From Lysobacterales bacterium (GTDB lineage: Bacteria; Pseudomonadota; Gammaproteobacteria; Xanthomonadales; Rhodanobacteraceae), in contig JAATFF010000081.1 in NCBI GenBank assembly GCA_015655335.1, positions 1 to 64,000 of the forward strand: a stretch of 64,000 nucleotides of DNA, in the 5' to 3' direction. Shown piece by piece: positions 1 through 64,000 of this stretch. Numbering within the stretch: position 1 is the stretch's first letter; every line of letters begins with the position of its first letter. Under the pieces are notes generated by a model that did no database searches, was not told the DNA's origin, and saw nothing but the letters and a program-made list of their open reading frames with translations. The position numbers and the translations under genes are program-made.

Positions 1-1493
1 AGCGTATAAGGAAACAGCTTTATCAGCGGCACCGAAATGCCATCGTCACCGACGACGCGACAATGCGTGCGATCGAGTTCCCGGGGATCGTCCACACCGC
101 AGCTATGCGCAATGATGCCGACTTCGTGCATGACGTTCTTGGCATAGTGCGCGACACGTTCGCTCTTGTCCGTCACCACCAGCCCGCGCTGCAGGCGCGG
201 GTTCTGCGTGGTAATGCCGGTGGGACAGGTATTGCGATTGCATTGCAGTGACTGGATGCATCCCAACGCCAACATGAAACCGCGTGCAGAATTGACGAAG
301 TCCGCACCCATGGAAAGCGCCCATGCCACGTCATAAGCCGTGATGCGCTTACCTGAGCAAATCACTTTGACGCGGTCGCGCAGTCCCTTGGCGATCAATG
401 TATTGACGAGTGCCGGCAACGCTTCGTGCAACGGCAGGCCAACGCCTTCCATCAACGTCTGAGGCGCCGCGCCCGTGCCGCCTTCGGAACCGTCGACGAT
501 GATGAAATCGGGCGCACTTTCGATACCGCGCTTGGCGACTTCATCGCACAGCTCATCGATCCATTCCAAGCCGCCGAATACAGCCTTGAAGCCGGTAGGT
601 TTACCGGTCAGATCGCGAATGTGCTGGATCGCATCCATCAACTGCGAGACGTTGGCGATATCGAGATGACGGTTTGGGCTTTGCGAATCCTGGCCCACCG
701 GAATGCCGCGGATAGCCGCAATTTCCGGCGTTACTTTCGCCGCCGGCAGCAGGCCGCCCATGCCTGGCTTGGCACCCTGCCCCAGCTTGATGCTGACCAT
801 CTTGACCTGTTTGTGCGCGCAAATCGCCAACAGCTTTTGATCGTCCAGCTTGCCGTCGGGTGTGCGCACGCCGTACTTGGCCGTGCCGATTTCGAACACG
901 ATGTCGCAACCGCCTTCAAGGTGATACGGCGCCAGACCGCCTTCGCCCGTATCCATCCAGATACCAGCCTTGGCCGCACCAAAAGAAAGGGCGCGCACTG
1001 CGGGTGCGGACAGCGCACCGAAACTCATCGCGGAAATATTGAAGAACGCGGCATGGTCATACGGCTCGCGCGCATACGGCCCAAGACGTACTGGCTTGGG
1101 TTTGACGTGATGATCGCCCAGCGACGGGAAAGCCGCATTGACGAAAAACGGCACGCCTTCTCCGCGCAGATCGCGGGTGGAACCGAAAGCATTGGTGTTT
1201 TCCGAATTTTTCGCCGCGCGATAGACCCACATGCGCTGCGCGCGATTGAATGGCAATTCCTCGCGATCGCTCGAATACAGGTACTGGCGGAAGAATTCGC
1301 CCAGATGCAGAAACCAGTAACGGAAATGTCCGATCACCGGGTAATTGCGCAGCACCGAATTGTGCGTCTGGTTGCGGTCGATCACCCAGACCACCAGCAC
1401 CACCAGGATGACAACCACCAGCAACAGCACGAACAGCAGTGCAAAGGTCTCGACCAGCACCACCAGCCAATGCGAAAAACCTGACGATTCCAT
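1..1493 (-). CDS. FMN-binding glutamate synthase family protein, membrane-anchored (3' end outside window)
   Basis: Reading the minus strand from the ATG at 1493 gives about 497 codons with no stop before the window edge, so the C-terminus is missing. A GGAGAG ribosome site sits 5 nt before the ATG. Residues about 8-38 form one long hydrophobic helix. The rest matches the FMN/glutamate-synthase alpha-subunit domain: NISAMSFGALS, IKLGQGAKPGMGG, DGSEGGTGAAP, then a CIQSLQC-NRNTC segment with the C-x5-C-x4-C spacing of the 3Fe-4S cluster. The N-terminal glutamine amidotransferase domain and the GXGXG beta-helix domain of true GltB are absent. This is the stand-alone 'glutamate synthase-related' family, whose substrate is not established. 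The membrane anchor and flavin/Fe-S core suggest a membrane-tethered oxidoreductase. Family assignment is firm; function is open. Confidence 0.9.
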   Translation of the reverse strand, partial: MESSGFSHWLVVLVETFALLFVLLLVVVILVVLVVWVIDRNQTHNSVLRNYPVIGHFRYWFLHLGEFFRQYLYSSDREELPFNRAQRMWVYRAAKNSENTNAFGSTRDLRGEGVPFFVNAAFPSLGDHHVKPKPVRLGPYAREPYDHAAFFNISAMSFGALSAPAVRALSFGAAKAGIWMDTGEGGLAPYHLEGGCDIVFEIGTAKYGVRTPDGKLDDQKLLAICAHKQVKMVSIKLGQGAKPGMGGLLPAAKVTPEIAAIRGIPVGQDSQSPNRHLDIANVSQLMDAIQHIRDLTGKPTGFKAVFGGLEWIDELCDEVAKRGIESAPDFIIVDGSEGGTGAAPQTLMEGVGLPLHEALPALVNTLIAKGLRDRVKVICSGKRITAYDVAWALSMGADFVNSARGFMLALGCIQSLQCNRNTCPTGITTQNPRLQRGLVVTDKSERVAHYAKNVMHEVGIIAHSCGVDDPRELDRTHCRVVGDDGISVPLIKLFPYT

Positions 1494-1579
1494 CGTTGCT
1501 CTCCATTCGGCAACGGTTGTCGCCGTCGTGATCTAGATAGACCACTCGGCACGCGCGTGCCGAGCGTATCTGCAAAATT

Positions 1580-2761
1580 CTACAACTCCGTGCGGATGGC
1601 TTTGGCTGCACGAATGGCCTTGGCTTTGGCCGCATCGATTGTTGTATCGCGCGCCAACGTTACCGCCATACGACGGCGCCCTTTTACCTCCGGCTTGCCG
1701 AACACGCGCAGTTGGGTATCGGGCTCCGCCAGAGCTTCGGCAATGCCGTGATAGCGCGGCCCACGGCCCTCGCCTTCCACCAGCACTGCACAAGAGGCAG
1801 ATGGGCCGTTTTGATGAATAACGGGAATCGGCAATCCCAGGATGGCGCGTGCGTGCAAGGCGAACTCGGATAGCTCCTGGGAGATCAGCGTCACCAGCCC
1901 GGTGTCGTGCGGGCGTGGGCTCACCTCCGAAAAAATGACGTCGTCGCCCTTCACGAAAAATTCGACGCCGAAGACACCCCAGCCACCCAGGGCCGCGGTA
2001 ATCGCTTCAGCCTGTCGCTGCGCCTCGATCCATGCAGCGATACTCATGGGTTGCGGCTGCCAGGATTCACGGTAATCGCCATCTTCCTGGCGATGCCCGA
2101 TTGGCGCGCAGAAGCTGGTACCGCTCTTGTGTCGTACGGTAAGCAGCGTGATTTCGTAATCGAACGGCACAAAACCCTCGACGATCACCCGCCCTTTGCC
2201 CGCGCGGCCACCCGACTGGGCATAGTCCCACGCTTGCTGCACGCTAGATGCATCGCGCACGATGCTTTGACCTTTGCCGGATGAACTCATCACCGGCTTG
2301 ATCACAAAGGGATAGCCGATAGCCAAGACGGCTTCGCGATACTCCGCCTCGCTGTCACAGAAACGATAGGGCGAGGTGGGCAGGCTCAGCTCCTCGGCAG
2401 CGAGCCGCCGGATGCCTTCGCGATTCATTGTGAGCCACGCCGCACGAGCGGTCGGGATGACGTGAAGCCCTTCTTTTTCCAGTTCCAGCAGGGTCGGCGT
2501 ATGGATGGCCTCGATTTCGGGCACCACCAGATCCGGGTTCTCCTGGGCGATCAAAGCGCGTAGTGCGGCCCCGTCGAGCATATCGATGACGTGACTGCGG
2601 TGCGCCACCTGCATGGCCGGCGCGTCCGCGTAACGATCGACCGCGACAACCTCCACGGCATACCGCTGCAATTCGATCGCCACTTCCTTGCCGAGCTCGC
2701 CCGATCCGAGCAAAAGAACCTTCAAGGCATGGTCAGAATAGGGCGTGCCAAACGGCTTCAT
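1580..2761 (-). CDS. purT: formate-dependent phosphoribosylglycinamide formyltransferase (GAR transformylase 2)
   Basis: 393 aa. An ATP-grasp enzyme that forms formyl-GAR from GAR, formate and ATP in purine synthesis, the folate-independent alternative to PurN. The N-terminus has the family nucleotide-binding start ([15 protein letters not shown]). The ATP-grasp core follows ([16 protein letters not shown]) and the C-terminal part has the metal-binding [11 protein letters not shown] chose the ATG at 2761 because GGAG lies 6 nt upstream and the product starts MKPFGTPYS; an in-frame TTG 15 nt upstream is less likely. It ends in TAG. Its neighbour downstream is the glutamate-synthase-like gene on the same strand, 86 bp away. 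Confidence 0.96.
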
Positions 2762-2815
2762 GGCAGTCTCCACCAAAACCCTGATTCTACTGCCAGGACG
2801 CTGCCGCGCTGCAGA

Positions 2816-3193
2816 TCAACGACACCGCCGATGCAGCGTCAATCCCAACGCTATCCATCCGATCACAAACGCCAAGCCACCCACGGGCGTAACGATTCCA
2901 GTCCATCGCGGTGCGCCAAGCGCCAACGCATACAAGCTGCCGCTGAAAAGCACAATGCCGATGACGAACGCGACCACCGCGGCACGCAACGTTTTGCCCT
3001 GTCCAACCCCCACTGCGATGGCCAAAGCGAGAGCGTGCCAGAAGTGATATTCCACGGCGGTATGCCAAAGTTCGTAATGCGCCGCATCGAGGACATTCCT
3101 CAAAGCATGCGCCCCAAACGCACCCAGCAATACCGCGCTTGCGCCAGCAAATCCCACCAGCAAACCGTCATAAGTACGGACAAGTTGTCGCAT
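2816..3193 (-). CDS. DUF423 family small membrane protein (YgdD-like)
   Basis: 125 aa with four hydrophobic segments, matching DUF423/YgdD inner-membrane proteins in length and in the signature GAFGAHAL near the N-terminus, followed by a TAVEYHFWHALAL segment. The function of the family is unknown. The start is set at the ATG at 3193 (MRQLVRTYDG); the frame is open 66 nt further up, but that extension is hydrophilic and not family-like. It is divergent from the SCO gene at 3274, so the roughly 80 bp between them must hold both promoters. Confidence 0.85.
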   Translation of the reverse strand: MRQLVRTYDGLLVGFAGASAVLLGAFGAHALRNVLDAAHYELWHTAVEYHFWHALALAIAVGVGQGKTLRAAVVAFVIGIVLFSGSLYALALGAPRWTGIVTPVGGLAFVIGWIALGLTLHRRCR

Positions 3194-3273
3194 GAAAGCT
3201 GTTTCCCGTGATGAAAATGCAGTGAGCAAGCGCACGTGGCGTATGCTGATCGAGTCCACCTTGAGATTTTTGC

Positions 3274-3891
3274 ATGAAGCTGCCGCGCGTTGCCCGCCTG
3301 GTCTGTCTGTCTGTCGTGCTAGCCGCCAACCTGCTGCTGGCTGCTTGCCATCAGGATGAACCGCCGCCCTGGCAGCTCACGAATATTTCCGGACACATGC
3401 CGGATCTGTCTTTCAAGCTCACCGACGACCAGGGGAAAACGGCGACGGCGGCGGATTATCGCGGCAAGGTCGTCCTGCTCTACTTCGGCTATACGCATTG
3501 CCCGGATGTTTGCCCGCTGACGCTGGCGCACCTCCATGTACTGATGCAACGTCTCGGTAAATTGTCCGATGGCGTGCGCATTCTATTTATCAGTGTCGAC
3601 CCGACACGCGATACGCCGGCGGTGCTGCACGACTATGTGACCGCTTTCGACCCGCACACCGTAGGCCTTACCGGTTCGCCTTCCGACATTGAGGCGCTGA
3701 GCAAACGCTATCGCGCGGCGTTTACCCGCGAACCCGGCAAGTCCGACGGCAGCTACGACGTCAGCCACAGCTCGGGCATCTACATCTTCGATGGCAATGG
3801 CAAGGCGCGTCTGCTCGCCACACCCGCCGATCCGCAAGACAAAATGGAGCACGACCTGCATTTGCTTTTGAGCACGGGAGAAAGAACGTGA
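3274..3891 (+). CDS. SCO1/SenC family copper chaperone, lipoprotein
   Basis: 205 aa. A thioredoxin-fold periplasmic protein that delivers copper to, or reduces, the CuA site of cytochrome c oxidase. A lipoprotein signal ends in LLAAC (Cys about 24). The copper-binding CPDVCP motif lies around residues 78-83, after the YFGYTHC strand, and the distal His ligand is in YDVSHSSGIY. The stop overlaps the next gene's GTG by 3 nt, so SCO and PCuAC are translationally coupled. With the CtaG-type protein at 5.1-6.0 kb this makes a copper/oxidase assembly group. Confidence 0.93.
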   Translation: MKLPRVARLVCLSVVLAANLLLAACHQDEPPPWQLTNISGHMPDLSFKLTDDQGKTATAADYRGKVVLLYFGYTHCPDVCPLTLAHLHVLMQRLGKLSDGVRILFISVDPTRDTPAVLHDYVTAFDPHTVGLTGSPSDIEALSKRYRAAFTREPGKSDGSYDVSHSSGIYIFDGNGKARLLATPADPQDKMEHDLHLLLSTGERT

Positions 3892-4343
3892 AATCACGAT
3901 TCCTACTTCTTTTACTCATAGCCGGCTTGTTGCCCATCACCAGTCTGCAGGCTGCACAAGCCGATCACGTAACAGCTAGCCACGCGTGGATCCGCCTATT
4001 GCCCGGGAACCTACCGGCGAGCGGCTATGTAACCCTGCGCAATGGTGGCGCCACCGCCGCAACACTGGTCGCGGCACACACTGACACGTATGCGTCGGCG
4101 ATGATTCACCAGAGCGTGCAGGAAGTCGATGGCACAAGTCGCATGACGATGGTCGAGCATCTGACGATCCCCGCCCATGGTGAAGTTTCATTGGCACCAG
4201 CGAGCTACCACCTCATGCTTCAACAAGCAGCCCGTGCGTTGAAGGCTGGCGACAATGTCGACATAACGCTGGATTTTTCCGACGGCAGCCAGTTGCACAC
4301 ACGTTTCCTGCTGCGCCCAGCCAACGCTGTTGACATAAACTGA
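3888..4343 (+). CDS. PCu(A)C family periplasmic copper chaperone
   Basis: 151 aa, GTG start overlapping the SCO stop (GTGA), with a GGGAG ribosome site. It has a cleavable signal peptide of about 22 residues (ending LQA-AQA). The body is the DUF461/PCuAC cupredoxin-like fold. Copper ligands of the H(M)-x10-M-x21-H-x-M pattern are recognisable as AMIHQSV, a Met pair in SRMTMVEHL, and YHLML. PCuAC hands Cu(I) to SCO or directly to the oxidase CuA centre, which fits the overlap with the SCO gene. Confidence 0.9.
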   Translation: MKSRFLLLLLIAGLLPITSLQAAQADHVTASHAWIRLLPGNLPASGYVTLRNGGATAATLVAAHTDTYASAMIHQSVQEVDGTSRMTMVEHLTIPAHGEVSLAPASYHLMLQQAARALKAGDNVDITLDFSDGSQLHTRFLLRPANAVDIN

Positions 4344-4368
4344 GTTATCGCCCACTGAGCCGCAGTCA

Positions 4369-5139
4369 ATGCGCGTATTTGCCGTTTCCGATTTACACCT
4401 GGACTATGCGTCTAACCGCGAGTGGCTGGAGCATCTTTCCTTGCGGGAATACAAAGAGGATGTCCTGATACTCGCTGGCGATGTTTCGGACAAAATTCAC
4501 GTTATTTCCGAAGGTTTCAAGCTGTTGGCAGACCGTTTCGCCGCCGTTCTCTACGTGCCGGGCAACCATGATTTATGGGTTTCCCGCGATGGCATGCGTG
4601 ATTCATTCGAGAAATTCGAAATGCTGCGCGAAACCGCCATGCGGTACGGCGTTCGCATGACTCCGTTTCGTCACGACGACCTCGCCATCGTGCCACTGCT
4701 GGGTTGGTATGACTATTCGTTCGGCGCGCCCGATGACTTCCTCAAAGGCGCCTGGGTCGACTACCGCGCATGTCGTTGGCCCGATGGTTACGACGACGCA
4801 GGCATCACGCGTTATTTCACCGAACGCAATCCCGTAGCGTCATCGCCGGAACTGGAGGGGGCAAGCAAAATCATTACTTTCTCGCACTTTTTGCCACGCA
4901 TCGATCTCATGCCCGATCGTATCCCAAGCCGCCACCGCAAGATTTACCCCGTGCTGGGCACGACGATTCTGGAAACACAGTTACGGCAACTCGGCTCGAG
5001 TATGCACGTGTATGGGCATAGTCATGTCAATCGGCACGTCATAGTCGATGGTGTCACTTACATCAACAATGCCTTCGGCTATCCAGCGGAAGCGCACTTT
5101 GCGGGCCGTCGCCTTCTTCATATCCACACGACGCCTTAG
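4369..5139 (+). CDS. calcineurin-like metallophosphoesterase
   Basis: 256 aa. All metal-binding motifs of the family are present in order: DLHLD (residues 8-12), GDVSD (about 37), GNHD (about 66), the His in FSHFLPR, and GHSH near residue 217. It is cytoplasmic, with no signal peptide. The substrate cannot be deduced. It lies 25 bp after the PCuAC gene on the same strand and may be cotranscribed, but it has no known link to copper handling. It ends in TAG. Confidence 0.85.
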   Translation: MRVFAVSDLHLDYASNREWLEHLSLREYKEDVLILAGDVSDKIHVISEGFKLLADRFAAVLYVPGNHDLWVSRDGMRDSFEKFEMLRETAMRYGVRMTPFRHDDLAIVPLLGWYDYSFGAPDDFLKGAWVDYRACRWPDGYDDAGITRYFTERNPVASSPELEGASKIITFSHFLPRIDLMPDRIPSRHRKIYPVLGTTILETQLRQLGSSMHVYGHSHVNRHVIVDGVTYINNAFGYPAEAHFAGRRLLHIHTTP

Positions 5140-5145
5140 AAACGC

Positions 5146-6021
5146 CTAACCGGCGCCTCTCAGAGACGCTGCGTCGGCGAGCGAACGTGCCGTACGCGCC
5201 TGCCGCCGTATGCGCCCAGTGCGCGACAGTCGCAGCCATTGCCTCATCGCCAACAAGCCGCCAATGGTCTCGATGGTCGCGGCCGGCACCCAAATGATGA
5301 TGCCGCCGATCAACTGCCCCGTGAACACGTTGAAGTTGAAGGCACGGCCGCAAATTTCAAAGATCGGATACAGGTCGGCCTTGGAGAAGGTGATGATGGC
5401 GCCGGCGAGTATCTGCGGTGCCATGGTGAATCCCGGCGATAACACGCGCACACCGGGAATCATGCGTCCCGGTGGACGCGGCCGATGATCGAGCACCAGC
5501 CACCAATAAACGAAACCGCTGACTATCATCGACCAGTTCATGAAGCGGTAGACGCGCCAGTCGAGCATCGCCATGGTCTGCATCGACGGCACCAGCCAAA
5601 TCAAGATAAAGACCACAAACAGGATCGTGGCGATCGCTGGATTGAGCAATACCGCACTCACCAAGCGCCACGGCCACGTGCGTAGCGCAGGCCGCAGAAT
5701 ATGAATACGCCAGCGCAGAGGTATGCCCGCACGCAACACCGAGCCGGGATAGGACGCCATGATGACCAGCGGCGCAATGTGATGCAGCAGTAACTGCTGG
5801 ATCCGATGCATGAAGAATTCATGCTCGGCGTAGAAATCAAAATAAGTCTGTAACGTCACGTAGACGATCGCCATCCCCGCCCAGAACGCCAACCGACGCC
5901 CGGTGCTGACCTCAAGCTTTTGGCAGCCACGCCAATAGAGCACGCAGGCTCCCAGGAATGTCACGAGGAATACCCATGAGAATTCCCAGGGAACGATCCA
6001 TTTCAGCAAGACGGCGATCAT
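5146..6021 (-). CDS. caa3-type cytochrome c oxidase assembly protein (CtaG/Caa3_CtaG family)
   Basis: 291 aa integral membrane protein with about seven hydrophobic helices. The family marks are visible: YAEHEFFMHRIQQLLLHHIAP with clustered His residues in helix 3, and the polar loop DHRPRPPGRMIPG. Bacillus CtaG is needed to assemble caa3 oxidase and is thought to help load copper. The ATG at 6021 (MIAVLLKWIV) is preferred; GTG at 6039 would add six residues. It is convergent with the phosphoesterase, with 6 bp between stops. Its presence with SCO and PCuAC supports a local oxidase-maturation role. Confidence 0.87.
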   Translation of the reverse strand: MIAVLLKWIVPWEFSWVFLVTFLGACVLYWRGCQKLEVSTGRRLAFWAGMAIVYVTLQTYFDFYAEHEFFMHRIQQLLLHHIAPLVIMASYPGSVLRAGIPLRWRIHILRPALRTWPWRLVSAVLLNPAIATILFVVFILIWLVPSMQTMAMLDWRVYRFMNWSMIVSGFVYWWLVLDHRPRPPGRMIPGVRVLSPGFTMAPQILAGAIITFSKADLYPIFEICGRAFNFNVFTGQLIGGIIIWVPAATIETIGGLLAMRQWLRLSRTGRIRRQARTARSLADAASLRGAG

Positions 6022-6115
6022 CGACCCAGTCCACACCACGATTCGGCGGCAACGATCCAGCTTAAATCACGGCGTAACTCAACCAGCGGCATAGTGTTGC
6101 GGCATATTGCCACCG

Positions 6116-8035
6116 TCACGCGCGCTGGCGTCTGTTGCGCCGTGTGCGACGCCAACCGTACAGCAAGCCAAATACCGTGATCAGAATCGGCAAAAGCACG
6201 ATATTGATCACTTTGAGCCGCGTACCCAAGGCATCGATTTCGGCGTTGAACTGATGTTGCACATCGCGCAGCTCTTTGCTGATTTCCAGTTCGCGCTGCA
6301 GGAATTGCTCGATCTCGTGCTTCTGCTCGGTGCTGGTGGACGCATCGCGCGCGCCCTTTGCCGGCTGCAGTTCGTCGAGCCGTTGTTTGGTGTCGGCCAA
6401 CTCGCTTTCCAGCTCCTGCTTCTTTTGCAGAAACTTTCGATCGGCGATACGTTGCAGCGCCAGCACACGGGTGAAAGGACGCTGGGAGCTGTAGCGGCTG
6501 CGAATGGAAAGCAGCGCCGAGGTACCGCTGAGGTTGTCGACCAGATTCGTGATGAAGTCGCCATTGTTCGCAAATGCGCTGAGCATCGGCTGCGCGAGAA
6601 ACGTCTGCGTTTCCACCCAGAGGCGATCGGTCAACAGATCCGTGTCGGCGACCAGGATTATCTCGGCGTTGGGCGGCGATGAAGCCAGATGGTCCGGTCG
6701 CTTAGCCAGCTCAGGAAATGCGCTGACAAAGGGACCTCGCAAGCGCGCAGCGATCACGTAGTTCTGGTTTTGAGGCTGGTAGCTCTGCAGCAGGTTGGCC
6801 GGGTTGCTGCTCGCGTCGATCACTCGCTGCGTCGGAACTACTTCGGCATCCGCACTGCTTTGCATCAGCGGCACCAATCGCGTGCTCACATTCGGCAAAA
6901 GATCGAAATGACCAGCCGTAGAAACATTGACGCGCTGCAGGCTGGCCGTCACGACGTCATCGCGGTTGAGCTCCTGCGCACCCAAACCGAGCATCGCCGG
7001 ATGCGCGAGATTGGCGCCGGCAAGCTCAATCTGCAGGGCGCGTGCACGATCTAATACAACCTGGTCAGGGCTGTACGCCACACCCCAATCAGCAAACAAG
7101 CGCGGCAGGTTGGAACTATGGTTGTTCGTGGCGGAGGTCGCATCTTCTACCAGTGGCGCGGGATCGGACTCCGCAAAAGGGTCGACGAAAACCGCTAAAT
7201 GCCCGCCGCCAAGCACGTACTGATCCAGCGCGTATTGTGCGTCGATCGAAAGATTCTTAGGGTGAATCAGCAACAGAACCTGGATGTTCTTGTCGATGTG
7301 CTTGAGCTTGTCCTGATCCAGCATTTCCACATCGAACAACTGCTGCAGTTGACGCATGACCGTCCATGGCTGCGTACCCTGCGCAGGGTCGCCCATGACA
7401 GGCAAGTAGGTGATCACGCCGATGCGCGGTTTCTCGGGCTCGCTCAGCTGATAGAGCAACTTGGCGATGTCGTATTCCAAGAAGGTTTCGCGCAGCTGGT
7501 TAAAAAACGAAATGGCCAGCGTGCGGTCGACGAACTTTCCATGGGTATCGCTTGGCGTATCGGCTGCCATATCCGAAGCGGCGTCTGCACTCGACGGGCG
7601 CGTCGTACCGACGAGACCAAAGAAGATGCGCTCGCCATTGCTGCCGCCGCTCACCGGCGTCAGGCCGTTGCCTTCGGCGCTCGCCTCCTCATCGGAATAC
7701 GGCACCGGATCCACAACCTGCAAGTGGATGCGCCCATGCGAGCGTGCCACCATCTCTTGCAGCATCTCGTTGACGCGCTGTTCGTAACTGCGCAACTGTG
7801 GCAAGTCGCGCGTCGCGTGCTGCGAAAAATACAGGGTAAGCCAGAGCGGTCGATGCGCGTTGTCGATGATCTGCCGGGTTCCCGGCGACAGGGTGTAGAG
7901 GCCGTCCGTGGTGAGATCGAATCGCTCCGGCGCCAACCAGCGGCTGGTAACCAGCGTGACGGCACAGTACGACACGATCAGTACGAGCAACCCGCTGAAC
8001 AGAATGGTACGTCGGCGGAAGAACTGGCGCGGCAT
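6116..8035 (-). CDS. GldG-family ABC transporter auxiliary protein
   Basis: 639 aa. An N-terminal membrane helix (residues about 11-32) precedes a large extracytoplasmic domain of the Gldg/ABC-type uncharacterised transport family (LYTLSPGTRQIID, then YVLGGGHLAVFVDPF). After it come a coiled-coil stretch (about residues 540-600) and a C-terminal helix followed by a basic tail. It is the last gene of a three-gene operon with the ABC-2 permease (3 nt gap) and ATPase. Homologues pair with GldA/GldF-like subunits, in Flavobacteria for gliding; in proteobacteria the cargo is unknown. Confidence 0.85.
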   Translation of the reverse strand: MPRQFFRRRTILFSGLLVLIVSYCAVTLVTSRWLAPERFDLTTDGLYTLSPGTRQIIDNAHRPLWLTLYFSQHATRDLPQLRSYEQRVNEMLQEMVARSHGRIHLQVVDPVPYSDEEASAEGNGLTPVSGGSNGERIFFGLVGTTRPSSADAASDMAADTPSDTHGKFVDRTLAISFFNQLRETFLEYDIAKLLYQLSEPEKPRIGVITYLPVMGDPAQGTQPWTVMRQLQQLFDVEMLDQDKLKHIDKNIQVLLLIHPKNLSIDAQYALDQYVLGGGHLAVFVDPFAESDPAPLVEDATSATNNHSSNLPRLFADWGVAYSPDQVVLDRARALQIELAGANLAHPAMLGLGAQELNRDDVVTASLQRVNVSTAGHFDLLPNVSTRLVPLMQSSADAEVVPTQRVIDASSNPANLLQSYQPQNQNYVIAARLRGPFVSAFPELAKRPDHLASSPPNAEIILVADTDLLTDRLWVETQTFLAQPMLSAFANNGDFITNLVDNLSGTSALLSIRSRYSSQRPFTRVLALQRIADRKFLQKKQELESELADTKQRLDELQPAKGARDASTSTEQKHEIEQFLQRELEISKELRDVQHQFNAEIDALGTRLKVINIVLLPILITVFGLLYGWRRTRRNRRQRA

Positions 8036-8038
8036 CGT

Positions 8039-8773
8039 TCAGTGGCTCCGCTTCAGATCGAGCACCATCACACCGGCAGTCAACCACGCCGCAATGGTGA
8101 ACACGAAATACAACAGATCGCGCACATCCAATACACCGCGTGCAATCGCCTCGTAATGCCGCAGCATGGACAAATGCGCTACACCGTTTACCAGTCTGCG
8201 CGGCAATGCGCCTTGGAAGAAATCCAATACTTGCGACTGACCGGCGAGAATCAGCAGCACGCAAACCACCGCGGTAAGAATGAATGCCACCACCTGACTG
8301 CTGGTAAGCGTAGACAGGCATGCTCCGATGGCGAGAAAAGCACCCGCCATCAGCCAGCTACCGATGTAACCGGCGACGATGATGCCGTTGTCCGGCGAGC
8401 CGAGGTAGTTGACGGTGATCCAGATCGGAAAGGTGAGCAGCAACGCCAGCCCGACGAACAGCCACGCCGCAAGAAATTTACCGAGCATGGCCTGCCACAA
8501 CGTCACGGGTAGCGTAAGCAACAATTCCAGCGTTCCCGATTTGGCCTCTTCGGCCCACATGCGCATCGACACGGCGGGCACGAGGATCAGATAGAGCCAA
8601 GGATGCATCACGAAGAACGGTTGAAGGTCGGCGATGCCGCGATCGTAGAAATCGCCGGCATAGAAAGTCAGGATGCCGGACAGCACCAGAAAGATCACTA
8701 GAAACACGTAGGCGACCGGTGTCACGAAATAACTGCGCAGCTCGCGGCGCATCACGGCTATCGCGGAGATCAT
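8039..8773 (-). CDS. ABC-2 type permease (GldF-like)
   Basis: 244 aa with six hydrophobic helices. It opens with MRRELRSYFVTPVAYVF, the typical start of GldF/NosY-like permeases, and keeps the conserved polar turn MRMWAEEAKSGTLELLLTLP between helices 2 and 3. Its ATG overlaps the stop of the ATPase gene by 4 nt (ATGA), so the two are translationally coupled. It forms the membrane channel of the three-gene ABC system. Confidence 0.9.
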   Translation of the reverse strand: MISAIAVMRRELRSYFVTPVAYVFLVIFLVLSGILTFYAGDFYDRGIADLQPFFVMHPWLYLILVPAVSMRMWAEEAKSGTLELLLTLPVTLWQAMLGKFLAAWLFVGLALLLTFPIWITVNYLGSPDNGIIVAGYIGSWLMAGAFLAIGACLSTLTSSQVVAFILTAVVCVLLILAGQSQVLDFFQGALPRRLVNGVAHLSMLRHYEAIARGVLDVRDLLYFVFTIAAWLTAGVMVLDLKRSH

Positions 8774-9708
8774 GACTGTTCCCTCGTTTCCGCACCAAGG
8801 GTGATCTGCCGGAACACTTCATCCAGCCGCCCGCGCTCGAGCTGGATTTCGGATACCTCCAAACCTTGTTGGCGCAACAACGTTTCCACCGGCTCCAGAA
8901 TCCGCTCGCCGGGTTTGGGGAACACCGTGACACGCCCATCCAGGGGGTCCACTTCGATGCCGGCAACTTGGGGCAATCGTCCGAGCATTTCCTGCGAAAG
9001 TCCGCTTCCGGCTGCGCTGAAGGACACCGCGCCGTGATAGCGCGAGCGCGCCTCCAACTCCGCCGGCGTGGCGTCTGCCTGCACCTTTCCGGCAGCAATA
9101 ATCACCACGCGATTGCACAACGCATGCACCTCTTCGAGCAAATGCGTCGAAATCAGGATAGTGCGCTCGCGCGCCATGACATCGATCAACTGGCGCACCG
9201 TATGCTTCTGATTGGGATCCAAGCCGTCGGTGGGCTCATCGAGCATCAGCACCGGCGGGTCGTGCAGAATGGCTTGAGCAAGGCCGACACGTCGACGCAG
9301 ACCCTTGGATAAGGTATCCACGCTTACGTTCAATGCATCTTCCAGTTGCAAGCTGCTGACCACCTCATCAAAACGACGGCGCCCGACATCGGAACGCAAT
9401 CCGCGCACCCGCATGATGAATACCAGAAATTCGCGCACCGTCATCTCGCCATAGCTGGGGGCGCCCTCCGGCAGGTAGCCGAGTGCGCGCTTGGCCTTCA
9501 TCGGTTCCTTTTGCACATCGTGGCCGCATACGCGTGCGGTACCCGCCGTGGGTGCCAGGAAGCCGGCGATCACGCGCATCGCCGTAGTCTTGCCCGCACC
9601 ATTAGGGCCCAGCAGCCCGAGTACCTGGCCTGGCTCGGCGTAGATGCTGAGTGCATTCACGGCGGTCAAATGGCCGTAGCGCTTGGTGAGCTTGTCGGTC
9701 TCGATCAT
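8770..9708 (-). CDS. ABC transporter ATP-binding protein (GldA-like)
   Basis: 312 aa. The ABC ATPase domain covers residues about 1-220: Walker A GPNGAGKTT, Q-loop, an LSKGLRRRVGLAQA signature, Walker B VLMLDEPTDGLDP, and H-loop STHLLEE. About 90 more residues form the C-terminal domain common in ABC-2 exporters of this type. The start is the ATG at 9708 (MIETDKLTKRYG); the frame is open 51 nt upstream, but those residues are not ABC-like. It is the first gene of the ATPase-permease-GldG operon. Confidence 0.93.
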   Translation of the reverse strand: MIETDKLTKRYGHLTAVNALSIYAEPGQVLGLLGPNGAGKTTAMRVIAGFLAPTAGTARVCGHDVQKEPMKAKRALGYLPEGAPSYGEMTVREFLVFIMRVRGLRSDVGRRRFDEVVSSLQLEDALNVSVDTLSKGLRRRVGLAQAILHDPPVLMLDEPTDGLDPNQKHTVRQLIDVMARERTILISTHLLEEVHALCNRVVIIAAGKVQADATPAELEARSRYHGAVSFSAAGSGLSQEMLGRLPQVAGIEVDPLDGRVTVFPKPGERILEPVETLLRQQGLEVSEIQLERGRLDEVFRQITLGAETREQS

Positions 9709-9808
9709 GTCCGGTCGCGGAAAGTCTGCATGCGCGTCGCTGCACGGTTCACTTTGCAATGTACCGCAAGCTCATCACAAAGTTCGCCCATCAACATGAG
9801 TGGCACGC

Positions 9809-9840
9809 AAAAACAAAAAGCCCTCCCGGAAGGGAGGGCT
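9809..9840 (-). terminator. intrinsic terminator after the SRPBCC gene
   Basis: Read on the minus strand, a 9-bp GC-rich stem (AGCCCTCCC/GGGAGGGCT, 4-nt loop) is followed by TTTTTGTTTTT. It begins about 27 nt after the stop codon at 9867 and should separate that gene from the ABC operon downstream. Confidence 0.9.
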
Positions 9841-9866
9841 TTCGATGCACAAAGGTTTGGCGCCTA

Positions 9867-11252
9867 TTAGCCGCCGTTGGCGGGCGTCGCGCTCGTGCTC
9901 GCCGGGGCCGGAGCAGTGCTGCTCGACGCCGGCTGGCCATTCGCATTGATCACGCCCGGCTGCTTGATACCGGCCTGTTGCTCCGGCGTCTGCTGCGGCA
10001 GCGTACCGCCATCGGCAGAATCGCTGATTGGCAAGTACACAGCGAACTGAGCATACGTGGTGATGTTGCCGGTGCCGTCCTTCACTTCCGGTTGAGCCAG
10101 GATGTCGTACAGGCGGTTGGTCACTTCGTCGTACTTGTAGCCGTGCGTCTGCGCATATGCCTTGAGCATGTCGCGGGTCTGCGGCACGCCAGCGGCAGTG
10201 CCGTTCCACGGCGCCTCAAGAGCGGGGCCACCGAACGCCAGAACACCGCGGACGTTGTTGTCGATAATCAGGCGGCCATAACGGTCCTTGCTACCTGGCT
10301 GCTGCGTGTTGTCGGCGTTTGCCGGCGCAGCTGCGGTGCCGCTTGAAGCCGGAGCGGCGCTGTCGTCCAGCGACGGCGGAGCCGCAGCAGCCAACTGATA
10401 GCTCTGCCCGCCCACCGTGACGCTGGCGGAGTCGATCGGCTCGGCCACATCGAACGCATAGGTCTCGTCACCGTAATTGGTGGTGAAGATGATGCGCGGT
10501 CCGTTGGTATGCACGCCCAGCTTCTTGGCAGCATCCTCGATTTCTTTCACTGCAGCGTCCGTAGCCTCGTTGAGGCCGTCCAGACCGTCCTTACGCTTGA
10601 TGGATGTCGAAACGATCAACACCGGCGTGGGCTTGGTCTGCACGATGTACGGGTCCAGCGCGCCGTAGTCGATATTCGGCACGGCTGCCAGCACATTCTG
10701 AAGATTGTTCATGCTGTACTGGATGAAAGCATCCGGCGCACCGTGGATGTACATGCTGGAGTAGCGGCTGAAGATGTTCAGACCGTAGCTCACGTCATAC
10801 GACCAGGTGATCTTGGTCAGCTTGCCGGTGTTGCCCTGGCGCAGCAGGTCCAGCGTGAAGTGCTTGTCGTTTCCGCGCCAATCGTTGTCAACGTTCCAGA
10901 TGATCTCGGCACTGTTGACCGTGGTGTCGATCTTGTCGAATTCCGGCTGGGCGCTGGCGATGGTCAGCTTGCCGCTACCCACTTTCAGATCTTCGCTGCT
11001 CCAGCTGATCTCGGAACCGGGACCGTAGGCGTTACCGGAAAGGGTGTATTGGGTCTTGGGATCGTACGCGCGCAGCACGCCGTAGTCGGGGAAGGTACGG
11101 AAATTGGCCACCACGTCATAGACCTGGCGCAGATCTTTGCCAACCACCAACGACCGCTCTACGTGGCCGCTGCCGGGCATGATGAAGCCCACCACGACGC
11201 CGACGACGGCGACAATGATCAGGGCAACGATAAATTCCAGAACACGCGTCAT
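9867..11252 (-). CDS. membrane-anchored SRPBCC-fold protein of unknown function
   Basis: 461 aa. One N-terminal membrane helix (residues about 6-28) is followed by a polyketide-cyclase/START-like (SRPBCC) domain, visible as GHVERSLVVGKDLRQVYDVV and FRTFPDY. A second soluble half follows, and then an Ala/Pro/Ser-rich tail (last about 40 residues). A further Ala/Ser-rich linker lies around residues 305-340. The ATG at 11252 has GGAG 11 nt upstream. No enzyme motif is evident. Such proteins are common in this family of bacteria as 'polyketide cyclase/SRPBCC family protein'; the ligand is unknown. Confidence 0.75.
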   Translation of the reverse strand: MTRVLEFIVALIIVAVVGVVVGFIMPGSGHVERSLVVGKDLRQVYDVVANFRTFPDYGVLRAYDPKTQYTLSGNAYGPGSEISWSSEDLKVGSGKLTIASAQPEFDKIDTTVNSAEIIWNVDNDWRGNDKHFTLDLLRQGNTGKLTKITWSYDVSYGLNIFSRYSSMYIHGAPDAFIQYSMNNLQNVLAAVPNIDYGALDPYIVQTKPTPVLIVSTSIKRKDGLDGLNEATDAAVKEIEDAAKKLGVHTNGPRIIFTTNYGDETYAFDVAEPIDSASVTVGGQSYQLAAAAPPSLDDSAAPASSGTAAAPANADNTQQPGSKDRYGRLIIDNNVRGVLAFGGPALEAPWNGTAAGVPQTRDMLKAYAQTHGYKYDEVTNRLYDILAQPEVKDGTGNITTYAQFAVYLPISDSADGGTLPQQTPEQQAGIKQPGVINANGQPASSSTAPAPASTSATPANGG

Positions 11253-11402
11253 TCCAGGGTTCTCCGAGACGTCTCTCTTACAATGGAAAGCGCAGGTCGG
11301 AACTGGACCGCCAGAGATGGCTTTCCCTTCGGGAAACCGCATCAGACGGGGGGATCGGCCGGCGCCTAAGCTGCCGATGGTACTTGCTCACGGGCAGGAA
11401 CG

Positions 11403-11425
11403 CTACGGGCTGGAGAAGCCCGTAG
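11403..11425. other. intergenic hairpin
   Basis: A 9-bp perfect stem (CTACGGGCT/AGCCCGTAG) with a 5-nt loop lies between the response-regulator stop (11476) and the SRPBCC start (11252). There is no T-run on either side, so it is at best a weak terminator of the kinase-regulator operon. Nothing else is visible in 11253-11475. Confidence 0.4.
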
Positions 11426-11475
11426 CCACGCTGCTTCGCAGCATTCCCACGTAACGCGCGCCGATCCCGCGGACG

Positions 11476-12117
11476 CTAGACGATGCCCAACTCCAGCGCC
11501 TTGAGAACAGCCCTGGTGCGATCGCGTACGCCGAGCTTGGACAGAATATTGGAAACGTGATTTTTGACGGTGCCTTCGGCCACTTTCAGAGAATTGGCAA
11601 TTTCCTTATTGCTATAGCCGCCGGACAACAGACGCAGGATTTCGGTCTCGCGTTCGGTTAGCGGATCGGGTTGCTCCAGGCTCGTGAACTGGTTGTGGAT
11701 ACGCCCGACACCAGCCAGCAAGCGCTGGGTCACCATGGGGGCAACCAGCGAGCCGCCATTGGCAACGGTACGTACGGCCTCGACCAGTTGCTCCAGCGAG
11801 ACATCCTTGAGCAGATAACCGCGCGCGCCAGCCTTCAGGCCCTGCAGCACCAACTGATCATCATCGAAGGTAGTAAGGATGATGGTCGGTGGCAGTTCGT
11901 TGCGCGCCGAGAGCGCCTGCAGCACTTCAAGACCGCTCATATTGGGCATGCGCAGATCCAGCAACACCACATCCGGCTTGATGCGCGGAATGTCCTGCAC
12001 AGCTTGCACGCCGTCGGCACACTCGGCCACGACGCGGATGTCCTCGGCCAGATCAAGCAGGGAACGTACACCCTGGCGAACCAGGTTCTGGTCGTCGACG
12101 AGACAAACGGAAATCAT
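11476..12117 (-). CDS. NarL/LuxR-family response regulator (DesR-like)
   Basis: 213 aa. The receiver domain has the acidic pair VDDQ near residue 8 and the phospho-acceptor Asp in VVLLDLRMPNMSG (about residue 54). The C-terminal LuxR helix-turn-helix reads LTEREIEILRLLSGG-type, then SNKEIANSLKVAEGTVKNHV. The ATG at 12117 is preceded by GAGGATCCACG. It follows the histidine kinase on the same strand (94 bp gap), making a cotranscribed two-component pair. Targets are not evident from the sequence. Confidence 0.93.
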   Translation of the reverse strand: MISVCLVDDQNLVRQGVRSLLDLAEDIRVVAECADGVQAVQDIPRIKPDVVLLDLRMPNMSGLEVLQALSARNELPPTIILTTFDDDQLVLQGLKAGARGYLLKDVSLEQLVEAVRTVANGGSLVAPMVTQRLLAGVGRIHNQFTSLEQPDPLTERETEILRLLSGGYSNKEIANSLKVAEGTVKNHVSNILSKLGVRDRTRAVLKALELGIV

Positions 12118-12211
12118 CGTGGATCCTCGCAGCGTTGATGGCTCATCGCGGGCCATATGCGTACAACGAACAAAGACGACTGAATCGACCGTTGAGCATT
12201 TTTGCAGGGCA

Positions 12212-13429
12212 TCATGTCAGGCTCAACGCAGGCGGTTCGAAACGCGATGGGGTGTGCGCCAATACCGATGGCGCCCCCAACGGCAGACGTACATTGAGCG
12301 TGAAACCTTGCCCTGCCCCGCTATCCATCGACACATCGCCACCGAACTCGGTAAGCCGCTCGCGCATGCCGGACAGACCATTGCCAGGCAGGATCGCGGC
12401 GGTGCCGCGACCGTCATCCCGGGCATTCAAGCTCATCAGATTTTCATCGTCGTAGGTAAAACACAACCACAAGTTGCGCGCACCGGCGTGTTTAGCCGTG
12501 TTGGTGATGATCTCCTGCACGCAGCGTAACAACACTTGAGCCCGACGCGGATCTTCCACGCTGAAACGCGGCGGTGTGCTCAGGTGTACACGCAGGCTGG
12601 GCACGCCGTCGATCAGGCTCTGCAGCGCCTGGGTCAGATCGATCGCATCGTCCTGCCGCAATTCGCTGACCGCTTCGCGTACGTCCGCTAGCAAGAGGCG
12701 CGCAGTGCTTTGCGCTTTGCGCACGTGCATGGCGGCTGCCTCGTTGCTGAGATGGCTGGCCACTTCCAGGTTGAGACTGAGCGCGATGAGGTGGTGACCG
12801 ATCAGGTCATGCAGCTCCCTTGCGATACGCATGCGCTCGGCAATGCGGGTGGACTCGGCGAGCAGCGCTCGCGTAGCCCGCAGCTCGGAATTGAGGCGCA
12901 ATTGCGCTTCGCGTTCCTCAGCCTGCTGACTTGCCACCATCGAGGCAACGAAGCCGAGCATGGAGAATGCGGTATAGATGCTGGCCTGCAAAAGACCAAG
13001 CACGATGCTGTGCTTAAGTTCGGCGAAAGTGGAAAACAGCGCCGCAAGGCAAAGCGTCTGCAGCACGATCCACGCCACCCCTACCCAGAACGGGACGAGC
13101 CAGGGCAACACGACGGCCACCACCACCAGCAGGGTCTCCGGCAGGCCGCTATGGCTATACCAGCCCACCATCAGAGCCGCCGCGGTCAGCAGCAGCAACC
13201 CGAACAGGCGCACGCCGATGTGACTGCGCGCGCCCAGGTTATTGGTGATCAAAAGGTACAGAACCCCAAACAGAAGATAAAAAAGCGTCCAGAACAGCAG
13301 GGCGTAATTGGGGCTATGCAACAAATCCAGTCGTTCGGTCGCCCAATTGGTGAACAGCGGCGTGCCGGCGCACAGGTAAGCAACTAGTCCTGTAATGCGC
13401 AAAAGCCGGATGTGATTGAAATTAGTCAT
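12212..13429 (-). CDS. sensor histidine kinase, HisKA_3 type (DesK-like)
   Basis: 405 aa. Five or six membrane helices fill residues about 5-175 with no periplasmic sensor domain. Then come the dimerisation/phospho-acceptor motif RIARELHDLIGHHL, N-box (IITNTAKHAGARN) and G-box (DDGRG, GNGLSGMRERL). The architecture resembles DesK, which senses membrane state, so an intramembrane stimulus is plausible but inferred. The start is ambiguous among ATGs at 13429 and 13435 and a weaker upstream extension. It is the partner of the response regulator just downstream. Confidence 0.9.
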   Translation of the reverse strand: MTNFNHIRLLRITGLVAYLCAGTPLFTNWATERLDLLHSPNYALLFWTLFYLLFGVLYLLITNNLGARSHIGVRLFGLLLLTAAALMVGWYSHSGLPETLLVVVAVVLPWLVPFWVGVAWIVLQTLCLAALFSTFAELKHSIVLGLLQASIYTAFSMLGFVASMVASQQAEEREAQLRLNSELRATRALLAESTRIAERMRIARELHDLIGHHLIALSLNLEVASHLSNEAAAMHVRKAQSTARLLLADVREAVSELRQDDAIDLTQALQSLIDGVPSLRVHLSTPPRFSVEDPRRAQVLLRCVQEIITNTAKHAGARNLWLCFTYDDENLMSLNARDDGRGTAAILPGNGLSGMRERLTEFGGDVSMDSGAGQGFTLNVRLPLGAPSVLAHTPSRFEPPALSLT

Positions 13430-13672
13430 CGCCATGCCACGCATGATAGGCCCGCGCCGATGTCGTGTAATGCGCGGGAAGTCATCCCTTCTAAGTATCG
13501 ACATAAACGCGCCACTGTGTATGCGGCGCTCGACCCCGGCCCAACCCTCGGCTTTACAAAGCTTTTACATGCCGCAATACGGGATGTGCCACCTGTTGCC
13601 ACATGCCATAATGCGCCCTGAGCTGGGCCGTCAGTCGGTCTTACCTAGCAACCACTCACTGCGGAGCAACGA

Positions 13673-14296
13673 ATGGCCCTTGCCATCCGCGACGTGCGCG
13701 AGCACGACTTGGATGCCGTACTGGCGCTCAACAACACCGCCGGTCGCTCCATTCTGGTCCTGGACGCCGCGCAGTTGCGCTACTTCTACGAGCACGCCGA
13801 CTACTTCCGGGTGGCCGAGATCGACGGCCAGCTTGCCGGGTTCCTTATCGCCCTGCGCGATAGCCGAGACTACGCCAGCCCCAACTATTGCTGGTTCAGC
13901 GAGCACTACCCGTCCTTCGTCTACATCGACCGCATCGTCATCGCCAACGCCTACCGCCGGCATGGCTTGGGCCGCATCTTCTATTGCGACGTGAACAGCT
14001 TCGCGGAAGTGCGCGTACCGCTGCTCGCCTGCGAGGTGTTTCTGGAGCCCTGCGACGATGTCGTGGTGCTGTTCCACGGCACGTATGGCTTCCAGGAAGT
14101 CGGTCAGCAGCGCATGGGCGAACACGGACCGCAAGTAAGCCTGCTCGCGAAGGATCTGCCCAGCTACACCTATGTGCGGGACACCTACTTGGAACACGGT
14201 GATCTACCGGATCTTCCCTGGCTGGCCGGCCGTATTCCTTATTTAGCCCCAAACGACTCCACCTCGCGCCGCCTCGTCGGAGAGCGGCGCCCATGA
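13673..14296 (+). CDS. GNAT family N-acetyltransferase
   Basis: 207 aa. The N-terminal strand-helix (IRDVREHDLDAVLALNN) and the acetyl-CoA loop (IDRIVIANAYRRHGLGRIFY, residues about 83-102) mark a GNAT fold. The substrate is unknown. Its TGA stop overlaps the ATG of minC by 4 nt, so it is translationally coupled to the min operon. The coupling suggests cotranscription, not a proven role in division. Confidence 0.87.
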   Translation: MALAIRDVREHDLDAVLALNNTAGRSILVLDAAQLRYFYEHADYFRVAEIDGQLAGFLIALRDSRDYASPNYCWFSEHYPSFVYIDRIVIANAYRRHGLGRIFYCDVNSFAEVRVPLLACEVFLEPCDDVVVLFHGTYGFQEVGQQRMGEHGPQVSLLAKDLPSYTYVRDTYLEHGDLPDLPWLAGRIPYLAPNDSTSRRLVGERRP

Positions 14297-15078
14297 ATGC
14301 GAAGATGGATACCACCCATGACGCTTGCGACCTGCGCTTCGGCCAGGTCGGTATTGCCTGCGTGCGCGTACGACGGCCCGATGCGGCCGCTCTGTGCGAA
14401 GAACTCGAACGCCGGGTCCGCGCCGCACCACAGTTGTTCTCGCGCGCCGCGGTCGTCCTCGACCTGAGCCATTTGCTCAATCTGCCCGATGACGGCACCG
14501 TCGACGCCTTGCTCGAAGCCGTACGCAGCGCCGGCATGCTGCCGGTAGGCCTGGCATACGGCACCAGCGCCACCGAGGCCCTTGCACAGCGCATGGGCCT
14601 GCCGCTGATTGCCAAATTCCGAGCTGCCTACGAACCTGCCGATGGCGGCAGCATCGCGCCACCCACGCCAAACGCTGCGCCAGCAGCCGAACCCAAACCC
14701 GTTGCGGCGCCCGTACGCGAACCCGTGCTTGCGCCACCCACCGGGGTGACCGGTGCGCAACATCACGACGGCGCCGTGCGTTCCGGTCAGCAAGTCTACG
14801 CGCGCGATCGCGACTTGATCGTCATTGGAACCATCGCCAACGGTGCCGAAGTGATCGCCGACGGCAGCATTCATATTTATGGCGCCCTTAAAGGCAGAGC
14901 CATGGCCGGTGCGCAGGGCGATGTAAAAGCCCGCATTTTCGTTTCGGACTTCCGCGCTGAATTGGTGGCCATTGCCGGCCACTACCGTGTGTTCGAACAG
15001 ATTCCCAAAGACCTGGAGGGCCAGTCTGTGCAATGCTGGCTCGATGGCGACAAGTTGCTGATCGCGCCACTTAAATAA
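14293..15078 (+). CDS. minC: septum site-determining protein MinC
   Basis: 261 aa. Inhibitor of FtsZ polymerisation at the poles. The N-terminal MinC_N domain (about 1-110) is followed by an Ala/Pro-rich linker (about 118-150) and the C-terminal beta-helical domain, recognised from RDRDLIVIGTIANGAEVIADG and ALKGRAMAGAQGD. The linker is long compared with E. coli MinC. It starts within the GNAT stop (ATGA) and is followed 49 bp later by minD. Confidence 0.95.
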   Translation: MNAKMDTTHDACDLRFGQVGIACVRVRRPDAAALCEELERRVRAAPQLFSRAAVVLDLSHLLNLPDDGTVDALLEAVRSAGMLPVGLAYGTSATEALAQRMGLPLIAKFRAAYEPADGGSIAPPTPNAAPAAEPKPVAAPVREPVLAPPTGVTGAQHHDGAVRSGQQVYARDRDLIVIGTIANGAEVIADGSIHIYGALKGRAMAGAQGDVKARIFVSDFRAELVAIAGHYRVFEQIPKDLEGQSVQCWLDGDKLLIAPLK

Positions 15079-15127
15079 CCACCGTTACGTATACGTCTAA
15101 AAATAGGAACACCAGCGGAGATGAGCC

Positions 15128-15943
15128 TTGAGTGCTGAGATTATCGTAGTGACGTCCGGCAAAGGTGGCGTCGGCAAGACCACCACCAGTGCATCGCTCG
15201 CCACCGGTTTGGCGATGGTCGGCAAGAAAGTCGCCGTGATCGATTTCGACGTCGGCTTGCGCAATCTCGATCTGATCATGGGCTGCGAACGGCGAGTGGT
15301 GTACGACTTCGTCAACGTCGTACACGGCGAGGCCAACATCAAGCAGGCCCTGATCAAGGACAAGCGCTACGACAATCTCTACGTGCTCGCCGCCAGCCAG
15401 ACACGCGACAAGGATGCACTGACCCAGGAAGGCGTCGAGAAAGTGCTCGACGATCTGTCCAAGGAAGAGTTCGACTACATCATCTGCGATTCGCCTGCGG
15501 GTATCGAAAAGGGCGCGCACCTAGCGATGTACTTCGCGGACCACGCCGTGGTGGTGGTCAATCCGGAAGTCTCTTCGGTACGCGACTCGGACCGCATCCT
15601 GGGCCTGTTGGCCAGCAAGACACGCCGCGCCGAGCGCGGTGACGGCGCCATCACCCAGCACCTGCTTTTGACGCGCTACAACCCGGCGCGCGTCGAGCAA
15701 GGCGAAATGCTGAGCGTGAAGGACGTGGAAGACATCCTCGGCATCAACGTCGTCGGTGTGATTCCGGAATCGGAAAACGTACTGGCCGCGTCCAATGCGG
15801 GCGTGCCGGTGATCATTGACGACAACTCCCACGCCGGGCAGGCCTATCGCGACACCGTGGCCCGCATCCTTGGCGAAGAACGCCCGATGCGTTTTATCGA
15901 CGCACCGAAGAAGGGCTTCTTCCAGCGCGTATTCGGAGGTTGA
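15128..15943 (+). CDS. minD: septum site-determining ATPase MinD
   Basis: 271 aa, TTG start with GGAGATGAGCC ahead of it; the product begins [19 protein letters not shown]. Deviant Walker A GKGGVGKT and switch motif [10 protein letters not shown] are present. The C-terminal amphipathic membrane-targeting helix is [10 protein letters not shown]. It recruits MinC to the membrane and oscillates with MinE. Confidence 0.98.
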
Positions 15944-15948
15944 ACGCG

Positions 15949-16224
15949 ATGGGTATCCTCGATTTCCTCAAGCGCAAGCCGGAGCCCACCGCTGCCGTCG
16001 CGAAGGAGCGTCTGCGCATCATCGTTGCGCAGGAGCGCTCCACCCGCGGCGCCCCGGATTATCTGCCGCTACTGCGCAACGAATTGCTCGAGGTCATCAA
16101 GAAATACGTGAACGTCGACCTCGAAGCGATCAACATCAATGTCGAGCGCGACAGCGGGCACGAAATACTCGAGCTCTCCGTCGCCCTGCCCGACGGCAAG
16201 CCCGCCGGCAGCGCCGCGACCTGA
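15949..16224 (+). CDS. minE: cell division topological specificity factor MinE
   Basis: 91 aa from the ATG at 15949, which has GGAGGTTGAACGC directly before it; an in-frame TTG at 15940 would overlap the minD stop but has a worse ribosome site. The membrane-targeting start [10 protein letters not shown] and the anti-MinCD helix region ([14 protein letters not shown]) are clear. It ends in tandem stops TGA TAG. Confidence 0.97.
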
Positions 16225-16240
16225 TAGCGCCGGTCCTCGC

Positions 16241-16277
16241 CCCTTTCCCCACATCAAAAAAAGGGACGGGGAAAGGG
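16241..16277 (+). promoter_or_regulatory. hairpin that may mask the ribosome site of the putative zincin gene
   Basis: CCCTTTCCCC (16241-16250) and GGGGAAAGGG (16268-16277) form a perfect 10-bp stem between minE and the gene starting at 16284. The 3' arm contains the GGG of the GGGAG ribosome site (AAAGGGAGCACG-ATG). Folding would make that start less accessible. No T-run follows, so it is not a terminator. Confidence 0.5.
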
Positions 16278-16283
16278 AGCACG

Positions 16284-16763
16284 ATGACTGCCTCCGTTCT
16301 ACGCATTGCCGATATTGACCGCACGGTCATCGAATCCCTGCTCGCACGCTATGGCTTGTGCTTGGTGCAGGTGGCGGACGATGCCGTCATTCCCGGCAGC
16401 TTCTGGGGCGAGGAGGAGGCCGGGATCATCGGGAGTACCGTTTATGCCCGCGGCGACACACCCGTCCATTCGCTGCTGCATGAAGCGGGGCATTTGATGG
16501 TGCTGCCACCGGAACGACGCGCTGAGGTCCATACCGACGCCACCGATTCGATCGACGAAGAAGTCGCTGTCTGCTACCTGCAGATCGTGCTCGCCGATAC
16601 GCTGCCAGGCGTAGGACGCCAGCGCCTGATGGCGGACATGGATGCCTGGGGGTACTCCTTCCGGCTCGGCTCGACGCACGCATGGTTCGAGCACGATGCT
16701 GGCAACGCCCGTGCATGGTTGATTGCACGCGGCTTGCTTGCGCCGGGCGGCGAACCGGTATAG
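16284..16763 (+). CDS. putative small zinc metalloprotease-like protein (HEAGH motif)
   Basis: 159 aa, cytoplasmic, no signal peptide. The segment VHSLLHEAGHLMVLPP carries HExxH at about residues 64-68. An acidic helix DSIDEEVAVCYLQ, about 25 residues on, could supply a third ligand, a gluzincin-like arrangement. I do not recognise a named family. It lies 59 bp after minE on the same strand, behind the hairpin described above. It ends in TAG. The catalytic role is inferred from the motif only. Confidence 0.7.
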   Translation: MTASVLRIADIDRTVIESLLARYGLCLVQVADDAVIPGSFWGEEEAGIIGSTVYARGDTPVHSLLHEAGHLMVLPPERRAEVHTDATDSIDEEVAVCYLQIVLADTLPGVGRQRLMADMDAWGYSFRLGSTHAWFEHDAGNARAWLIARGLLAPGGEPV

Positions 16764-16794
16764 TCGCCGTCGCCCCAATTCTCAGAAATCCACT

Positions 16795-17898
16795 GTGCTG
16801 AAGAACACGCGTTATTACGACCCGATCAACGACCTTCGCCGCCGCGTGGCGCGCCGGCTTATGCGCTTGATCTTCGGCAGCCACGGGCAGCCGACCTCCG
16901 AACCGCTTCCGGCGAAAGGGATTTATCGCATCCTGGTCTGCCACGTCAGCCACAGCCTGGGCAACACCCTATTACTGACGCCCTTGCTCTCGGAGCTTGA
17001 AAAAATCTATCCCGCGGCGGAAATCGACATCCTGACGCGCAGCCCGATCGCGAACGACGTTTACGGCCATTTCTTCAGCGTGCAACGCATCTTCCGTCTG
17101 CCGGCCCATGGCGTAGGACATCCGCTGCAGTTCTTCGGCACCTTGCAGCGCATGCGCAAAATTCGCTACGACCTGGCCATCGATGCCGATCCGCTGTCGC
17201 AGACAGGTCGCTTGCTCATGCTGCTGTCCAACTCGACCTATACGCTTGGCTTCAGCAGTCCCAAGAAGCATGGCGAAATCACTCATGCCGTGCCTTTGCC
17301 GTCCAATCTGGAGAGCAAAGGACGCCGCCCGGTCTATCTGCTGCGCAGTGCGATGGGACGCGATATCGCTGCGGACTATCCGGTGCCCGACATTCGCCTG
17401 GGCGCCGGCGAACGCGAACAAGGGCGCGTGGTACTCCTGCGCTCCCTCGCGGCGCACGGCATCACGTCGCCGGGTCGCGGGATCATCGGTATTTTCGCCA
17501 ATGCCACGGGCCCCAAGCTGCTTGGCGAAGCATGGTGGACGCGCTTCATCCAGGTGCTGGAGGAAGCGTATCCGGACCATCGCATCGTCGAAATTGTTCC
17601 TGCTTCCGGGCAGTCAATGCTCTCCTCCAAGTATCCGGCTTATTACTCCAGCGACTTACGCAAACTCGCAGGCGTACTCTCGGGTTTGGCCGTCTATATC
17701 AGTGCCGACTGCGGGATCATGCATCTGGCATGTGCATCCGACGTCCCAACGATGGGTATCTTCACCGTGACGAATGCCGCCGAATGGGGGCCGTACGGCC
17801 CAGGCCGGCATGTGATTGCCGCACATGGCATGGCGCCCGAGGATGTCGCGCGCACGATCGCAGCCATGCCGGAACTCACCTCCGGCACCAGCATTTGA
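16795..17898 (+). CDS. glycosyltransferase family 9 (heptosyltransferase-like)
   Basis: 367 aa from the GTG at 16795 (VLKNTRYYDPIN); the frame is open further up but overlaps the previous gene. The N-terminal Rossmann half has HVSHSLGNTLLLTPLLSELE, the GT9 start. The C-terminal half has the nucleotide-sugar region SADCGIMHLACASDVPTMGIF. The family transfers heptose or similar sugars to LPS core; the acceptor here is unknown. The gene stands alone, not in an LPS cluster. It is followed by the cloverleaf element at 17931. Confidence 0.88.
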   Translation: MLKNTRYYDPINDLRRRVARRLMRLIFGSHGQPTSEPLPAKGIYRILVCHVSHSLGNTLLLTPLLSELEKIYPAAEIDILTRSPIANDVYGHFFSVQRIFRLPAHGVGHPLQFFGTLQRMRKIRYDLAIDADPLSQTGRLLMLLSNSTYTLGFSSPKKHGEITHAVPLPSNLESKGRRPVYLLRSAMGRDIAADYPVPDIRLGAGEREQGRVVLLRSLAAHGITSPGRGIIGIFANATGPKLLGEAWWTRFIQVLEEAYPDHRIVEIVPASGQSMLSSKYPAYYSSDLRKLAGVLSGLAVYISADCGIMHLACASDVPTMGIFTVTNAAEWGPYGPGRHVIAAHGMAPEDVARTIAAMPELTSGTSI

Positions 17899-17930
17899 CC
17901 TGACCCCACCGGCATCGGCTAGCATGCCTA

Positions 17931-18219
17931 GGGATGCTCTGATCCATTCTGCGTAGGCGGCATGATGTCCAGAAAGCCCACTGACTGTGTTGCACGGCGC
18001 CGGGAAGACTGGCCGTCTTGCCAAGCCGCGCGGCGCAGTCAGTGGGCTTTCTGGACATCACCCCCATCATTCCAATTCAATATGCGGGGCCGGCACTGTC
18101 TGCCCGCACATCTTCGGTCCGCTGGCTCGACAGACGGCCAGTCTGCCTTCGCCAGCGCCCCTGCGATCTGCGAGCAGACAGTGTCGGTGACGCCTACGCA
18201 GAATGGATCAGAGCATCCC
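17931..18219. mobile_element. MITE-like cloverleaf element with 29-bp perfect terminal inverted repeats
   Basis: The ends (17931-17959 and 18191-18219) are perfect 29-bp inverted repeats, flanked on both sides by TA (17929-17930, 18220-18221), as expected of a TA target duplication. Inside are two arms: a perfect 24-bp stem (17964-17987 with 18036-18059) and a 13/14-bp stem (18090-18103 with 18174-18187). The loops hold AGACTGGCCGTCT (18006-18018) and its exact reverse complement AGACGGCCAGTCT (18132-18144). It has no coding capacity. Size, TIR and TA flanks recall IS630/Tc1-type MITEs such as Neisseria Correia elements; the parent transposase is not in the window. Together with the riboswitch it fills the 460-bp gap before crcB. 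Confidence 0.75.
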
Positions 18220-18222
18220 TAA

Positions 18223-18294
18223 TGAGGGAGATGGCATGCCTCCCGTCCCGACCCGGGGCGAACCACCGAAAGGTTGATGATGCCTGCACCACCG
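18223..18294 (+). promoter_or_regulatory. fluoride riboswitch (crcB motif)
   Basis: The stretch has the family landmarks in order: GGGAGATGGCATGCCTCCC (P1 side with the GATGGCAT-CCTCC core), an AACC-GGTT stem, then TGATGATGCCTGC. It lies about 70 nt before crcB on the same strand, the standard regulatory target: fluoride binding turns on the exporter. The following GC-rich segment with CCGGTTACCGG may form the expression platform. The cloverleaf element ends only 3 nt upstream of it. Confidence 0.9.
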
Positions 18295-18361
18295 GTTACC
18301 GGCGGCGCAGGCGTGCCTGTTGCCATGGAACCGATCCATCGCAATCAGGAGGCTATACAAC

Positions 18362-18748
18362 GTGAGCATGAGTGGATTTCTTGCCGTTGGTCTGGGCGGC
18401 GCATTGGGGTGCTGGCTGCGCTGGATTCTCGGCGTTTTGCTCAACCCGATCTTTCCGACCGTACCGTTGGGCACGCTTGCAGCAAACCTGAGCGGCGGCC
18501 TGATGATGGGCTGCATGATGGGCATCTTCGAGCATTTCCAGACCCTGCCGCCGGAACTCAGGCTGCTCATCATGACGGGCTTTCTGGGCGGCCTGACCAC
18601 CTTCTCCACCTTCTCTGCCGAAGCCGATACGCTGTTGCTGCGCGGGCAGTACCTTTGGTTCGGCACGCACGTGGCCGTACATCTACTTGGCAGTCTTGCC
18701 ATGACCATCCTCGGCATCTTCCTGACGCGCGGTCTGCTGCGCCACTGA
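18362..18748 (+). CDS. crcB: fluoride channel CrcB/Fluc
   Basis: 128 aa with four membrane helices. Family motifs: GGALGCWLRW (N-terminal), GTLAANLSGG with the pore Asn, and GFLGGLTTFSTFS, which contains the Phe-box and Thr track. It exports fluoride as a dual-topology dimer. GTG at 18362 is chosen because GGAGG lies 9 nt upstream; ATG at 18368 is the alternative and would shorten it by two residues. It is under the fluoride riboswitch and followed 18 bp later by its usual partner, a DUF190 gene. Confidence 0.96.
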   Translation: MSMSGFLAVGLGGALGCWLRWILGVLLNPIFPTVPLGTLAANLSGGLMMGCMMGIFEHFQTLPPELRLLIMTGFLGGLTTFSTFSAEADTLLLRGQYLWFGTHVAVHLLGSLAMTILGIFLTRGLLRH

Positions 18749-18766
18749 AACGGAGTCGGCATCGTC

Positions 18767-19129
18767 ATGAGTCATGAAATCTCGCTCGACAATAGCCAGG
18801 CCAACGGTGTGTTCCTGCGCTTCTACACACATGTGCACGCCAAGCACGATGGATTGCTGGTCTCCGAATGGTTGTTGGGGCTAGCCAAACGACACAAACT
18901 GGGCGGCGGTTCGGTATTTCGCGCCACGTCCGGTTTCGGCCGACATGGCGTGCTGCATCACGAAGCTTTTTTCGAACTCGCCGATGATCTTCCACAGAAA
19001 GTGGAGTTTTTCTTGAGCGAGTCGAATGCGCAGACATTGCTTGACCTGGTACGCGAAGCAGGTGTTGACTTGGTCTACGCATGGTCACCGGTACATTTCG
19101 GCATCTTGGGCAAGGATCGACATGCATGA
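18767..19129 (+). CDS. DUF190 (PII-like) protein, CrcB partner
   Basis: 120 aa. It matches the DUF190 family by size and by phrases such as VFLRFYTHVHAKHDGLLVSEWLL and GGGSVFRATSGFGRHG. DUF190 proteins have a PII-like fold and often sit beside crcB, so a role in regulating fluoride export is likely, though not demonstrated. Its TGA stop overlaps the cfa ATG by 4 nt. Confidence 0.87.
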   Translation: MSHEISLDNSQANGVFLRFYTHVHAKHDGLLVSEWLLGLAKRHKLGGGSVFRATSGFGRHGVLHHEAFFELADDLPQKVEFFLSESNAQTLLDLVREAGVDLVYAWSPVHFGILGKDRHA

Positions 19130-20244
19130 GTCAGGATTCGCTGAGGCAACGCGCTACCGAATTGCTCGAAACCGCCGGCGTACATATCGGCGGTCATGCT
19201 CCCACTGATATCCGCGTCCACGACGACGAACTGTATGCACGCGTCTTTGCGCATGGTTCGCTGGGCCTGGGCGAGGCGTACATGGACGGATGGTGGGATG
19301 CCGACGATCTTCCCGGCTTTTTCACCAAAGTATTGTCCAGCCATCTGGATGAACATCTCAAAACCCTCGACACGCTGATCGCGCATCTCAAGGCGCGCTT
19401 CATCAACATGCAGCGCGGTCAACATGCCTTTGAAATCGGCAAGGTGCATTACGACCTGGGCAACGATCTTTTCAAAGCGATGCTTGGCAAACGCATGGTG
19501 TATTCCTGCGGTTATTGGACACAAGCGACCGATCTGGACGGTGCGCAGGAAGCCAAGCTCGACCTGATCTGCCGCAAGCTTCGACTCAAACCCGGTATGC
19601 GCGTGCTCGATATCGGTTGCGGTTGGGGCGAAGCACTGAAGCTCGCGGCACAGCGCTATGGTGTGACCGGTGTGGGTATCACCGTCTCTCACGAGCAGGC
19701 AGAACTGGCGCGCGAACTATGCCAGGGCTTGCCGATTGAGATCAGACTGCAGGATTACCGCGAACTCGACGAACCATTCGACGCGATCATGTCGATCGGC
19801 ATGTTCGAGCATGTCGGTGGGAAAAATTACCGGGAATACTTCGAAGTCGCGCGCCGCTGCCTGAAAGACGATGGCCTGTTCCTGCTTCACAGCATCGGCA
19901 CCAACCACGCGCCGGGACGCCCCGATCCATGGATTGAAAAATACATCTTCCCCAATTCCATGATTCCAGCGGCCAGTCAGGTCGCCGCCGCGCTGGAAGG
20001 TCTGTTCGTGATCGAGGACTGGCATAACTTCGGTTCTGATTACGATCGCACGTTGACCGCATGGCATGCGAACTTCGAGGCGGCATGGCCAACGCTCGCC
20101 GAGCGTTACGACGAACGCTTTCACCGCATGTGGCGTTTCTATCTCGCCGTATCCGCCGCCGTTTTCCGTAGCCGACGCAACCAGCTCTGGCAACTCACCT
20201 TGAGTCCGCACGGCGTGCCCGGCGGTTACCGCGTACCCCGCTGA
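19126..20244 (+). CDS. cfa: cyclopropane-fatty-acyl-phospholipid synthase family protein
   Basis: 372 aa from the ATG that overlaps the DUF190 stop (AAGGA 9 nt upstream). The family start VHIGGHAPTDIRVHDD is present, followed by GEAYMDGWWD, the SAM-binding LDIGCGWGEALKLAA and SIGMFEHVGGKNYREYF. It methylenates cis double bonds of membrane lipid acyl chains using SAM. Coupling to crcB-DUF190 suggests that the lipid change may be part of the fluoride response, which is inference. Confidence 0.92.
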   Translation: MSQDSLRQRATELLETAGVHIGGHAPTDIRVHDDELYARVFAHGSLGLGEAYMDGWWDADDLPGFFTKVLSSHLDEHLKTLDTLIAHLKARFINMQRGQHAFEIGKVHYDLGNDLFKAMLGKRMVYSCGYWTQATDLDGAQEAKLDLICRKLRLKPGMRVLDIGCGWGEALKLAAQRYGVTGVGITVSHEQAELARELCQGLPIEIRLQDYRELDEPFDAIMSIGMFEHVGGKNYREYFEVARRCLKDDGLFLLHSIGTNHAPGRPDPWIEKYIFPNSMIPAASQVAAALEGLFVIEDWHNFGSDYDRTLTAWHANFEAAWPTLAERYDERFHRMWRFYLAVSAAVFRSRRNQLWQLTLSPHGVPGGYRVPR

Positions 20245-20250
20245 GCCACC

Positions 20251-21126
20251 ATGCATACCTACCGACGCTTTCTAACCTGGCTATGGCCGCTGTTTTTCCT
20301 GCTGTGCGGCAACGCGCTGGCGCATCCGACGCTATGGCAGGCAAAAAGCGGCAACAGCACGATCTATCTGTTTGGCACCGTACACCTGCTTCCGAACGAC
20401 ACTGACTGGCATTTCCCAGCGTTAAACCAAGCGCTCGCGCAAAGCCAGGTGTTGTATATCGAGCTCATCGACGATGACCAAGCGAGCATGGCCTCGCTGG
20501 TCTTGCATTACGGCCTCGATACAGCGCACCCGCTTTCCACGCAACTAAGCGAGAGCGACAACACCGCATTGACCAAGGCCGCGCAATTGGCCGGACTACC
20601 CGGTGGCGCCGCAACGCTGCAGCCCATGAAACCGTGGCTGGCTGCACTGACCTTATCCGTCGCACCGCTCTTGAAAGCCGGCCTGGATCCCGCCGAAGGC
20701 GTGGATAAACAGCTAAAGCTGCAAATGACCACCGCAGGCAAACCCGTGCGCGGCCTGGAAACGGCGGAACAACAAATCCAGTTTCTCGCCAATATGTCCT
20801 CACCCATGCAGCTGGCTTTTCTACGCGACACGCTGCAAGACGTCGATAAGGGCACGGCGGAACTGTTGTCGCTCGTCGATGCATGGAAACAAGGCGATGT
20901 CGCCGCTATCGCCAAGCTCGAAAACAGTGAGCTGAAAACGCGTGAGCCCGCGCTCTATCAGACATTAATCATCGATCGGAACGCGAAGTGGGCCGACAAG
21001 ATTAGGGACATGCTCAAGCAGCCCGGTACGACGGTGTTCGTCGCCGTCGGTGCGGCGCATCTAGCCGGCCCTGACAGCGTGCAGGCCCAGCTCGCGAAGC
21101 TAGGCATCACTGTTCAGCAGGATTAA
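20251..21126 (+). CDS. TraB/GumN family protein (secreted)
   Basis: 291 aa with a signal peptide of about 24 residues (ending NALA-HP). TraB/GumN motifs: WQAKSGNSTIYLFGTVHLLP, the acidic strand YIELIDDD, and the C-terminal FVAVGAAHLAG. The family resembles Tiki-type proteases; in Xanthomonas one member lies by the gum cluster. The catalytic function here is unproven. It follows cfa by 6 bp, so it is probably in the same transcript. Confidence 0.88.
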   Translation: MHTYRRFLTWLWPLFFLLCGNALAHPTLWQAKSGNSTIYLFGTVHLLPNDTDWHFPALNQALAQSQVLYIELIDDDQASMASLVLHYGLDTAHPLSTQLSESDNTALTKAAQLAGLPGGAATLQPMKPWLAALTLSVAPLLKAGLDPAEGVDKQLKLQMTTAGKPVRGLETAEQQIQFLANMSSPMQLAFLRDTLQDVDKGTAELLSLVDAWKQGDVAAIAKLENSELKTREPALYQTLIIDRNAKWADKIRDMLKQPGTTVFVAVGAAHLAGPDSVQAQLAKLGITVQQD

Positions 21127-21136
21127 TCGGACGCGA

Positions 21137-21598
21137 TCAGAAGTGCGCGGTAACCGGCTTGGGAGACAGCGGCAACCGCGGAATGTGGATCGTGTAGGAA
21201 TCCATTTCGCCCAGATCCGTGTACGAGGCTGTCAACGCCTTACCGTCGAACGCAACATCGACACGATAAACATGGCCGGCCTGTGCATTGTCGATCTTGA
21301 ACCACGAGCGGCTGACGAGATGCGAGTTCGACAGCGTGAGCTTGATGACCCGGTTACCGGGCAACACGCGCACCCACGGTGTCTTGCCGCCGTCGTACTT
21401 GGTCCAGGTGCTCTTTTCATCGACGCCGGTGATACCGCAGATGAAACCCGGCTGTTCGGCGCACGCGACAATGGCGGTATCCGATTGCGGATGATGCTTG
21501 TCCGCATACCCGAGCATAGGGCGCCTGCCGCCGACCAGGGCACATCCCCCGATGAGGACGCAAGCCATTGCAACTGCGACTTTGCGTTGAAATTGCAT
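21137..21598 (-). CDS. hypothetical lipoprotein
   Basis: 153 aa. The signal sequence ends in LIGGC, a good lipobox (Cys about 19). The mature part is beta-rich with no recognised domain. It has two further Cys in ACAEQPGFICG that could form a disulfide. It is convergent with the TraB/GumN gene (10 bp between stops). The structured repeat at 21654 lies 56 bp upstream of its start. Confidence 0.7.
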   Translation of the reverse strand: MQFQRKVAVAMACVLIGGCALVGGRRPMLGYADKHHPQSDTAIVACAEQPGFICGITGVDEKSTWTKYDGGKTPWVRVLPGNRVIKLTLSNSHLVSRSWFKIDNAQAGHVYRVDVAFDGKALTASYTDLGEMDSYTIHIPRLPLSPKPVTAHF

Positions 21599-21653
21599 AG
21601 TTTCCGTCCAGTCAAGAATGCTCGCGCCGCCGGCATTCTAGCCTAAGGCGATA

Positions 21654-21830
21654 GAGCCTGTTCAAAGCCTCCGCGTGGCCCGCGCCGGGATCTGTTTGCG
21701 CGCAGGGCAAGGAAGAACGAGCGAAGTGTATGTCGATACATGAGCGAGAGATGACGCGGCCATGCGGGTAAACAGACCCGGCCCTTCGGGTTGCGCCTGA
21801 GCGGGCTACGCGGGAACTTTGAACAGGCTC
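21654..21830. repeat. structured dispersed repeat, copy 1 (177 bp)
   Basis: A 14-bp perfect outer stem (21654-21667 with 21817-21830) continues as CCGCGTGGCCC (from 21671) opposite GGGCTACGCGG (to about 21813), with one G/T mismatch. Inside, GGGATCTGTTTGC can pair with the GTAAACAGACCC segment, and TGTAT-GTCG-ATACA makes a small central hairpin. It shares this layout and long identical stretches with the element at 44522-44787. It occupies most of the 281-bp gap between the divergent lipoprotein gene and parC, so parC's promoter must lie in or beside it. Coding potential: none. Confidence 0.75.
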
Positions 21831-21879
21831 TTACATCTGGCACCATCACGCCTGCTTACGGCGCCTCCTCGCGCCCTCG

Positions 21880-24129
21880 ATGACCCCCATGAACCTGCAA
21901 GCCAATTACGAACAGATCCCGCTCAAGGAATACGCCGAGCGGGCGTATCTCGATTATTCGATGTATGTGGTGCTGGACCGCGCCCTGCCCTTCGTGGGCG
22001 ACGGCCTGAAGCCGGTGCAGCGGCGCATCATCTACGCGATGAGCGAACTGGGCCTGGCGGCCGGCGCCAAGCCGAAGAAATCTGCCCGTACCGTCGGCGA
22101 CGTGATCGGCAAATTCCATCCGCACGGCGATAGCGCCTGCTACGAGGCGATGGTGCTGATGGCACAGCCGTTCTCGTATCGCTATCCGCTGATCGACGGC
22201 CAGGGCAACTTCGGCTCGCCCGACGATCCGAAAAGCTTCGCGGCCATGCGTTACACCGAGTCCAAACTCAACCCAATCGCCGATGTGCTGCTTGGCGAAC
22301 TGGCGCAGGGTACGGTGGACTGGGTGCCGAACTTCGACGGTACGTTGGAAGAACCCAGCTGGCTGCCCTCACGGTTGCCGCATGTATTGCTCAATGGTTC
22401 GATGGGCATCGCGGTGGGCATGGCCACCGATATCCCGCCGCACAATCTGCGCGAAATCGCCAGCGCCTGCATCCGGCTGCTGGATGACCCGGATGCCACG
22501 ATCTCCGATCTTTGCGAACACGTACGCGGCCCCGATTACCCCACGACAGCGGAAATCATTACATCGCGCAGCGAACTGTTGGCGATGTATCAGACCGGCG
22601 GCGGCTCTATTCGCGCGCGCGCCGTCTATCAGCGCGATGACAGCAACATCGTGATCACCGCGCTGCCGCATCAGGTGAGCCCTTCGAAGATCCTCGAGCA
22701 GATCGCCGCGCAAATGCGCGCGAAGAAACTGCCGATGATCGAAGATCTGCGCGACGAATCCGATCACGAAAATCCCATTCGCCTGGTGATTGTGCCGCGT
22801 TCGAACCGCGTCGATGCCGACGAAATGATGCAGCACCTGTTCGCGACCACCGATCTGGAAAAGAGCTTCCGCGTCAATCTCAACATGATTGGCCTGGATG
22901 GCCGGCCGCAGGTGAAGGATCTCAAGCGCATCCTCACCGAATGGCTGGGTTTCCGCATCGATACGGTGACGCGCCGACTCAGTCACCGCCTCGCCAAGGT
23001 CGAACGACGCCTGCACCTGTTGGAAGGTTTGCGCATCGCTTACCTCAACCTCGATGAGGTCATCCGCATCGTCCGTGCCGAGGACGAACCCAAACCGGTG
23101 TTGATGGCACGCTTCAAGCTCAGCGAAGAACAGACCGACTACATCCTCGAAACCAAGCTGCGCCAGTTGGCCCGTCTCGAGGAAATGAAAATCAACGCCG
23201 AGCGCGACCAACTCGAGGAAGAACGCGCAAAGATCAACGTGCTGCTGAAATCGCCCGCCAAACTCAAAGGCCTGATCAAGGAAGAATTGCGCGCGGACGC
23301 CGCCAAATACGGCGACGATCGCCGCTCGCCGCTGGTGCAGCGCGAAGCTGCGCAGGCATTGGACGAAAGCGCGCTGGTCGCCAGCGAACCGGTCACCGTG
23401 GTGTTGAGCCAGAAAGGCTGGATTCGTGCGGCCAAGGGACACGATATCGACGCCGAAGGCCTGTCCTACCGCGAAGGCGACAATCTGTTTGCCTCGGTGA
23501 AAACACGCACCACGCAACAGATTGCCGTGATCGATTCCACGGGCCGCAGCTATTCCACGCCAGCGCACACGCTGCCGTCAGCGCGCGGCAATGGCGAGCC
23601 GCTGACAGGTCGCTTCACGCCGCCAGCCGGCGCGCGCTTCGACGCCATCACCGCGGGCGACAACGACACGCGCCTCGTGCTTGCCACGGATTTTGGCTAC
23701 GGCTTCGTCACCCGCTTCGAGGCACTCACAGGCCGCAACAAAGCCGGCAAGCAGATCATCAGTCTGAGCGACGATGCGCGCGTACTCGCGCCGCAGATCA
23801 GTGCCGATCCGGCGCGCGACCGCATCGTGGTGGTCACCACCGAGGGCCATCTGCTGATGTTCTCCGTCGCCGAGCTGCCTGAACTCGACAAGGGCAAGGG
23901 CAACAAGCTGATCGAGATTCCAAAAGCAAAACTGAGCAAGGGCGAAGAACGCGTCGCCGGTGTCGCCGTGGTCACCGAGGGCAAGGGCGAAGTCACCCTG
24001 TTCGCGGGCCAACGCAAGCTCACACTGAAGTGGTCGGATCTGGTGGAGTACGGCGGCAATCGCGCTACACGTGGTGGTTTGCTGCCACGCGGCTTGCGCC
24101 GTGTGGAGCGGATCGAAACCACCGCTTAA
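21880..24129 (+). CDS. parC: DNA topoisomerase IV subunit A
   Basis: 749 aa. It decatenates replicated chromosomes together with ParE (not in this window). Breakage-reunion domain: [31 protein letters not shown], and the active-site Tyr in [10 protein letters not shown] (about residue 125). A C-terminal beta-pinwheel domain follows from about 500. ParC rather than GyrA is indicated by length and by the absence of the GyrA-box. Start ATG at 21880 or 21889; neither has a strong ribosome site. Confidence 0.95.
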
Positions 24130-24177
24130 TGGCTTGAAAGGAACTTCAGCAGACCGCAAGTCGTCCAAGGAGCATGT

Positions 24178-24199
24178 GCACGGCAAGGTATTGCCGTGC
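24178..24199. other. perfect hairpin between parC and the next gene
   Basis: GCACGGCAA and TTGCCGTGC flank a 4-nt loop, a perfect 9-bp stem 48 nt after the parC stop. No T-run follows, so it is not a standard terminator. It lies about 30 nt before the start of the secreted protein gene and could affect its translation or RNA stability. Confidence 0.45.
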
Positions 24200-24229
24200 G
24201 TTATGTGCGTCATGACCCCGGAGCACCGC

Positions 24230-24709
24230 ATGAACCGACGTGCCATCACCGCCCTGGCGACGAGCCTGCTGGTCACTGCTGCATGGGCGCAAACGGTCAG
24301 TCAGCCGCTGAATCTCAAGCTGCCTCCCAACAGCGGCGCTCCGGCCTCCAGCTCCACCGCTGCCCAGCCGGCACACGCGTCCACGAGCCAGCCCAACCCC
24401 AGCGCCGTAACCATCAATGGCGCTCGCCCCTCCACCAGCCAAGCTCCTGGCGTCTATTACGGCGATACCAGCGGCGCTCGCGGTGGCGATCAAACCGCAG
24501 TACCGACGTGCGACGACTCCACCTACAACAAGCCCCAGGTTCATGGCGATGTGGTCATGGGCGTGGTCAGCGGCAGTCACATTGGCACCGGCAGCTATCA
24601 ATCCGGCGCGGTCAGCATGACCCAGAACATGGGCAGCTGCGATCACCCCACGGGCTCCGTGGGTATTTCCATCGGGGTCGGGCGCTTCGGCGGCTTCAAC
24701 GGGCATTGA
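24230..24709 (+). CDS. hypothetical secreted protein
   Basis: 159 aa. The ATG at 24230 has GGAGC 5 nt upstream and opens a signal peptide (MNRRAITALATSLLVTAAWA-QT). The mature region has a Ser/Ala/Pro/Gln-rich low-complexity stretch (about 30-80). It ends in a Gly-rich part with two Cys and the repeated GVVSGSH/GVGRFGG style typical of small Xanthomonadales exported proteins. No domain was recognised. Confidence 0.65.
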   Translation: MNRRAITALATSLLVTAAWAQTVSQPLNLKLPPNSGAPASSSTAAQPAHASTSQPNPSAVTINGARPSTSQAPGVYYGDTSGARGGDQTAVPTCDDSTYNKPQVHGDVVMGVVSGSHIGTGSYQSGAVSMTQNMGSCDHPTGSVGISIGVGRFGGFNGH

Positions 24710-24794
24710 TCCGTCCTGAAAGCAGCTGGAAAGCCTTTCCACACAGACTGTTGGGATAGCCACGCCTGTCGGCCTGCCGTAGAGATCTCCCTCA

Positions 24795-25634
24795 GTGATT
24801 CAAAATGTCGAGTTCCGCTTCGAAGGCGGCCGTTGCGGCGTCTTGCTTATTCATGGACTGACCGGCACTCCCACCGAGATGCGCCTGGTCGGCAAGGGCC
24901 TCAACAACGCCGGCTTCACCGTGTATGGCATGCAACTGGCCGGGCATTGCGGCGATGTGCCTGACCTGCTCGCTACGGGCTGGAAGGATTGGTACGCCAG
25001 CGTGGAAGCAGCGGCGGAAACATTCCGCCATGAGGTCGATCATCTGTTCGTCGCCGGCCTGTCGATGGGCGCCATCCTCGCACTCAAGCTCGCGGCGGAG
25101 CATCCCGAGTGGGTGCGTGGCGTGGGCGTTTACGGCGCCACGTTCCGTTACGACGGCTGGGCGATACCGTGGTACGGCCGGTTCTCCTTCCTGCTTCCGA
25201 TGATCCATCGCTTGGGCATCGGCAAGCACCGCATGGTGCATGAGAACGAACCCTACGGTCTGCGTGACGAACGCTTGCGCAAACAGATCAGCGGCATGAT
25301 GCTGGGCGGCGATAGCGCCGCGGCGGGCTTGCCTGGCAACCCATGGCCATCGCTGGCGGAGATGTATGACATGGCCGCCGTCGTGCGCCGCGAACTTCCC
25401 AAGGTGACGGCGCCATGCCTGATCGCGCATGCCACCGAGGATGATGTCGCCAGTGTGGAAAACGCCTATCTCGTGGCGCGCTCCGTGTCCGGACCGGTCG
25501 ACATGCTGCTGCTCGAAGACAGCTATCACATGATCACCATCGATCGGGAGCGTCGCACCCTTATTCACCGCTCCGCCGAATTCTTCTCTCGCATTGCCTC
25601 CAGCTGCGTGCCTGGCGCACGCGCCGTGGCCTGA
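24795..25634 (+). CDS. alpha/beta hydrolase (carboxylesterase-like)
   Basis: 279 aa, GTG start. Lid-less serine hydrolase fold: oxyanion region VLLIHGLTGTPTEM, nucleophile elbow GLSMG (Ser about residue 94), acid in HATEDDVAS, catalytic His in LEDSYHMITID. This resembles Est30-type carboxylesterases and monoacylglycerol lipases. It is followed 11 bp later by a pair of small transporter genes and then by ACP and ketosynthase genes; a role in handling an acyl product is possible but inferred. Confidence 0.85.
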   Translation: MIQNVEFRFEGGRCGVLLIHGLTGTPTEMRLVGKGLNNAGFTVYGMQLAGHCGDVPDLLATGWKDWYASVEAAAETFRHEVDHLFVAGLSMGAILALKLAAEHPEWVRGVGVYGATFRYDGWAIPWYGRFSFLLPMIHRLGIGKHRMVHENEPYGLRDERLRKQISGMMLGGDSAAAGLPGNPWPSLAEMYDMAAVVRRELPKVTAPCLIAHATEDDVASVENAYLVARSVSGPVDMLLLEDSYHMITIDRERRTLIHRSAEFFSRIASSCVPGARAVA

Positions 25635-25645
25635 GGGGTATTGCC

Positions 25646-26005
25646 GTGTCTCCTCTGATAGCCACGTTGTGGCTGATCAACGTGACGCTCGATACCGGCG
25701 GCCAGCTCGCTTTCAAGGCTGCCGCCAGCGATCCGCGCGCCGGCGATGGAATGGCGCGGTGGCGCTACATGGCCAGTCGGCCTTGGATGTGGCTGGGCAT
25801 TCTGGCGTATGTGGTGCATCTGCTGTCCTGGATCGCCTTTCTCTCGCTGATCGATCTCTCCGAAGGCGTGCTGCTGGCGTCGATCAACATCGTGGCGATC
25901 ATGATTGCCGGACGCATCTTGTTTCGCGAAAAGCTGACGCCGCTGCGCGTTGCCGGCATCCTGCTGGTCAGCGCGGGCGTGGCGATCGTGGGGCTGGACG
26001 GATGA
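25646..26005 (+). CDS. SMR/EamA-type four-helix transporter, first half
   Basis: 119 aa, GTG start with GAGGGG ahead. Four membrane helices with an EamA/SMR pattern (ASINIVAIMIAGRILFREKLTPLRVAGILLV at the C-terminal end, the usual FxEkl signature). Its stop overlaps the next gene by 4 nt. Two adjacent four-helix halves suggest an ArnE/ArnF-like heterodimer. The substrate is unknown. Confidence 0.82.
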   Translation: MSPLIATLWLINVTLDTGGQLAFKAAASDPRAGDGMARWRYMASRPWMWLGILAYVVHLLSWIAFLSLIDLSEGVLLASINIVAIMIAGRILFREKLTPLRVAGILLVSAGVAIVGLDG

Positions 26006-26451
26006 ATACCTCCACGCGCACATGGCGCTTCTACGTATCGGGCTTCGCCCTGCTGCTGGCCTTCGACACCGTCGTGCAGCTCAGTTTCAAATATGCCGGA
26101 GCGCATGCGTTCCCACCCGAAGCAAACTGGGCGTGGGTCGTGCGCATTTTTGGTCATCCGTGGATCTATATCGCGCTCATCGGCTACGTCGGTAACTTCT
26201 TCACCTGGATGAGCCTGCTCAAGCACGCACCGATCGGTCCGGCTTTCGCCGCCACGCACCTGGATGTGGTGACGGTGATGCTCGCGTCGGCATGGCTCTT
26301 TCATGAAGCGCTGACGCCCACGCGCCTGCTTGGCGCAGCGGTCATTGCACTGGGCATTGTCTGCCTCGCCTTCGCCGAAAGCGGCGCACATCCGGAAAAC
26401 GATGCGCCCACGGAAGCCAAGGGTGCGTTAGGCGTCACGGCCGGACGCTGA
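26002..26451 (+). CDS. SMR/EamA-type four-helix transporter, second half
   Basis: 149 aa starting in the ATGA overlap with the previous gene. Four helices, again with the EamA-type ending (ASAWLFHEALTPTRLLGAAVIALGI), then a soluble tail of about 30 residues. The translational coupling and shared fold argue that it works with its neighbour as a two-subunit exporter or lipid flippase of the ArnE/ArnF style. The next 247 bp, up to the ACP gene, hold no gene or clear signal I can support. Confidence 0.82.
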   Translation: MNTSTRTWRFYVSGFALLLAFDTVVQLSFKYAGAHAFPPEANWAWVVRIFGHPWIYIALIGYVGNFFTWMSLLKHAPIGPAFAATHLDVVTVMLASAWLFHEALTPTRLLGAAVIALGIVCLAFAESGAHPENDAPTEAKGALGVTAGR

Positions 26452-26698
26452 GCGCCGCCAACACGCAAACTCACCAGTTTGGTAATCACCCTGTGCTGGC
26501 TAGCACGATGCCATCTTCCGCATGCCGTCCTTTCCTGATCCGTCGACATACATCAAGAAGTTGTTACGGACGCAGCGACAAAGCGGGCGAAAGGCGACAC
26601 CCCGATAATGACGACAAGCAACGACGCCCGCCACCCGTCTGGACAATACGCAAGCTCTTCGTCAGGCTTGCGAAAAGTGCCAACCGGGGAAACGATTC

Positions 26699-26953
26699 AT
26701 GAGCAACGTGCAGCAGGACGTTTTTGAGATCATTGCCAAGCAGGCCAAGATCGATATCGCCGCGATCAAGACCGAATCCACGCTCAAGGATCTGGGTGTC
26801 GCGTCGCTGGATGCCATCGAAGTGATCTTCGATATCGAAGAACATTTCAATATCAACCTGCCCAACGAAGACACGGATTTCGATGCCGGCACCGTCGGTC
26901 ATTTGATCGAGGCCGTTGAACAGCAAATCGCTCAGAAATCCGGCAACGGTTGA
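26699..26953 (+). CDS. acyl carrier protein, non-canonical
   Basis: 84 aa, acidic, with the ACP helical pattern and the phosphopantetheine serine in LGVASLDAIE (Ser about residue 37). The residue before the Ser is Ala rather than the near-universal Asp of the DSL motif. It is followed 4 bp later by a ketosynthase gene, so this pair is probably a dedicated secondary acyl-assembly module rather than housekeeping AcpP/FabF. Product unknown. Confidence 0.88.
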   Translation: MSNVQQDVFEIIAKQAKIDIAAIKTESTLKDLGVASLDAIEVIFDIEEHFNINLPNEDTDFDAGTVGHLIEAVEQQIAQKSGNG

Positions 26954-26957
26954 ATCC

Positions 26958-28172
26958 ATGCGTCGTATCGTAATCACCGGCATGGGCGCCATCTGCGCGC
27001 TTGGCCACAACGCCACCGACATCTGGCAAGCCATGACGGAGGGGCGCAGCGGCATCGGCCCGATTCATCACATCGACGCCAGCCAGTTGCGCAATAATGC
27101 GATTGCCGCCGAAATCGTCGATTTCGAACCACGTGCCTATATCGACGAAGCGCGCCTCCCATTTCTGGATCCACTCAGTCAATACGCCTTGGTTGCGGCG
27201 GGCGAAGCTATCCGTCAATCCGGCCTGGATTTTCGAAACGAACGTGCATCGCGCACGGCCGTGCTGGTCGGCGTTGGCGTCGGTGGCGAGGAAACCCGCG
27301 AGGGTCTTTACCAGAAGCTTTACGGTGAACGCGCCGGCCGGTTTCACCCGCTTGGCATCGTGCGCATCATGACGAACGCGCCAGCCAGTCAGATCAGCAT
27401 GGTGCACGGCATTACCGGTCCCACTTTCGCGATCGCCAGTGCGTGCGCGTCGTCCAACCACGCCTTTTCGCAGGCGGCGTTGATGATCCGCGCAGGCCTG
27501 ATCGACGCTGCCGTCGTCGGCGGTGCCGAAGCGTGTATTACGTTGGGCCTGATGCGTGCGTGGGAGGCGATGCGCGTTCTGGCGCCCGATACGTGCCGTC
27601 CCTTCAGCGCCAATCGTCGTGGTCTAGTGTTGGGCGAAGGCTCGGCGATGTTCGTGCTCGAAACACTGGAGAGCGCACAAGCACGCGGCGCAACCATCCT
27701 TGCCGAACTGGCCGGTGTAGGCATGAGCGCCGATGCAGGCGATATCGCTTCGCCATCGGATATGGGCGCGGCGGCAGCGATGAATGCGGCATTGCTGGAT
27801 GCTGGCATGAAGCCGACCGATATCGACTACATCAACGCACACGGCACGGGTACGCAGGCCAACGATTGCACGGAAACGCGCGCTATCCACAAGGTGTTTG
27901 GCGATCATGCGCACCGACTGGCCATTTCATCGACTAAACCCATGCACGGTCATGTGCTGGGTGCCGCCGGCGCCCTAGAGATGATTGCTGTCATTGGCGC
28001 ACTGCGCAAAGGCATCGTGCCGGCAACACTGAACTACCTCGCCCCCGATCCCGCTTGCGATCTCGACTACGTCCCGCACGAAGCGCGCGCTATGTCCGTA
28101 CGTGCAGCGTTGAGCAATTCATTCGCGTTTGGCGGGCTCAATGCGGTGGTGGCAGTGCGGCAAGCGCCTTAA
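26958..28172 (+). CDS. beta-ketoacyl-ACP synthase II family (FabF-like)
   Basis: 404 aa from the ATG at 26958, 4 bp after the ACP stop. Thiolase-fold condensing enzyme with the complete Cys-His-His triad: SACASSNHA, NAHGTGTQAND and KPMHGHVLGAAGA. Length and motifs match KAS I/II. Its pairing with a variant ACP and distance from other fab genes suggests a specialised acyl chain (surface lipid or pigment) rather than bulk fatty acid synthesis; this is inference. Confidence 0.92.
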   Translation: MRRIVITGMGAICALGHNATDIWQAMTEGRSGIGPIHHIDASQLRNNAIAAEIVDFEPRAYIDEARLPFLDPLSQYALVAAGEAIRQSGLDFRNERASRTAVLVGVGVGGEETREGLYQKLYGERAGRFHPLGIVRIMTNAPASQISMVHGITGPTFAIASACASSNHAFSQAALMIRAGLIDAAVVGGAEACITLGLMRAWEAMRVLAPDTCRPFSANRRGLVLGEGSAMFVLETLESAQARGATILAELAGVGMSADAGDIASPSDMGAAAAMNAALLDAGMKPTDIDYINAHGTGTQANDCTETRAIHKVFGDHAHRLAISSTKPMHGHVLGAAGALEMIAVIGALRKGIVPATLNYLAPDPACDLDYVPHEARAMSVRAALSNSFAFGGLNAVVAVRQAP

Positions 28173-28214
28173 CGGCACATCCGTCGTTCGAGATGTGCGG
28201 CACCATGTCGGTGT

Positions 28215-28703
28215 TTACAGCCGCGTAAACGACCACGATTGCATTCGGCCGTCCTTGTACGGCATCACGCCATGGAACGGCCGCGCATCGCCGTCGAACA
28301 CCAGTGGTAGGAAATGGCGATCGCCTTCCCACATCGGCAGATTCATCAGCTGATCCAGGTCGATCCATTCCAGCGTGCCTTCGGGGTTTTGCGTGTACGG
28401 CTCGCCGCTGAAGGTATCGATGATGAAGATGAAACCAAGCCAGTCCTCGCCCTGCTTGCCGAAACCGGGCCAGTTCAAGGTGCCGCGCAGGTGCATCGAC
28501 TCGCACTCGATGCCAGCCTCTTCGCGGATTTCGCGACGCATGCATTCGGCGATGTCTTCGCCGGGCTCCATCTTGCCGCCAAGCCCATTGTATTTGCCCA
28601 GATGCTGATCGTCCGGTCGAGCATTACGGTGGATCATCAAGACCTTGCGTCGATCCGACGACAGCACATAGCCAAGCGTGGCGACGATGGGCGTGTAAGG
28701 CAT
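28215..28703 (-). CDS. Nudix hydrolase (8-oxo-dGTP diphosphatase-like)
   Basis: 162 aa. Complete Nudix box GGKMEPGEDIAECMRREIREEAGI-type (G-x5-E-x7-REUxEExGU) at about residues 42-65, preceded by the MTH1-like KYNGLGGK. The family removes oxidised or damaged nucleoside triphosphates. Single gene, convergent with the ketosynthase and divergent from the glycosidase gene. Confidence 0.9.
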   Translation of the reverse strand: MPYTPIVATLGYVLSSDRRKVLMIHRNARPDDQHLGKYNGLGGKMEPGEDIAECMRREIREEAGIECESMHLRGTLNWPGFGKQGEDWLGFIFIIDTFSGEPYTQNPEGTLEWIDLDQLMNLPMWEGDRHFLPLVFDGDARPFHGVMPYKDGRMQSWSFTRL

Positions 28704-28796
28704 GGGCGATGCACAGGAAGCGAAAGCTGAAGTTTAAGGCCTAAGTCGGTCAAATTGGTCTTGCATCCACGACCGCTGGGCAGCGACCATCGCTGC

Positions 28797-29609
28797 ATGC
28801 TCCCGTCCATGCCCACTAAGCGGTTGCGTTGCAGCCTGGTGTTTCGTCTGCTTGCCCTGCTGGGGGCTTCGGCGCTGTCGGCAAGTTGCAACTATCAAGT
28901 CCAGCCGATGGAGAGTCGCGAAGTCACCTTCCAGGGCCAGGATTTCACCGTGGTCAGTCTGGATCTGCACTGCGAATCGCTCAGCTTGCACTGGCGCGAT
29001 CCCGCCAATGACCAACCGTTTAGCGATATCCAGACATTGCGCGAGTGGGGCGCGGCCAATGGCAAGCGTTTGATGTTCGCAGCCAACGCCGGGATCTACG
29101 ATCAATCGTATGCGCCGCTTGGGCTGTACGTGGAGAACGGCAAGACCCTCGTGCCGCTGAATCTTTATCACGGCAACCCAGCTGCCGGAAATTTCTCGAT
29201 CCGCCCCAACGGCGTATTTGCGATCTATCCGGACGGTCACGCTGCCGTGCGCGCCAGTCCCGACTTCAAAACCGACGGCAAACAGCCTGATTGGGCTACG
29301 CAGTCCGGTCCGATGCTGGTGATCGATGGCCAGATCAACCCGCAATTCGTCGACGATTCCAACAGTATGAAGTGGCGTAGCGGCGTCTGTGCGCGTGGGC
29401 CATACCAGGTCGTATTCGTAGTGAGCGAATCGCCGGTCAACTTTCATACCTTCGCTTCGCTGTTTCGGGACAAGCTCGGCTGCCGCGACGCGTTGTACCT
29501 GGATGGCAGCATCTCGCAGTTCTATATCGACGGCACCGGCTACGCGGGTGCCCCCACCTTTATGGTCAAGCCCTACGCGGGCATCTTTGCGGTGTTTGCC
29601 GATCAATGA
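28797..29609 (+). CDS. phosphodiester glycosidase family protein (NAGPA domain), exported
   Basis: 270 aa. A signal sequence of about 30 residues ends near SALSASC (possible but weak lipobox). The NAGPA/DUF2233 fold is indicated by FAANAGIYDQSYAPLGLYVENG, the SGPMLVIDGQINP strand and the LYLDGSISQFY segment. Homologues cleave sugar phosphodiesters such as GlcNAc-1-P linkages in cell-surface polymers. The start could instead be ATG 28809. Its stop overlaps the penicillin-acylase gene (ATGA). Confidence 0.85.
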   Translation: MLPSMPTKRLRCSLVFRLLALLGASALSASCNYQVQPMESREVTFQGQDFTVVSLDLHCESLSLHWRDPANDQPFSDIQTLREWGAANGKRLMFAANAGIYDQSYAPLGLYVENGKTLVPLNLYHGNPAAGNFSIRPNGVFAIYPDGHAAVRASPDFKTDGKQPDWATQSGPMLVIDGQINPQFVDDSNSMKWRSGVCARGPYQVVFVVSESPVNFHTFASLFRDKLGCRDALYLDGSISQFYIDGTGYAGAPTFMVKPYAGIFAVFADQ

Positions 29610-32011
29610 CTAAGAAAGTCCGCTGGGTTCGCGCACTGCTGATACTGATTGCCACGCTGTTGATCGGCGTGTTCGCTGCAGGCTTGTGGCTGCTGGCCGG
29701 CGGCCGCGCCCAGCTCGACGGGGAGCGGCGACTGGCCGGCCTGAGCCACCCTGTCACGATCCATCGCGACGCCCTAGGCACGGCGACATTAACTGGGCAG
29801 TCGCGCGACGATATCGACTTCGCGCTCGGCTATGTGCACGCACAGGAACGCTTCTTCGGCATGGACCTGATGCGCCGCGTCTCGGCTGGCGAATTGTCCG
29901 AGCTGGTCGGTCCGGCGGCGCTGGATACGGATATCAATCATCGACGCCATCGCCTGCGCGCCGTGGCCGAAGCCGCGTACGCGGCGTTGCCGGCAGATCA
30001 AAAACACACGTTGGATCTCTACCGCGACGGCGTCAATGCCGGCTTGGCGAATCTGCATGAGCGGCCGTGGGAATATCTGCTGTTGGGCACCAAACCGCAG
30101 CCCTGGCGTTCCGAAGATAGCCTGCTGGTGATCGCTGCGATGTATCTGGATCTCAACGGCGATGGACGAAACGAGCGCGAACTGCACATCGCGCAGATGC
30201 ACGCGGTACTGCCTGACACGCTGGACGATTTTTTGCTCGCCGCCGATCCAAACTGGGAAGCACCATTGAAAGGCGAGGTATCGCAGTCACCGGTTATTCC
30301 TGGCGCGGATGTCTACGATCTTCATCGTCAGGACGCCCGTGCCAGCGCTACAAAGCTTGCAGACATATCCATCCTGCCGATCGATGCGGCTTTTCCGGGC
30401 AGCAACAGCTTCGCCATTGCCGGCAATCTCTCGCATAGCGGTTCGGCCATGATGGCCAACGACATGCATCTGGGTCTGCGCGTGCCCGATATCTGGTTCC
30501 GCGCACGACTGCGTTATCCAGACTCCACCGCGCCTAAAGGCCAGCGCGATGCCGTCGGCGTCACCCTGCCGGGTACACCGGCGTTGGTGGTCGGTTCGAA
30601 TGGGCAAATCGCCTGGGGCTTCACCAACAGTTACGGTGATTGGCTCGATTGGGTTCGCGTGCTGCGCGATCCGCATGATCCAAGCCGTTACAAGGTGCCG
30701 GAAGGTTGGGCAACGATCGAGCAACACGAGGAAGTGATTCGCATCAAAGGTGCTCCGTCGCACACCCTGAATGTGGAAGGCACGCGTTGGGGACCGATCA
30801 TGGGTAAGGACACCGATGGCACACCGCTCGCACTGGCGTGGATTGGCGCCCTGCCCCGCGGCTACAACCTCACGTTGATGCAGCTGGAGCGCACGACCAG
30901 CGTCTCCGCCGCGCTGGATCTCGCACCGACGCTCGGCATGCCGCCTCAGAATATCGTGGTTGCCGACAGCACCGGCCACATCGGCTGGACCATTGCCGCC
31001 AACAGTATTCCGTTGCGCACCGGATTCGATCCGCAACGTCCGGCCGATTGGTCGCAACCCAATACAGGCTGGACCGGCTGGGCCGCACCTTCGCAATTTC
31101 CGCGCATCGGGAATCCTTCCGATGGACGGCTGTGGACTGCTAACAATCGCACCGTCGGCAGCGATGACCTGAACTTGCTCGGCAACGGCGGACACGACCT
31201 CGGCGCGCGTGCTCAGCAAATTCGCGACGACCTGCATGCGCGCGCCGATTTCGGCGCCGGCAATCTGCTGGACATTCAGCTCGACGATCACGCCATCTTT
31301 CTCACCCGCTGGCAGCAGTTACTGCAGCAAACGTTGACGGGGACGCAAAATGCGCAACTCGATCAACTACGCCAACTCACCACCAACTGGCGCAACGAGG
31401 CGGCTGTCGATAGCGTGGACTATCGACTCGTGCACGCGTTTCGCGACGAGGTGCACGCGTTGGTGCTTGCGCCATTCCTCGCGCGTATCCAGCAACGCTT
31501 TGCGGATTTCGAATGGCCCGGCCCTGGCAATCAAGAAGCCGCCGTGTGGGCGATGGTCCAACAACAACCGACCAATCTGCTCGATCCGGCGTATCGCGAT
31601 TGGCATGCGCTGTTGATGCAGGCGGCACAAAACGTGGCCGATACGCTGGGCAAACAACCTGGTGGACTTGCCGCGCGCACATGGGGCGAGATCAACCGCG
31701 CACAGATTCATCATCCGCTTTCGCGTGCGTTACCCGGCTTTGTGGGACAGCTGCTCAATATGCCGGACGACGCGTTGCCCGGCGATCACAACATGCCGCG
31801 CGTTGCCACACCCGACTTCGGCGCCTCGGAACGTTTCGATGTAGCGCCCGGTCATGAAGACGAGGGCATCTTGGAAATGCCGGGTGGCCAAAGCGACAAT
31901 CCGCTTTCGCCGTTTTACGGTGCCGGCCACGAGGATTGGGTAAAGGGTCGGCCGACGCCGTTGCTGCCTGGAAACGACCAGCACACGCTGACGCTATTGC
32001 CAGCGTCGTAA
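29606..32011 (+). CDS. penicillin acylase family protein (Ntn hydrolase)
   Basis: 801 aa. A single N-terminal hydrophobic signal/anchor (about 10-32) precedes the alpha chain (DDIDFALGYVHAQERFFGMD). The autocatalytic Ser follows in AFPGSNSFAIAG (about residue 266), beginning the beta chain. The family hydrolyses amides such as acyl-homoserine lactones or beta-lactam side chains after self-cleavage; the substrate is unknown here. It is translationally coupled to the phosphodiester glycosidase. Confidence 0.93.
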   Translation: MTKKVRWVRALLILIATLLIGVFAAGLWLLAGGRAQLDGERRLAGLSHPVTIHRDALGTATLTGQSRDDIDFALGYVHAQERFFGMDLMRRVSAGELSELVGPAALDTDINHRRHRLRAVAEAAYAALPADQKHTLDLYRDGVNAGLANLHERPWEYLLLGTKPQPWRSEDSLLVIAAMYLDLNGDGRNERELHIAQMHAVLPDTLDDFLLAADPNWEAPLKGEVSQSPVIPGADVYDLHRQDARASATKLADISILPIDAAFPGSNSFAIAGNLSHSGSAMMANDMHLGLRVPDIWFRARLRYPDSTAPKGQRDAVGVTLPGTPALVVGSNGQIAWGFTNSYGDWLDWVRVLRDPHDPSRYKVPEGWATIEQHEEVIRIKGAPSHTLNVEGTRWGPIMGKDTDGTPLALAWIGALPRGYNLTLMQLERTTSVSAALDLAPTLGMPPQNIVVADSTGHIGWTIAANSIPLRTGFDPQRPADWSQPNTGWTGWAAPSQFPRIGNPSDGRLWTANNRTVGSDDLNLLGNGGHDLGARAQQIRDDLHARADFGAGNLLDIQLDDHAIFLTRWQQLLQQTLTGTQNAQLDQLRQLTTNWRNEAAVDSVDYRLVHAFRDEVHALVLAPFLARIQQRFADFEWPGPGNQEAAVWAMVQQQPTNLLDPAYRDWHALLMQAAQNVADTLGKQPGGLAARTWGEINRAQIHHPLSRALPGFVGQLLNMPDDALPGDHNMPRVATPDFGASERFDVAPGHEDEGILEMPGGQSDNPLSPFYGAGHEDWVKGRPTPLLPGNDQHTLTLLPAS

Positions 32012-32015
32012 CTCG

Positions 32016-33167
32016 CTACGCCAACAACATGCGCTCGCAGATCGCGTGATACAAATCGGGTAGCCGCTCGAGCTCGGCCACATCGACACATTCGTCCACC
32101 TTGTGAATGGTGGCGTTGACCGGTCCCAGCTCGACGACTTCCGCACCCAGCGGCGCGATGAAGCGGCCGTCGGAGGTACCGCCACCCGTGCTTTGCTCCG
32201 GCTCGGCGCCACAAAGATCGCGACATACCGACACGACCACTTCGCGCAGATGACCGCCCGGCGGCGTCAGGAACGATTCGCCGGAGAGATTCCATTCGAG
32301 CGTGTAGCTCAATACGTGGCGGGCAAGAATCGCCTCGGTACGCTTGCGTAGATCCGCGGCCGTACTCGCAGTGCTGTAACGAAAATTGATCAGCGCTGTC
32401 AGCGTGCCTGGAATCACATTGTTGGCGCCGGTGCCTGCGTTGAGATTGGACACCTGAAAGGAGGTCGGCGGAAAATCCGCATTGCCGTTATCCCAGCGCT
32501 CGGCAGCCAAATCCGTGAGTGCGGGCGCAAACGCGTGGATCGGATTGAGTGCTTTCTCGGGATAGGCCACGTGTCCTTGCACGCCACGCACAGTCAATGT
32601 CGCGGACAGCGAGCCACGGCGGCCCACGCGAATCAGATCACCGAGCTTTTCTTTCGCAGAGGGTTCGCCCACCACGCACCAGTCGATGTGCTCGCCGATC
32701 TCGCGAAAGTGTTCGGCGACGCGTCGCACGCCATCGAGGTTGGTGGGACCTTCTTCGTCGCTGGTCAGCAACAAGCCGACGCGACCGCGGTGATCCGGAT
32801 GCGCGGCGACAAATCGCTCAAGCGCCACCACCATCGCCGCTACCGAACCTTTCATGTCGGCGGCACCGCGGCCGTACAGACGTCCGTGGCGCACGGCTGG
32901 TTCGAACGGCGGACTTTGCCACGCGTCTTCCGGCCCGCTGGGCACGACATCGGTATGGCCGAGAAAGATAAGTAGCGGCCCTTGCCCTGGCGCGTTATTC
33001 GCGCCATGCGTAGCCCATAAATTGTCGACGTCGCCGTAGCGCAGATGCTCGACATGAAAGCCCAATTCACTCAAGCGATCGCCGATCAGCGGCAGACAAC
33101 CTGCGTCTTCGGGCGTCACCGAACGGCGACGGATCAGATCGGTGGCGAGATCAAACACTTCAGACAT
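32016..33167 (-). CDS. dapE: succinyl-diaminopimelate desuccinylase
   Basis: 383 aa. M20 zinc peptidase family: [13 protein letters not shown] (first metal His), [10 protein letters not shown] (bridging Asp), [12 protein letters not shown] (catalytic Glu), and [14 protein letters not shown] near the C-terminus. It makes LL-DAP from succinyl-LL-DAP for lysine and peptidoglycan. I start at the ATG at 33167 ([11 protein letters not shown]); 42 more codons are open upstream but overlap the previous gene. Last gene of the dapD operon. Confidence 0.96.
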
Positions 33168-33172
33168 AGCGG

Positions 33173-33532
33173 TCAACGTCCGAACAGTTTCTTGAAGCCA
33201 TTGTCGGTGAACCCGACGCTGACGGTGCCATCGGGCTGCACCACCACCGGGCGGCGAATCAGTGCGGGGTATTCCTTCAGCAACAACGTCCATTCCGGAT
33301 CGCTGCCGGGACTCTTACGCTGCGGCAGCAGATTGCGCCAGGTGGTACCGGCCTTGTTGACCAGTTTCTCCCAGCCGCCGAGTTGCTGCGCCCAGTTTTT
33401 CAACGTTGCCGGCGGTACAGGATTGGCACGGTAATCGACGAATTCATACGCCACGTCGAAGCGCGCGAGCCAGTTGCGTGCTTTTTTGCAGGTATCGCAG
33501 TTTGGAAGACCGTAGAGCATTGGGACAGTCAT
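33173..33532 (-). CDS. ArsC/Spx-family reductase (YffB-like)
   Basis: 119 aa thioredoxin-like protein of the ArsC superfamily with [12 protein letters not shown] at the N-terminus and [10 protein letters not shown] near residue 93. In E. coli, yffB also lies immediately before dapE, and here the gap to dapE is 5 nt. The function of YffB is not firmly known (glutathione-dependent thiol reductase suggested). Confidence 0.9.
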
Positions 33533-34317
33533 GGATTGAAATCCGTCTTGCGTTGTTGCCGCTGCAACATGCGCGCAATGAAGTAAAAAGCCGCCGCGGC
33601 AGCCAGATGCTTGATCGTATGCCCGCTGATGATGCCAGTCGTCAGCCGGAAGATCGGCAAATCGAACTTTTCACTGACAAAAGCCACCGCATAGCAAGCC
33701 AGTGCTGGCAGCAGCATACGGCGTTCGGTCCATGGTGTCGGTAGCAAGGCCAGTGCAAGCAGGATCAGCAAAATCGCCCCACCTTGCGCGATCAGATAAG
33801 GCATCAGGTTATCGCTGAGCTTCCAATACACCACGCTGCCCACACCGAGCAGCGTTAGCACCAGCAACGGCAAGTCCGAACGCCAGCGCAGCCGTTCGGC
33901 GTAGGTCGCGGCGAGCAGCGGCATGAACACCCCAGTCATCGGCAAGCGGTCCCATACCAATCGCGCATCGGAGGGCGCCCAGTGGTAATAACCCGAGCCG
34001 AAGGCGGTGAATACAAGACCGAGAAACATCAACGCGTACGCGTGCCGTGGCGCCGATTCCATCGCGTGCACCGAGGGTGTGCGCATGGCCGTCAAACCGA
34101 CCAGTCCCACCACCAGGAACATCACATTCGAGGCAACGTCGCCATAGTTGGGAATACCCAGCCACGCGCGTTGATCCGCAAAATCGTGATAACCCTGCGG
34201 CTGTGCAAACGGCGGCAATGCAAACGCAAGTATCAGCAGCAGCACACCCAACACGGCCAATGCGTAAGCACGGCCTCGCACACGTTGCGTTGAAGTAACT
34301 ACGGGCATTTCGCTCAT
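33529..34317 (-). CDS. CREST/ceramidase-like membrane hydrolase
   Basis: 262 aa with about seven membrane helices. It has the scattered catalytic residues of the CREST superfamily (alkaline ceramidase, PAQR, Per1): an acidic/Asn stretch [10 protein letters not shown], the Ser-His motif [12 protein letters not shown], and the C-terminal pair [10 protein letters not shown]. These would bind Zn and hydrolyse a lipid amide or ester. It is coupled by 4-nt overlaps to both dapD (upstream) and yffB (downstream), an unexpected place for a lipid hydrolase. Confidence 0.78.
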
Positions 34318-35141
34318 TCGCCGCTGCGTAGCAATTCGTTGATGCCGGTCTTGCCGCGCGTCTTCTCGTCCACCTGCTTGACGATGACGGCGGCATACAG
34401 GCTGTGACTGCCGTCTTTCGCTGGCAGATTGCCGGCCACCACCACGCTGCCTGCAGGCACGCGACCATAGCTGGTCTCGCCCGTGGCGCGGTTGTAGATA
34501 CGCGTGGATTGACCGAGGAACACACCCATGCCGATTACACTGCCCTTTTCCACCACGACGCCTTCCACCACTTCGGAACGCGCGCCAATAAAGCAGTTGT
34601 CTTCGATAATAGTGGGGTTGGCCTGCAACGGCTCCAACACACCGCCGATGCCGACACCGCCGGACAGATGCACGCCCGCACCGATCTGCGCGCAGGAGCC
34701 TACCGTCGCCCAGGTATCCACCATCGTTCCGGCGCCGACATACGCGCCGATATTCACGTAGCTGGGCATCAGCACGGCGTCCTTGGCTACGTGCGCGCCA
34801 CGACGCACGAGGGCGCCAGGCACCACGCGTGCGCCGAGGTTTTGCAGCTCGCTATCGTTGCCGTGCGCGAAGCGCAGCGGCACCTTGTCGAAGGCCAGCG
34901 CCGAACCGCCATCCACCACACGATTGGTGTTGATGCGAAAGTACAGCAACACGGCCTTCTTCAGCCATTGATTGACCGTCCATCCACCTTTGCCGTCCGG
35001 CTCGGCGACACGCTGTTCGCCCGATTCGAGCAGATCGAGCACCTGGCCCAGCGCGGGACGCAGATGGGTTTCGATTTCGCTCTGGTTGAGGTCGGCACGA
35101 CGCTCAAAGGCGTCATTGATCAGGCTTTCGATGGATTGCAT
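34314..35141 (-). CDS. dapD: tetrahydrodipicolinate N-succinyltransferase
   Basis: 275 aa. Left-handed beta-helix acyltransferase using succinyl-CoA in lysine/DAP synthesis. Family phrases: [57 protein letters not shown] and [13 protein letters not shown]. It heads the four-gene unit dapD-CREST-yffB-dapE, whose members overlap or nearly touch. The order glnD-dapD resembles E. coli map-glnD-dapD. Confidence 0.97.
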
Positions 35142-35222
35142 GGGAACGGACTCATGTACGGATCAATGTGGAAGATTACATCCAGGCGCCGCACGACGAC
35201 GTGTAGGCAGCGTTGCCGGCGC

Positions 35223-35741
35223 TTAGATCAGCGTAAGCACGATAGGCAGCAACATGCCCGCCAGCCATATGCCGCTCACCAGCATGGGCCTACGCGTATA
35301 GCGATAAGCCATATACACGCCGATCAGGGTCGACACGAATAATCCCAACGCAACGAACGCGAAGAAAATTTTCAGCGGCAGCGGATTCCTTGCCTCGCCA
35401 CGCGGCGGCTCGGGTTTGGTCTGCATGGGCGCTACAGGATTGGCCACCGGCCCGGATGCCGCATCCGCCGACGAGCCTTGGAGATTCGCAGCCGGATGAT
35501 TGTCCGCATCTATCGGCTTGGGTTTGTGAGCCGGGACGAATGTCGACTGTTTCTTGTGCACTTGAGCCAGCGTCACCAGCCATGCCGGCGGCTTGTAATC
35601 GCTGCCACGGGTGGTTTCGTGCAGGCTGAATACCTGCAGGCCGCCAGTCAGTGCGAAGAACAACAAAGCGGGCGCAATAAAAACGCCAACGTAAAGATGA
35701 ATCTGGCGTACCAGCTTGAGAAATTGGTGGGATGCGGACAA
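35223..35741 (-). CDS. PepSY-associated membrane protein
   Basis: 172 aa, TTG start with AAGAAGG about 10 nt upstream. It begins HQFLKLVRQIHLYVGVF, the typical first helix of PepSY_TM proteins. Two more helices follow, separated by a Pro/Lys/Ala-rich periplasmic stretch (about 50-115). Small PepSY_TM proteins often accompany iron reductases, but no such gene is nearby. It interrupts the otherwise conserved glnD-dapD neighbourhood. Confidence 0.75.
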   Translation of the reverse strand: MSASHQFLKLVRQIHLYVGVFIAPALLFFALTGGLQVFSLHETTRGSDYKPPAWLVTLAQVHKKQSTFVPAHKPKPIDADNHPAANLQGSSADAASGPVANPVAPMQTKPEPPRGEARNPLPLKIFFAFVALGLFVSTLIGVYMAYRYTRRPMLVSGIWLAGMLLPIVLTLI

Positions 35742-35823
35742 GGGTGTACGGCCTTCTTGGCAAAATCAACCAAACGGGGAAAAGAGATTCGCGATGACAG
35801 GTCGAAGAACGACCCGGCGGCAA

Positions 35824-38472
35824 TCATCCCTTGGTTGGTCCGATCCGCTCCGCTAAAGCCTGCCACAGACGCTGCTGCTGTGTCTCGCTCAGGGGCGCAT
35901 TGCTGCGGTCGGTGAGCTGGAAAAAGTCTTCCACCCGTTCACCGAAGGTGGCGATGCGCGCATCGTGGACGCGCACTTCGGAGGCCATCATGACTTGCGT
36001 CACGGCCGCCAGCAGGCCCGGACGATCGCTGCAGACCAGGGCCATCTGGGTGCGGCCGTTGGCCTGCTTGAAATCGATGCGCGGCGCCATCTGAAAATGC
36101 TTCAAATGCCGCGACATGCTGCGCCGTGGCGGCATGATAGGTGCCGATTGTGCCAACGCGCGTTGCAGGCGCTGATGCAGTTCATCGGCGCGCTCCAGGC
36201 TGGCGGGTTTCTGGTTCTCCGCCTCCAGCAGCAGGAAGGTGTCCATCGCCTTGCCGTCGGGCGAGCTGAGTACGCGCGCCTCCATCACGGAAAAATGCAG
36301 CCGGTCGAGCATTGCCGTGACGTTTGCGAATAAACCGTCGCGGTCCGGCGCATACACAAACAATTCGGTGCTTCCGCGCACCGACAGCGGATGCACCGCG
36401 ATCAGAGGCAGCTTGGCGCCGGCATGCAAAATCGCAGCCGTCTGCCAGGCGATCTGCTGCGGATGGTGCCGCAGGAAACTCAACGCCGGAAACCCGGTCC
36501 AGACTCGCGCAATGACGGTCGGATCGTGTCCGTCGCTCGTCAACAACGCCAGCGCCTGTTCGCGACAGCTGGCGATACGCGCCGCGGCATCGGGCGATGG
36601 TTTGGCATCGCGCCGCAAGGCGTAGCGCGTGGCAGTGTAGAGGTCGGACAGCAGTCGATCCTTCCACGCGTTCCACAAGCGCGGACTGGTTCCGATGATG
36701 TCCGCAATGGTCAGCAGATACAGCTGACCCAGCCGCTCGCGCCCGCCTACGACTTCGGCAAAGCGATGCACGACATCGGGATCGGTAATGTCTTGCCGCT
36801 GTGCCGTCGTGCTCATCAGCAGATGCCAGCGTACGAGCCAAGCGATGCGTTCGATGTCATCGTCCGGCAAGCCGAGTTTCTTGCCGAAGGCTCGTGCATC
36901 TTCTTCGCCCAGCACGGAGTGATCGCCGCCGCGTCCTTTGGCGATGTCGTGGAATAACGCGGCCAGCAACAACACTTCGGGCCTGGGCAATGTGGGCCAG
37001 ACTTCGCAAGCGAGTGGGAATTCGGCCTGGGTCGCGGACTCGGCAAAACGCGCCACGTTGCGCAGTACGCGCAGCGTGTGTTCGTCCACGGTATAGACGT
37101 GAAACAAGTCGTATTGCATACGACCGAACACTTTGCCGAACGCCGGCAGAACCGTCGCGAGCAGGCCGTGACGATTCATGCGCCATAGCGCATCCACCGC
37201 AGGTGCACCACGTCGCAACAGCTGCAGAAAGGAGGCCAGCACCTGCGGATCGTCGGCGAGCACGGTGCCGTGCGCAGCAGTCGCCTGATGGATGCGACGC
37301 ATGGTATCGGCCGTGAAGCCAATCAAGCCTTGCTCGTCCAGACGCGCGATGAAAATGTCGACCAACGCAGCGGGCCGTTGCATGAAAAGATCGGGATCGC
37401 GCACAGCCAATCGCACCCCGTAACGGACGAATTCCGTGCCTACCGGCTGCGCGGTACTCGGCGGCTCCAGCATTTCCTCGAAGCGATCGGCAATCTGGAT
37501 GCCCAGACGCTCCACCTGGCTCGCCGCGCGGTAATAACCCTGCATGAATTGTTCGACGCCAAGGTTTTTTTCGTGTTCGTCCTCGAAGCCAAGCCGCGCG
37601 GCAATCGCACGCTGATAATCGAACAATAGGCGCTCTTCCGCCCTACCTGCTTCCAAGTGCAGCGCGAAACGATAGCGACGCAATGTGACTTCGGACTGCA
37701 GCAAGGTGTCGCATTCGGCAGGATCGAGTAGCCCCTCGCTCACCATGTCGGGGAAATCGTTGGCGTGCGCCAGGCGCTGTCCAAGCCAGCGCAACGAATC
37801 GAGTGTACGCAAACCACCCGGACCGTCTTTGAGATTGGGTTCGAGGTTATTCGCAGTGTCGTCGAAGCGCGCATGACGCGCATTGCGGTCGGCCAGGCGT
37901 GCGCGCAGATACTCGCGCGGCGGCCACATATCTGGCGTATCGATAATTTGACGAAGACGCGTATCGAGCGCGGGATCGCCAACCAGGCGCCGCGCATCGA
38001 GCAAACTCGTGAACACGCTCGCGTCTGCTGCCGCCAGCGTCTGACACTGCGCGGGATCGCGCACGGCATGCCCGACTTTCAGACCGATATCCCAGAGCGT
38101 TGCGAAGCATTGCTCTAGCGCGCGCAATCTCGCCGCATCGGCTTGTTCGACGAGCGCCAGCAGATCGATATCCGAATAGGGAAACAGCAGGCCACGTCCG
38201 AAACCGCCGATCGCAAACAGCGCGGCATGGCTCACCTCGCCAAGACAGGCTGTCCAGACATGCACAACGATGCGCGTGACCGACTCGCCGCGCCGGCGCG
38301 CCAGCGCACTGGCGTCGGCGCCGTCGCGAAAGGCCACGGCAATGGCGCGATCCAGATCGCCCAACAATTGCCGCAACGCACGACGAGCTTCGCCGGATAC
38401 GCCCGAACGCGGCACCGCGATGGGCAGCCGCGGCACCGGCGGTAAGCTGATAACGGAAACAACCTCAGTCAT
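35824..38472 (-). CDS. glnD: bifunctional [protein-PII] uridylyltransferase/uridylyl-removing enzyme
   Basis: 882 aa. The nucleotidyltransferase domain shows GGFGRGLLFPYSDIDLLAL (about residues 89-107). The HD domain (LLLAALFHDIAKGRGGDHS, about 490-510) removes UMP. Two ACT domains at the C-terminus sense glutamine (ELFVYAPDRDGLFANVTAML, and ALVCSDRPGLLAAVTQVMM). It modifies PII according to nitrogen status. It is transcribed away from map; the roughly 80 bp between them are unremarkable. Confidence 0.97.
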   Translation of the reverse strand: MTEVVSVISLPPVPRLPIAVPRSGVSGEARRALRQLLGDLDRAIAVAFRDGADASALARRRGESVTRIVVHVWTACLGEVSHAALFAIGGFGRGLLFPYSDIDLLALVEQADAARLRALEQCFATLWDIGLKVGHAVRDPAQCQTLAAADASVFTSLLDARRLVGDPALDTRLRQIIDTPDMWPPREYLRARLADRNARHARFDDTANNLEPNLKDGPGGLRTLDSLRWLGQRLAHANDFPDMVSEGLLDPAECDTLLQSEVTLRRYRFALHLEAGRAEERLLFDYQRAIAARLGFEDEHEKNLGVEQFMQGYYRAASQVERLGIQIADRFEEMLEPPSTAQPVGTEFVRYGVRLAVRDPDLFMQRPAALVDIFIARLDEQGLIGFTADTMRRIHQATAAHGTVLADDPQVLASFLQLLRRGAPAVDALWRMNRHGLLATVLPAFGKVFGRMQYDLFHVYTVDEHTLRVLRNVARFAESATQAEFPLACEVWPTLPRPEVLLLAALFHDIAKGRGGDHSVLGEEDARAFGKKLGLPDDDIERIAWLVRWHLLMSTTAQRQDITDPDVVHRFAEVVGGRERLGQLYLLTIADIIGTSPRLWNAWKDRLLSDLYTATRYALRRDAKPSPDAAARIASCREQALALLTSDGHDPTVIARVWTGFPALSFLRHHPQQIAWQTAAILHAGAKLPLIAVHPLSVRGSTELFVYAPDRDGLFANVTAMLDRLHFSVMEARVLSSPDGKAMDTFLLLEAENQKPASLERADELHQRLQRALAQSAPIMPPRRSMSRHLKHFQMAPRIDFKQANGRTQMALVCSDRPGLLAAVTQVMMASEVRVHDARIATFGERVEDFFQLTDRSNAPLSETQQQRLWQALAERIGPTKG

Positions 38473-38549
38473 GGGTTGATATGCGCCGGAAGTCCAGCGA
38501 CGAGCCTACCGCAGTCGACGTGGCGACCCGCAGATCGCGTACGGCTCGA

Positions 38550-39314
38550 TCAGGCATCCGGCCAAGGCGTGAGAATCTCGAAGCCATCGTCCGTGACGGC
38601 GATGGTGTGTTCCCACTGCGCCGACAGCGAATGATCCTTGGTGACCACGGTCCAGCCATCCGGCAGTTGCTTGGTGTGTGGCCTGCCAGCGTTGATCATC
38701 GGCTCGACGGTAAAGGTCATGCCCTTTTGCAACACCACGCCCGTGCCCGGCTTGCCGTAGTGCAAGACTTGCGGCTCATCGTGATAGACCTTGCCAATGC
38801 CATGACCGCAGTATTCGCGCACCACCGAAAAACCCGCCGTTTCCGCGTGCTTTTGGATCGCGTGACCCACATCGCCCAGCGTGGCGCCAGGACGCACCGC
38901 CTGGATGCCGCACATCATGGCCTCGTGGGTCGTCTCGACCAGGCGTTTGGCCAACACGCCAGGTGCGCCGACGAAGTACATGCGGCTGGTATCGCCGTGC
39001 CAGCCGTCTTTGATGACGGTGACATCGAGATTGATGATGTCGCCATCCTTCAGCACCTTGCCTGGGCTGGGAATGCCGTGGCAAATCACATGATTGACCG
39101 ACGTGCACAGGGTCTTGGGGAAGCCGTGATAACCCACGTTGGCCGGTGTCGCCTTCTGCACGTTCACGATGTGCTCGTAGGCGAGACGGTCCAGGTCCTC
39201 GGTGGTGACACCGGGCTTGACGTGTTCCTTGAGCATGGCCAGCACCTCGGCCGCCAGCTGGCCGGCGACGCGCATGCCTTCGAGGTCTTGGGCAGATTTG
39301 AGAGTAATGGCCAT
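38550..39314 (-). CDS. map: methionine aminopeptidase type I
   Basis: 254 aa. All five metal ligands are in place: Asp in NLDVTVIKDGWHGDTSRM, His in YCGHGIGKVYH, Glu in VEPMIN and Glu in AQWEHTIAV. It removes N-terminal Met. The ATG at 39314 (MAITLKSAQDL) has GGAA just upstream; an ATG at 39329 would add five residues. It is divergent from rpsB, as in other gammaproteobacteria. Confidence 0.96.
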   Translation of the reverse strand: MAITLKSAQDLEGMRVAGQLAAEVLAMLKEHVKPGVTTEDLDRLAYEHIVNVQKATPANVGYHGFPKTLCTSVNHVICHGIPSPGKVLKDGDIINLDVTVIKDGWHGDTSRMYFVGAPGVLAKRLVETTHEAMMCGIQAVRPGATLGDVGHAIQKHAETAGFSVVREYCGHGIGKVYHDEPQVLHYGKPGTGVVLQKGMTFTVEPMINAGRPHTKQLPDGWTVVTKDHSLSAQWEHTIAVTDDGFEILTPWPDA

Positions 39315-39359
39315 ACGTTCCACAGTCATATGGCGGCAAAGTCCCCAAAAACCAGTGAC

Positions 39360-39389
39360 TTGCCGCGAAGTCTCAGTCCCGGCTATAAT
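39360..39389 (+). promoter_or_regulatory. sigma-70 promoter of rpsB-tsf
   Basis: TTGCCG (39360-39365), an 18-bp spacer and a perfect TATAAT (39384-39389) lie upstream of rpsB in the map-rpsB intergenic region. No other strong -10 box is visible between it and the rpsB start, implying a 5' leader of roughly 225 nt. Confidence 0.7.
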
Positions 39390-39450
39390 TTCCGGGTTTT
39401 GCAGGCCGCATACCGTCGTTCTTAACGGCTCGTGCGATGCAAATCGAAGC

Positions 39451-39606
39451 GGGGATTGTAACCGCCTAGCGGTACAACCCCAACCAACGCCACACACGCA
39501 TCGGCACCGTCTTCGGGGTGCTGTGATCGTCCTTCCAACAACGGACATCGCGGTCGAAGCTGGGGATGCGTGGAGGTCCAAACCCCCGGGCCACCTGAAA
39601 AGGCCC
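39451..39606 (+). promoter_or_regulatory. structured 5' leader of rpsB (possible autoregulatory RNA)
   Basis: Within the leader, 39451-39481 forms a long hairpin (GGGG-TTGT-ACCGC arm against GCGGT-ACAA-CCCC). A shorter GGGCC/GGCCC hairpin at 39588-39606 ends about 8 nt before the ribosome site CTGGAG. Ribosomal protein S2 represses its own operon through the leader in E. coli; the structures here fit such a site, but binding is inferred. They fill the 309-bp gap between map and rpsB. Confidence 0.45.
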
Positions 39607-39623
39607 ACTGCTGGAGTAATACC

Positions 39624-40526
39624 ATGGCTCAAGTCACCATGCGTCAGATGCTGGAAGCTGGCGTGCATTTCGGTCACCAGACCCGCTACTGGAACCCGAA
39701 GATGGCTCCGTACATCTTTGGCGCCCGCGGCAAAATCCACATTATCAACCTCGAAAAGACCCTGCCGCTGTTCACCGACGCGATGAACTTCCTGTCGGGT
39801 CTGGCGCAGAAGCGCGGCACCGTGCTGTTCGTCGGCACCAAGCGCTCCGCCCGCGAAGCGCTGGCTGAAGAAGCCTCGCGCGCCGGCATGCCTTTCGTTA
39901 CCGCCCGCTGGCTCGGCGGCATGCTCACCAACTTCCGCACGGTCAAGCAATCCGTTGCCCGCCTGAAGGAGCTGGAAGCCGCCGAAACCGATGGCAGCTT
40001 CGACAAGCTGGTCAAGCACGAAGTGCTGGCCCGTCGTCGCGAGCGCGCCAAGCTGGAAAACTCGCTGGGCGGCATCAAGAACATGAATCGCCTGCCCGAC
40101 GCGCTGTTCGTGGTCGATATCGGCCATGAAAACATCGCCGTGCAGGAAGCCAAGAAGCTTGGCATCCCGGTCATCGCCGTGGTCGACACCAACTACAACC
40201 CGGAACTGGTCGACTACGCCATCCCGGGCAACGACGACGCGATCCGCGCCATCCAGCTGTACGCCCGCGCTGCGGCCGATTCGATCCTCGAAGGCAAGGC
40301 TGCCGCTCCGGCTGCCGCCCAGGGCGACGCCAATGAGTTCGTCGAGCTCGACGGCGAAGGCAACCCGGTCGCGAAGGAAGACGATCGCCGCGCCGCTGCC
40401 CCGCGCCGCAATGCGCCGGCCAAGAAGGGTGCCCCGCGTGGTGGCGACCGTGACAACCGCGGTGGCCGGGGTGGCCCCGGTGGTCGCGGCGGCCGTCCGC
40501 AGGACACCGCTCCGGACGCCGAGTAA
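39624..40526 (+). CDS. rpsB: 30S ribosomal protein S2 with Arg/Gly-rich C-terminal extension
   Basis: 300 aa; E. coli S2 is about 240. The S2 core is canonical ([25 protein letters not shown], then [24 protein letters not shown]) and ends near residue 230. The extra 65-70 residues are Ala/Pro-rich and then carry repeated RGG/GGR units (around residues 273-292) before an acidic end. GGAG lies 8 nt upstream of the ATG. It is cotranscribed with tsf. Confidence 0.97.
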
Positions 40527-40539
40527 GCCTTACCCGCTG

Positions 40540-40562
40540 CCGTGACGGCCACGCCGTCACGG
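40540..40562 (+). other. perfect rpsB-tsf intercistronic hairpin
   Basis: A 10-bp perfect GC-rich stem (CCGTGACGGC/GCCGTCACGG, 3-nt loop) starts 14 nt after the rpsB stop and ends 28 nt before tsf. It lacks a T-run, so partial attenuation or RNA-end protection, setting the S2:EF-Ts ratio, is more likely than full termination. Confidence 0.55.
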
Positions 40563-40590
40563 CACACCCAAGATTCCCGAGGAACTTTCA

Positions 40591-41472
40591 ATGGCTGATA
40601 TTTCCGCCCAACTGGTCAAGGAACTGCGCGAGCGTTCCGGCGCCGGCATGATGGAATGCAAGAAGGCGCTGGTCGAAAACAATGGCGACATCGAGATCGC
40701 CATGGAATGGCTGCGCAAGTCGGGCCTGGCCAAGGCCGATAAAAAAGCGGGGCGCGTGGCTGCTGAAGGCCGCATCGTCGCCGCTCAGGCCGCCGGCAGC
40801 GCCGTGCTGGTCGAAGTGAATAGCGAAACCGATTTCGTCGCCAAAGACGCCAGCTTCATGACGTTTAGCGACAACGTCGCCGACGTCGCGCTGAAGTCCG
40901 GCGCCGCTGACGTCGACGCACTGAAGTCGGCCGCCTACCCGGGCGGCGGCACGGTGGAAGAAGCCGCCAAGACGCTGGTCGCCACCATCGGCGAAAACAT
41001 CCAGGTGCGCCGCATGGCGCGCGTGTCGAACGATGGCGTCATCGGCACCTACATCCACGGCGGCCGCATCGGTGTGTTGGTGTCGCTCAAGGGCGGCTCC
41101 GAAGATCTCGCCAAGGGCATCGCCATGCATGTGGCGGCGATGAATCCGGCCTACGTGCGTGCCGAGGACGTCCCGGCCGACTTCCTGGCCAAGGAAAAGG
41201 AAATCGCGCTGAGCCAGATGTCGGACAAGGAAAAGGCCAAGCCGGCCGAAATCCTTGAGAAGATCGTCGGCGGCAAGGTCAACAAGATCATTTCCGAGGT
41301 CACCCTGCTCGGCCAGCCCTACGTGTTGGACACCAACACCACCGTGGGCGACGTGCTGAAGAAGGAAGGCGCCGATGTGATCTCCGTGGTCCGTCTGGCT
41401 GTCGGCGAAGGCATCGAGAAGGTGCAGGACGATTTCGCCGCTGAAGTGATGAAGCAGGCGGGTCTGGCGTAA
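40591..41472 (+). CDS. tsf: translation elongation factor Ts
   Basis: 293 aa. Nucleotide exchange factor for EF-Tu. N-terminal UBA-like domain with [16 protein letters not shown], then the EF-Tu-contacting [11 protein letters not shown], a full core and a C-terminal module ([12 protein letters not shown]). Good GAGG ribosome site. It is followed by a strong intrinsic terminator. Confidence 0.98.
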
Positions 41473-41492
41473 ATCGCCCGATCAGGTTGTGC

Positions 41493-41521
41493 AAAAGGCC
41501 ACGGAAAACCGTGGCCTTTTT
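41493..41521 (+). terminator. intrinsic terminator after tsf
   Basis: GGCCACGG/CCGTGGCC, an 8-bp stem with an AAAA loop, is followed by TTTTT; the A-run ahead of the stem could make it work in reverse for the convergent VOC gene too. It ends the rpsB-tsf operon. Confidence 0.92.
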
Positions 41522-41588
41522 GTTGGCGCGGAACGGAGAGAAAAGACGTTCGGCCAGCTCAATCTTTCCTGGCCGGCTGTAACAAATC

Positions 41589-41957
41589 TCAACGATTGCC
41601 GTAAAGATCTTCGAACACCGCCACCGTCCCGTACGGCTCTTCGCGTGGCCACTCCAGGAAACGCACGCCGCGAGTGCGCATCAGCTTGTAGCGCTCATGG
41701 AAATCATCCACCTGCAGGAACAGGAATACCCGGCCGGCCGCCTGCTCGCCGACGCAAGCATCCTGCTCGCCGGTACTGGCCAGCGCGAGCAACAAGCGCG
41801 TTTCGCGGGCGCCAGGCGGGGATACCAGCACCCAACGCTTGCCCGCGCTCAGCGGCGTGTCTTCGATCAGCTCGAAATCCAGGCACTGCGTATAAAACGC
41901 GATCGCCTCGTCATAATCGCGCACCAGCAACGCAATGGCGGCGATGGCGTGTTGCAT
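41589..41957 (-). CDS. VOC/glyoxalase family protein, C-terminus cut by an early TGA
   Basis: 122 aa from the ATG at 41957 (AGGAG 7 nt upstream). betaalphabetabetabeta VOC modules are recognisable (AIALLVRDYDEAIAFYTQCLDFEL, then FLFLQVDDFHERY and GTVAVFEDLYGNR). The family usually ends YGNRWDLI. Here the codon after YGNR is TGA, and the same frame continues DLLQPARKD before the next stop, so a TGG-to-TGA change probably removed the last ten residues. Metal ligands are not all clear, so enzymatic function is uncertain. Confidence 0.82.
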   Translation of the reverse strand: MQHAIAAIALLVRDYDEAIAFYTQCLDFELIEDTPLSAGKRWVLVSPPGARETRLLLALASTGEQDACVGEQAAGRVFLFLQVDDFHERYKLMRTRGVRFLEWPREEPYGTVAVFEDLYGNR

Positions 41958-42006
41958 GGCGAACTCCTGGCAGTGACTACGAGGTGAAGCATAAAACTTA
42001 TGCGCG

Positions 42007-42035
42007 CTGACGTTCGTACCGCGCTCCGCTACAAT
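42007..42035 (+). promoter_or_regulatory. promoter of pyrH
   Basis: CTGACG (42007-42012), a 17-bp spacer and TACAAT (42030-42035), placed 34 bp before the pyrH ATG and after the tsf terminator. It is divergent from the VOC gene. Match to the sigma-70 consensus is moderate to good. Confidence 0.55.
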
Positions 42036-42069
42036 GCACGCGTTTTGCATCACACAATCCGGAGCTTCC

Positions 42070-42792
42070 ATGAGCGAACAGCTAAAGTACCGACGCATCT
42101 TGCTCAAGCTCTCCGGTGAGGCATTGATGGGTGAAGCCGACTACGGCATCGACCCCAAGGTCATTGGCCGCCTTGCCAACGAAATCATTGAAATACAGCA
42201 GACTGGCGTGCAGATCGGCGTGGTGATCGGCGGCGGCAACATCTTCCGCGGCGCCGGCCTGGCCGCCGCAGGCATGGACCGGGTCACCGGCGACCACATG
42301 GGCATGCTGGCGACCGTGATGAACGCGCTGGCCATGCAGGACGCCATCGAGAAGCGCGGCGGCTTCGCCCGCGTGATGAGCGCGATCCAGATCCACGACG
42401 TCGCCGAGGACTTCATCCGTCGGCGCGCCATTCGCCATCTCGAAAAAGGCCGCATCGCACTATTCGCGGCTGGCACCGGCAATCCCTTCTTCACCACCGA
42501 TTCGGCAGCGGCACTGCGCGCAGTCGAATTGGGCGCAGACCTGCTCCTCAAAGCCACCAAGGTCGATGGCGTGTACAGCGCCGATCCAGCCAAGCATCGT
42601 GATGCCACGCGTTTCGAGCGGCTCACTTACGATCAAGTCATCGAGCGCAAGCTGGCAGTGATGGATACCGCCGCCATCGCGCTATGCCGTGACCATCGCA
42701 TGCCGCTGCGTATTTACGACATGAGCGTGCCCGGCAGCCTGATGCGCATCATGCGCGGCGAAGCCATCGGTACGCTGGTCGACGCAAGCTGA
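42070..42792 (+). CDS. pyrH: uridylate kinase
   Basis: 240 aa. Hexameric bacterial UMP kinase of the amino-acid-kinase fold: [25 protein letters not shown], and [19 protein letters not shown]. Start ATG at 42070 with GGAG 6 nt upstream. Order tsf-pyrH-frr is conserved. Confidence 0.97.
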
Positions 42793-42907
42793 AAAGCGAC
42801 ATAGGGCCTCTGCAACACGGCCGAACTGCTTCACCGTAAGGGCACCGGCGGATAACAGTCGAGGCTGCCGCCGAAGCCCCTGGCGTCCCTATGCGCGGCG
42901 TAGGCCC

Positions 42908-42916
42908 TGCTATACT
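42908..42916 (+). promoter_or_regulatory. extended -10 promoter candidate for frr
   Basis: TGCTATACT has an extended -10 (TGn) followed by a TATACT hexamer, 32 bp before the frr ATG. No convincing -35 box lies at the usual distance, so confidence is limited. Confidence 0.4.
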
Positions 42917-42948
42917 TAGCGGCTTGCACGCAACCGGGTGATTTCCTC

Positions 42949-43506
42949 ATGCTCAACGACATCAAACACGATGCCCAGACCCGCATGGGCAAGAGCATCG
43001 ATGCCCTCAAGCACGACTTGTCCCGCCTGCGCACGGGCCGCGCAAGCACCTCGCTGGTCGATAGCATCAAAGTGCCCTATTACGGCTCGGACATGCCGTT
43101 GAATCAGGTCGCTTCGGTGTCTCTGGCCGATGCGCGCTCGATCATGATCACCCCATTCGAAAAGAACATGGTTGCTCCGATCGAAAAGGCGTTGCTGGCT
43201 TCCGATATCGGTATCACCCCGACGACCGCGGGCACCGTGATTCGCCTGAACATGCCGCCGCTTACCGAAGAGCGTCGACGGGAACTGGCCAAGCACGTGT
43301 CGCATGAAGGCGAGAACGCCAAGATCGCAATTCGTAACGTGCGCCGTGACGCCCTGCAGCACGTCAAGGATCTGCTCAAGGAAAAACAGATCACGGAAGA
43401 CGAAGAGCGCAAAGCCGACGACGAAATCCAGAAGCTTACCGACCGCTTCGTCAAGGAAGTCGACGTCGTGGCTAAGGCAAAGGAAGAGGAACTGATGGCC
43501 ATGTAA
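42949..43506 (+). CDS. frr: ribosome recycling factor
   Basis: 185 aa, exactly the family length. L-shaped tRNA mimic that splits post-termination ribosomes with EF-G. Landmarks: RTGRASTSLVDSIKVPYYG, LPPLTEERRRELAKH-like segment, IRNVRRDA. It is preceded by the extended -10 candidate. Confidence 0.98.
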   Translation: MLNDIKHDAQTRMGKSIDALKHDLSRLRTGRASTSLVDSIKVPYYGSDMPLNQVASVSLADARSIMITPFEKNMVAPIEKALLASDIGITPTTAGTVIRLNMPPLTEERRRELAKHVSHEGENAKIAIRNVRRDALQHVKDLLKEKQITEDEERKADDEIQKLTDRFVKEVDVVAKAKEEELMAM

Positions 43507-43560
43507 TTCATGGACCATCGATAGCCGCGCCAAAGCCAAACGCCACGGCGCGGCATATTC

Positions 43561-43580
43561 CCTCCCCTTAAGGGGAGAGG
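43561..43580. repeat. short palindrome in the frr-uppS gap
   Basis: CCTCCCCTTAAGGGGAGAGG is nearly fully self-complementary (one mismatch), centred on CTTAAG, 55 bp after frr. No T-run follows, so it is not a normal terminator. The rest of the 273-bp gap (43507-43779) shows no gene I can support. Confidence 0.5.
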
Positions 43581-43779
43581 TAATGGGTGAGGGGCCAAAC
43601 TTGCAAAATCGCCGCATTCGAGCGGGCTCCGGCCAATCCATCCGCGTGCTGCCGCTCTTCGTCGCTATCCCTTACCGAAAAAGGCGGAAAAGCGAACGTA
43701 CGTGGCAATTTTCTGGCAATCGCTTACCGAGCACGCGCCCGCCCGCGGCAGACGTCGCGGCAACGGCTACTCTCCATCG

Positions 43780-44517
43780 ATGATCACGACCGAGCACAAA
43801 CACGTACCACGCCATATCGGCATTGTGATGGACGGCAATGGCCGCTGGGCGAAGGCGCGCCATCGTCCACGCAGCTTCGGTCACAACGCCGGACGCAAGG
43901 CCGTGCGCGAAGTGGTGGAGGGTTGTTTGCGCCAGGGTGTGGAAGCACTCACGTTGTTCGCTTTTTCCAGCGAAAACTGGAAGCGGCCGGAAGATGAAGT
44001 CGGCGCTTTGATGGATCTGTTCGTGCGCGCACTGGACAAGGAAGTCGACGAGTTGCACGGCAACGGCGTGCGCCTTCGTTTTATCGGTGAATTGGAAGCC
44101 TTCGAAGCGCCGTTGCAGAACCGCATGCTTGCAGCGATGAAACGCACCGCCGACAACGACAAGCTGCATATGAACGTGGCGGTCAATTACGGTGGTCGCT
44201 GGGATATCGTCCATGCGACCCGCAAGGCAGCCCTGGCTGTCGCTCGCGGCGACTTGCCCGTGGAAGCCATCGACGAAGCGGCGTTCGACCGCTGGACGTG
44301 TTTGGCGGAGCTACCGCCGCTGGATCTGTTTATCCGTACCGGTGGCGATCGTCGCGTCAGCAATTTTCTGCTTTGGCAGATGGCCTATGCGGAGCTTTAT
44401 TTCACCGATACGCTGTGGCCGGACTTCAACCAGGTCTCGCTACAAGATGCCATTGATGACTTTGCCCGCCGTGAACGCCGCTTTGGCCGGACCGGCGATC
44501 AGATCGCCCAAGCCTGA
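43780..44517 (+). CDS. uppS: undecaprenyl diphosphate synthase (cis-prenyltransferase)
   Basis: 245 aa. HIGIVMDGNGRWAKAR carries the catalytic Asp; FAFSSENWKRP and FIRTGGDRRVSNFLLWQ complete the active site. It adds eight IPP units to farnesyl-PP to make the lipid carrier for peptidoglycan and O-antigen. It appears fully functional, so the cell must make IPP. Start ATG at 43780, although the frame is open upstream. A structured repeat begins 5 nt after its stop. Confidence 0.96.
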   Translation: MITTEHKHVPRHIGIVMDGNGRWAKARHRPRSFGHNAGRKAVREVVEGCLRQGVEALTLFAFSSENWKRPEDEVGALMDLFVRALDKEVDELHGNGVRLRFIGELEAFEAPLQNRMLAAMKRTADNDKLHMNVAVNYGGRWDIVHATRKAALAVARGDLPVEAIDEAAFDRWTCLAELPPLDLFIRTGGDRRVSNFLLWQMAYAELYFTDTLWPDFNQVSLQDAIDDFARRERRFGRTGDQIAQA

Positions 44518-44521
44518 TGCT

Positions 44522-44787
44522 GAGCCTGTTTACGATGTCTGCGTGGCCCGCGCCGGGATCTGTTTGCTTGCCGGGCAAGGAGGAATGAAGGCGTGTATGT
44601 CAATACACAACTGAGTGAAGACGCCGTCCGGCGGGCAAACAGACCCAGCCCGAAGGGTTGTCGCTGTGCGGCCGTCATGCGGCAGCGCGCGGCTTGGCCT
44701 GACAGCCAGTCAGGCGCTGCATCACGCACTACCACCTGCCGACCGCACAGCGACAACGCGGGCTACGCAGACATCGTAAACAGGCTC
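44522..44787. repeat. structured dispersed repeat, copy 2 (266 bp)
   Basis: Outer arms 44522-44552 and 44757-44787 pair over 31 nt with a single G/T mismatch. Compared with the element at 21654, the first nine bases and the GCGTGGCCCGCG part are the same, but the middle of the stem differs on both strands and still pairs. Shared inner parts include the GGGATCTGTTTGC box, its AAACAGACC partner, and a GTGTAT-GTCA-ATACAC hairpin (44593-44608). An extra module has a perfect 15-bp stem (44657-44671 with 44743-44757). It separates uppS from cdsA and ends 12 nt before the cdsA ATG. Confidence 0.78.
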
Positions 44788-44799
44788 TAAGGAACGCCC

Positions 44800-45645
44800 A
44801 TGTTGCGCCAGCGCGTCCTCACCGCCCTTCTACTCGCCCCGCTTGTCATCCTGCTCATCCTGCTGTTGCCGACGAGCATCTTTGCGTTGCTGCTGGCGGT
44901 AGCATTCCTGGCGGCGACCTGGGAATGGACGCGACTGGCAGGCATGAAGGTCCGCGCCAATCGCGGCATGCTGGTCGCATTCGCTGCCATCGTTTTCTTG
45001 GTGCTGTGGCTGCTGCGTGCATCCGCGTGGCTATGGCCTGCGATGATTACCGCGGGCGTGGCCTGGTGGCTGCTGGTATGCGTTTGGCTTCGCCATTTTG
45101 CGTTCGGCGCCGCCCCCACCCCGGAAAATCGCAACCTGAAACTGCTGGCCGGTGTTTTCGTCGTGTTTCCAGCCTGGGTCGCGGGTGTGAACATCCATGG
45201 CAGCGACCCTCAAGTACTTATTTGGACATTCCCAGCCGGTCATTTCTGGGCATTTTTGGCGATGCTGCTGGTCTGGGCCGCCGATACCGGTGCCTATTTC
45301 GCGGGCCGATTCTTCGGCAAGCGCAAGCTCGCGCCGCAAATTAGTCCTGGCAAGACCTGGGCGGGCGTCTACGGGGCGTTCGTCACCAGCGCGCTGGTCG
45401 TGGTTGTCGGCGGCTGGTTGCTCGGCGTGCGCGACGTGCGGCTGATGGGGCTCATCGTCGTCGCCATCGTGACCGTGGCCAGCTCCATCGTGGGCGATCT
45501 GCTGGAAAGCCTGATGAAGCGCCATGCGAACGTCAAAGATTCCGGCGCCTTGTTCCCCGGTCATGGCGGCCTGCTGGATCGCCTCGACAGCGTATTTGCG
45601 GCGCTACCGGTGTTCGCTCTAGGCAAACTGCTGCTCGGCCTTTGA
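44800..45645 (+). CDS. cdsA: phosphatidate cytidylyltransferase (CDP-diglyceride synthase)
   Basis: 281 aa, about eight membrane helices, with the family signature near the C-terminus: SIVGDLLESLMKRHANVKD followed by PGHGGLLDRLDS. It makes CDP-diacylglycerol for phospholipids. The ribosome site TAAGGAACG lies directly against the end of the structured repeat, so its translation could be influenced by that RNA fold. Confidence 0.96.
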   Translation: MLRQRVLTALLLAPLVILLILLLPTSIFALLLAVAFLAATWEWTRLAGMKVRANRGMLVAFAAIVFLVLWLLRASAWLWPAMITAGVAWWLLVCVWLRHFAFGAAPTPENRNLKLLAGVFVVFPAWVAGVNIHGSDPQVLIWTFPAGHFWAFLAMLLVWAADTGAYFAGRFFGKRKLAPQISPGKTWAGVYGAFVTSALVVVVGGWLLGVRDVRLMGLIVVAIVTVASSIVGDLLESLMKRHANVKDSGALFPGHGGLLDRLDSVFAALPVFALGKLLLGL

Positions 45646-45655
45646 GAAGGCGAGC

Positions 45656-46793
45656 ATGACTCGCAATGTCGCCGTCTTAGGGGCTACGGGTTCGATTGGA
45701 ACGAACACTCTCGACGTCATCAGCTGCCATCCGGACCGTTTTCGCGCCAGCGTGCTGGCTGCCCGCCACAACGTCGAAGCACTGACGGAACTCTGCGCTC
45801 GTCATCGACCAGATCTGGTCATCATTGCGGACACGGCGCTGGAAGCCGAACTGGCACGTCGCTTGGCGGCTCATGGCGTGCGCTGCGACGTTGCCAGCGG
45901 CCACGACGCCATAACCCGCGCGGCAGCATCAGGGTTGTGCGATACCGTCATGGCTGCGATGGCGGGCGCCGCTGGACTGGACTCCACCCTGGCCGCCGCC
46001 CGTGCCGGCAAACGGCTGCTGCTGGCCAACAAGGAGTCGCTCGTGATGGCCGGCCCGCTGTTGTTGCAGGCACTGGCTACAGGTCATGGCGAGCTGATCC
46101 CAGTGGCCCCCGAACACAACGCGATCTTCCGGTGCCTACTTGGCGACCGCCCCAATCTGAACCAGAGCGGGGTGAGGCGGTTGACCCTCACCGCATCGGG
46201 CGGCCCCTTTCACGGCTGCCGGCGTGCCGAACGGGGCGATGGGCCGCAGAACGTCGGTCGACACTGCCACCCTGATGAATACGGGTCTGCAAGTGATCGA
46301 AGCCCATCACCTGTTTAAGGCTCACCCAGGCCAAATCGATGTACTGATGCATCCCCAGCCACTGGCGCACTCGCTGCTGGAATATGTCGACGGCTCGATG
46401 CTGGCCCAGCTTGGCAACCCAGATATGCGCACCGCCATTTCTTGCGCAATGGCGTGGCCCGACCGCTTCGAGGCGCCCGCGAGCGCGCTGGATCTCGCCA
46501 GCCATCCGCCGCGGGCCTTCGAAAACCCCGACTTCGATACCTTCCGCTGCCTGGCCCTCGCTTTTCAGGCACTGCGGGCGGGGGGCGACGCGCCGGCCAT
46601 CCTGAATGCGGCCAACGAGATCGCCGTGGAGGCGTTCCTGGCCGGGTCCCTGCCCTTCTTGTCCATGGCCGACATCGTCGAGCAGGTTCTCACGGAACTG
46701 CCGGCACAAGCTGTGGTCGATACCCAGACCCTGAGCGAACGCGACCGGACAGCCCGAGAGGCCGCCCGACGGGTACTTCGCAACGCTTGCTGA
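45656..46793 (+). pseudogene. dxr: decayed 1-deoxy-D-xylulose 5-phosphate reductoisomerase
   Basis: The first part (from ATG 45656) keeps the NADPH motif GATGSIGTNTLD and ANKESLV, then leaves the Dxr frame soon after TASGGPF near 46215-46235; homology resumes in another frame at about 46233 (PNGAMGRRTSVDTATLM) and runs to 46793. The stretch between is about 40 nt shorter than in intact Dxr. By comparison with E. coli Dxr, catalytic positions are lost throughout: D150-S151 to A-P (PVAPEHN), His209 in the missing piece, W212 to G, S222 to T, K228 to T, E231 to Q (NTGLQ), and His257 to C (AISC). It cannot be functional, even if the frame were restored. The place, between cdsA and rseP, is the ancestral one. 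Confidence 0.9.
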
Positions 46794-46828
46794 TAAGCTT
46801 TGAGCTTCCCTTGAGACGTACCTGATTG

Positions 46829-48178
46829 ATGAATCCCTTTTTCGGCTCGGTGTTCTGGTTGGCAGTCACGCTCGGCGTGCTGGTGACCTTTCACGAATTC
46901 GGACACTACTGGGTCGCGCGACGTTGCGGCGTGAAAGTGTTGCGCTTCTCGATCGGCTTCGGCCGCGCGATATGGAAGCGCATTGGTCGCGATGGCACCG
47001 AATACCAGATCGCTGCTATTCCGCTGGGCGGCTACGTCAAGATGCTCGATGCGCGCGAAGGCGATGTCGATCCTGCGCTGCTCAGCCAGGAGTTCACCCA
47101 TCAGTCGATCTGGAAGCGCATCGCCATCGTGGCCGCTGGCCCTGGCTTCAATATCATCTTCACCATCGCGGCATTCTGGCTAATGTTCGTTATGGGGCGC
47201 ACCGATTACGCTCCCGTCGTTGCCGCCGCACCGCAAAGCATGGCAGCCGAGGCCGGCATACAGTCGGGAGATCGGTTGCTTAGCGTGGGCGGCACGCCAG
47301 TCACGACCTGGAGCGGTTCGTTCGATGCGATCGCCAACGCTACGCTGAGTCGTACGCCACTCGCCGTGACGGTGCGCGGCGCCAACGGCTCGGAACGTTC
47401 GTTTGTGCTGCCGCTCAATCGGCTTCCGGCGGGAGAGGATGTCGGCCACTACATGGACAAATTGGGTCTGGAGCCTGCTCCAGCCCCTTCGATAGCGGCC
47501 GTTGTGGAGCCGGGCGAGCCGGCCGCGTTGGCGGGGCTACAAGCGGGTGATCGCATCACCAGCATCGACGGCACGCCCACCACGAATTTCAACGACCTCA
47601 GCAAGCAGATCACGACCGCCGCCGCGAAATCGCCGGCGCTGTTGCTGGAAGTGCAGCGCAATGGCAAGTCGATGCACTTTACGGTCAATGCCCGCATGGA
47701 GTCGCAGAACGGTGAACCCGTGCGCTGGATGATCGGCATTGGCCAGCAACCTCCGGAAACGGCTATCCAGCACTATGGGCCGTTCAAGGCACTGGTCGCG
47801 TCGTTCGATCTCACCTGGCAGCGCACCGCCGAAACCTTCGGCATGTTCGGCAAGATGCTCACCGGCGAGGCCTCCACCAGCAACATCTCCGGTGTGATTG
47901 GCATCGCCCAGGTTGCCAACGCCGCGGCCCAAATGGGGTTGGATCGGTTCCTGGAATTCCTCGGATTGGTGTCGCTAAGCCTGGCGATCATCAACCTGCT
48001 CCCGATTCCGATCTTGGACGGCGGGCACCTGCTGTATTACCTTATCGAGCTGGTCAAGGGCAGCCCGGTCAGCGAACGGACCATGATCGCGGGCCAGTAC
48101 GTAGGCATCGCCTTGCTTTGCACGCTGATGGGGTTGGCTTTCTACAACGACATCCATCGCATCATCCTGCCCTCGTGA
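46829..48178 (+). CDS. rseP: site-2 RIP metalloprotease RseP
   Basis: 449 aa. HEFGHYW zinc motif in the first helix, two periplasmic PDZ domains (around AGIQSGDRLLSVGG and AGLQAGDRITSIDG), and NLLPIPILDGGHL in the third helix. It cleaves the anti-sigma-E factor RseA during envelope stress. ATG at 46829; a TTG three bases earlier is less likely. It lies directly before bamA, as expected. Confidence 0.96.
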   Translation: MNPFFGSVFWLAVTLGVLVTFHEFGHYWVARRCGVKVLRFSIGFGRAIWKRIGRDGTEYQIAAIPLGGYVKMLDAREGDVDPALLSQEFTHQSIWKRIAIVAAGPGFNIIFTIAAFWLMFVMGRTDYAPVVAAAPQSMAAEAGIQSGDRLLSVGGTPVTTWSGSFDAIANATLSRTPLAVTVRGANGSERSFVLPLNRLPAGEDVGHYMDKLGLEPAPAPSIAAVVEPGEPAALAGLQAGDRITSIDGTPTTNFNDLSKQITTAAAKSPALLLEVQRNGKSMHFTVNARMESQNGEPVRWMIGIGQQPPETAIQHYGPFKALVASFDLTWQRTAETFGMFGKMLTGEASTSNISGVIGIAQVANAAAQMGLDRFLEFLGLVSLSLAIINLLPIPILDGGHLLYYLIELVKGSPVSERTMIAGQYVGIALLCTLMGLAFYNDIHRIILPS

Positions 48179-48317
48179 TACGGATGCGCACCGCTGCAAA
48201 CCTTGTGTTGCGTGCTGGTTGCGGCGTCTCTGTCGCTTGGCTACCTACCCGCAACGTGCGGCGCCCCGGTGTTCTCTCGCCGGTCATGCCAAGTGCGAGT
48301 GCGGATAAAAAAGCGGG

Positions 48318-48334
48318 GCCGGGATCTTCCCGGC
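48318..48334. other. hairpin in the rseP-bamA gap
   Basis: GCCGGGA-TCT-TCCCGGC forms a 7-bp GC-rich stem bordered by A-rich runs (AAAAAA on both sides). Read on the minus strand it is followed by CCCCGCTTTTTT, a terminator-like arrangement, but there is no gene on that strand to terminate. The rest of 48179-48400 shows no supported gene. Confidence 0.35.
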
Positions 48335-48400
48335 TTCAGAAAAAATGTAGCGCCGCGGTCCGATCGACCGTTGCGTCCGAATAACACAACGGAATCGACG

Positions 48401-50818
48401 ATGAAGCGTATCGCCGCCCTGATCCTGCTTGCCTCCCTTTCTACGAGTGTGTTTGCACTCGAGCCATTCGTCGTTTCCGATATCCGCATCGAGGGGCTTA
48501 GCCGCATCTCGGCCGGTACCGTATTCAACTACCTGTCGATCAACAAAGGCGACCGCCTCACCAACGAAGAAGCTCAACAAGCCATTCGCGCCTTGTACAA
48601 CACCAAGTTCTTCAGCGATGTGGAACTGGAGCGCGACGGCGACATCCTGGTGATCAAAGTGGTGGAGCGTCCCTCTATCGCCAAGCTCACCATCCGCGGC
48701 AACAGCGACATCAAGACCGACGATCTCAAGAAAGGCCTGAAGGAAATCGGCCTGACCGAGGGCGAGACCTTCGACCGTCTCGCGATCGATCGCGTGCAGC
48801 AAGAGCTGATCCGCCAGTATTACAACCGCGGCAAGTACAACGTGTCGGTCATCCCGCACGTGATCGAGCTTGATCGCAATCGCGTGTCCATCGACATCGA
48901 AATCCGCGAAGGCAAGGTGGCCAAGCTCAAGGAAGTGAACATCGTCGGCAATACGGCGTTCAGCGACAAGGAAATCGAGAAGGGTTTCGAATCCGGCACC
49001 ACCAATTGGCTGTCGTGGTACTCGAAGAACGATCAGTATTCGCAAGACAAGCTTTCGGGCGATCTGAAGAAGCTGCAGTCGTATTACATGAACCGCGGCT
49101 ACGCCGACTTCGGCCTGGATTCCTCGCAGGTGACCATCTCGCCGGACAAACGCGCGATGTACATCACCGCCGATGTTGTCCAGGGCGACATCTACCGCAT
49201 TTCCGATACGCACCTTCTCGGTCAGTTGATCCTGCCGGAAGAGACGCTGCGCAAGCTGGTATTCGTGAAGAACGGCGACCTCTTCAATCGTGCCGCGATT
49301 GAAGCAACCTCCGATTCCATCAAGGCGTTGCTGGCCAACATCGGCTACGCCTTCGCGAAAGTGAATTCCGTACCCAAGCTGGATAGAGACAAACACACCG
49401 CCGACATCACCTGGTACATCCAGCCGGGTCCGCGCGTCTATGTTCGCCGCGTGATCTTCCAGGGCAACACCCGTACCGAAGACGACGTGCTGCGCCGCGA
49501 CATGCGCCAGTTGGAAGGCGCCTGGTACTCGCAGGCGGCGATCGATCGTTCGAAGATTCGCCTGCAACAGCTTGGCTTCTTCAAAACCGTGACCATCGAC
49601 AAGCAGGTGGTACCAGGCAGCGACGATGAGGTCGATCTGACCGTGAAGGTGGAAGAGCAGTCCGCCGGCAGCCTGACCTTCGGTGTGGGCTATTCGCAGT
49701 ATTCGGGCATCATCCTGTCCAGCTCGGTATCGGAGAACAACTTTCTCGGCACCGGCGACCGCTTCAGCATCGGCGCCGAGCGCAGCGATTACCTCACGCA
49801 GATCAACGCCTGCTTCTCCAACCCGTACCTGACTGATAACGGCATCGGTATCGGTTACAACGCCACGTTCTCGCGCGCCGACTACAGCGACCTGGGCAGC
49901 CAGTACGCCAGTTATTCGAACAGCACCAAGTCGTTCTCCACCACGCTGGGTATCCCGGTGACCGACTTCGATCGCCTCAGCGGCAGCCTCGGTATCGGCA
50001 GCACCAAGATCAATACCTATGCAGGCTATACGCCGCAGCCCCTGATCGACTACATCAACGCACTGGGTCACGAGACCATCCACACCTGGACGGGTTCGCT
50101 CAGTTGGGTTCACGACACGCGCAACTCCTACTAGGCACCGACGCATGGCGGCCAGCTCACGGCCACAGTCAGTGCTGCGCTGCCAGGTTCCACAGTGCAA
50201 TACTGGACTTTCAACGGCGAAGCGAACCACTACTGGCCGATCGGTAAGGGCTTCGTGTTGTATGTCGACGGCAAGGTTGGCTACGGCAACACGTACGGTG
50301 GCAAAACTTACGAAAACAGCACGCAAGATGGTGTTATCCAAGCCGGCCAGTCGGTAGCCTTCCCGTTCTGGATGAACTTCTACGCCGGTGGCGTGACCGA
50401 TCTGCGTGGCTTCCAGGACAACACCTTGGGCCCGCGTGTCTGCGCAGGCACGCTGGCGGACGGAAAACCCATCCCGGCGCAGGCAAATGGTTACTGTGGC
50501 AACGGCAGCCCCTATTCCTACGCGCAGCCTATCGGTGGTGCGTTCAAGGTGCTGGGTACGACCGAACTTTACCTGCCGCTGCCGTTCCTGAAGGACATCA
50601 ACACGGCGCGCGTCTCCGTGTTCATGGACGTCGGCCAGGCTTACACCAACATCCAGAACTTCAGCGCCAAACAGCTCGATGCCTCTGCCGGTGTCTCGCT
50701 GCATTGGCAGGCGCCGATTGGCCCGCTGATCATCAGCCTTGGTTTCCCGTTCCGTACGCAGCCTGGCGACAGCGAATACGAAGAGCGCATTCAGTTCACC
50801 TTCGGCAGCCAGTTCTAA
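48401..50818 (+). CDS. bamA: outer membrane protein assembly factor BamA, interrupted by an in-frame TAG at codon 578
   Basis: The full frame is 806 codons from ATG 48401 (GGAA 7 nt upstream). It has a signal peptide (ending VFA-LEP), five POTRA domains (from VSDIRIEGLSRISAG), then an Omp85 barrel from about residue 430 (GVGYSQYSGIILSSSVSENNFLGTG). TAG at 50132-50134 follows HDTRNSY. The same frame continues without a break, APTHGG-LTATVSAALPGS, through GGVTDLRGFQDNTLGP to the C-terminal strand IQFTFGSQF, a proper Bam recognition ending in Phe. BamA is essential, so the stop is either an error in the sequence, is read through, or is covered by another copy. Without readthrough the protein lacks most of the barrel. 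Confidence 0.93.
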
Positions 50819-50855
50819 TCCGAACGGCTGTAGCTGGTCCGCAGGGACTGCCAAA

Positions 50856-50884
50856 GAAAGCGCGGCGATGCCGCGCTTTCTTTT
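50856..50884 (+). terminator. intrinsic terminator between bamA and lpxD
   Basis: GAAAGCGCGGC/GCCGCGCTTTC, an 11-bp stem with a 3-nt loop, followed by TTTT, 37 nt after the bamA stop. It separates bamA from the lpxD operon. The gene skp, found here in E. coli, is absent. Confidence 0.88.
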
Positions 50885-50952
50885 AGATCCGCAAAATACT
50901 GCGCGCAGCGGGATTCACCCCCTACAATGCGCCGGATGCCGGGGAAGCTTGC

Positions 50953-51981
50953 ATGAGCACGATCCAATACCGCGTCGCCGAACTTGCCAAACGCTTTGCC
51001 CTTGAATTCAAGGGCGATGGCGCACGCGTCATCGACGGCGTTGGCACGCTCGCCGGAGCAGGCCCTAGCCAATTGAGCTTTCTGTCCAACAGCAAATACG
51101 CCGCGCAGCTTGCCGGAACGCGCGCAGGCGTGGTCGTGCTGAACAGCGATGCGCTGGACAGTTGCCCGACCTCGGCGCTGATCGCACGCGATCCTTACGT
51201 AGCCTATGCGCATATCGCTGCATTGTTCGAACGCCTGCCGTCGGCGGCACAGGGAGTGCATCCCAGTGCGGTTGTTGCTCCCGGGGCACGTATAAGCGCC
51301 ACCGCGAGCGTCGGCCCTTGTTGCGTGATCGAAGACGGCGCAGTGGTTGAAGACGGCGCCGTGCTCGGCCCCCACTGCATCATCGGCTCTGAATGCGTTG
51401 TCGGCGCGCAATCGCGACTGGTCGCCCGCGTCACCCTGGTCACGCGAGTGACACTGGGGAAGCGCGTGCTGGTGCATCCTGGCGCGGTCATCGGCTCGGA
51501 TGGATTCGGCCTGGCCTTCGATCGCGACCACTGGGTCAAGCTGCCGCAATTGGGGGGCGTTCGCATTGGTGACGATTGTGAAATCGGCGCCAATACCACC
51601 ATCGATCGGGGTGCGCTCGACGACACCATCCTGGAAGAAGATGTGCGGCTGGACAATCAGATTCAGATCGCCCACAACGTTTACATCGGGGCACACACCG
51701 CCATGGCAGGCTGCGCGGCGGTAGCCGGTAGCGCGAAAATAGGCCGCTACTGCATGATCGGCGGCAACGCTGGCGTGCTGGGGCATCTGGAATTGGCCGA
51801 CCGCGTTACCATTACGGCCAAGAGCCTGGTAACACATTCGATTCGGGAGGCCGGCGAATATTCCTCCGGCGTGCCACTGCAGGAAAACCGCCAGTGGCGC
51901 CGCAATGCCGCGCGCTTCAAGCATCTGGACGAATACGTGCGCCGACTGTCGGTGCTGGAAAAGGATAATAACGATGACTGA
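50953..51981 (+). CDS. lpxD: UDP-3-O-(3-hydroxyacyl)glucosamine N-acyltransferase
   Basis: 342 aa. Third enzyme of lipid A synthesis. N-terminal uridine-binding domain (LSFLSNSKYAAQL) and left-handed beta-helix with the catalytic His in QIQIAHNVYIG. The last codons overlap fabZ (start 8 nt before the lpxD stop). Confidence 0.97.
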   Translation: MSTIQYRVAELAKRFALEFKGDGARVIDGVGTLAGAGPSQLSFLSNSKYAAQLAGTRAGVVVLNSDALDSCPTSALIARDPYVAYAHIAALFERLPSAAQGVHPSAVVAPGARISATASVGPCCVIEDGAVVEDGAVLGPHCIIGSECVVGAQSRLVARVTLVTRVTLGKRVLVHPGAVIGSDGFGLAFDRDHWVKLPQLGGVRIGDDCEIGANTTIDRGALDDTILEEDVRLDNQIQIAHNVYIGAHTAMAGCAAVAGSAKIGRYCMIGGNAGVLGHLELADRVTITAKSLVTHSIREAGEYSSGVPLQENRQWRRNAARFKHLDEYVRRLSVLEKDNNDD

Positions 51982-52447
51982 CAACGCCGCTTCGATCACG
52001 CTGCCGGTGAACGTGGAGCAGATCCAACAGCTGCTGCCGCATCGCTACCCGTTCCTGCTGGTCGACCGCGTGATCGAGATCGTGCCGGGGCAAAGCGTGG
52101 TGACGCTGAAGAACGTGACCATCAACGAACCGTTCTTCAACGGACATTTCCCCGGCCACCCGGTGATGCCTGGCGTGTTGATCGTCGAAGCCATGGCCCA
52201 ATCCGCCGGTTTGTTGACACAGATCAGCGAACGCATGAAGGGTAATTCGGCCAGTGCGCTGTTCTATCTGGCGAAGGTCGATAACGCTCGTTTCAACGCT
52301 CCCGTGGTGCCGGGCGACCAGTTGCGCATGGAAGTGCGGCTCAAACGCCTGTTGCGCAGCATGGGCCTGTTCGAAGCGCGCACTTTGGTAGATGGCAAGG
52401 AAGTGGCGAGTTGCGAACTGATGTGCGCCGCGAGGTCCGAGAAATGA
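51974..52447 (+). CDS. fabZ: 3-hydroxyacyl-ACP dehydratase FabZ
   Basis: 157 aa. Hot-dog fold with [14 protein letters not shown] and the catalytic His/Glu region [21 protein letters not shown]. It provides unsaturated acyl-ACP in fatty acid elongation and competes with LpxA for 3-hydroxyacyl-ACP. The ATG at 51974 lies inside the end of lpxD; its stop overlaps lpxA (ATGA). Confidence 0.97.
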
Positions 52448-53217
52448 TCCATCCGACCGCGCAGATCGATCCGACTGCCGTCATCGGTGCCAACGTTCGC
52501 ATCGGCGCCTACACCGTGATTGGTGCCGATGTGCATATCGGCGACGGCACCATCGTCGGACCCCATGTGGTCATCGAAGGCCCTACACGGATCGGACGCG
52601 ACAATCGTATTGCGCAATTCGCGTCGCTGGGCGGCGACCCGCAAGACATGAAGTTCGATGGCGAACGCACCGAGCTGATCATCGGCGACCGCAACCTGAT
52701 CCGCGAATTTGTCACCATCAATCGCGGCACCGGCGATGGCGGCAGCGCCACACGCATCGGCAACGACAACTGGCTGCTCGCCTATGTGCACGTCGCACAC
52801 GACTGCACGATCGGCAATCACACCATTTTTTCCAATTACTCGGCGCTTGCAGGTCATGTAGAAGTCGGCGATTGGACCGTATTCTCCGGCTATTCCGGCG
52901 CGCATCAGTTCTGCAAGATCGGCGAACATGCCTTCATTGCCATGGGTTGCCTGATCGGTGCCGACGTGCCGCCGTTCCTGATGATGGCGAATGATCAGGG
53001 CGGCCGTCCGCGCGGCCTGAACACCACCGGTCTCAAGCGTCGCGGCTTCGAACCCGAACGCATCACCGCCATCAAGCGCGCCTATCGCACACTCTATACC
53101 TCGGGCTTGCCCTTGGCCGAAGCACGCGAGCAGCTCGCGGCGCAAGCAAAAGAAAGTGAGGATGTGCGCGCCATGCTCGAATTCCTCGATCGTAGCGAGC
53201 GCGGATTGGCGCGTTGA
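52444..53217 (+). CDS. lpxA: UDP-N-acetylglucosamine acyltransferase
   Basis: 257 aa from the ATG overlapping the fabZ stop. Left-handed beta-helix repeats ([20 protein letters not shown]) with catalytic His in [12 protein letters not shown]; the C-terminal helical domain begins [10 protein letters not shown]. First committed step of lipid A. Confidence 0.97.
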
Positions 53218-53277
53218 CGTTGATATGCGCCCTGCATATCAACCATTCCAATATGGGCTCTTGCTTGGAGTCCCCTT

Positions 53278-54492
53278 ATGCCCGATGACAACCAAAGCCC
53301 ATTGATCGCCATCATCGCCGGCGAAGAATCCGGCGATCAGCTCGGCGCCGATCTCATCACGGCACTGCGCAAGCGTTATCCGCACGCGCGCTTCGCCGGT
53401 ATTGGCGGCAGCCGCATGCAGCAGCAAGGCTTCGACTCGTGGTACGACATGCGCGAGCTTTCGCTGTTCGGTTTTGCCGAAGTCGTCAGCCACCTGCCGC
53501 GCCTGTTCAAGTTGCGCAAGGAACTGGTCGCGCGGCTCATCGCCGAAAAACCGATAGTGGCGATCGGCATCGATGCACCTGATTTCAATCTCGGTGTCGA
53601 GCAGCGGCTGAAACAAGCCGGCCTGCGCACGGTGCATTATGTCAGCCCGTCGATCTGGGCGTGGCGCGAAAACCGTGCGGAAAAAATCGGTCAAAGTGCA
53701 AGCCGCGTGCTGTGCCTGTTCCCGATGGAACCGCCGATCTACGCCAAACATGGCATCGACGCGCGCTTTGTCGGACATCCGCTGGCGGACCGTTTTCCGC
53801 TTGTCTCCGACCGGATTCCGGCACGGCGTACGCTGCAACTTCCGCTGGACGTACCGGTGCTCGCCGTATTACCCGGAAGCCGGCATTCCGAATTGGAACG
53901 ACTAGGCGCGCCCTTCCTGGATGCGGCACGCCGTGTTGCCGCTCAGGTGCCTGGCCTGCGCATCGTCATTCCGGCGGCCAATCCGCGTGCGCTTGCGACG
54001 CTTAAGACCATGCTCGCACGCGGTCCGCACGATGAAATGATGCCGATGTTGCTGGACGGTCACGCACACGAAGCAATGCTCGCTGCCGACGTGGTATTGC
54101 TCGCTTCCGGCACCGCCACGCTGGAAGCCATGCTGGCGAAGCGCCCGATGGTCGTTGGCTATCGCGTGTCGCCCATAAGCTATCGCATCGCGCGCATGCT
54201 CAACATGCTCAAGACCGATGTGTATGCACTACCCAACATCCTCGCCCGCGCCTGCGGCATGGGCAAGGATGCGAAACTTGTGCCCGAACTGATGCAAGAC
54301 GATTGCACAGCGGCAAAACTCGCCAACGCTACGCTCGAGTTGTTTCGCGATAGCGATCGTCGGGGTGCCATCGTCGGGGCATTCGAGCAATTGCACGAGA
54401 TTTTGCGTGGCGAATTGCACGGCCGTGCCGGCGATCGTGCTGCAGCCGCCATTGTCGAACTGCTCGACGCTTCCACATCGACTGCGCGATAA
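53278..54492 (+). CDS. lpxB: lipid-A-disaccharide synthase
   Basis: 404 aa. GT19 family: AGEESGDQLGADLI, IDAPDFNLGVE, YVSPSIWAWRENRAEKI, LPGSRHSELERL. It joins the two glucosamine units of lipid A. It starts 60 bp after lpxA; the gap shows no terminator, so it is likely the same operon. Confidence 0.97.
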   Translation: MPDDNQSPLIAIIAGEESGDQLGADLITALRKRYPHARFAGIGGSRMQQQGFDSWYDMRELSLFGFAEVVSHLPRLFKLRKELVARLIAEKPIVAIGIDAPDFNLGVEQRLKQAGLRTVHYVSPSIWAWRENRAEKIGQSASRVLCLFPMEPPIYAKHGIDARFVGHPLADRFPLVSDRIPARRTLQLPLDVPVLAVLPGSRHSELERLGAPFLDAARRVAAQVPGLRIVIPAANPRALATLKTMLARGPHDEMMPMLLDGHAHEAMLAADVVLLASGTATLEAMLAKRPMVVGYRVSPISYRIARMLNMLKTDVYALPNILARACGMGKDAKLVPELMQDDCTAAKLANATLELFRDSDRRGAIVGAFEQLHEILRGELHGRAGDRAAAAIVELLDASTSTAR

Positions 54493-54495
54493 GAC

Positions 54496-55158
54496 ATGCC
54501 TTGCATGGAGACCACCATCGCGCCCGTCCACTTAGATCCATCGTCTCTCCAACGAAACGACAACACGGACGCGCGCTATGTCGTCGTTGCCGGCGTCGAT
54601 GAAGCGGGACGCGGCCCCTTGGCGGGCCCGGTGGTGGTGGCTGCTGTGGTGCTCGATCCACATCGGCCCATCGACGGATTGAATGACTCCAAGAAGCTCA
54701 GCGAAGCACGACGAGAAAGACTCTATCCACTGATCGTCGAGCGCTCGCTGGCGCATTGCGTGGTGATCGTCGGACCGGAAGAAATCGATCGCCTTAATAT
54801 CTTCCAGGCAACCATGGCCGGCATGAGCCGCGCCGTCGCGGGGCTAGCTCTTACAGCCACCGAAGCGCTCGTCGATGGCAACCATTTGCCCAAGGACTTA
54901 CCGTGCCGCGGCCGCGCCATTGTTGGCGGAGATGCACTCGAACCGGCGATCAGCGCCGCGTCGATCCTGGCCAAGGTGACTCGCGATCGGTTGATGGTGG
55001 CGATGGAAACGCAGTATCCCGGCTACGGTTTCGCTGTGCACAAAGGCTATCCCACGCCCGCTCATCTGGCTGCGCTGGAATGCCTGGGCCCTTGCCGGGA
55101 ACATCGTCGCAGCTTTGCTCCGGTCAAGCGTTTGCTGGATCAGGGGCGGTTATTCTGA
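54496..55158 (+). CDS. rnhB: ribonuclease HII
   Basis: 220 aa. [15 protein letters not shown] holds the Asp-Glu pair, with further acidic residues in [22 protein letters not shown]. It removes ribonucleotides from DNA. The first ATG is 3 nt after lpxB; M4 (54505) is an alternative. The N-terminus is about 25 residues longer than the minimal family core. Confidence 0.95.
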
Positions 55159-55389
55159 GTGATATCCTGACGGTCGTTGCAGCCGTCGCCGCTCATCTAT
55201 CTATGCAACCTTTCCTATTGCGCGCACATCCGAGCAGGTATACGAATGGAATCGCAAAGTCGCTGCTGCGGACCGCATGCACCGACACAGCGACTATTCG
55301 GCACGGACGCTACCGTCAGCCGTCCGATGTCACGACGCTCGTGGAACGTTTGCCTGTCGTCACGCGCATCGGACCATCAGGAGAGTGCC

Positions 55390-55590
55390 ATGATGCTTCC
55401 TTTCCGCCGCCGCCCAACACCACAGAAACCTTCATCGAAAGACGCCGTCGTCAACGCTCCCGATTTGCCATCGGAGCCTACTGTGGTCACCCTTCACCAC
55501 CTCGACTACGACCTGCAACCACTGAATGTGGAAAATCTTTCCCATTACATCGCGCCAGTTGTCGATGATGAGCGCTTCCGCGTGCACTAA
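55390..55590 (+). CDS. hypothetical 66-aa protein
   Basis: Starts MMLPFRRRP; AGGAGAGTGCC before the ATG is a strong ribosome site. The product is hydrophilic, Pro-rich at first, then acidic (LDYDLQPLNVENLSHYIAPVVDDERF). I do not recognise a family. It sits alone in the 682-bp rnhB-dnaE gap and is followed by a hairpin at 55607. The rest of that gap shows no further gene I can support. Confidence 0.45.
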   Translation: MMLPFRRRPTPQKPSSKDAVVNAPDLPSEPTVVTLHHLDYDLQPLNVENLSHYIAPVVDDERFRVH

Positions 55591-55606
55591 TGGTGCAACC
55601 GAGATA

Positions 55607-55631
55607 GCCCGTCCCGACGATCGGGATGGGC
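55607..55631 (+). terminator. hairpin after the 66-aa ORF (weak terminator candidate)
   Basis: GCCCGTCCCGA/TCGGGATGGGC forms an 11-bp stem with one G/T wobble and a 3-nt loop, 17 nt after the small gene's stop. Only a short T-containing stretch follows, so termination would be inefficient. Confidence 0.45.
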
Positions 55632-55840
55632 TTGCTGCCTAGGTGACTGGCACGCCACCGGACCTGACTTTCCGGCATAGTGGGTCATCGGCCCGGCACT
55701 CAGCCGCGCATCCGGCTGGCAACTGCCTCAAACTCCCTGAGCTGAACCGGCTTCACCGCGCCCTGGTGCGCGATGGCTTGTCAATTCTTGCCCGCCTCGG
55801 AGCACATCGCTAGGCTGGGCCATTACTTCGCGTGCGAGCC

Positions 55841-58800
55841 ATGTCCCTCCGTTTCGCTCATCTGCATTTGCACAGCGAATATTCGCTGGTCGACTCGACC
55901 ATCCGCATCAAGGCGCTGGTGGAAGCGTGCGTGCGCGATGGCGCACCGGCGGTAGCGCTGACCGACGAATGCAACATGTTCGCGCTGGTGAAGTTTTATA
56001 AGGCGTGCAGCGCGGCCGGCATCAAGCCGATTAGCGGTTGCGATCTGTGGATCAGCGCGCCGGATGATCCGCGTCCCTGGCGCCTGACCTTGCTGTGCCA
56101 GAACCGTGAGGGTTACCTCAACCTCTCCAGGCTCGTGTCGCGCGCATGGCGCGAAGGCCAGCATGGCGGCCGCGCGCTGGTCGACGCCGGGTGGATGACG
56201 CCCGACACGTCGTCGGGCCTGATCGCCCTGCTCGGACGCGAAAGCGAATTGGGCCGCGTTGCCGTCAATCAGGGCAGCGAGGCGGCGCGCTCGCGACTGC
56301 ATGCATTGATGCAGCTTTTCCCCGACCGCCTGTACCTGGAGCTGACGCGTTGCGGCCGCGAGGGCGAGGAGGCGTGGAACAACGCCGCGCTGGTGCTTGC
56401 CACCGAGCTCGACTTGCCGGTAATCGCCGGGAATGACGTGCGATTCCTCAAGCAGACCGATTTCGAAGCGCATGAAGCGCGCGTATGCATCAACCAGGGG
56501 CGCGTTCTAGCCGATCCCAAGCGTCCGCGCGACTACAGCGATCAGCAGTATCTGAAAACACCGACCGAGATGGCCGCGTTATTCGCGGACATTCCCGAGG
56601 CGCTGGAAAACACGCTCGAACTGGCCAAGCGCTGCAACCTGGAACTCACCTTCGGCACCTATTACCTGCCCGACTTCCCGGTGCCGCAAGGTCACGACCT
56701 CGCCAGCTATATCCGCCAGATCGCACGCGAAGGCTTGAAGGAACGCCTTGCCGTCTCACCGCTTGCGTCGGGCCACACTCTGACTGATTACGAAGCGCGC
56801 CTCGAACGCGAGCTGGACGTCATCATCGAGATGGGCTTTCCCGGCTACTTCCTGATCGTGGCGGACTTTATCAACTGGGGTAAGCAGAACGGTATTCCGG
56901 TAGGCCCAGGCCGCGGTTCAGGCGCAGGCTCGTTGGTGGCGTGGGTGCTGAAGATCACCGATCTGGATCCGCTGCAGTTCAACCTGCTGTTCGAGCGCTT
57001 CCTCAATCCCGAACGCGTGTCGATGCCGGACTTCGACATCGACTTCTGCATGGACCGGCGCGACGAAGTGATCGACTACGTCTCGCGCAAATACGGCCGC
57101 GATCACGTCAGCCAGATCATCACCTACGGCTCCATGGCCGCGAAGGCGGTATTGCGCGATTCCGGCCGCGTGCTCGGCATGGGCTACAACGCGGTCGATC
57201 GTATCGCCAAGTTGATTCCGCCGCGCCCGCTCGATCTTACGTTGTCCGATGCGCTCGGCCGCTCGGAAAAATCGCAGAAAGAATCCGATCGTGTCGTAAA
57301 AGAATTTTGCGAACTTTACGAGCAGGACGAAGAAGCGAAATCGCTGATCGATCTCGCGCTCAAACTGGAGAGCCTCACCCGCAACGCAGGCAAGCACGCT
57401 GGCGGCGTGGTGATCGCTCCCACACCGCTGACCGACTTCGCGCCGCTGTATTGCGAAGCGGGCGGCGGTGGCGTCGTCACGCAATACGACAAAGACGACG
57501 TGGAAGCGGTCGGCCTGGTGAAGTTCGACTTCCTCGGCCTGCGCACGCTCACCATCATCGATTGGGCGGTCAAAGCGATCAACGTTCGCCGCGCAGCAGC
57601 CGGTGAAACGCCATTGGATATCGCCACGCTTCCGCTGGATGATCCTGCGCCGTATGAATTGCTGAAAAAAGCACAGACGGTGGCGGTATTCCAGCTCGAA
57701 TCCTCCGGCATGCAGCGCATGCTCAAGGATGCGAAGCCCGACCGCTTCGAAGACATCATCGCGCTGGTGGCACTGTATCGCCCCGGCCCGATGGATCTGA
57801 TCCCCAGCTTCGTCGCGCGCAAACACGGCCGCGAGGAAGTGGAATATCCCGATCCTCGCGTGGAACCGATCCTGCAAGAGACCTACGGCATCATGGTCTA
57901 CCAGGAACAGGTAATGCAGATGGCGCAGATCGTCGGCGGCTACTCGCTTGGCGGCGCCGACCTGCTGCGCCGCGCGATGGGTAAGAAGAAAATCGAGGAA
58001 ATGGCGAAAGAGCGCGCCAAGTTCCGCGAAGGCGCCGCCAAGGACGGACTCAGCGGCGAGAAAGCCGATGCCATCTTCGACCTGATGGAAAAATTCGCGG
58101 GCTACGGCTTCAACAAATCGCATGCCGCCGCCTACGCGCTTGTCTCTTACCAAACGGCATGGCTGAAGGCGCACTATCCCGCCGAATTCATGGCCGCCAC
58201 GATCTCGTCGGATATGGACAACACCGATAAGGTGGTGACCTTCCTCGACGAATCGCGCGCGATCGGACTCACCGTCCTGCCACCGGACGTGAACGCCTCG
58301 AATTTCATGTTCGTGGCCGTCGAACCGAAGATCGTGCGCTATGGACTGGGCGCCATCAAAGGCGTGGGTCACGGCGCGTGCGAATCCATTGCCGACGAAC
58401 GAAACAAAGGCGGCGCATACAAAGACCTTGCCGACTTCTGCCGCCGCGTGGATCCCAGCAAGCTCAACCGGCGCGTGCTGGAAGCGTTGATACTGTCCGG
58501 CGCACTCGATGCGCTGGCGCCCACCCGCGCCAGCTTGATGCTACAGCTGCCCGATGCGATCAAGGCCGCCGAACAACACCTGCGCGACCGCCAGTCTGGC
58601 CAGAACGACATGTTTGGCGCCGCGATGGGCGCCGCCGCACCCGTCGTGCACGTCGAACTGCCCACCGCGCCTGAGTGGCCGCTGGAGCAAAAGCTGCAGG
58701 GCGAGCGCGATACGCTTGGACACTACCTGTCGGGCCATCCCACCGACCCCTGGCGCGAAGAACTCGCGCAATTGGCCACCTGCCCGCTGGGCGAGATCGC

Positions 58801-59389
58801 GGACCGCTACCAACCGCCCAGGCCGCGCCGAAACGACGGCGACGACGGCAACCGCTTCCGTCGCGGCCCAGACACGCCCTGGACGGTCGCCGGCATGGTC
58901 ACCGCCATACGCAAGCGCGGCGATAGCGATGCCTTTGTGCGGCTGGAGGATGGCACTGGCGTGATCGAGGTGAGCTTCTTCGGCGAGCTATACCAGCAAG
59001 TCGCGCCCCTGCTCACCCGCGACGAGCTGCTGGTGGTTGAAGGCGGCCTGCGCATCGACGATTTCTCCGGCGGCGGCTTCCAGGTACGCGCCCGCAGCGC
59101 GTACACCCTGGGTGACGCCTGCCGCCGCTATGCGCGCCTGTTGCGGGTGAAGATCAACGGCATCGGCCCCGATTTCATTGCGCAACTACGACAGGCCCTG
59201 GCCGGACATCGGGGCGGCCGCGCCAGCGTCGTGCTGAGCGGCTATCACAACGCCACTGCGCGGGCCGACTTCGAGCTCGGAGAGGATTGGCAAGTCAATG
59301 CCATTCCCGAGCTGCTGCGCGCCGTGCGCAGCATGCCAGGCGTGCTGGCGGCCGGCGTACGGATTGTTAAGAGCGGCCATGGAGAATAG
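55841..59389 (+). CDS. dnaE: DNA polymerase III alpha subunit
   Basis: 1182 aa. PHP domain start FAHLHLHSEYSLVDS; palm catalytic Asp pair in MPDFDIDFCMDRR (about residue 400) and the third Asp further on; fingers with GYGFNKSHAAAYAL. The beta-clamp binding motif is QNDMF (about 925), and an OB domain lies near 1000-1090 (VAGMVTAIRKRGDSDAFVRLEDGTG). Chosen ATG 55841 (MSLRFAHLH). Confidence 0.98.
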   Translation: MSLRFAHLHLHSEYSLVDSTIRIKALVEACVRDGAPAVALTDECNMFALVKFYKACSAAGIKPISGCDLWISAPDDPRPWRLTLLCQNREGYLNLSRLVSRAWREGQHGGRALVDAGWMTPDTSSGLIALLGRESELGRVAVNQGSEAARSRLHALMQLFPDRLYLELTRCGREGEEAWNNAALVLATELDLPVIAGNDVRFLKQTDFEAHEARVCINQGRVLADPKRPRDYSDQQYLKTPTEMAALFADIPEALENTLELAKRCNLELTFGTYYLPDFPVPQGHDLASYIRQIAREGLKERLAVSPLASGHTLTDYEARLERELDVIIEMGFPGYFLIVADFINWGKQNGIPVGPGRGSGAGSLVAWVLKITDLDPLQFNLLFERFLNPERVSMPDFDIDFCMDRRDEVIDYVSRKYGRDHVSQIITYGSMAAKAVLRDSGRVLGMGYNAVDRIAKLIPPRPLDLTLSDALGRSEKSQKESDRVVKEFCELYEQDEEAKSLIDLALKLESLTRNAGKHAGGVVIAPTPLTDFAPLYCEAGGGGVVTQYDKDDVEAVGLVKFDFLGLRTLTIIDWAVKAINVRRAAAGETPLDIATLPLDDPAPYELLKKAQTVAVFQLESSGMQRMLKDAKPDRFEDIIALVALYRPGPMDLIPSFVARKHGREEVEYPDPRVEPILQETYGIMVYQEQVMQMAQIVGGYSLGGADLLRRAMGKKKIEEMAKERAKFREGAAKDGLSGEKADAIFDLMEKFAGYGFNKSHAAAYALVSYQTAWLKAHYPAEFMAATISSDMDNTDKVVTFLDESRAIGLTVLPPDVNASNFMFVAVEPKIVRYGLGAIKGVGHGACESIADERNKGGAYKDLADFCRRVDPSKLNRRVLEALILSGALDALAPTRASLMLQLPDAIKAAEQHLRDRQSGQNDMFGAAMGAAAPVVHVELPTAPEWPLEQKLQGERDTLGHYLSGHPTDPWREELAQLATCPLGEIADRYQPPRPRRNDGDDGNRFRRGPDTPWTVAGMVTAIRKRGDSDAFVRLEDGTGVIEVSFFGELYQQVAPLLTRDELLVVEGGLRIDDFSGGGFQVRARSAYTLGDACRRYARLLRVKINGIGPDFIAQLRQALAGHRGGRASVVLSGYHNATARADFELGEDWQVNAIPELLRAVRSMPGVLAAGVRIVKSGHGE

Positions 59390-59506
59390 TGACTCGCAAA
59401 AGAGCCGCGTAGCGCTTTTGCAGAACCTGTATAGCCATACGGCCCCGTTCCCGCCTTTTTGGCCGGCCCGGTATACTGCCCCGCTTCTGTGCCACCCCGT
59501 GCCCGA

Positions 59507-60463
59507 ATGAATCCCAATTTCCTCGATTTCGAACAACCGATTGCCGATCTGGAAGCCAAGATCGAGGAACTGCGTTTTGCCAGCCACGGGCAAGCCGTCA
59601 ACATCGACGACGAAATTCGCCGCCTGCGCGAAAAGCTCAAGATCAAGACGGCCGATATCTTCCGCAACCTGGATTCGTGGCAAACTACCCAGCTTTCGCG
59701 CCACCCTGCACGTCCCTACACCCTCGACTACATCAGCGTGATGTGCGAAGAGTTTCATGAGCTGGCAGGCGATCGCGCCTATGCCGACGACGGCGCCATC
59801 GTGGGCGGCCTGGGGCGCATCAACGGCCGCTCGGTCATGATCATCGGCCACCAGAAAGCGCGCGACACCAAGGGCAAGCTCAAACGCAATTTCGGCATGC
59901 CTCGTCCCGAGGGCTATCGCAAAGCGCTGCGTCTGATGAAGATGGCCGAGCGTTTCAAACTGCCCCTGCTTACCTTCATCGACACCATGGGTGCCTACCC
60001 CGGCATCGGTGCCGAGGAGCGCGGCCAGAGCGAAGCCATCGCCCGCAACCTGCTCGAAATGGCGGAACTGAAAACACCGATCGTTTGTACGGTGATCGGC
60101 GAAGGCGGTTCCGGTGGCGCGCTGGCTATCGGCGTCGGCGACCGCACCCTGATGCTGCAGTACTCCACTTATTCGGTGATCACGCCCGAAGGCTGCGCCT
60201 CCATTTTGTGGAAGAGTGGCGACAAGACCAAGGACGCCGCCGAGGCGCTGGGCATGACCGCACCCCGTCTGCTGGAACTTGGCCTGATCGACAAGATCGT
60301 GCGCGAACCGCTGGGCGGAGCGCACCGCAATCCGCATTCGATGGCGGTTCGATTGAAGGCCGTATTGCTGAACCAGCTCGACGAGCTGGAAGCGCTGTCG
60401 ACGCCCGATCTGCTCGAACGGCGCTACCGCCGCCTGCGTGGCTACGGCGCGTATCAGGAATAA
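59507..60463 (+). CDS. accA: acetyl-CoA carboxylase carboxyltransferase subunit alpha
   Basis: 318 aa. Begins [19 protein letters not shown] and keeps the crotonase-like core ([45 protein letters not shown]). With AccD it transfers CO2 to acetyl-CoA. A TATACT box at 59471 is a possible -10 for its promoter. dnaE-accA order is conserved. Confidence 0.98.
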
Positions 60464-60574
60464 CGTCGCTCGAAGCCATCGGGCTTCTTTTTGAGTACAT
60501 CTTCCTGTTTGCCGTAAAGCGACGGCCGGCGATCTGCGCGCTACCATCCGGACAATTCCACCGAGAATCTGCCC

Positions 60575-61324
60575 ATGGCCAACGATCAAGCTACCAAACT
60601 CGCCGTGCTGATCGATGCCGACAATGCGCAACCCGGAATCGCCGAGGGATTGCTGGCTGAAGTGGCCAAGTACGGTACAGCGCATGTGAAGCGCGCTTAC
60701 GGCGACTGGACCAGCAATCATTTGAAGGGTTGGAAGGATCAATTGCTAACGCAGTCGATTCAGCCTATCCAGCAATTTGGCTACACCAGCGGTAAAAACG
60801 CTACCGATTCGGCGATGATCATCGATGCGATGGATCTGCTTTACTCCGGTCGCTTCGATGGATTTTGCATTGTGTCCAGCGATAGCGATTTCACGCGACT
60901 GGCCGCGCGCATCCGCGAATCGGGATTGATCGTCTACGGTTTTGGTGAGCGCAAAACGCCGGAGCCATTCGTGGCAGCGTGCGACAAGTTCATCTACACC
61001 GAAATTCTCGGCGCGAAGCCCGACGAGGAACAACCGCTCAAACCGCGCACGCCGGCGCAGTTGAAACAGGACAGCGGCCTCATCAACCTGCTTCGCAATG
61101 CGATCGATGCCGCCTCGGATGACGAGGGCTGGGCGGGCCTGGGCGGTGTCGGATCGATCATCACCAAGCAACGTCCCAACTTCGACTCACGCAGCTACGG
61201 GTACGGCAAGCTCAGCGAATTGATCGACGCGATCGATCTGTTCGAACTCGACCGGCGCAGTCCCGGCGATGGTCGCCCCAAGGCCATCTATGTGCGCAAC
61301 AAGAAGAAAGCCGGTGGCGTGTGA
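60575..61324 (+). CDS. NYN-domain (LabA-like) protein with C-terminal OST-HTH/LOTUS-like domain
   Basis: 249 aa. The NYN (PIN-like) nuclease fold has its acidic residues in AVLIDADNAQPG, ATDSAMIIDAMDLLYSG and IVSSDSDFTRLA. The C-terminal part (about 170-245: LINLLRNAIDAASDDEGWAGLGGVGSII and a final IYVRNKKK) fits an OST-HTH RNA-binding domain. A role in RNA degradation or processing is likely by family. Its stop overlaps tilS (GTGA). Confidence 0.87.
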   Translation: MANDQATKLAVLIDADNAQPGIAEGLLAEVAKYGTAHVKRAYGDWTSNHLKGWKDQLLTQSIQPIQQFGYTSGKNATDSAMIIDAMDLLYSGRFDGFCIVSSDSDFTRLAARIRESGLIVYGFGERKTPEPFVAACDKFIYTEILGAKPDEEQPLKPRTPAQLKQDSGLINLLRNAIDAASDDEGWAGLGGVGSIITKQRPNFDSRSYGYGKLSELIDAIDLFELDRRSPGDGRPKAIYVRNKKKAGGV

Positions 61325-62625
61325 ATAGCAACGCGTCACTGCTCGAAACCTTGCAGCGTGCGCTGCAGGCGCATCCGGATGGACCGCTCTGCGTCGCCTA
61401 TAGCGGTGGCCCCGACTCCACAGCGTTGCTCCACGCACTCGCCAGCCTGCCCGATGCGCGTGCGCGCGGCTTGCGGGCACTCCACATCGACCACCAACTT
61501 CACCCGGACAGCGCAAGCTGGGCCGCGCATTGCCAGACATTCAGCGCGGCGCTTGGAATGGCCTGCGACGTACGCCATGCCGAGGTAGATCGCATTAGCG
61601 GCATCGGCCTGGAGGCAGCCGCGCGACATGCACGCTATGCCATTTTCGCCGCGCACTTGCACGATGGAGAAAAGTTGCTGCTAGGACATCATCAGGATGA
61701 CCAGGTGGAAACCGTGCTGTTGAAACTGTTGCGCGGTGCCGGACCCGAAGGACTTGGTGGCATGCGTTCGCAACGCCCGCTCGGTCTAGGCATGCTGTGG
61801 CGGCCACTGCTCGCACTACCGAGGCAGGTGTTGCGCGATTACGTCGATGCACAAGCGCTCCCCTCTATCCACGATCCTTCCAACGACGATAGACGTCTGG
61901 CGCGCAATCACCTGCGCCATGACATCCTGCCGCTGTTGAAAACGCACTGGCCGCAAACTGCCGCGTCGATCGCACACAGCGCTGCACTATGCCGCGCCGC
62001 CGCCGATACGTTGCAACACGATTGGCTCGCTACGCTGGAAACCTTGCGCGACGACACCACAAACAGTCTCGATGCGCGAGGATGGCTCGCCCTGCCGGCA
62101 GCGCTGCGCGATCCTTTGTTGGCGCACTGGCTGCATGCCCAAGGCCTGCCCGCGCCGACAACGGCGCAGCGCCAGCAGATCGAGCGCCAATGCGCTGCGC
62201 AGGATGGCCAACTGCCATGCATCCGCTGGCCCGGCGCCGAACTGCACATCTGGAAAAACCGGCTATGGGCCATGACGCCGCGTACTGAACCTGAACCGAC
62301 GACCGATCTCCTCTGGCAAGGCGAGCCACTGCCATTGCCCGGCCACGGTCAGCTCAGGCTGGAACCAGCTGCAAGACTTCCCGTTCCCTTGTATGTGCGC
62401 TGGCGACGCAGTGGAGAGCGACTCAAACCCGCTGGCGACAGATATACCCGCGATCTTCGGTCGCTCTTCCAGACAGCCACGTTGCCGCCCTGGCAGCGCA
62501 TCGCTTGTCCGCTGCTTTACGAGGGCGACCAACTCATCGCCGTAGCCGATCGATGGCTGAGCGAGCGGGCCGAAGACATTTTTCGCCAAGCAGGCGGCCG
62601 TCCGCTCTGGCTGCCCGGAAGCTAA
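61321..62625 (+). CDS. tilS: tRNA(Ile)-lysidine synthase
   Basis: 434 aa, GTG start overlapping the NYN stop. PP-loop VAYSGGPDSTALLHAL, ALHIDHQLHPDS, LLGHHQDDQVETVLL; C-terminal TilS domains follow to about 430 (RRSGERLKPAGDRYTRDLRSLFQ). It modifies C34 of tRNA-Ile(CAU) to lysidine; essential. Coupling to a putative RNA nuclease is notable. Confidence 0.96.
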   Translation: MNSNASLLETLQRALQAHPDGPLCVAYSGGPDSTALLHALASLPDARARGLRALHIDHQLHPDSASWAAHCQTFSAALGMACDVRHAEVDRISGIGLEAAARHARYAIFAAHLHDGEKLLLGHHQDDQVETVLLKLLRGAGPEGLGGMRSQRPLGLGMLWRPLLALPRQVLRDYVDAQALPSIHDPSNDDRRLARNHLRHDILPLLKTHWPQTAASIAHSAALCRAAADTLQHDWLATLETLRDDTTNSLDARGWLALPAALRDPLLAHWLHAQGLPAPTTAQRQQIERQCAAQDGQLPCIRWPGAELHIWKNRLWAMTPRTEPEPTTDLLWQGEPLPLPGHGQLRLEPAARLPVPLYVRWRRSGERLKPAGDRYTRDLRSLFQTATLPPWQRIACPLLYEGDQLIAVADRWLSERAEDIFRQAGGRPLWLPGS

Positions 62626-62714
62626 GCATTTGCACGATAGAGAGGACGCCAAGCAACGCTTTTGTCCGCGCCACAGATTGATTCCCTACCTCCGCTGCGC
62701 TAGCGTTGCCGGCC

Positions 62715-62972
62715 ATGGCCAAGCCCTCTCCCGCTCCTGTTGAAACTGCACCGGTCGCCGATTTCGAGCACTCGCTCGACGAGCTAGAGCAATTGGTGGC
62801 GCGCATGGAAGGTGGCGACATGAGCCTCGATGAATCCCTTAGCGCTTTCGAGCGCGGTATCGGCCTATATCGGCATTGCCAACAGGCCTTGGACCAGGCG
62901 GAGTTGCGCGTGCGCCTGCTGCTCGATCCCGATGCTCCCGACACCGCCGAACCATTTGAACCCGAAGCCTGA
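62715..62972 (+). CDS. xseB: exodeoxyribonuclease VII small subunit
   Basis: 85 aa. [41 protein letters not shown] is the family core. Start ATG at 62715. Its 3' end overlaps the ispA reading frame, the usual xseB-ispA pairing. Confidence 0.93.
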
Positions 62973-63840
62973 ACTAAGTGCGGCCTTGCGGGCATTGATT
63001 GCCCGCGCCGAACGTGCACTCGGCGATGTCCTACCGCCGGAAGACCAGCTACCCGTCGAACTGCACCGTGCGATGCGTTATGCCGCGCTTGGCGGCGGAA
63101 AGCGCCTGCGCCCGCTACTCACCTACGCCACCGGCCACGCACTCGGCAGCTGTGGCCCTGAGCTGGATGCGCCCGCCTGCGCGGTCGAGCTGATCCATGC
63201 GTACTCGCTTGTTCACGATGACTTACCCGCGATGGACGACGACGCCATGCGCCGCGGCCGACCCACTTGCCACATCGTGTTTGGCGAAGCGATGGCGATT
63301 CTCGCCGGCGATGCCTTGCAGGCGCTGGCTTTCGAAATCCTCGCTCGCGGCAATCCGGCGTGCGGCATGGACATGCTCAGCACGCTTGGCCACGCATGCG
63401 GCGCCGAAGGCATGGCGGGCGGCCAGGCGCTCGATCTGACGGCCGTCGGCCGTTCGCTGACCCTGGCCGAGCTGGAGCACATGCACGCCTGCAAGACCGG
63501 CGCATTGATTCGCGCCGCGGTGCAGCTCGGCGCTTTGACGGCGCAGGCAGATGCCCAAGCGATGCAGGCATTGGACCGCTATGCCACGGCCGTTGGGCTG
63601 GCCTTCCAAGTACGCGACGACATCCTCGACGTAGAAGGCGAGTCGACCGTGATCGGCAAAACCGCCGGCAAAGATGCTGCTGCCGGCAAGCCCACCTTCC
63701 CGTCGATCATCGGCCTGGATGCGTCCCGCGTGCGCTTGACCGAGTTGATCGACACCGCACGCGATGCCATCGCATCTTTTGGTGAACGCGCTGCGCTATT
63801 GGACGAGTTGGCGCACTACGCGGCAAATCGCATTCGTTGA
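62932..63840 (+). CDS. ispA: farnesyl diphosphate synthase (short-chain polyprenyl synthase)
   Basis: 302 aa if started at the ATG 62932; TTG 62956 ([14 protein letters not shown]) is about equally likely, and neither has a clear ribosome site. First Asp-rich motif [17 protein letters not shown], second [13 protein letters not shown]. It makes FPP, the substrate of UppS, from IPP and DMAPP. In E. coli and many others dxs follows; here a terminator and then a convergent gene follow instead. Confidence 0.94.
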
Positions 63841-63859
63841 ACTCATGCCGCACATATAA

Positions 63860-63891
63860 AAAGAAGCCCGCTCCATGGCGGGCTTCTTTTT
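63860..63891. terminator. bidirectional terminator after ispA
   Basis: GAAGCCCGC/GCGGGCTTC stem with a CTCCATG-type loop, followed by TTTTT and preceded by AAAAA, so it can serve both ispA and the convergent gene at the window end. Confidence 0.9.
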
Positions 63892-63914
63892 AGCAGTGGG
63901 AAAAATAGAAGCGC

Positions 63915-64000
63915 TCAGTTCACCAGCCGCAGTGTGAAGGGATAGCGATAGCTACCGTCAGAACTCACCTTGACCGCGGCCACAATGCAAAAGATCAGAT
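63915..64000 (-). CDS. DUF4870-like membrane protein (C-terminal end only)
   Basis: The minus strand at the window edge reads LIFCIVAAVKVSSDGSYRYP, then FTLRLVN and stop. The ending '...YRYPltlRlv' after a hydrophobic helix is typical of the small DUF4870 membrane family. Only about 28 codons are visible, so the call is tentative. It converges on ispA over the shared terminator. Confidence 0.55.
   Translation of the reverse strand, partial: LIFCIVAAVKVSSDGSYRYPFTLRLVN

Follow-up and report, generated by a model that had tools for sequence, protein, structure and literature searches.

In a genus of soil bacteria related to Dyella, gene content indicates that the MEP pathway has been replaced by the mevalonate pathway, and we are fairly confident that the best explanation for the state of dxr in these genomes is that the gene would have lost catalysis after this swap while its 3′ end was kept as a promoter/leader of rseP-bamA. 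An order of swap, erosion and loss is what the comparison of related genomes suggests, and the dxr gene studied here, broken and with a changed active site, would be one stage of it.

Genomes and locus

The window, i.e. the whole stretch of 64,000 nt that was analysed, lies in contig 64 of G000, a draft genome of 3.50 Mb in 169 contigs with a completeness of 86%. G000 was searched together with 40 other genomes, of which 15 belong to its genus, 9 to other genera of the family and 16 to the order; the counts for the genus (n = 16) include G000 itself. The dxr of G001 was used as the reference for that of the window, being the closest dxr in the set (lowest pN). The locus of Dyella acidisoli NBRC 111980 is identical to the G004 locus over 3414 nt, which places this species within the genus, and it has no dxr; among the matches listed, D. 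silvatica and D. kyungheensis, whose RseP proteins share 69% and 66% identity with that of the window, have the dxr 3′ end before rseP in the stretch viewed. Thus, the name Dyella alone is no guide to the state of dxr.

In the window, cdsA, dxr and rseP-bamA follow in this order on one strand; cdsA, rseP and bamA were named from sequence and operon place.

44800..45645, + strand: cdsA, upstream neighbour of dxr, an open ORF
45656..46225, + strand: N-terminal part of dxr, which retains the NADPH motif and has the metal-site changes D150A and S151P; PF02670 144.3 bits and TIGR00243 174.7 bits on this piece
46225..46226, + strand: junction of a 41-nt deletion, from the alignment with G001; the deletion causes the frameshift and takes out the loop that contains H209
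46224..46793, + strand: C-terminal part of dxr, with W212G, S222T, K228T and E231Q, C-terminal domain conserved; PF13288 123.7 bits
46829..48178, + strand: rseP, downstream neighbour of dxr, an open ORF, from the ORF and the genus alignment
48401..50818, + strand: bamA, with an in-frame TAG at 50132-50134, where G001 has TGG

Between uppS and cdsA lies a MITE-like element of about 266 nt (44522-44787), which has terminal inverted repeats of 31 nt (97%) and further inverted repeats inside, and a 151-nt stretch at 21654-21804 is 76% identical to it.

The dxr gene of the window

Homology to Dxr is divided between two reading frames, the first covering 45656 to about 46225 and the second 46224/46226 to 46793. 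The whole Dxr fold is still homologous, with PF02670, PF08436 and PF13288 distributed across the two pieces; TIGR00243 gave 174.7 and 195.3 bits on them, each below the whole-protein cut-off of 315.7, and each piece is matched by 29 distinct PDB sequences. A preliminary description of this DNA had placed a frame break near 46215-46235, with about 40 nt missing, and had stated that the NADPH motif and the fold remain. The alignment with G001 locates the break precisely, as the deletion of 41 nt at 46225/46226, and the NADPH motif, the C-terminal domain and full-length homology are all present.

For the active site, we adopt E. coli numbering and residue roles (metal ligands, substrate/loop). 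Six of the 14 checked positions are kept (K125, E152, S186, M214, N227 and H257), and the replacements are D150A, S151P, W212G, S222T, K228T, E231Q and C for the H of IAH; H209 was lost in the 41-nt deletion, the V at its place in the residue table being the junction codon. An active DXR type I should have the metal ligands D150, E152 and E231, which read A, E and Q here, the residues S186, H209, W212, S222, N227, K228 and H257, which read S, lost, G, T, N, T and H, and an intact reading frame, which the deletion breaks in this draft assembly. The Dxr protein of the window is presumably inactive. In the outgroups (n = 8), 13-14 of the 14 positions are kept. With eight of 14 positions changed or lost, including H209, the active-site losses described earlier are confirmed, with two qualifications for the change of PIAH to AISC: its P-to-A part occurs commonly within the family, all 8 outgroups having TAI or TAL there, and one of these eight has Y in place of the H of IAH.

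The broken frame could also be an artefact of assembly or sequencing, in which case the dxr of the window would be an eroded open frame like those of its relatives. The fragmented and incomplete state of the draft (86% in 169 contigs) speaks for such an artefact, as does the nearby bamA gene. The gene bamA is essential in the Gram-negatives that have been studied, so its nonsense codon in the same draft is likely a sequence error, the alternative being the striking disruption of an essential gene; one wrong base or more is thus probable in G000, whether or not the dxr deletion is real. Against this reading, a deletion of 41 nt is not typical of base-call error. Moreover, when 71 ORFs of G001 were compared with the window, 54 matched. 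A stop or a divided frame was indicated for 11, and inspection put nine of these down to the choice of start codon, to antisense frames or to frames of doubtful reality. We regard only dxr and bamA as real breaks, and the idea that broken genes are greatly over-represented in the draft was rejected. We therefore regard an artefact as possible, though doubtful. The substitutions sit outside the question of the 41-nt deletion, and the conclusions drawn from them are independent of its being real.

Replacement of the MEP pathway

HMG-CoA reductase (HMGR) was found in all 16 genomes of the genus, in none of the nine family relatives and in 4/16 genomes of the order (one of them weak). Both ispG and ispF are distributed in the opposite way, with 0/16 in the genus, 9/9 in the family and 13/16 in the order, and dxr (PF02670) is intermediate in the genus (7/16, against 9/9 in the family and 12/16 in the order). 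HMGR is present in each of the three order genomes from which dxr, ispG and ispF are missing. The gene ispH, searched for in the genus only, gave one match in 16 genomes. This sole match (G009:C222:2865-3710) lies in a draft of 250 contigs with 4% contamination and is perhaps contamination itself. A swap of pathways in the genus is evident from this gene content, as the preliminary description had supposed in stating that the MEP route was abandoned.

That description had also required another route to IPP, naming the mevalonate pathway among the options, and the search of the genome itself found one. A cluster on contig 108 of G000 encodes an HMGR-mevalonate kinase fusion, a GHMP kinase, a diphosphomevalonate decarboxylase (MVD) and a type I IPP isomerase (IDI). 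It adjoins the hopanoid genes hpnH and hpnJ, and an HMG-CoA synthase lies outside it.

L086 5765-8080 (G000 contig 108): HMGR-mevalonate kinase fusion, a single ORF of about 770 aa; TIGR00532 422.3 bits and TIGR00549 236.5 bits, both above cut-off
L199 1375-3063 (G000 contig 130): HMG-CoA synthase, divergent; PF01154 60.5 bits and PF08540 30.3 bits, above the Pfam cut-offs; NCBIfam 157 of 360 bits, below the cut-off

MVD (TIGR01240, 292 bits) and IDI (TIGR02150, 150.8 bits) both exceed their cut-offs. The GHMP kinase, with 90.9 bits for TIGR01220 (cut-off 165.7), is probably the phosphomevalonate kinase. TIGR00532, the best HMGR model for the fusion, bears the NCBIfam label 'degradative'. The closest PDB match of the HMG-CoA synthase is 5hwp, and its family was matched in 13/16 genomes of the genus, ten of them above the cut-off. 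The HMGR frames are 761-796 aa in the other 15 genomes of the genus and are long too in G033, G028 and G039, which are dxr-less genomes of the order, the kinase part having been profiled in G000 only. With HMG-CoA synthase, the fusion, a phosphomevalonate kinase-like protein, MVD and IDI present, IPP is most likely made via mevalonate in G000. As to the other routes that had been suggested, the search for a second dxr gave one dxr match only in G000. A DXR type II/DRL protein (PF21135) would be an alternative second step of the MEP pathway; its domain was matched in 0/16 genomes of the genus, and no control genome matched either.

States of dxr across the genus

The same seven of 16 genomes carry dxr by PF02670 and by PF13288, and nine have no match. 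Six of the seven frames are open over 384-392 codons, and erosion of the active site is apparent from the number of catalytic residues kept out of 14, which is 12 in G001, 6 in G000, 3 in G008 and G011, 2 in G010, 1 in G012 and 0 in G007. In the five genomes other than G000 and G001 the frames are open over 384-391 codons, and the replacements differ from genome to genome. The NADPH motif GATG(S/A)(V/I)G is found in 6/7 genes, with DATGAIG in G010. Neofunctionalisation, with a new active site shared in the genus, was considered as a leading idea and rejected, since the residues at D150/S151/E152 and N227/K228/E231 vary by lineage. Some DXRs of the genus may still act: that of G001 keeps its 12 residues and shows normal constraint in the codon model, though ispG, ispF and ispH were not found in that genome.

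On a tree of two proteins, RseP and the HMGR fusion, in which G003, G005 and G006 are placed weakly, the dxr-less G015 is sister to the dxr-bearing G010 (support 0.986), and a second dxr-less clade of G004, G014, G002 and G013 (0.990) stands elsewhere. G009, in which rseP was not matched, groups with G011 (0.919). At least two independent losses of dxr are thus well supported, and more are likely.

Selection on the Dxr protein

Pairwise dN/dS is 0.18-0.49 among the seven genes of the genus (21 pairs) versus 0.14-0.36 in the eight outgroups (28 pairs). In codon ML models, omega at aa 147-300 is 0.35 in the five eroded tips versus 0.10 on the other branches (outgroups, inner genus branches, G000 and G001), compared with 0.09 versus 0.16 at aa 27-86 and 0.08 versus 0.09 at aa 301-350; the branches are long and near saturation, which makes these omegas rough, and the contrast between regions is large. 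Forcing a single relaxed fraction on all regions gave a worse fit (with 4 df, 2dlnL 145 on one tree and 134 on another; 171 in a wider version, 15 df), and uniform relaxation since the pathway loss was rejected on these values, the relaxed fraction having fallen to about zero in the null fits. A codon model with a separate rate per partition was replaced by these later models, as its rates and omegas traded off along the saturated branches. By these estimates, the dxr regions outside the core are under purifying selection in the five other genomes of the genus. It had been proposed earlier that selection on the catalytic core relaxed first and that the whole gene is now decaying. The first proposal is supported, and omega is raised in the eroded tips at aa 147-300 and not at aa 27-86 or 301-350; the second finds no support in this simple form, in view of the five open frames, the purifying selection outside the core and the rejection of uniform relaxation.

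If dxr were a plain pseudogene, protein-level selection would have ceased with the swap and the open frames would be recent losses that have yet to meet a stop. The idiosyncratic changes of the active site, which share no pattern, the repeated loss of dxr and the broken copy in the window are what such a pseudogene would give, and some frames do stay open in a G+C-rich neutral simulation with substitutions only (77/200 at 0.1, 24/200 at 0.3 and 12/200 at 0.5 substitutions per site). The last of these fractions makes six open frames out of seven unlikely under long neutrality, though G001 among the six is hardly eroded. The rejection of a single relaxation fraction, and the omegas at aa 27-86 and 301-350 that do not exceed those of the other branches, also count against a plain pseudogene, and we consider it rather unlikely.

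The constraint outside the core may reflect a non-catalytic role, folding safety (avoidance of a misfolding product) or protection from polarity. For the first of these, the NADPH-binding or scaffold shape would have been kept for a non-catalytic job, for example in redox sensing or in partnership with CdsA or RseP. We offer this as a tentative possibility, in agreement with constraint outside the core in five lineages whose active site is ruined and with the NADPH motif in all dxr genes of the genus but that of G010. On the other hand, the absence of a dxr match from nine of 16 genomes means that such a job would be dispensable, and the constraint near aa 292-350 is perhaps partly at the DNA level (pS 0.49-0.51 versus 0.58-0.76 in the preceding windows). 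A fuller account, in which DXR became a pseudoenzyme whose site was discarded independently in several lineages, and whose NADPH and helical C-terminal domains were selected until deletion left only the promoter at the 3′ end, is doubtful on present evidence.

As to polarity, the frame would have been kept open in order that translation shields the transcript and rseP-bamA are not cut off by Rho, and not for the sake of the protein. The gene order, with dxr flanked by cdsA and rseP-bamA in the same orientation, and the open frames with a drifting core are in keeping with this. However, it predicts equal residue drift in all regions, which was rejected, and promoters downstream, if real, would relieve polarity. 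It fits least well of the three reasons for constraint, and we judge it unlikely.

Conserved DNA elements at the 3′ end of dxr

The reading of dxr as a fossil had overlooked a constraint at the DNA level, at the 3′ end of the gene, which survives where the rest of the gene is gone. Two elements are conspicuous there.

46694..46722, + strand: sigma-E-like box GGAACT-N16-GTCGA (46694-46720) plus TA, a candidate rseP promoter inside the dxr 3′ end, conserved across the genus
46771..46799, + strand: second element GGGTACTTCGCAACGCTTGCTGATAAGCT, which spans the dxr stop codon and contains TGATAAGCT (46791-46799)

The sigma-E-like box is present in 15/15 readable genomes of the genus, eight of them dxr-less, and in 7/9 dxr-bearing family relatives, where it begins 100-103 nt before the dxr end (it is absent in G019 and G023). 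It is therefore older than the loss of dxr and outlasts the gene. TGATAAGCT, which reads like an extended -10, occurs in 15/15 genomes of the genus and lies over the dxr stop in 4/9 family relatives; the second element is fully conserved in the genus only. The leader between TGATAAGCT and rseP (46800-46828, mostly GAGTTCC..AGAGACGTACCTG) is also conserved across the genus.

Eight of the nine dxr-less genomes have a readable rseP region. There, a short stretch lacking conservation separates cdsA from GGAACTG, 14 nt and GGTCGA; next, across the site where dxr once stopped, come GGTACTT..., TGATAAGCTT... and the rseP start. Mean pairwise identity among these eight is 100% in GGAACTG, GGTCGA and TGATAAGCT and 96% in GGTACTT, compared with 47% in the spacer, 33% in the 40 nt upstream and 51% in the 40 nt after the box. 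Where dxr is present, pS toward its end is 0.35 and then 0.21 in the genus versus 0.50 and 0.61 in the outgroups, and for the final 42 codons (aa 351-392) the codon model estimates a neutral rate of 0.18 in the genus versus 0.99 in the outgroups (2dlnL 113 for forcing the rate to 1). These comparisons demonstrate, at the level of sequence, constraint on the DNA of about the last 40 dxr codons and retention of the boxes after dxr loss.

In E. coli, rseP-bamA belong to the sigma-E regulon, and the -10 consensus of sigma-E has TC about 16-17 nt beyond the -35. The -35 box of the E. coli sigma-E (RpoE) promoter is given as GGAACTT in a passage of PMC8103513. The box of the window resembles sigma-E promoters in having GGAACT 16 nt before GTCGA (46694-46720, with GGAACTG as the -35-like part) and in its place upstream of rseP-bamA. 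It differs from the E. coli promoter in lying inside the dxr coding sequence, in having G and not T as the seventh base and in lacking genome-wide enrichment, since GGAACTN15-17GTCGA gave 6 hits in G000 versus 8 for the reversed control. In addition, a sigma-70 consensus scan of 46500-46900 gave no promoter and an Rfam search no match, and the identity of the boxes as promoters thus rests on conservation and place. On these grounds we infer that both elements are promoters, the first of them recognised by sigma-E. The dxr 3′ end thus probably survives as the promoter/leader of rseP-bamA.

Proposed course of events

An ancestor of the Dyella-related genus would have gained the mevalonate pathway, and the genes for the later steps of the MEP pathway would have been lost. 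DXR would then have been left without a pathway to serve, and with catalysis no longer needed the core may have drifted separately and differently in each lineage. The gene would finally have been broken, as in the window, or deleted, on at least two well-supported branches. Throughout, the last ~100 nt of dxr would have doubled as promoter and leader of rseP-bamA, with the sigma-E-like box and the element over the stop. In all eight readable dxr-less genomes, the leader and the ~100 nt that precede the dxr stop appear to have escaped deletion, and dxr would not vanish cleanly because this stretch acts as the rseP-bamA promoter/leader.

Relation to known systems and implications

Replacement of the MEP pathway by the mevalonate pathway is known in bacteria; according to passages of PMC13001223 and PMC10663253, one pathway is present and the other lost, varying among related genera. 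The terms Dyella, Rhodanobacter and Xanthomonad- are absent from the main texts of these two papers. In PMC7591250, found for Dyella together with the mevalonate pathway, the passages on mevalonate concern Streptomyces. No report of the present case was recognised in the main texts of the open-licence literature, among the matches listed, and a plasmid search gave no match. With respect to DXR type I (PF02670/PF08436/PF13288, TIGR00243), the dxr of the window is homologous over its full length, with NADPH motif and C-terminal domain kept, and it differs in its metal and substrate residues, its broken frame and the near absence from the genus of ispG, ispF (0/16 each) and ispH (1/16). Pathway replacement and variation within a genus are known already. 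What sets this genus apart from known replacements is the leftover gene at several stages, from 12/14 residues kept to deletion; new are thus a relic dxr at these stages, apparently held by the promoter in its tail, and a possible pseudoenzyme phase.

The genus would show a pathway replacement caught in mid-course, with a near-complete DXR, open frames with wrecked sites, a broken gene and deletions. Moreover, a reason for the lingering of the relic and for the place where it was cut is suggested, as the dxr 3′ end appears to hold signals of the essential rseP-bamA. An annotation of dxr here would be no proof of the MEP pathway. The genus is predicted to be independent of DXR, so that fosmidomycin acting on DXR should not stop growth. 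Finally, these genomes would be natural material for testing whether a discarded enzyme can be retained in a non-catalytic role.
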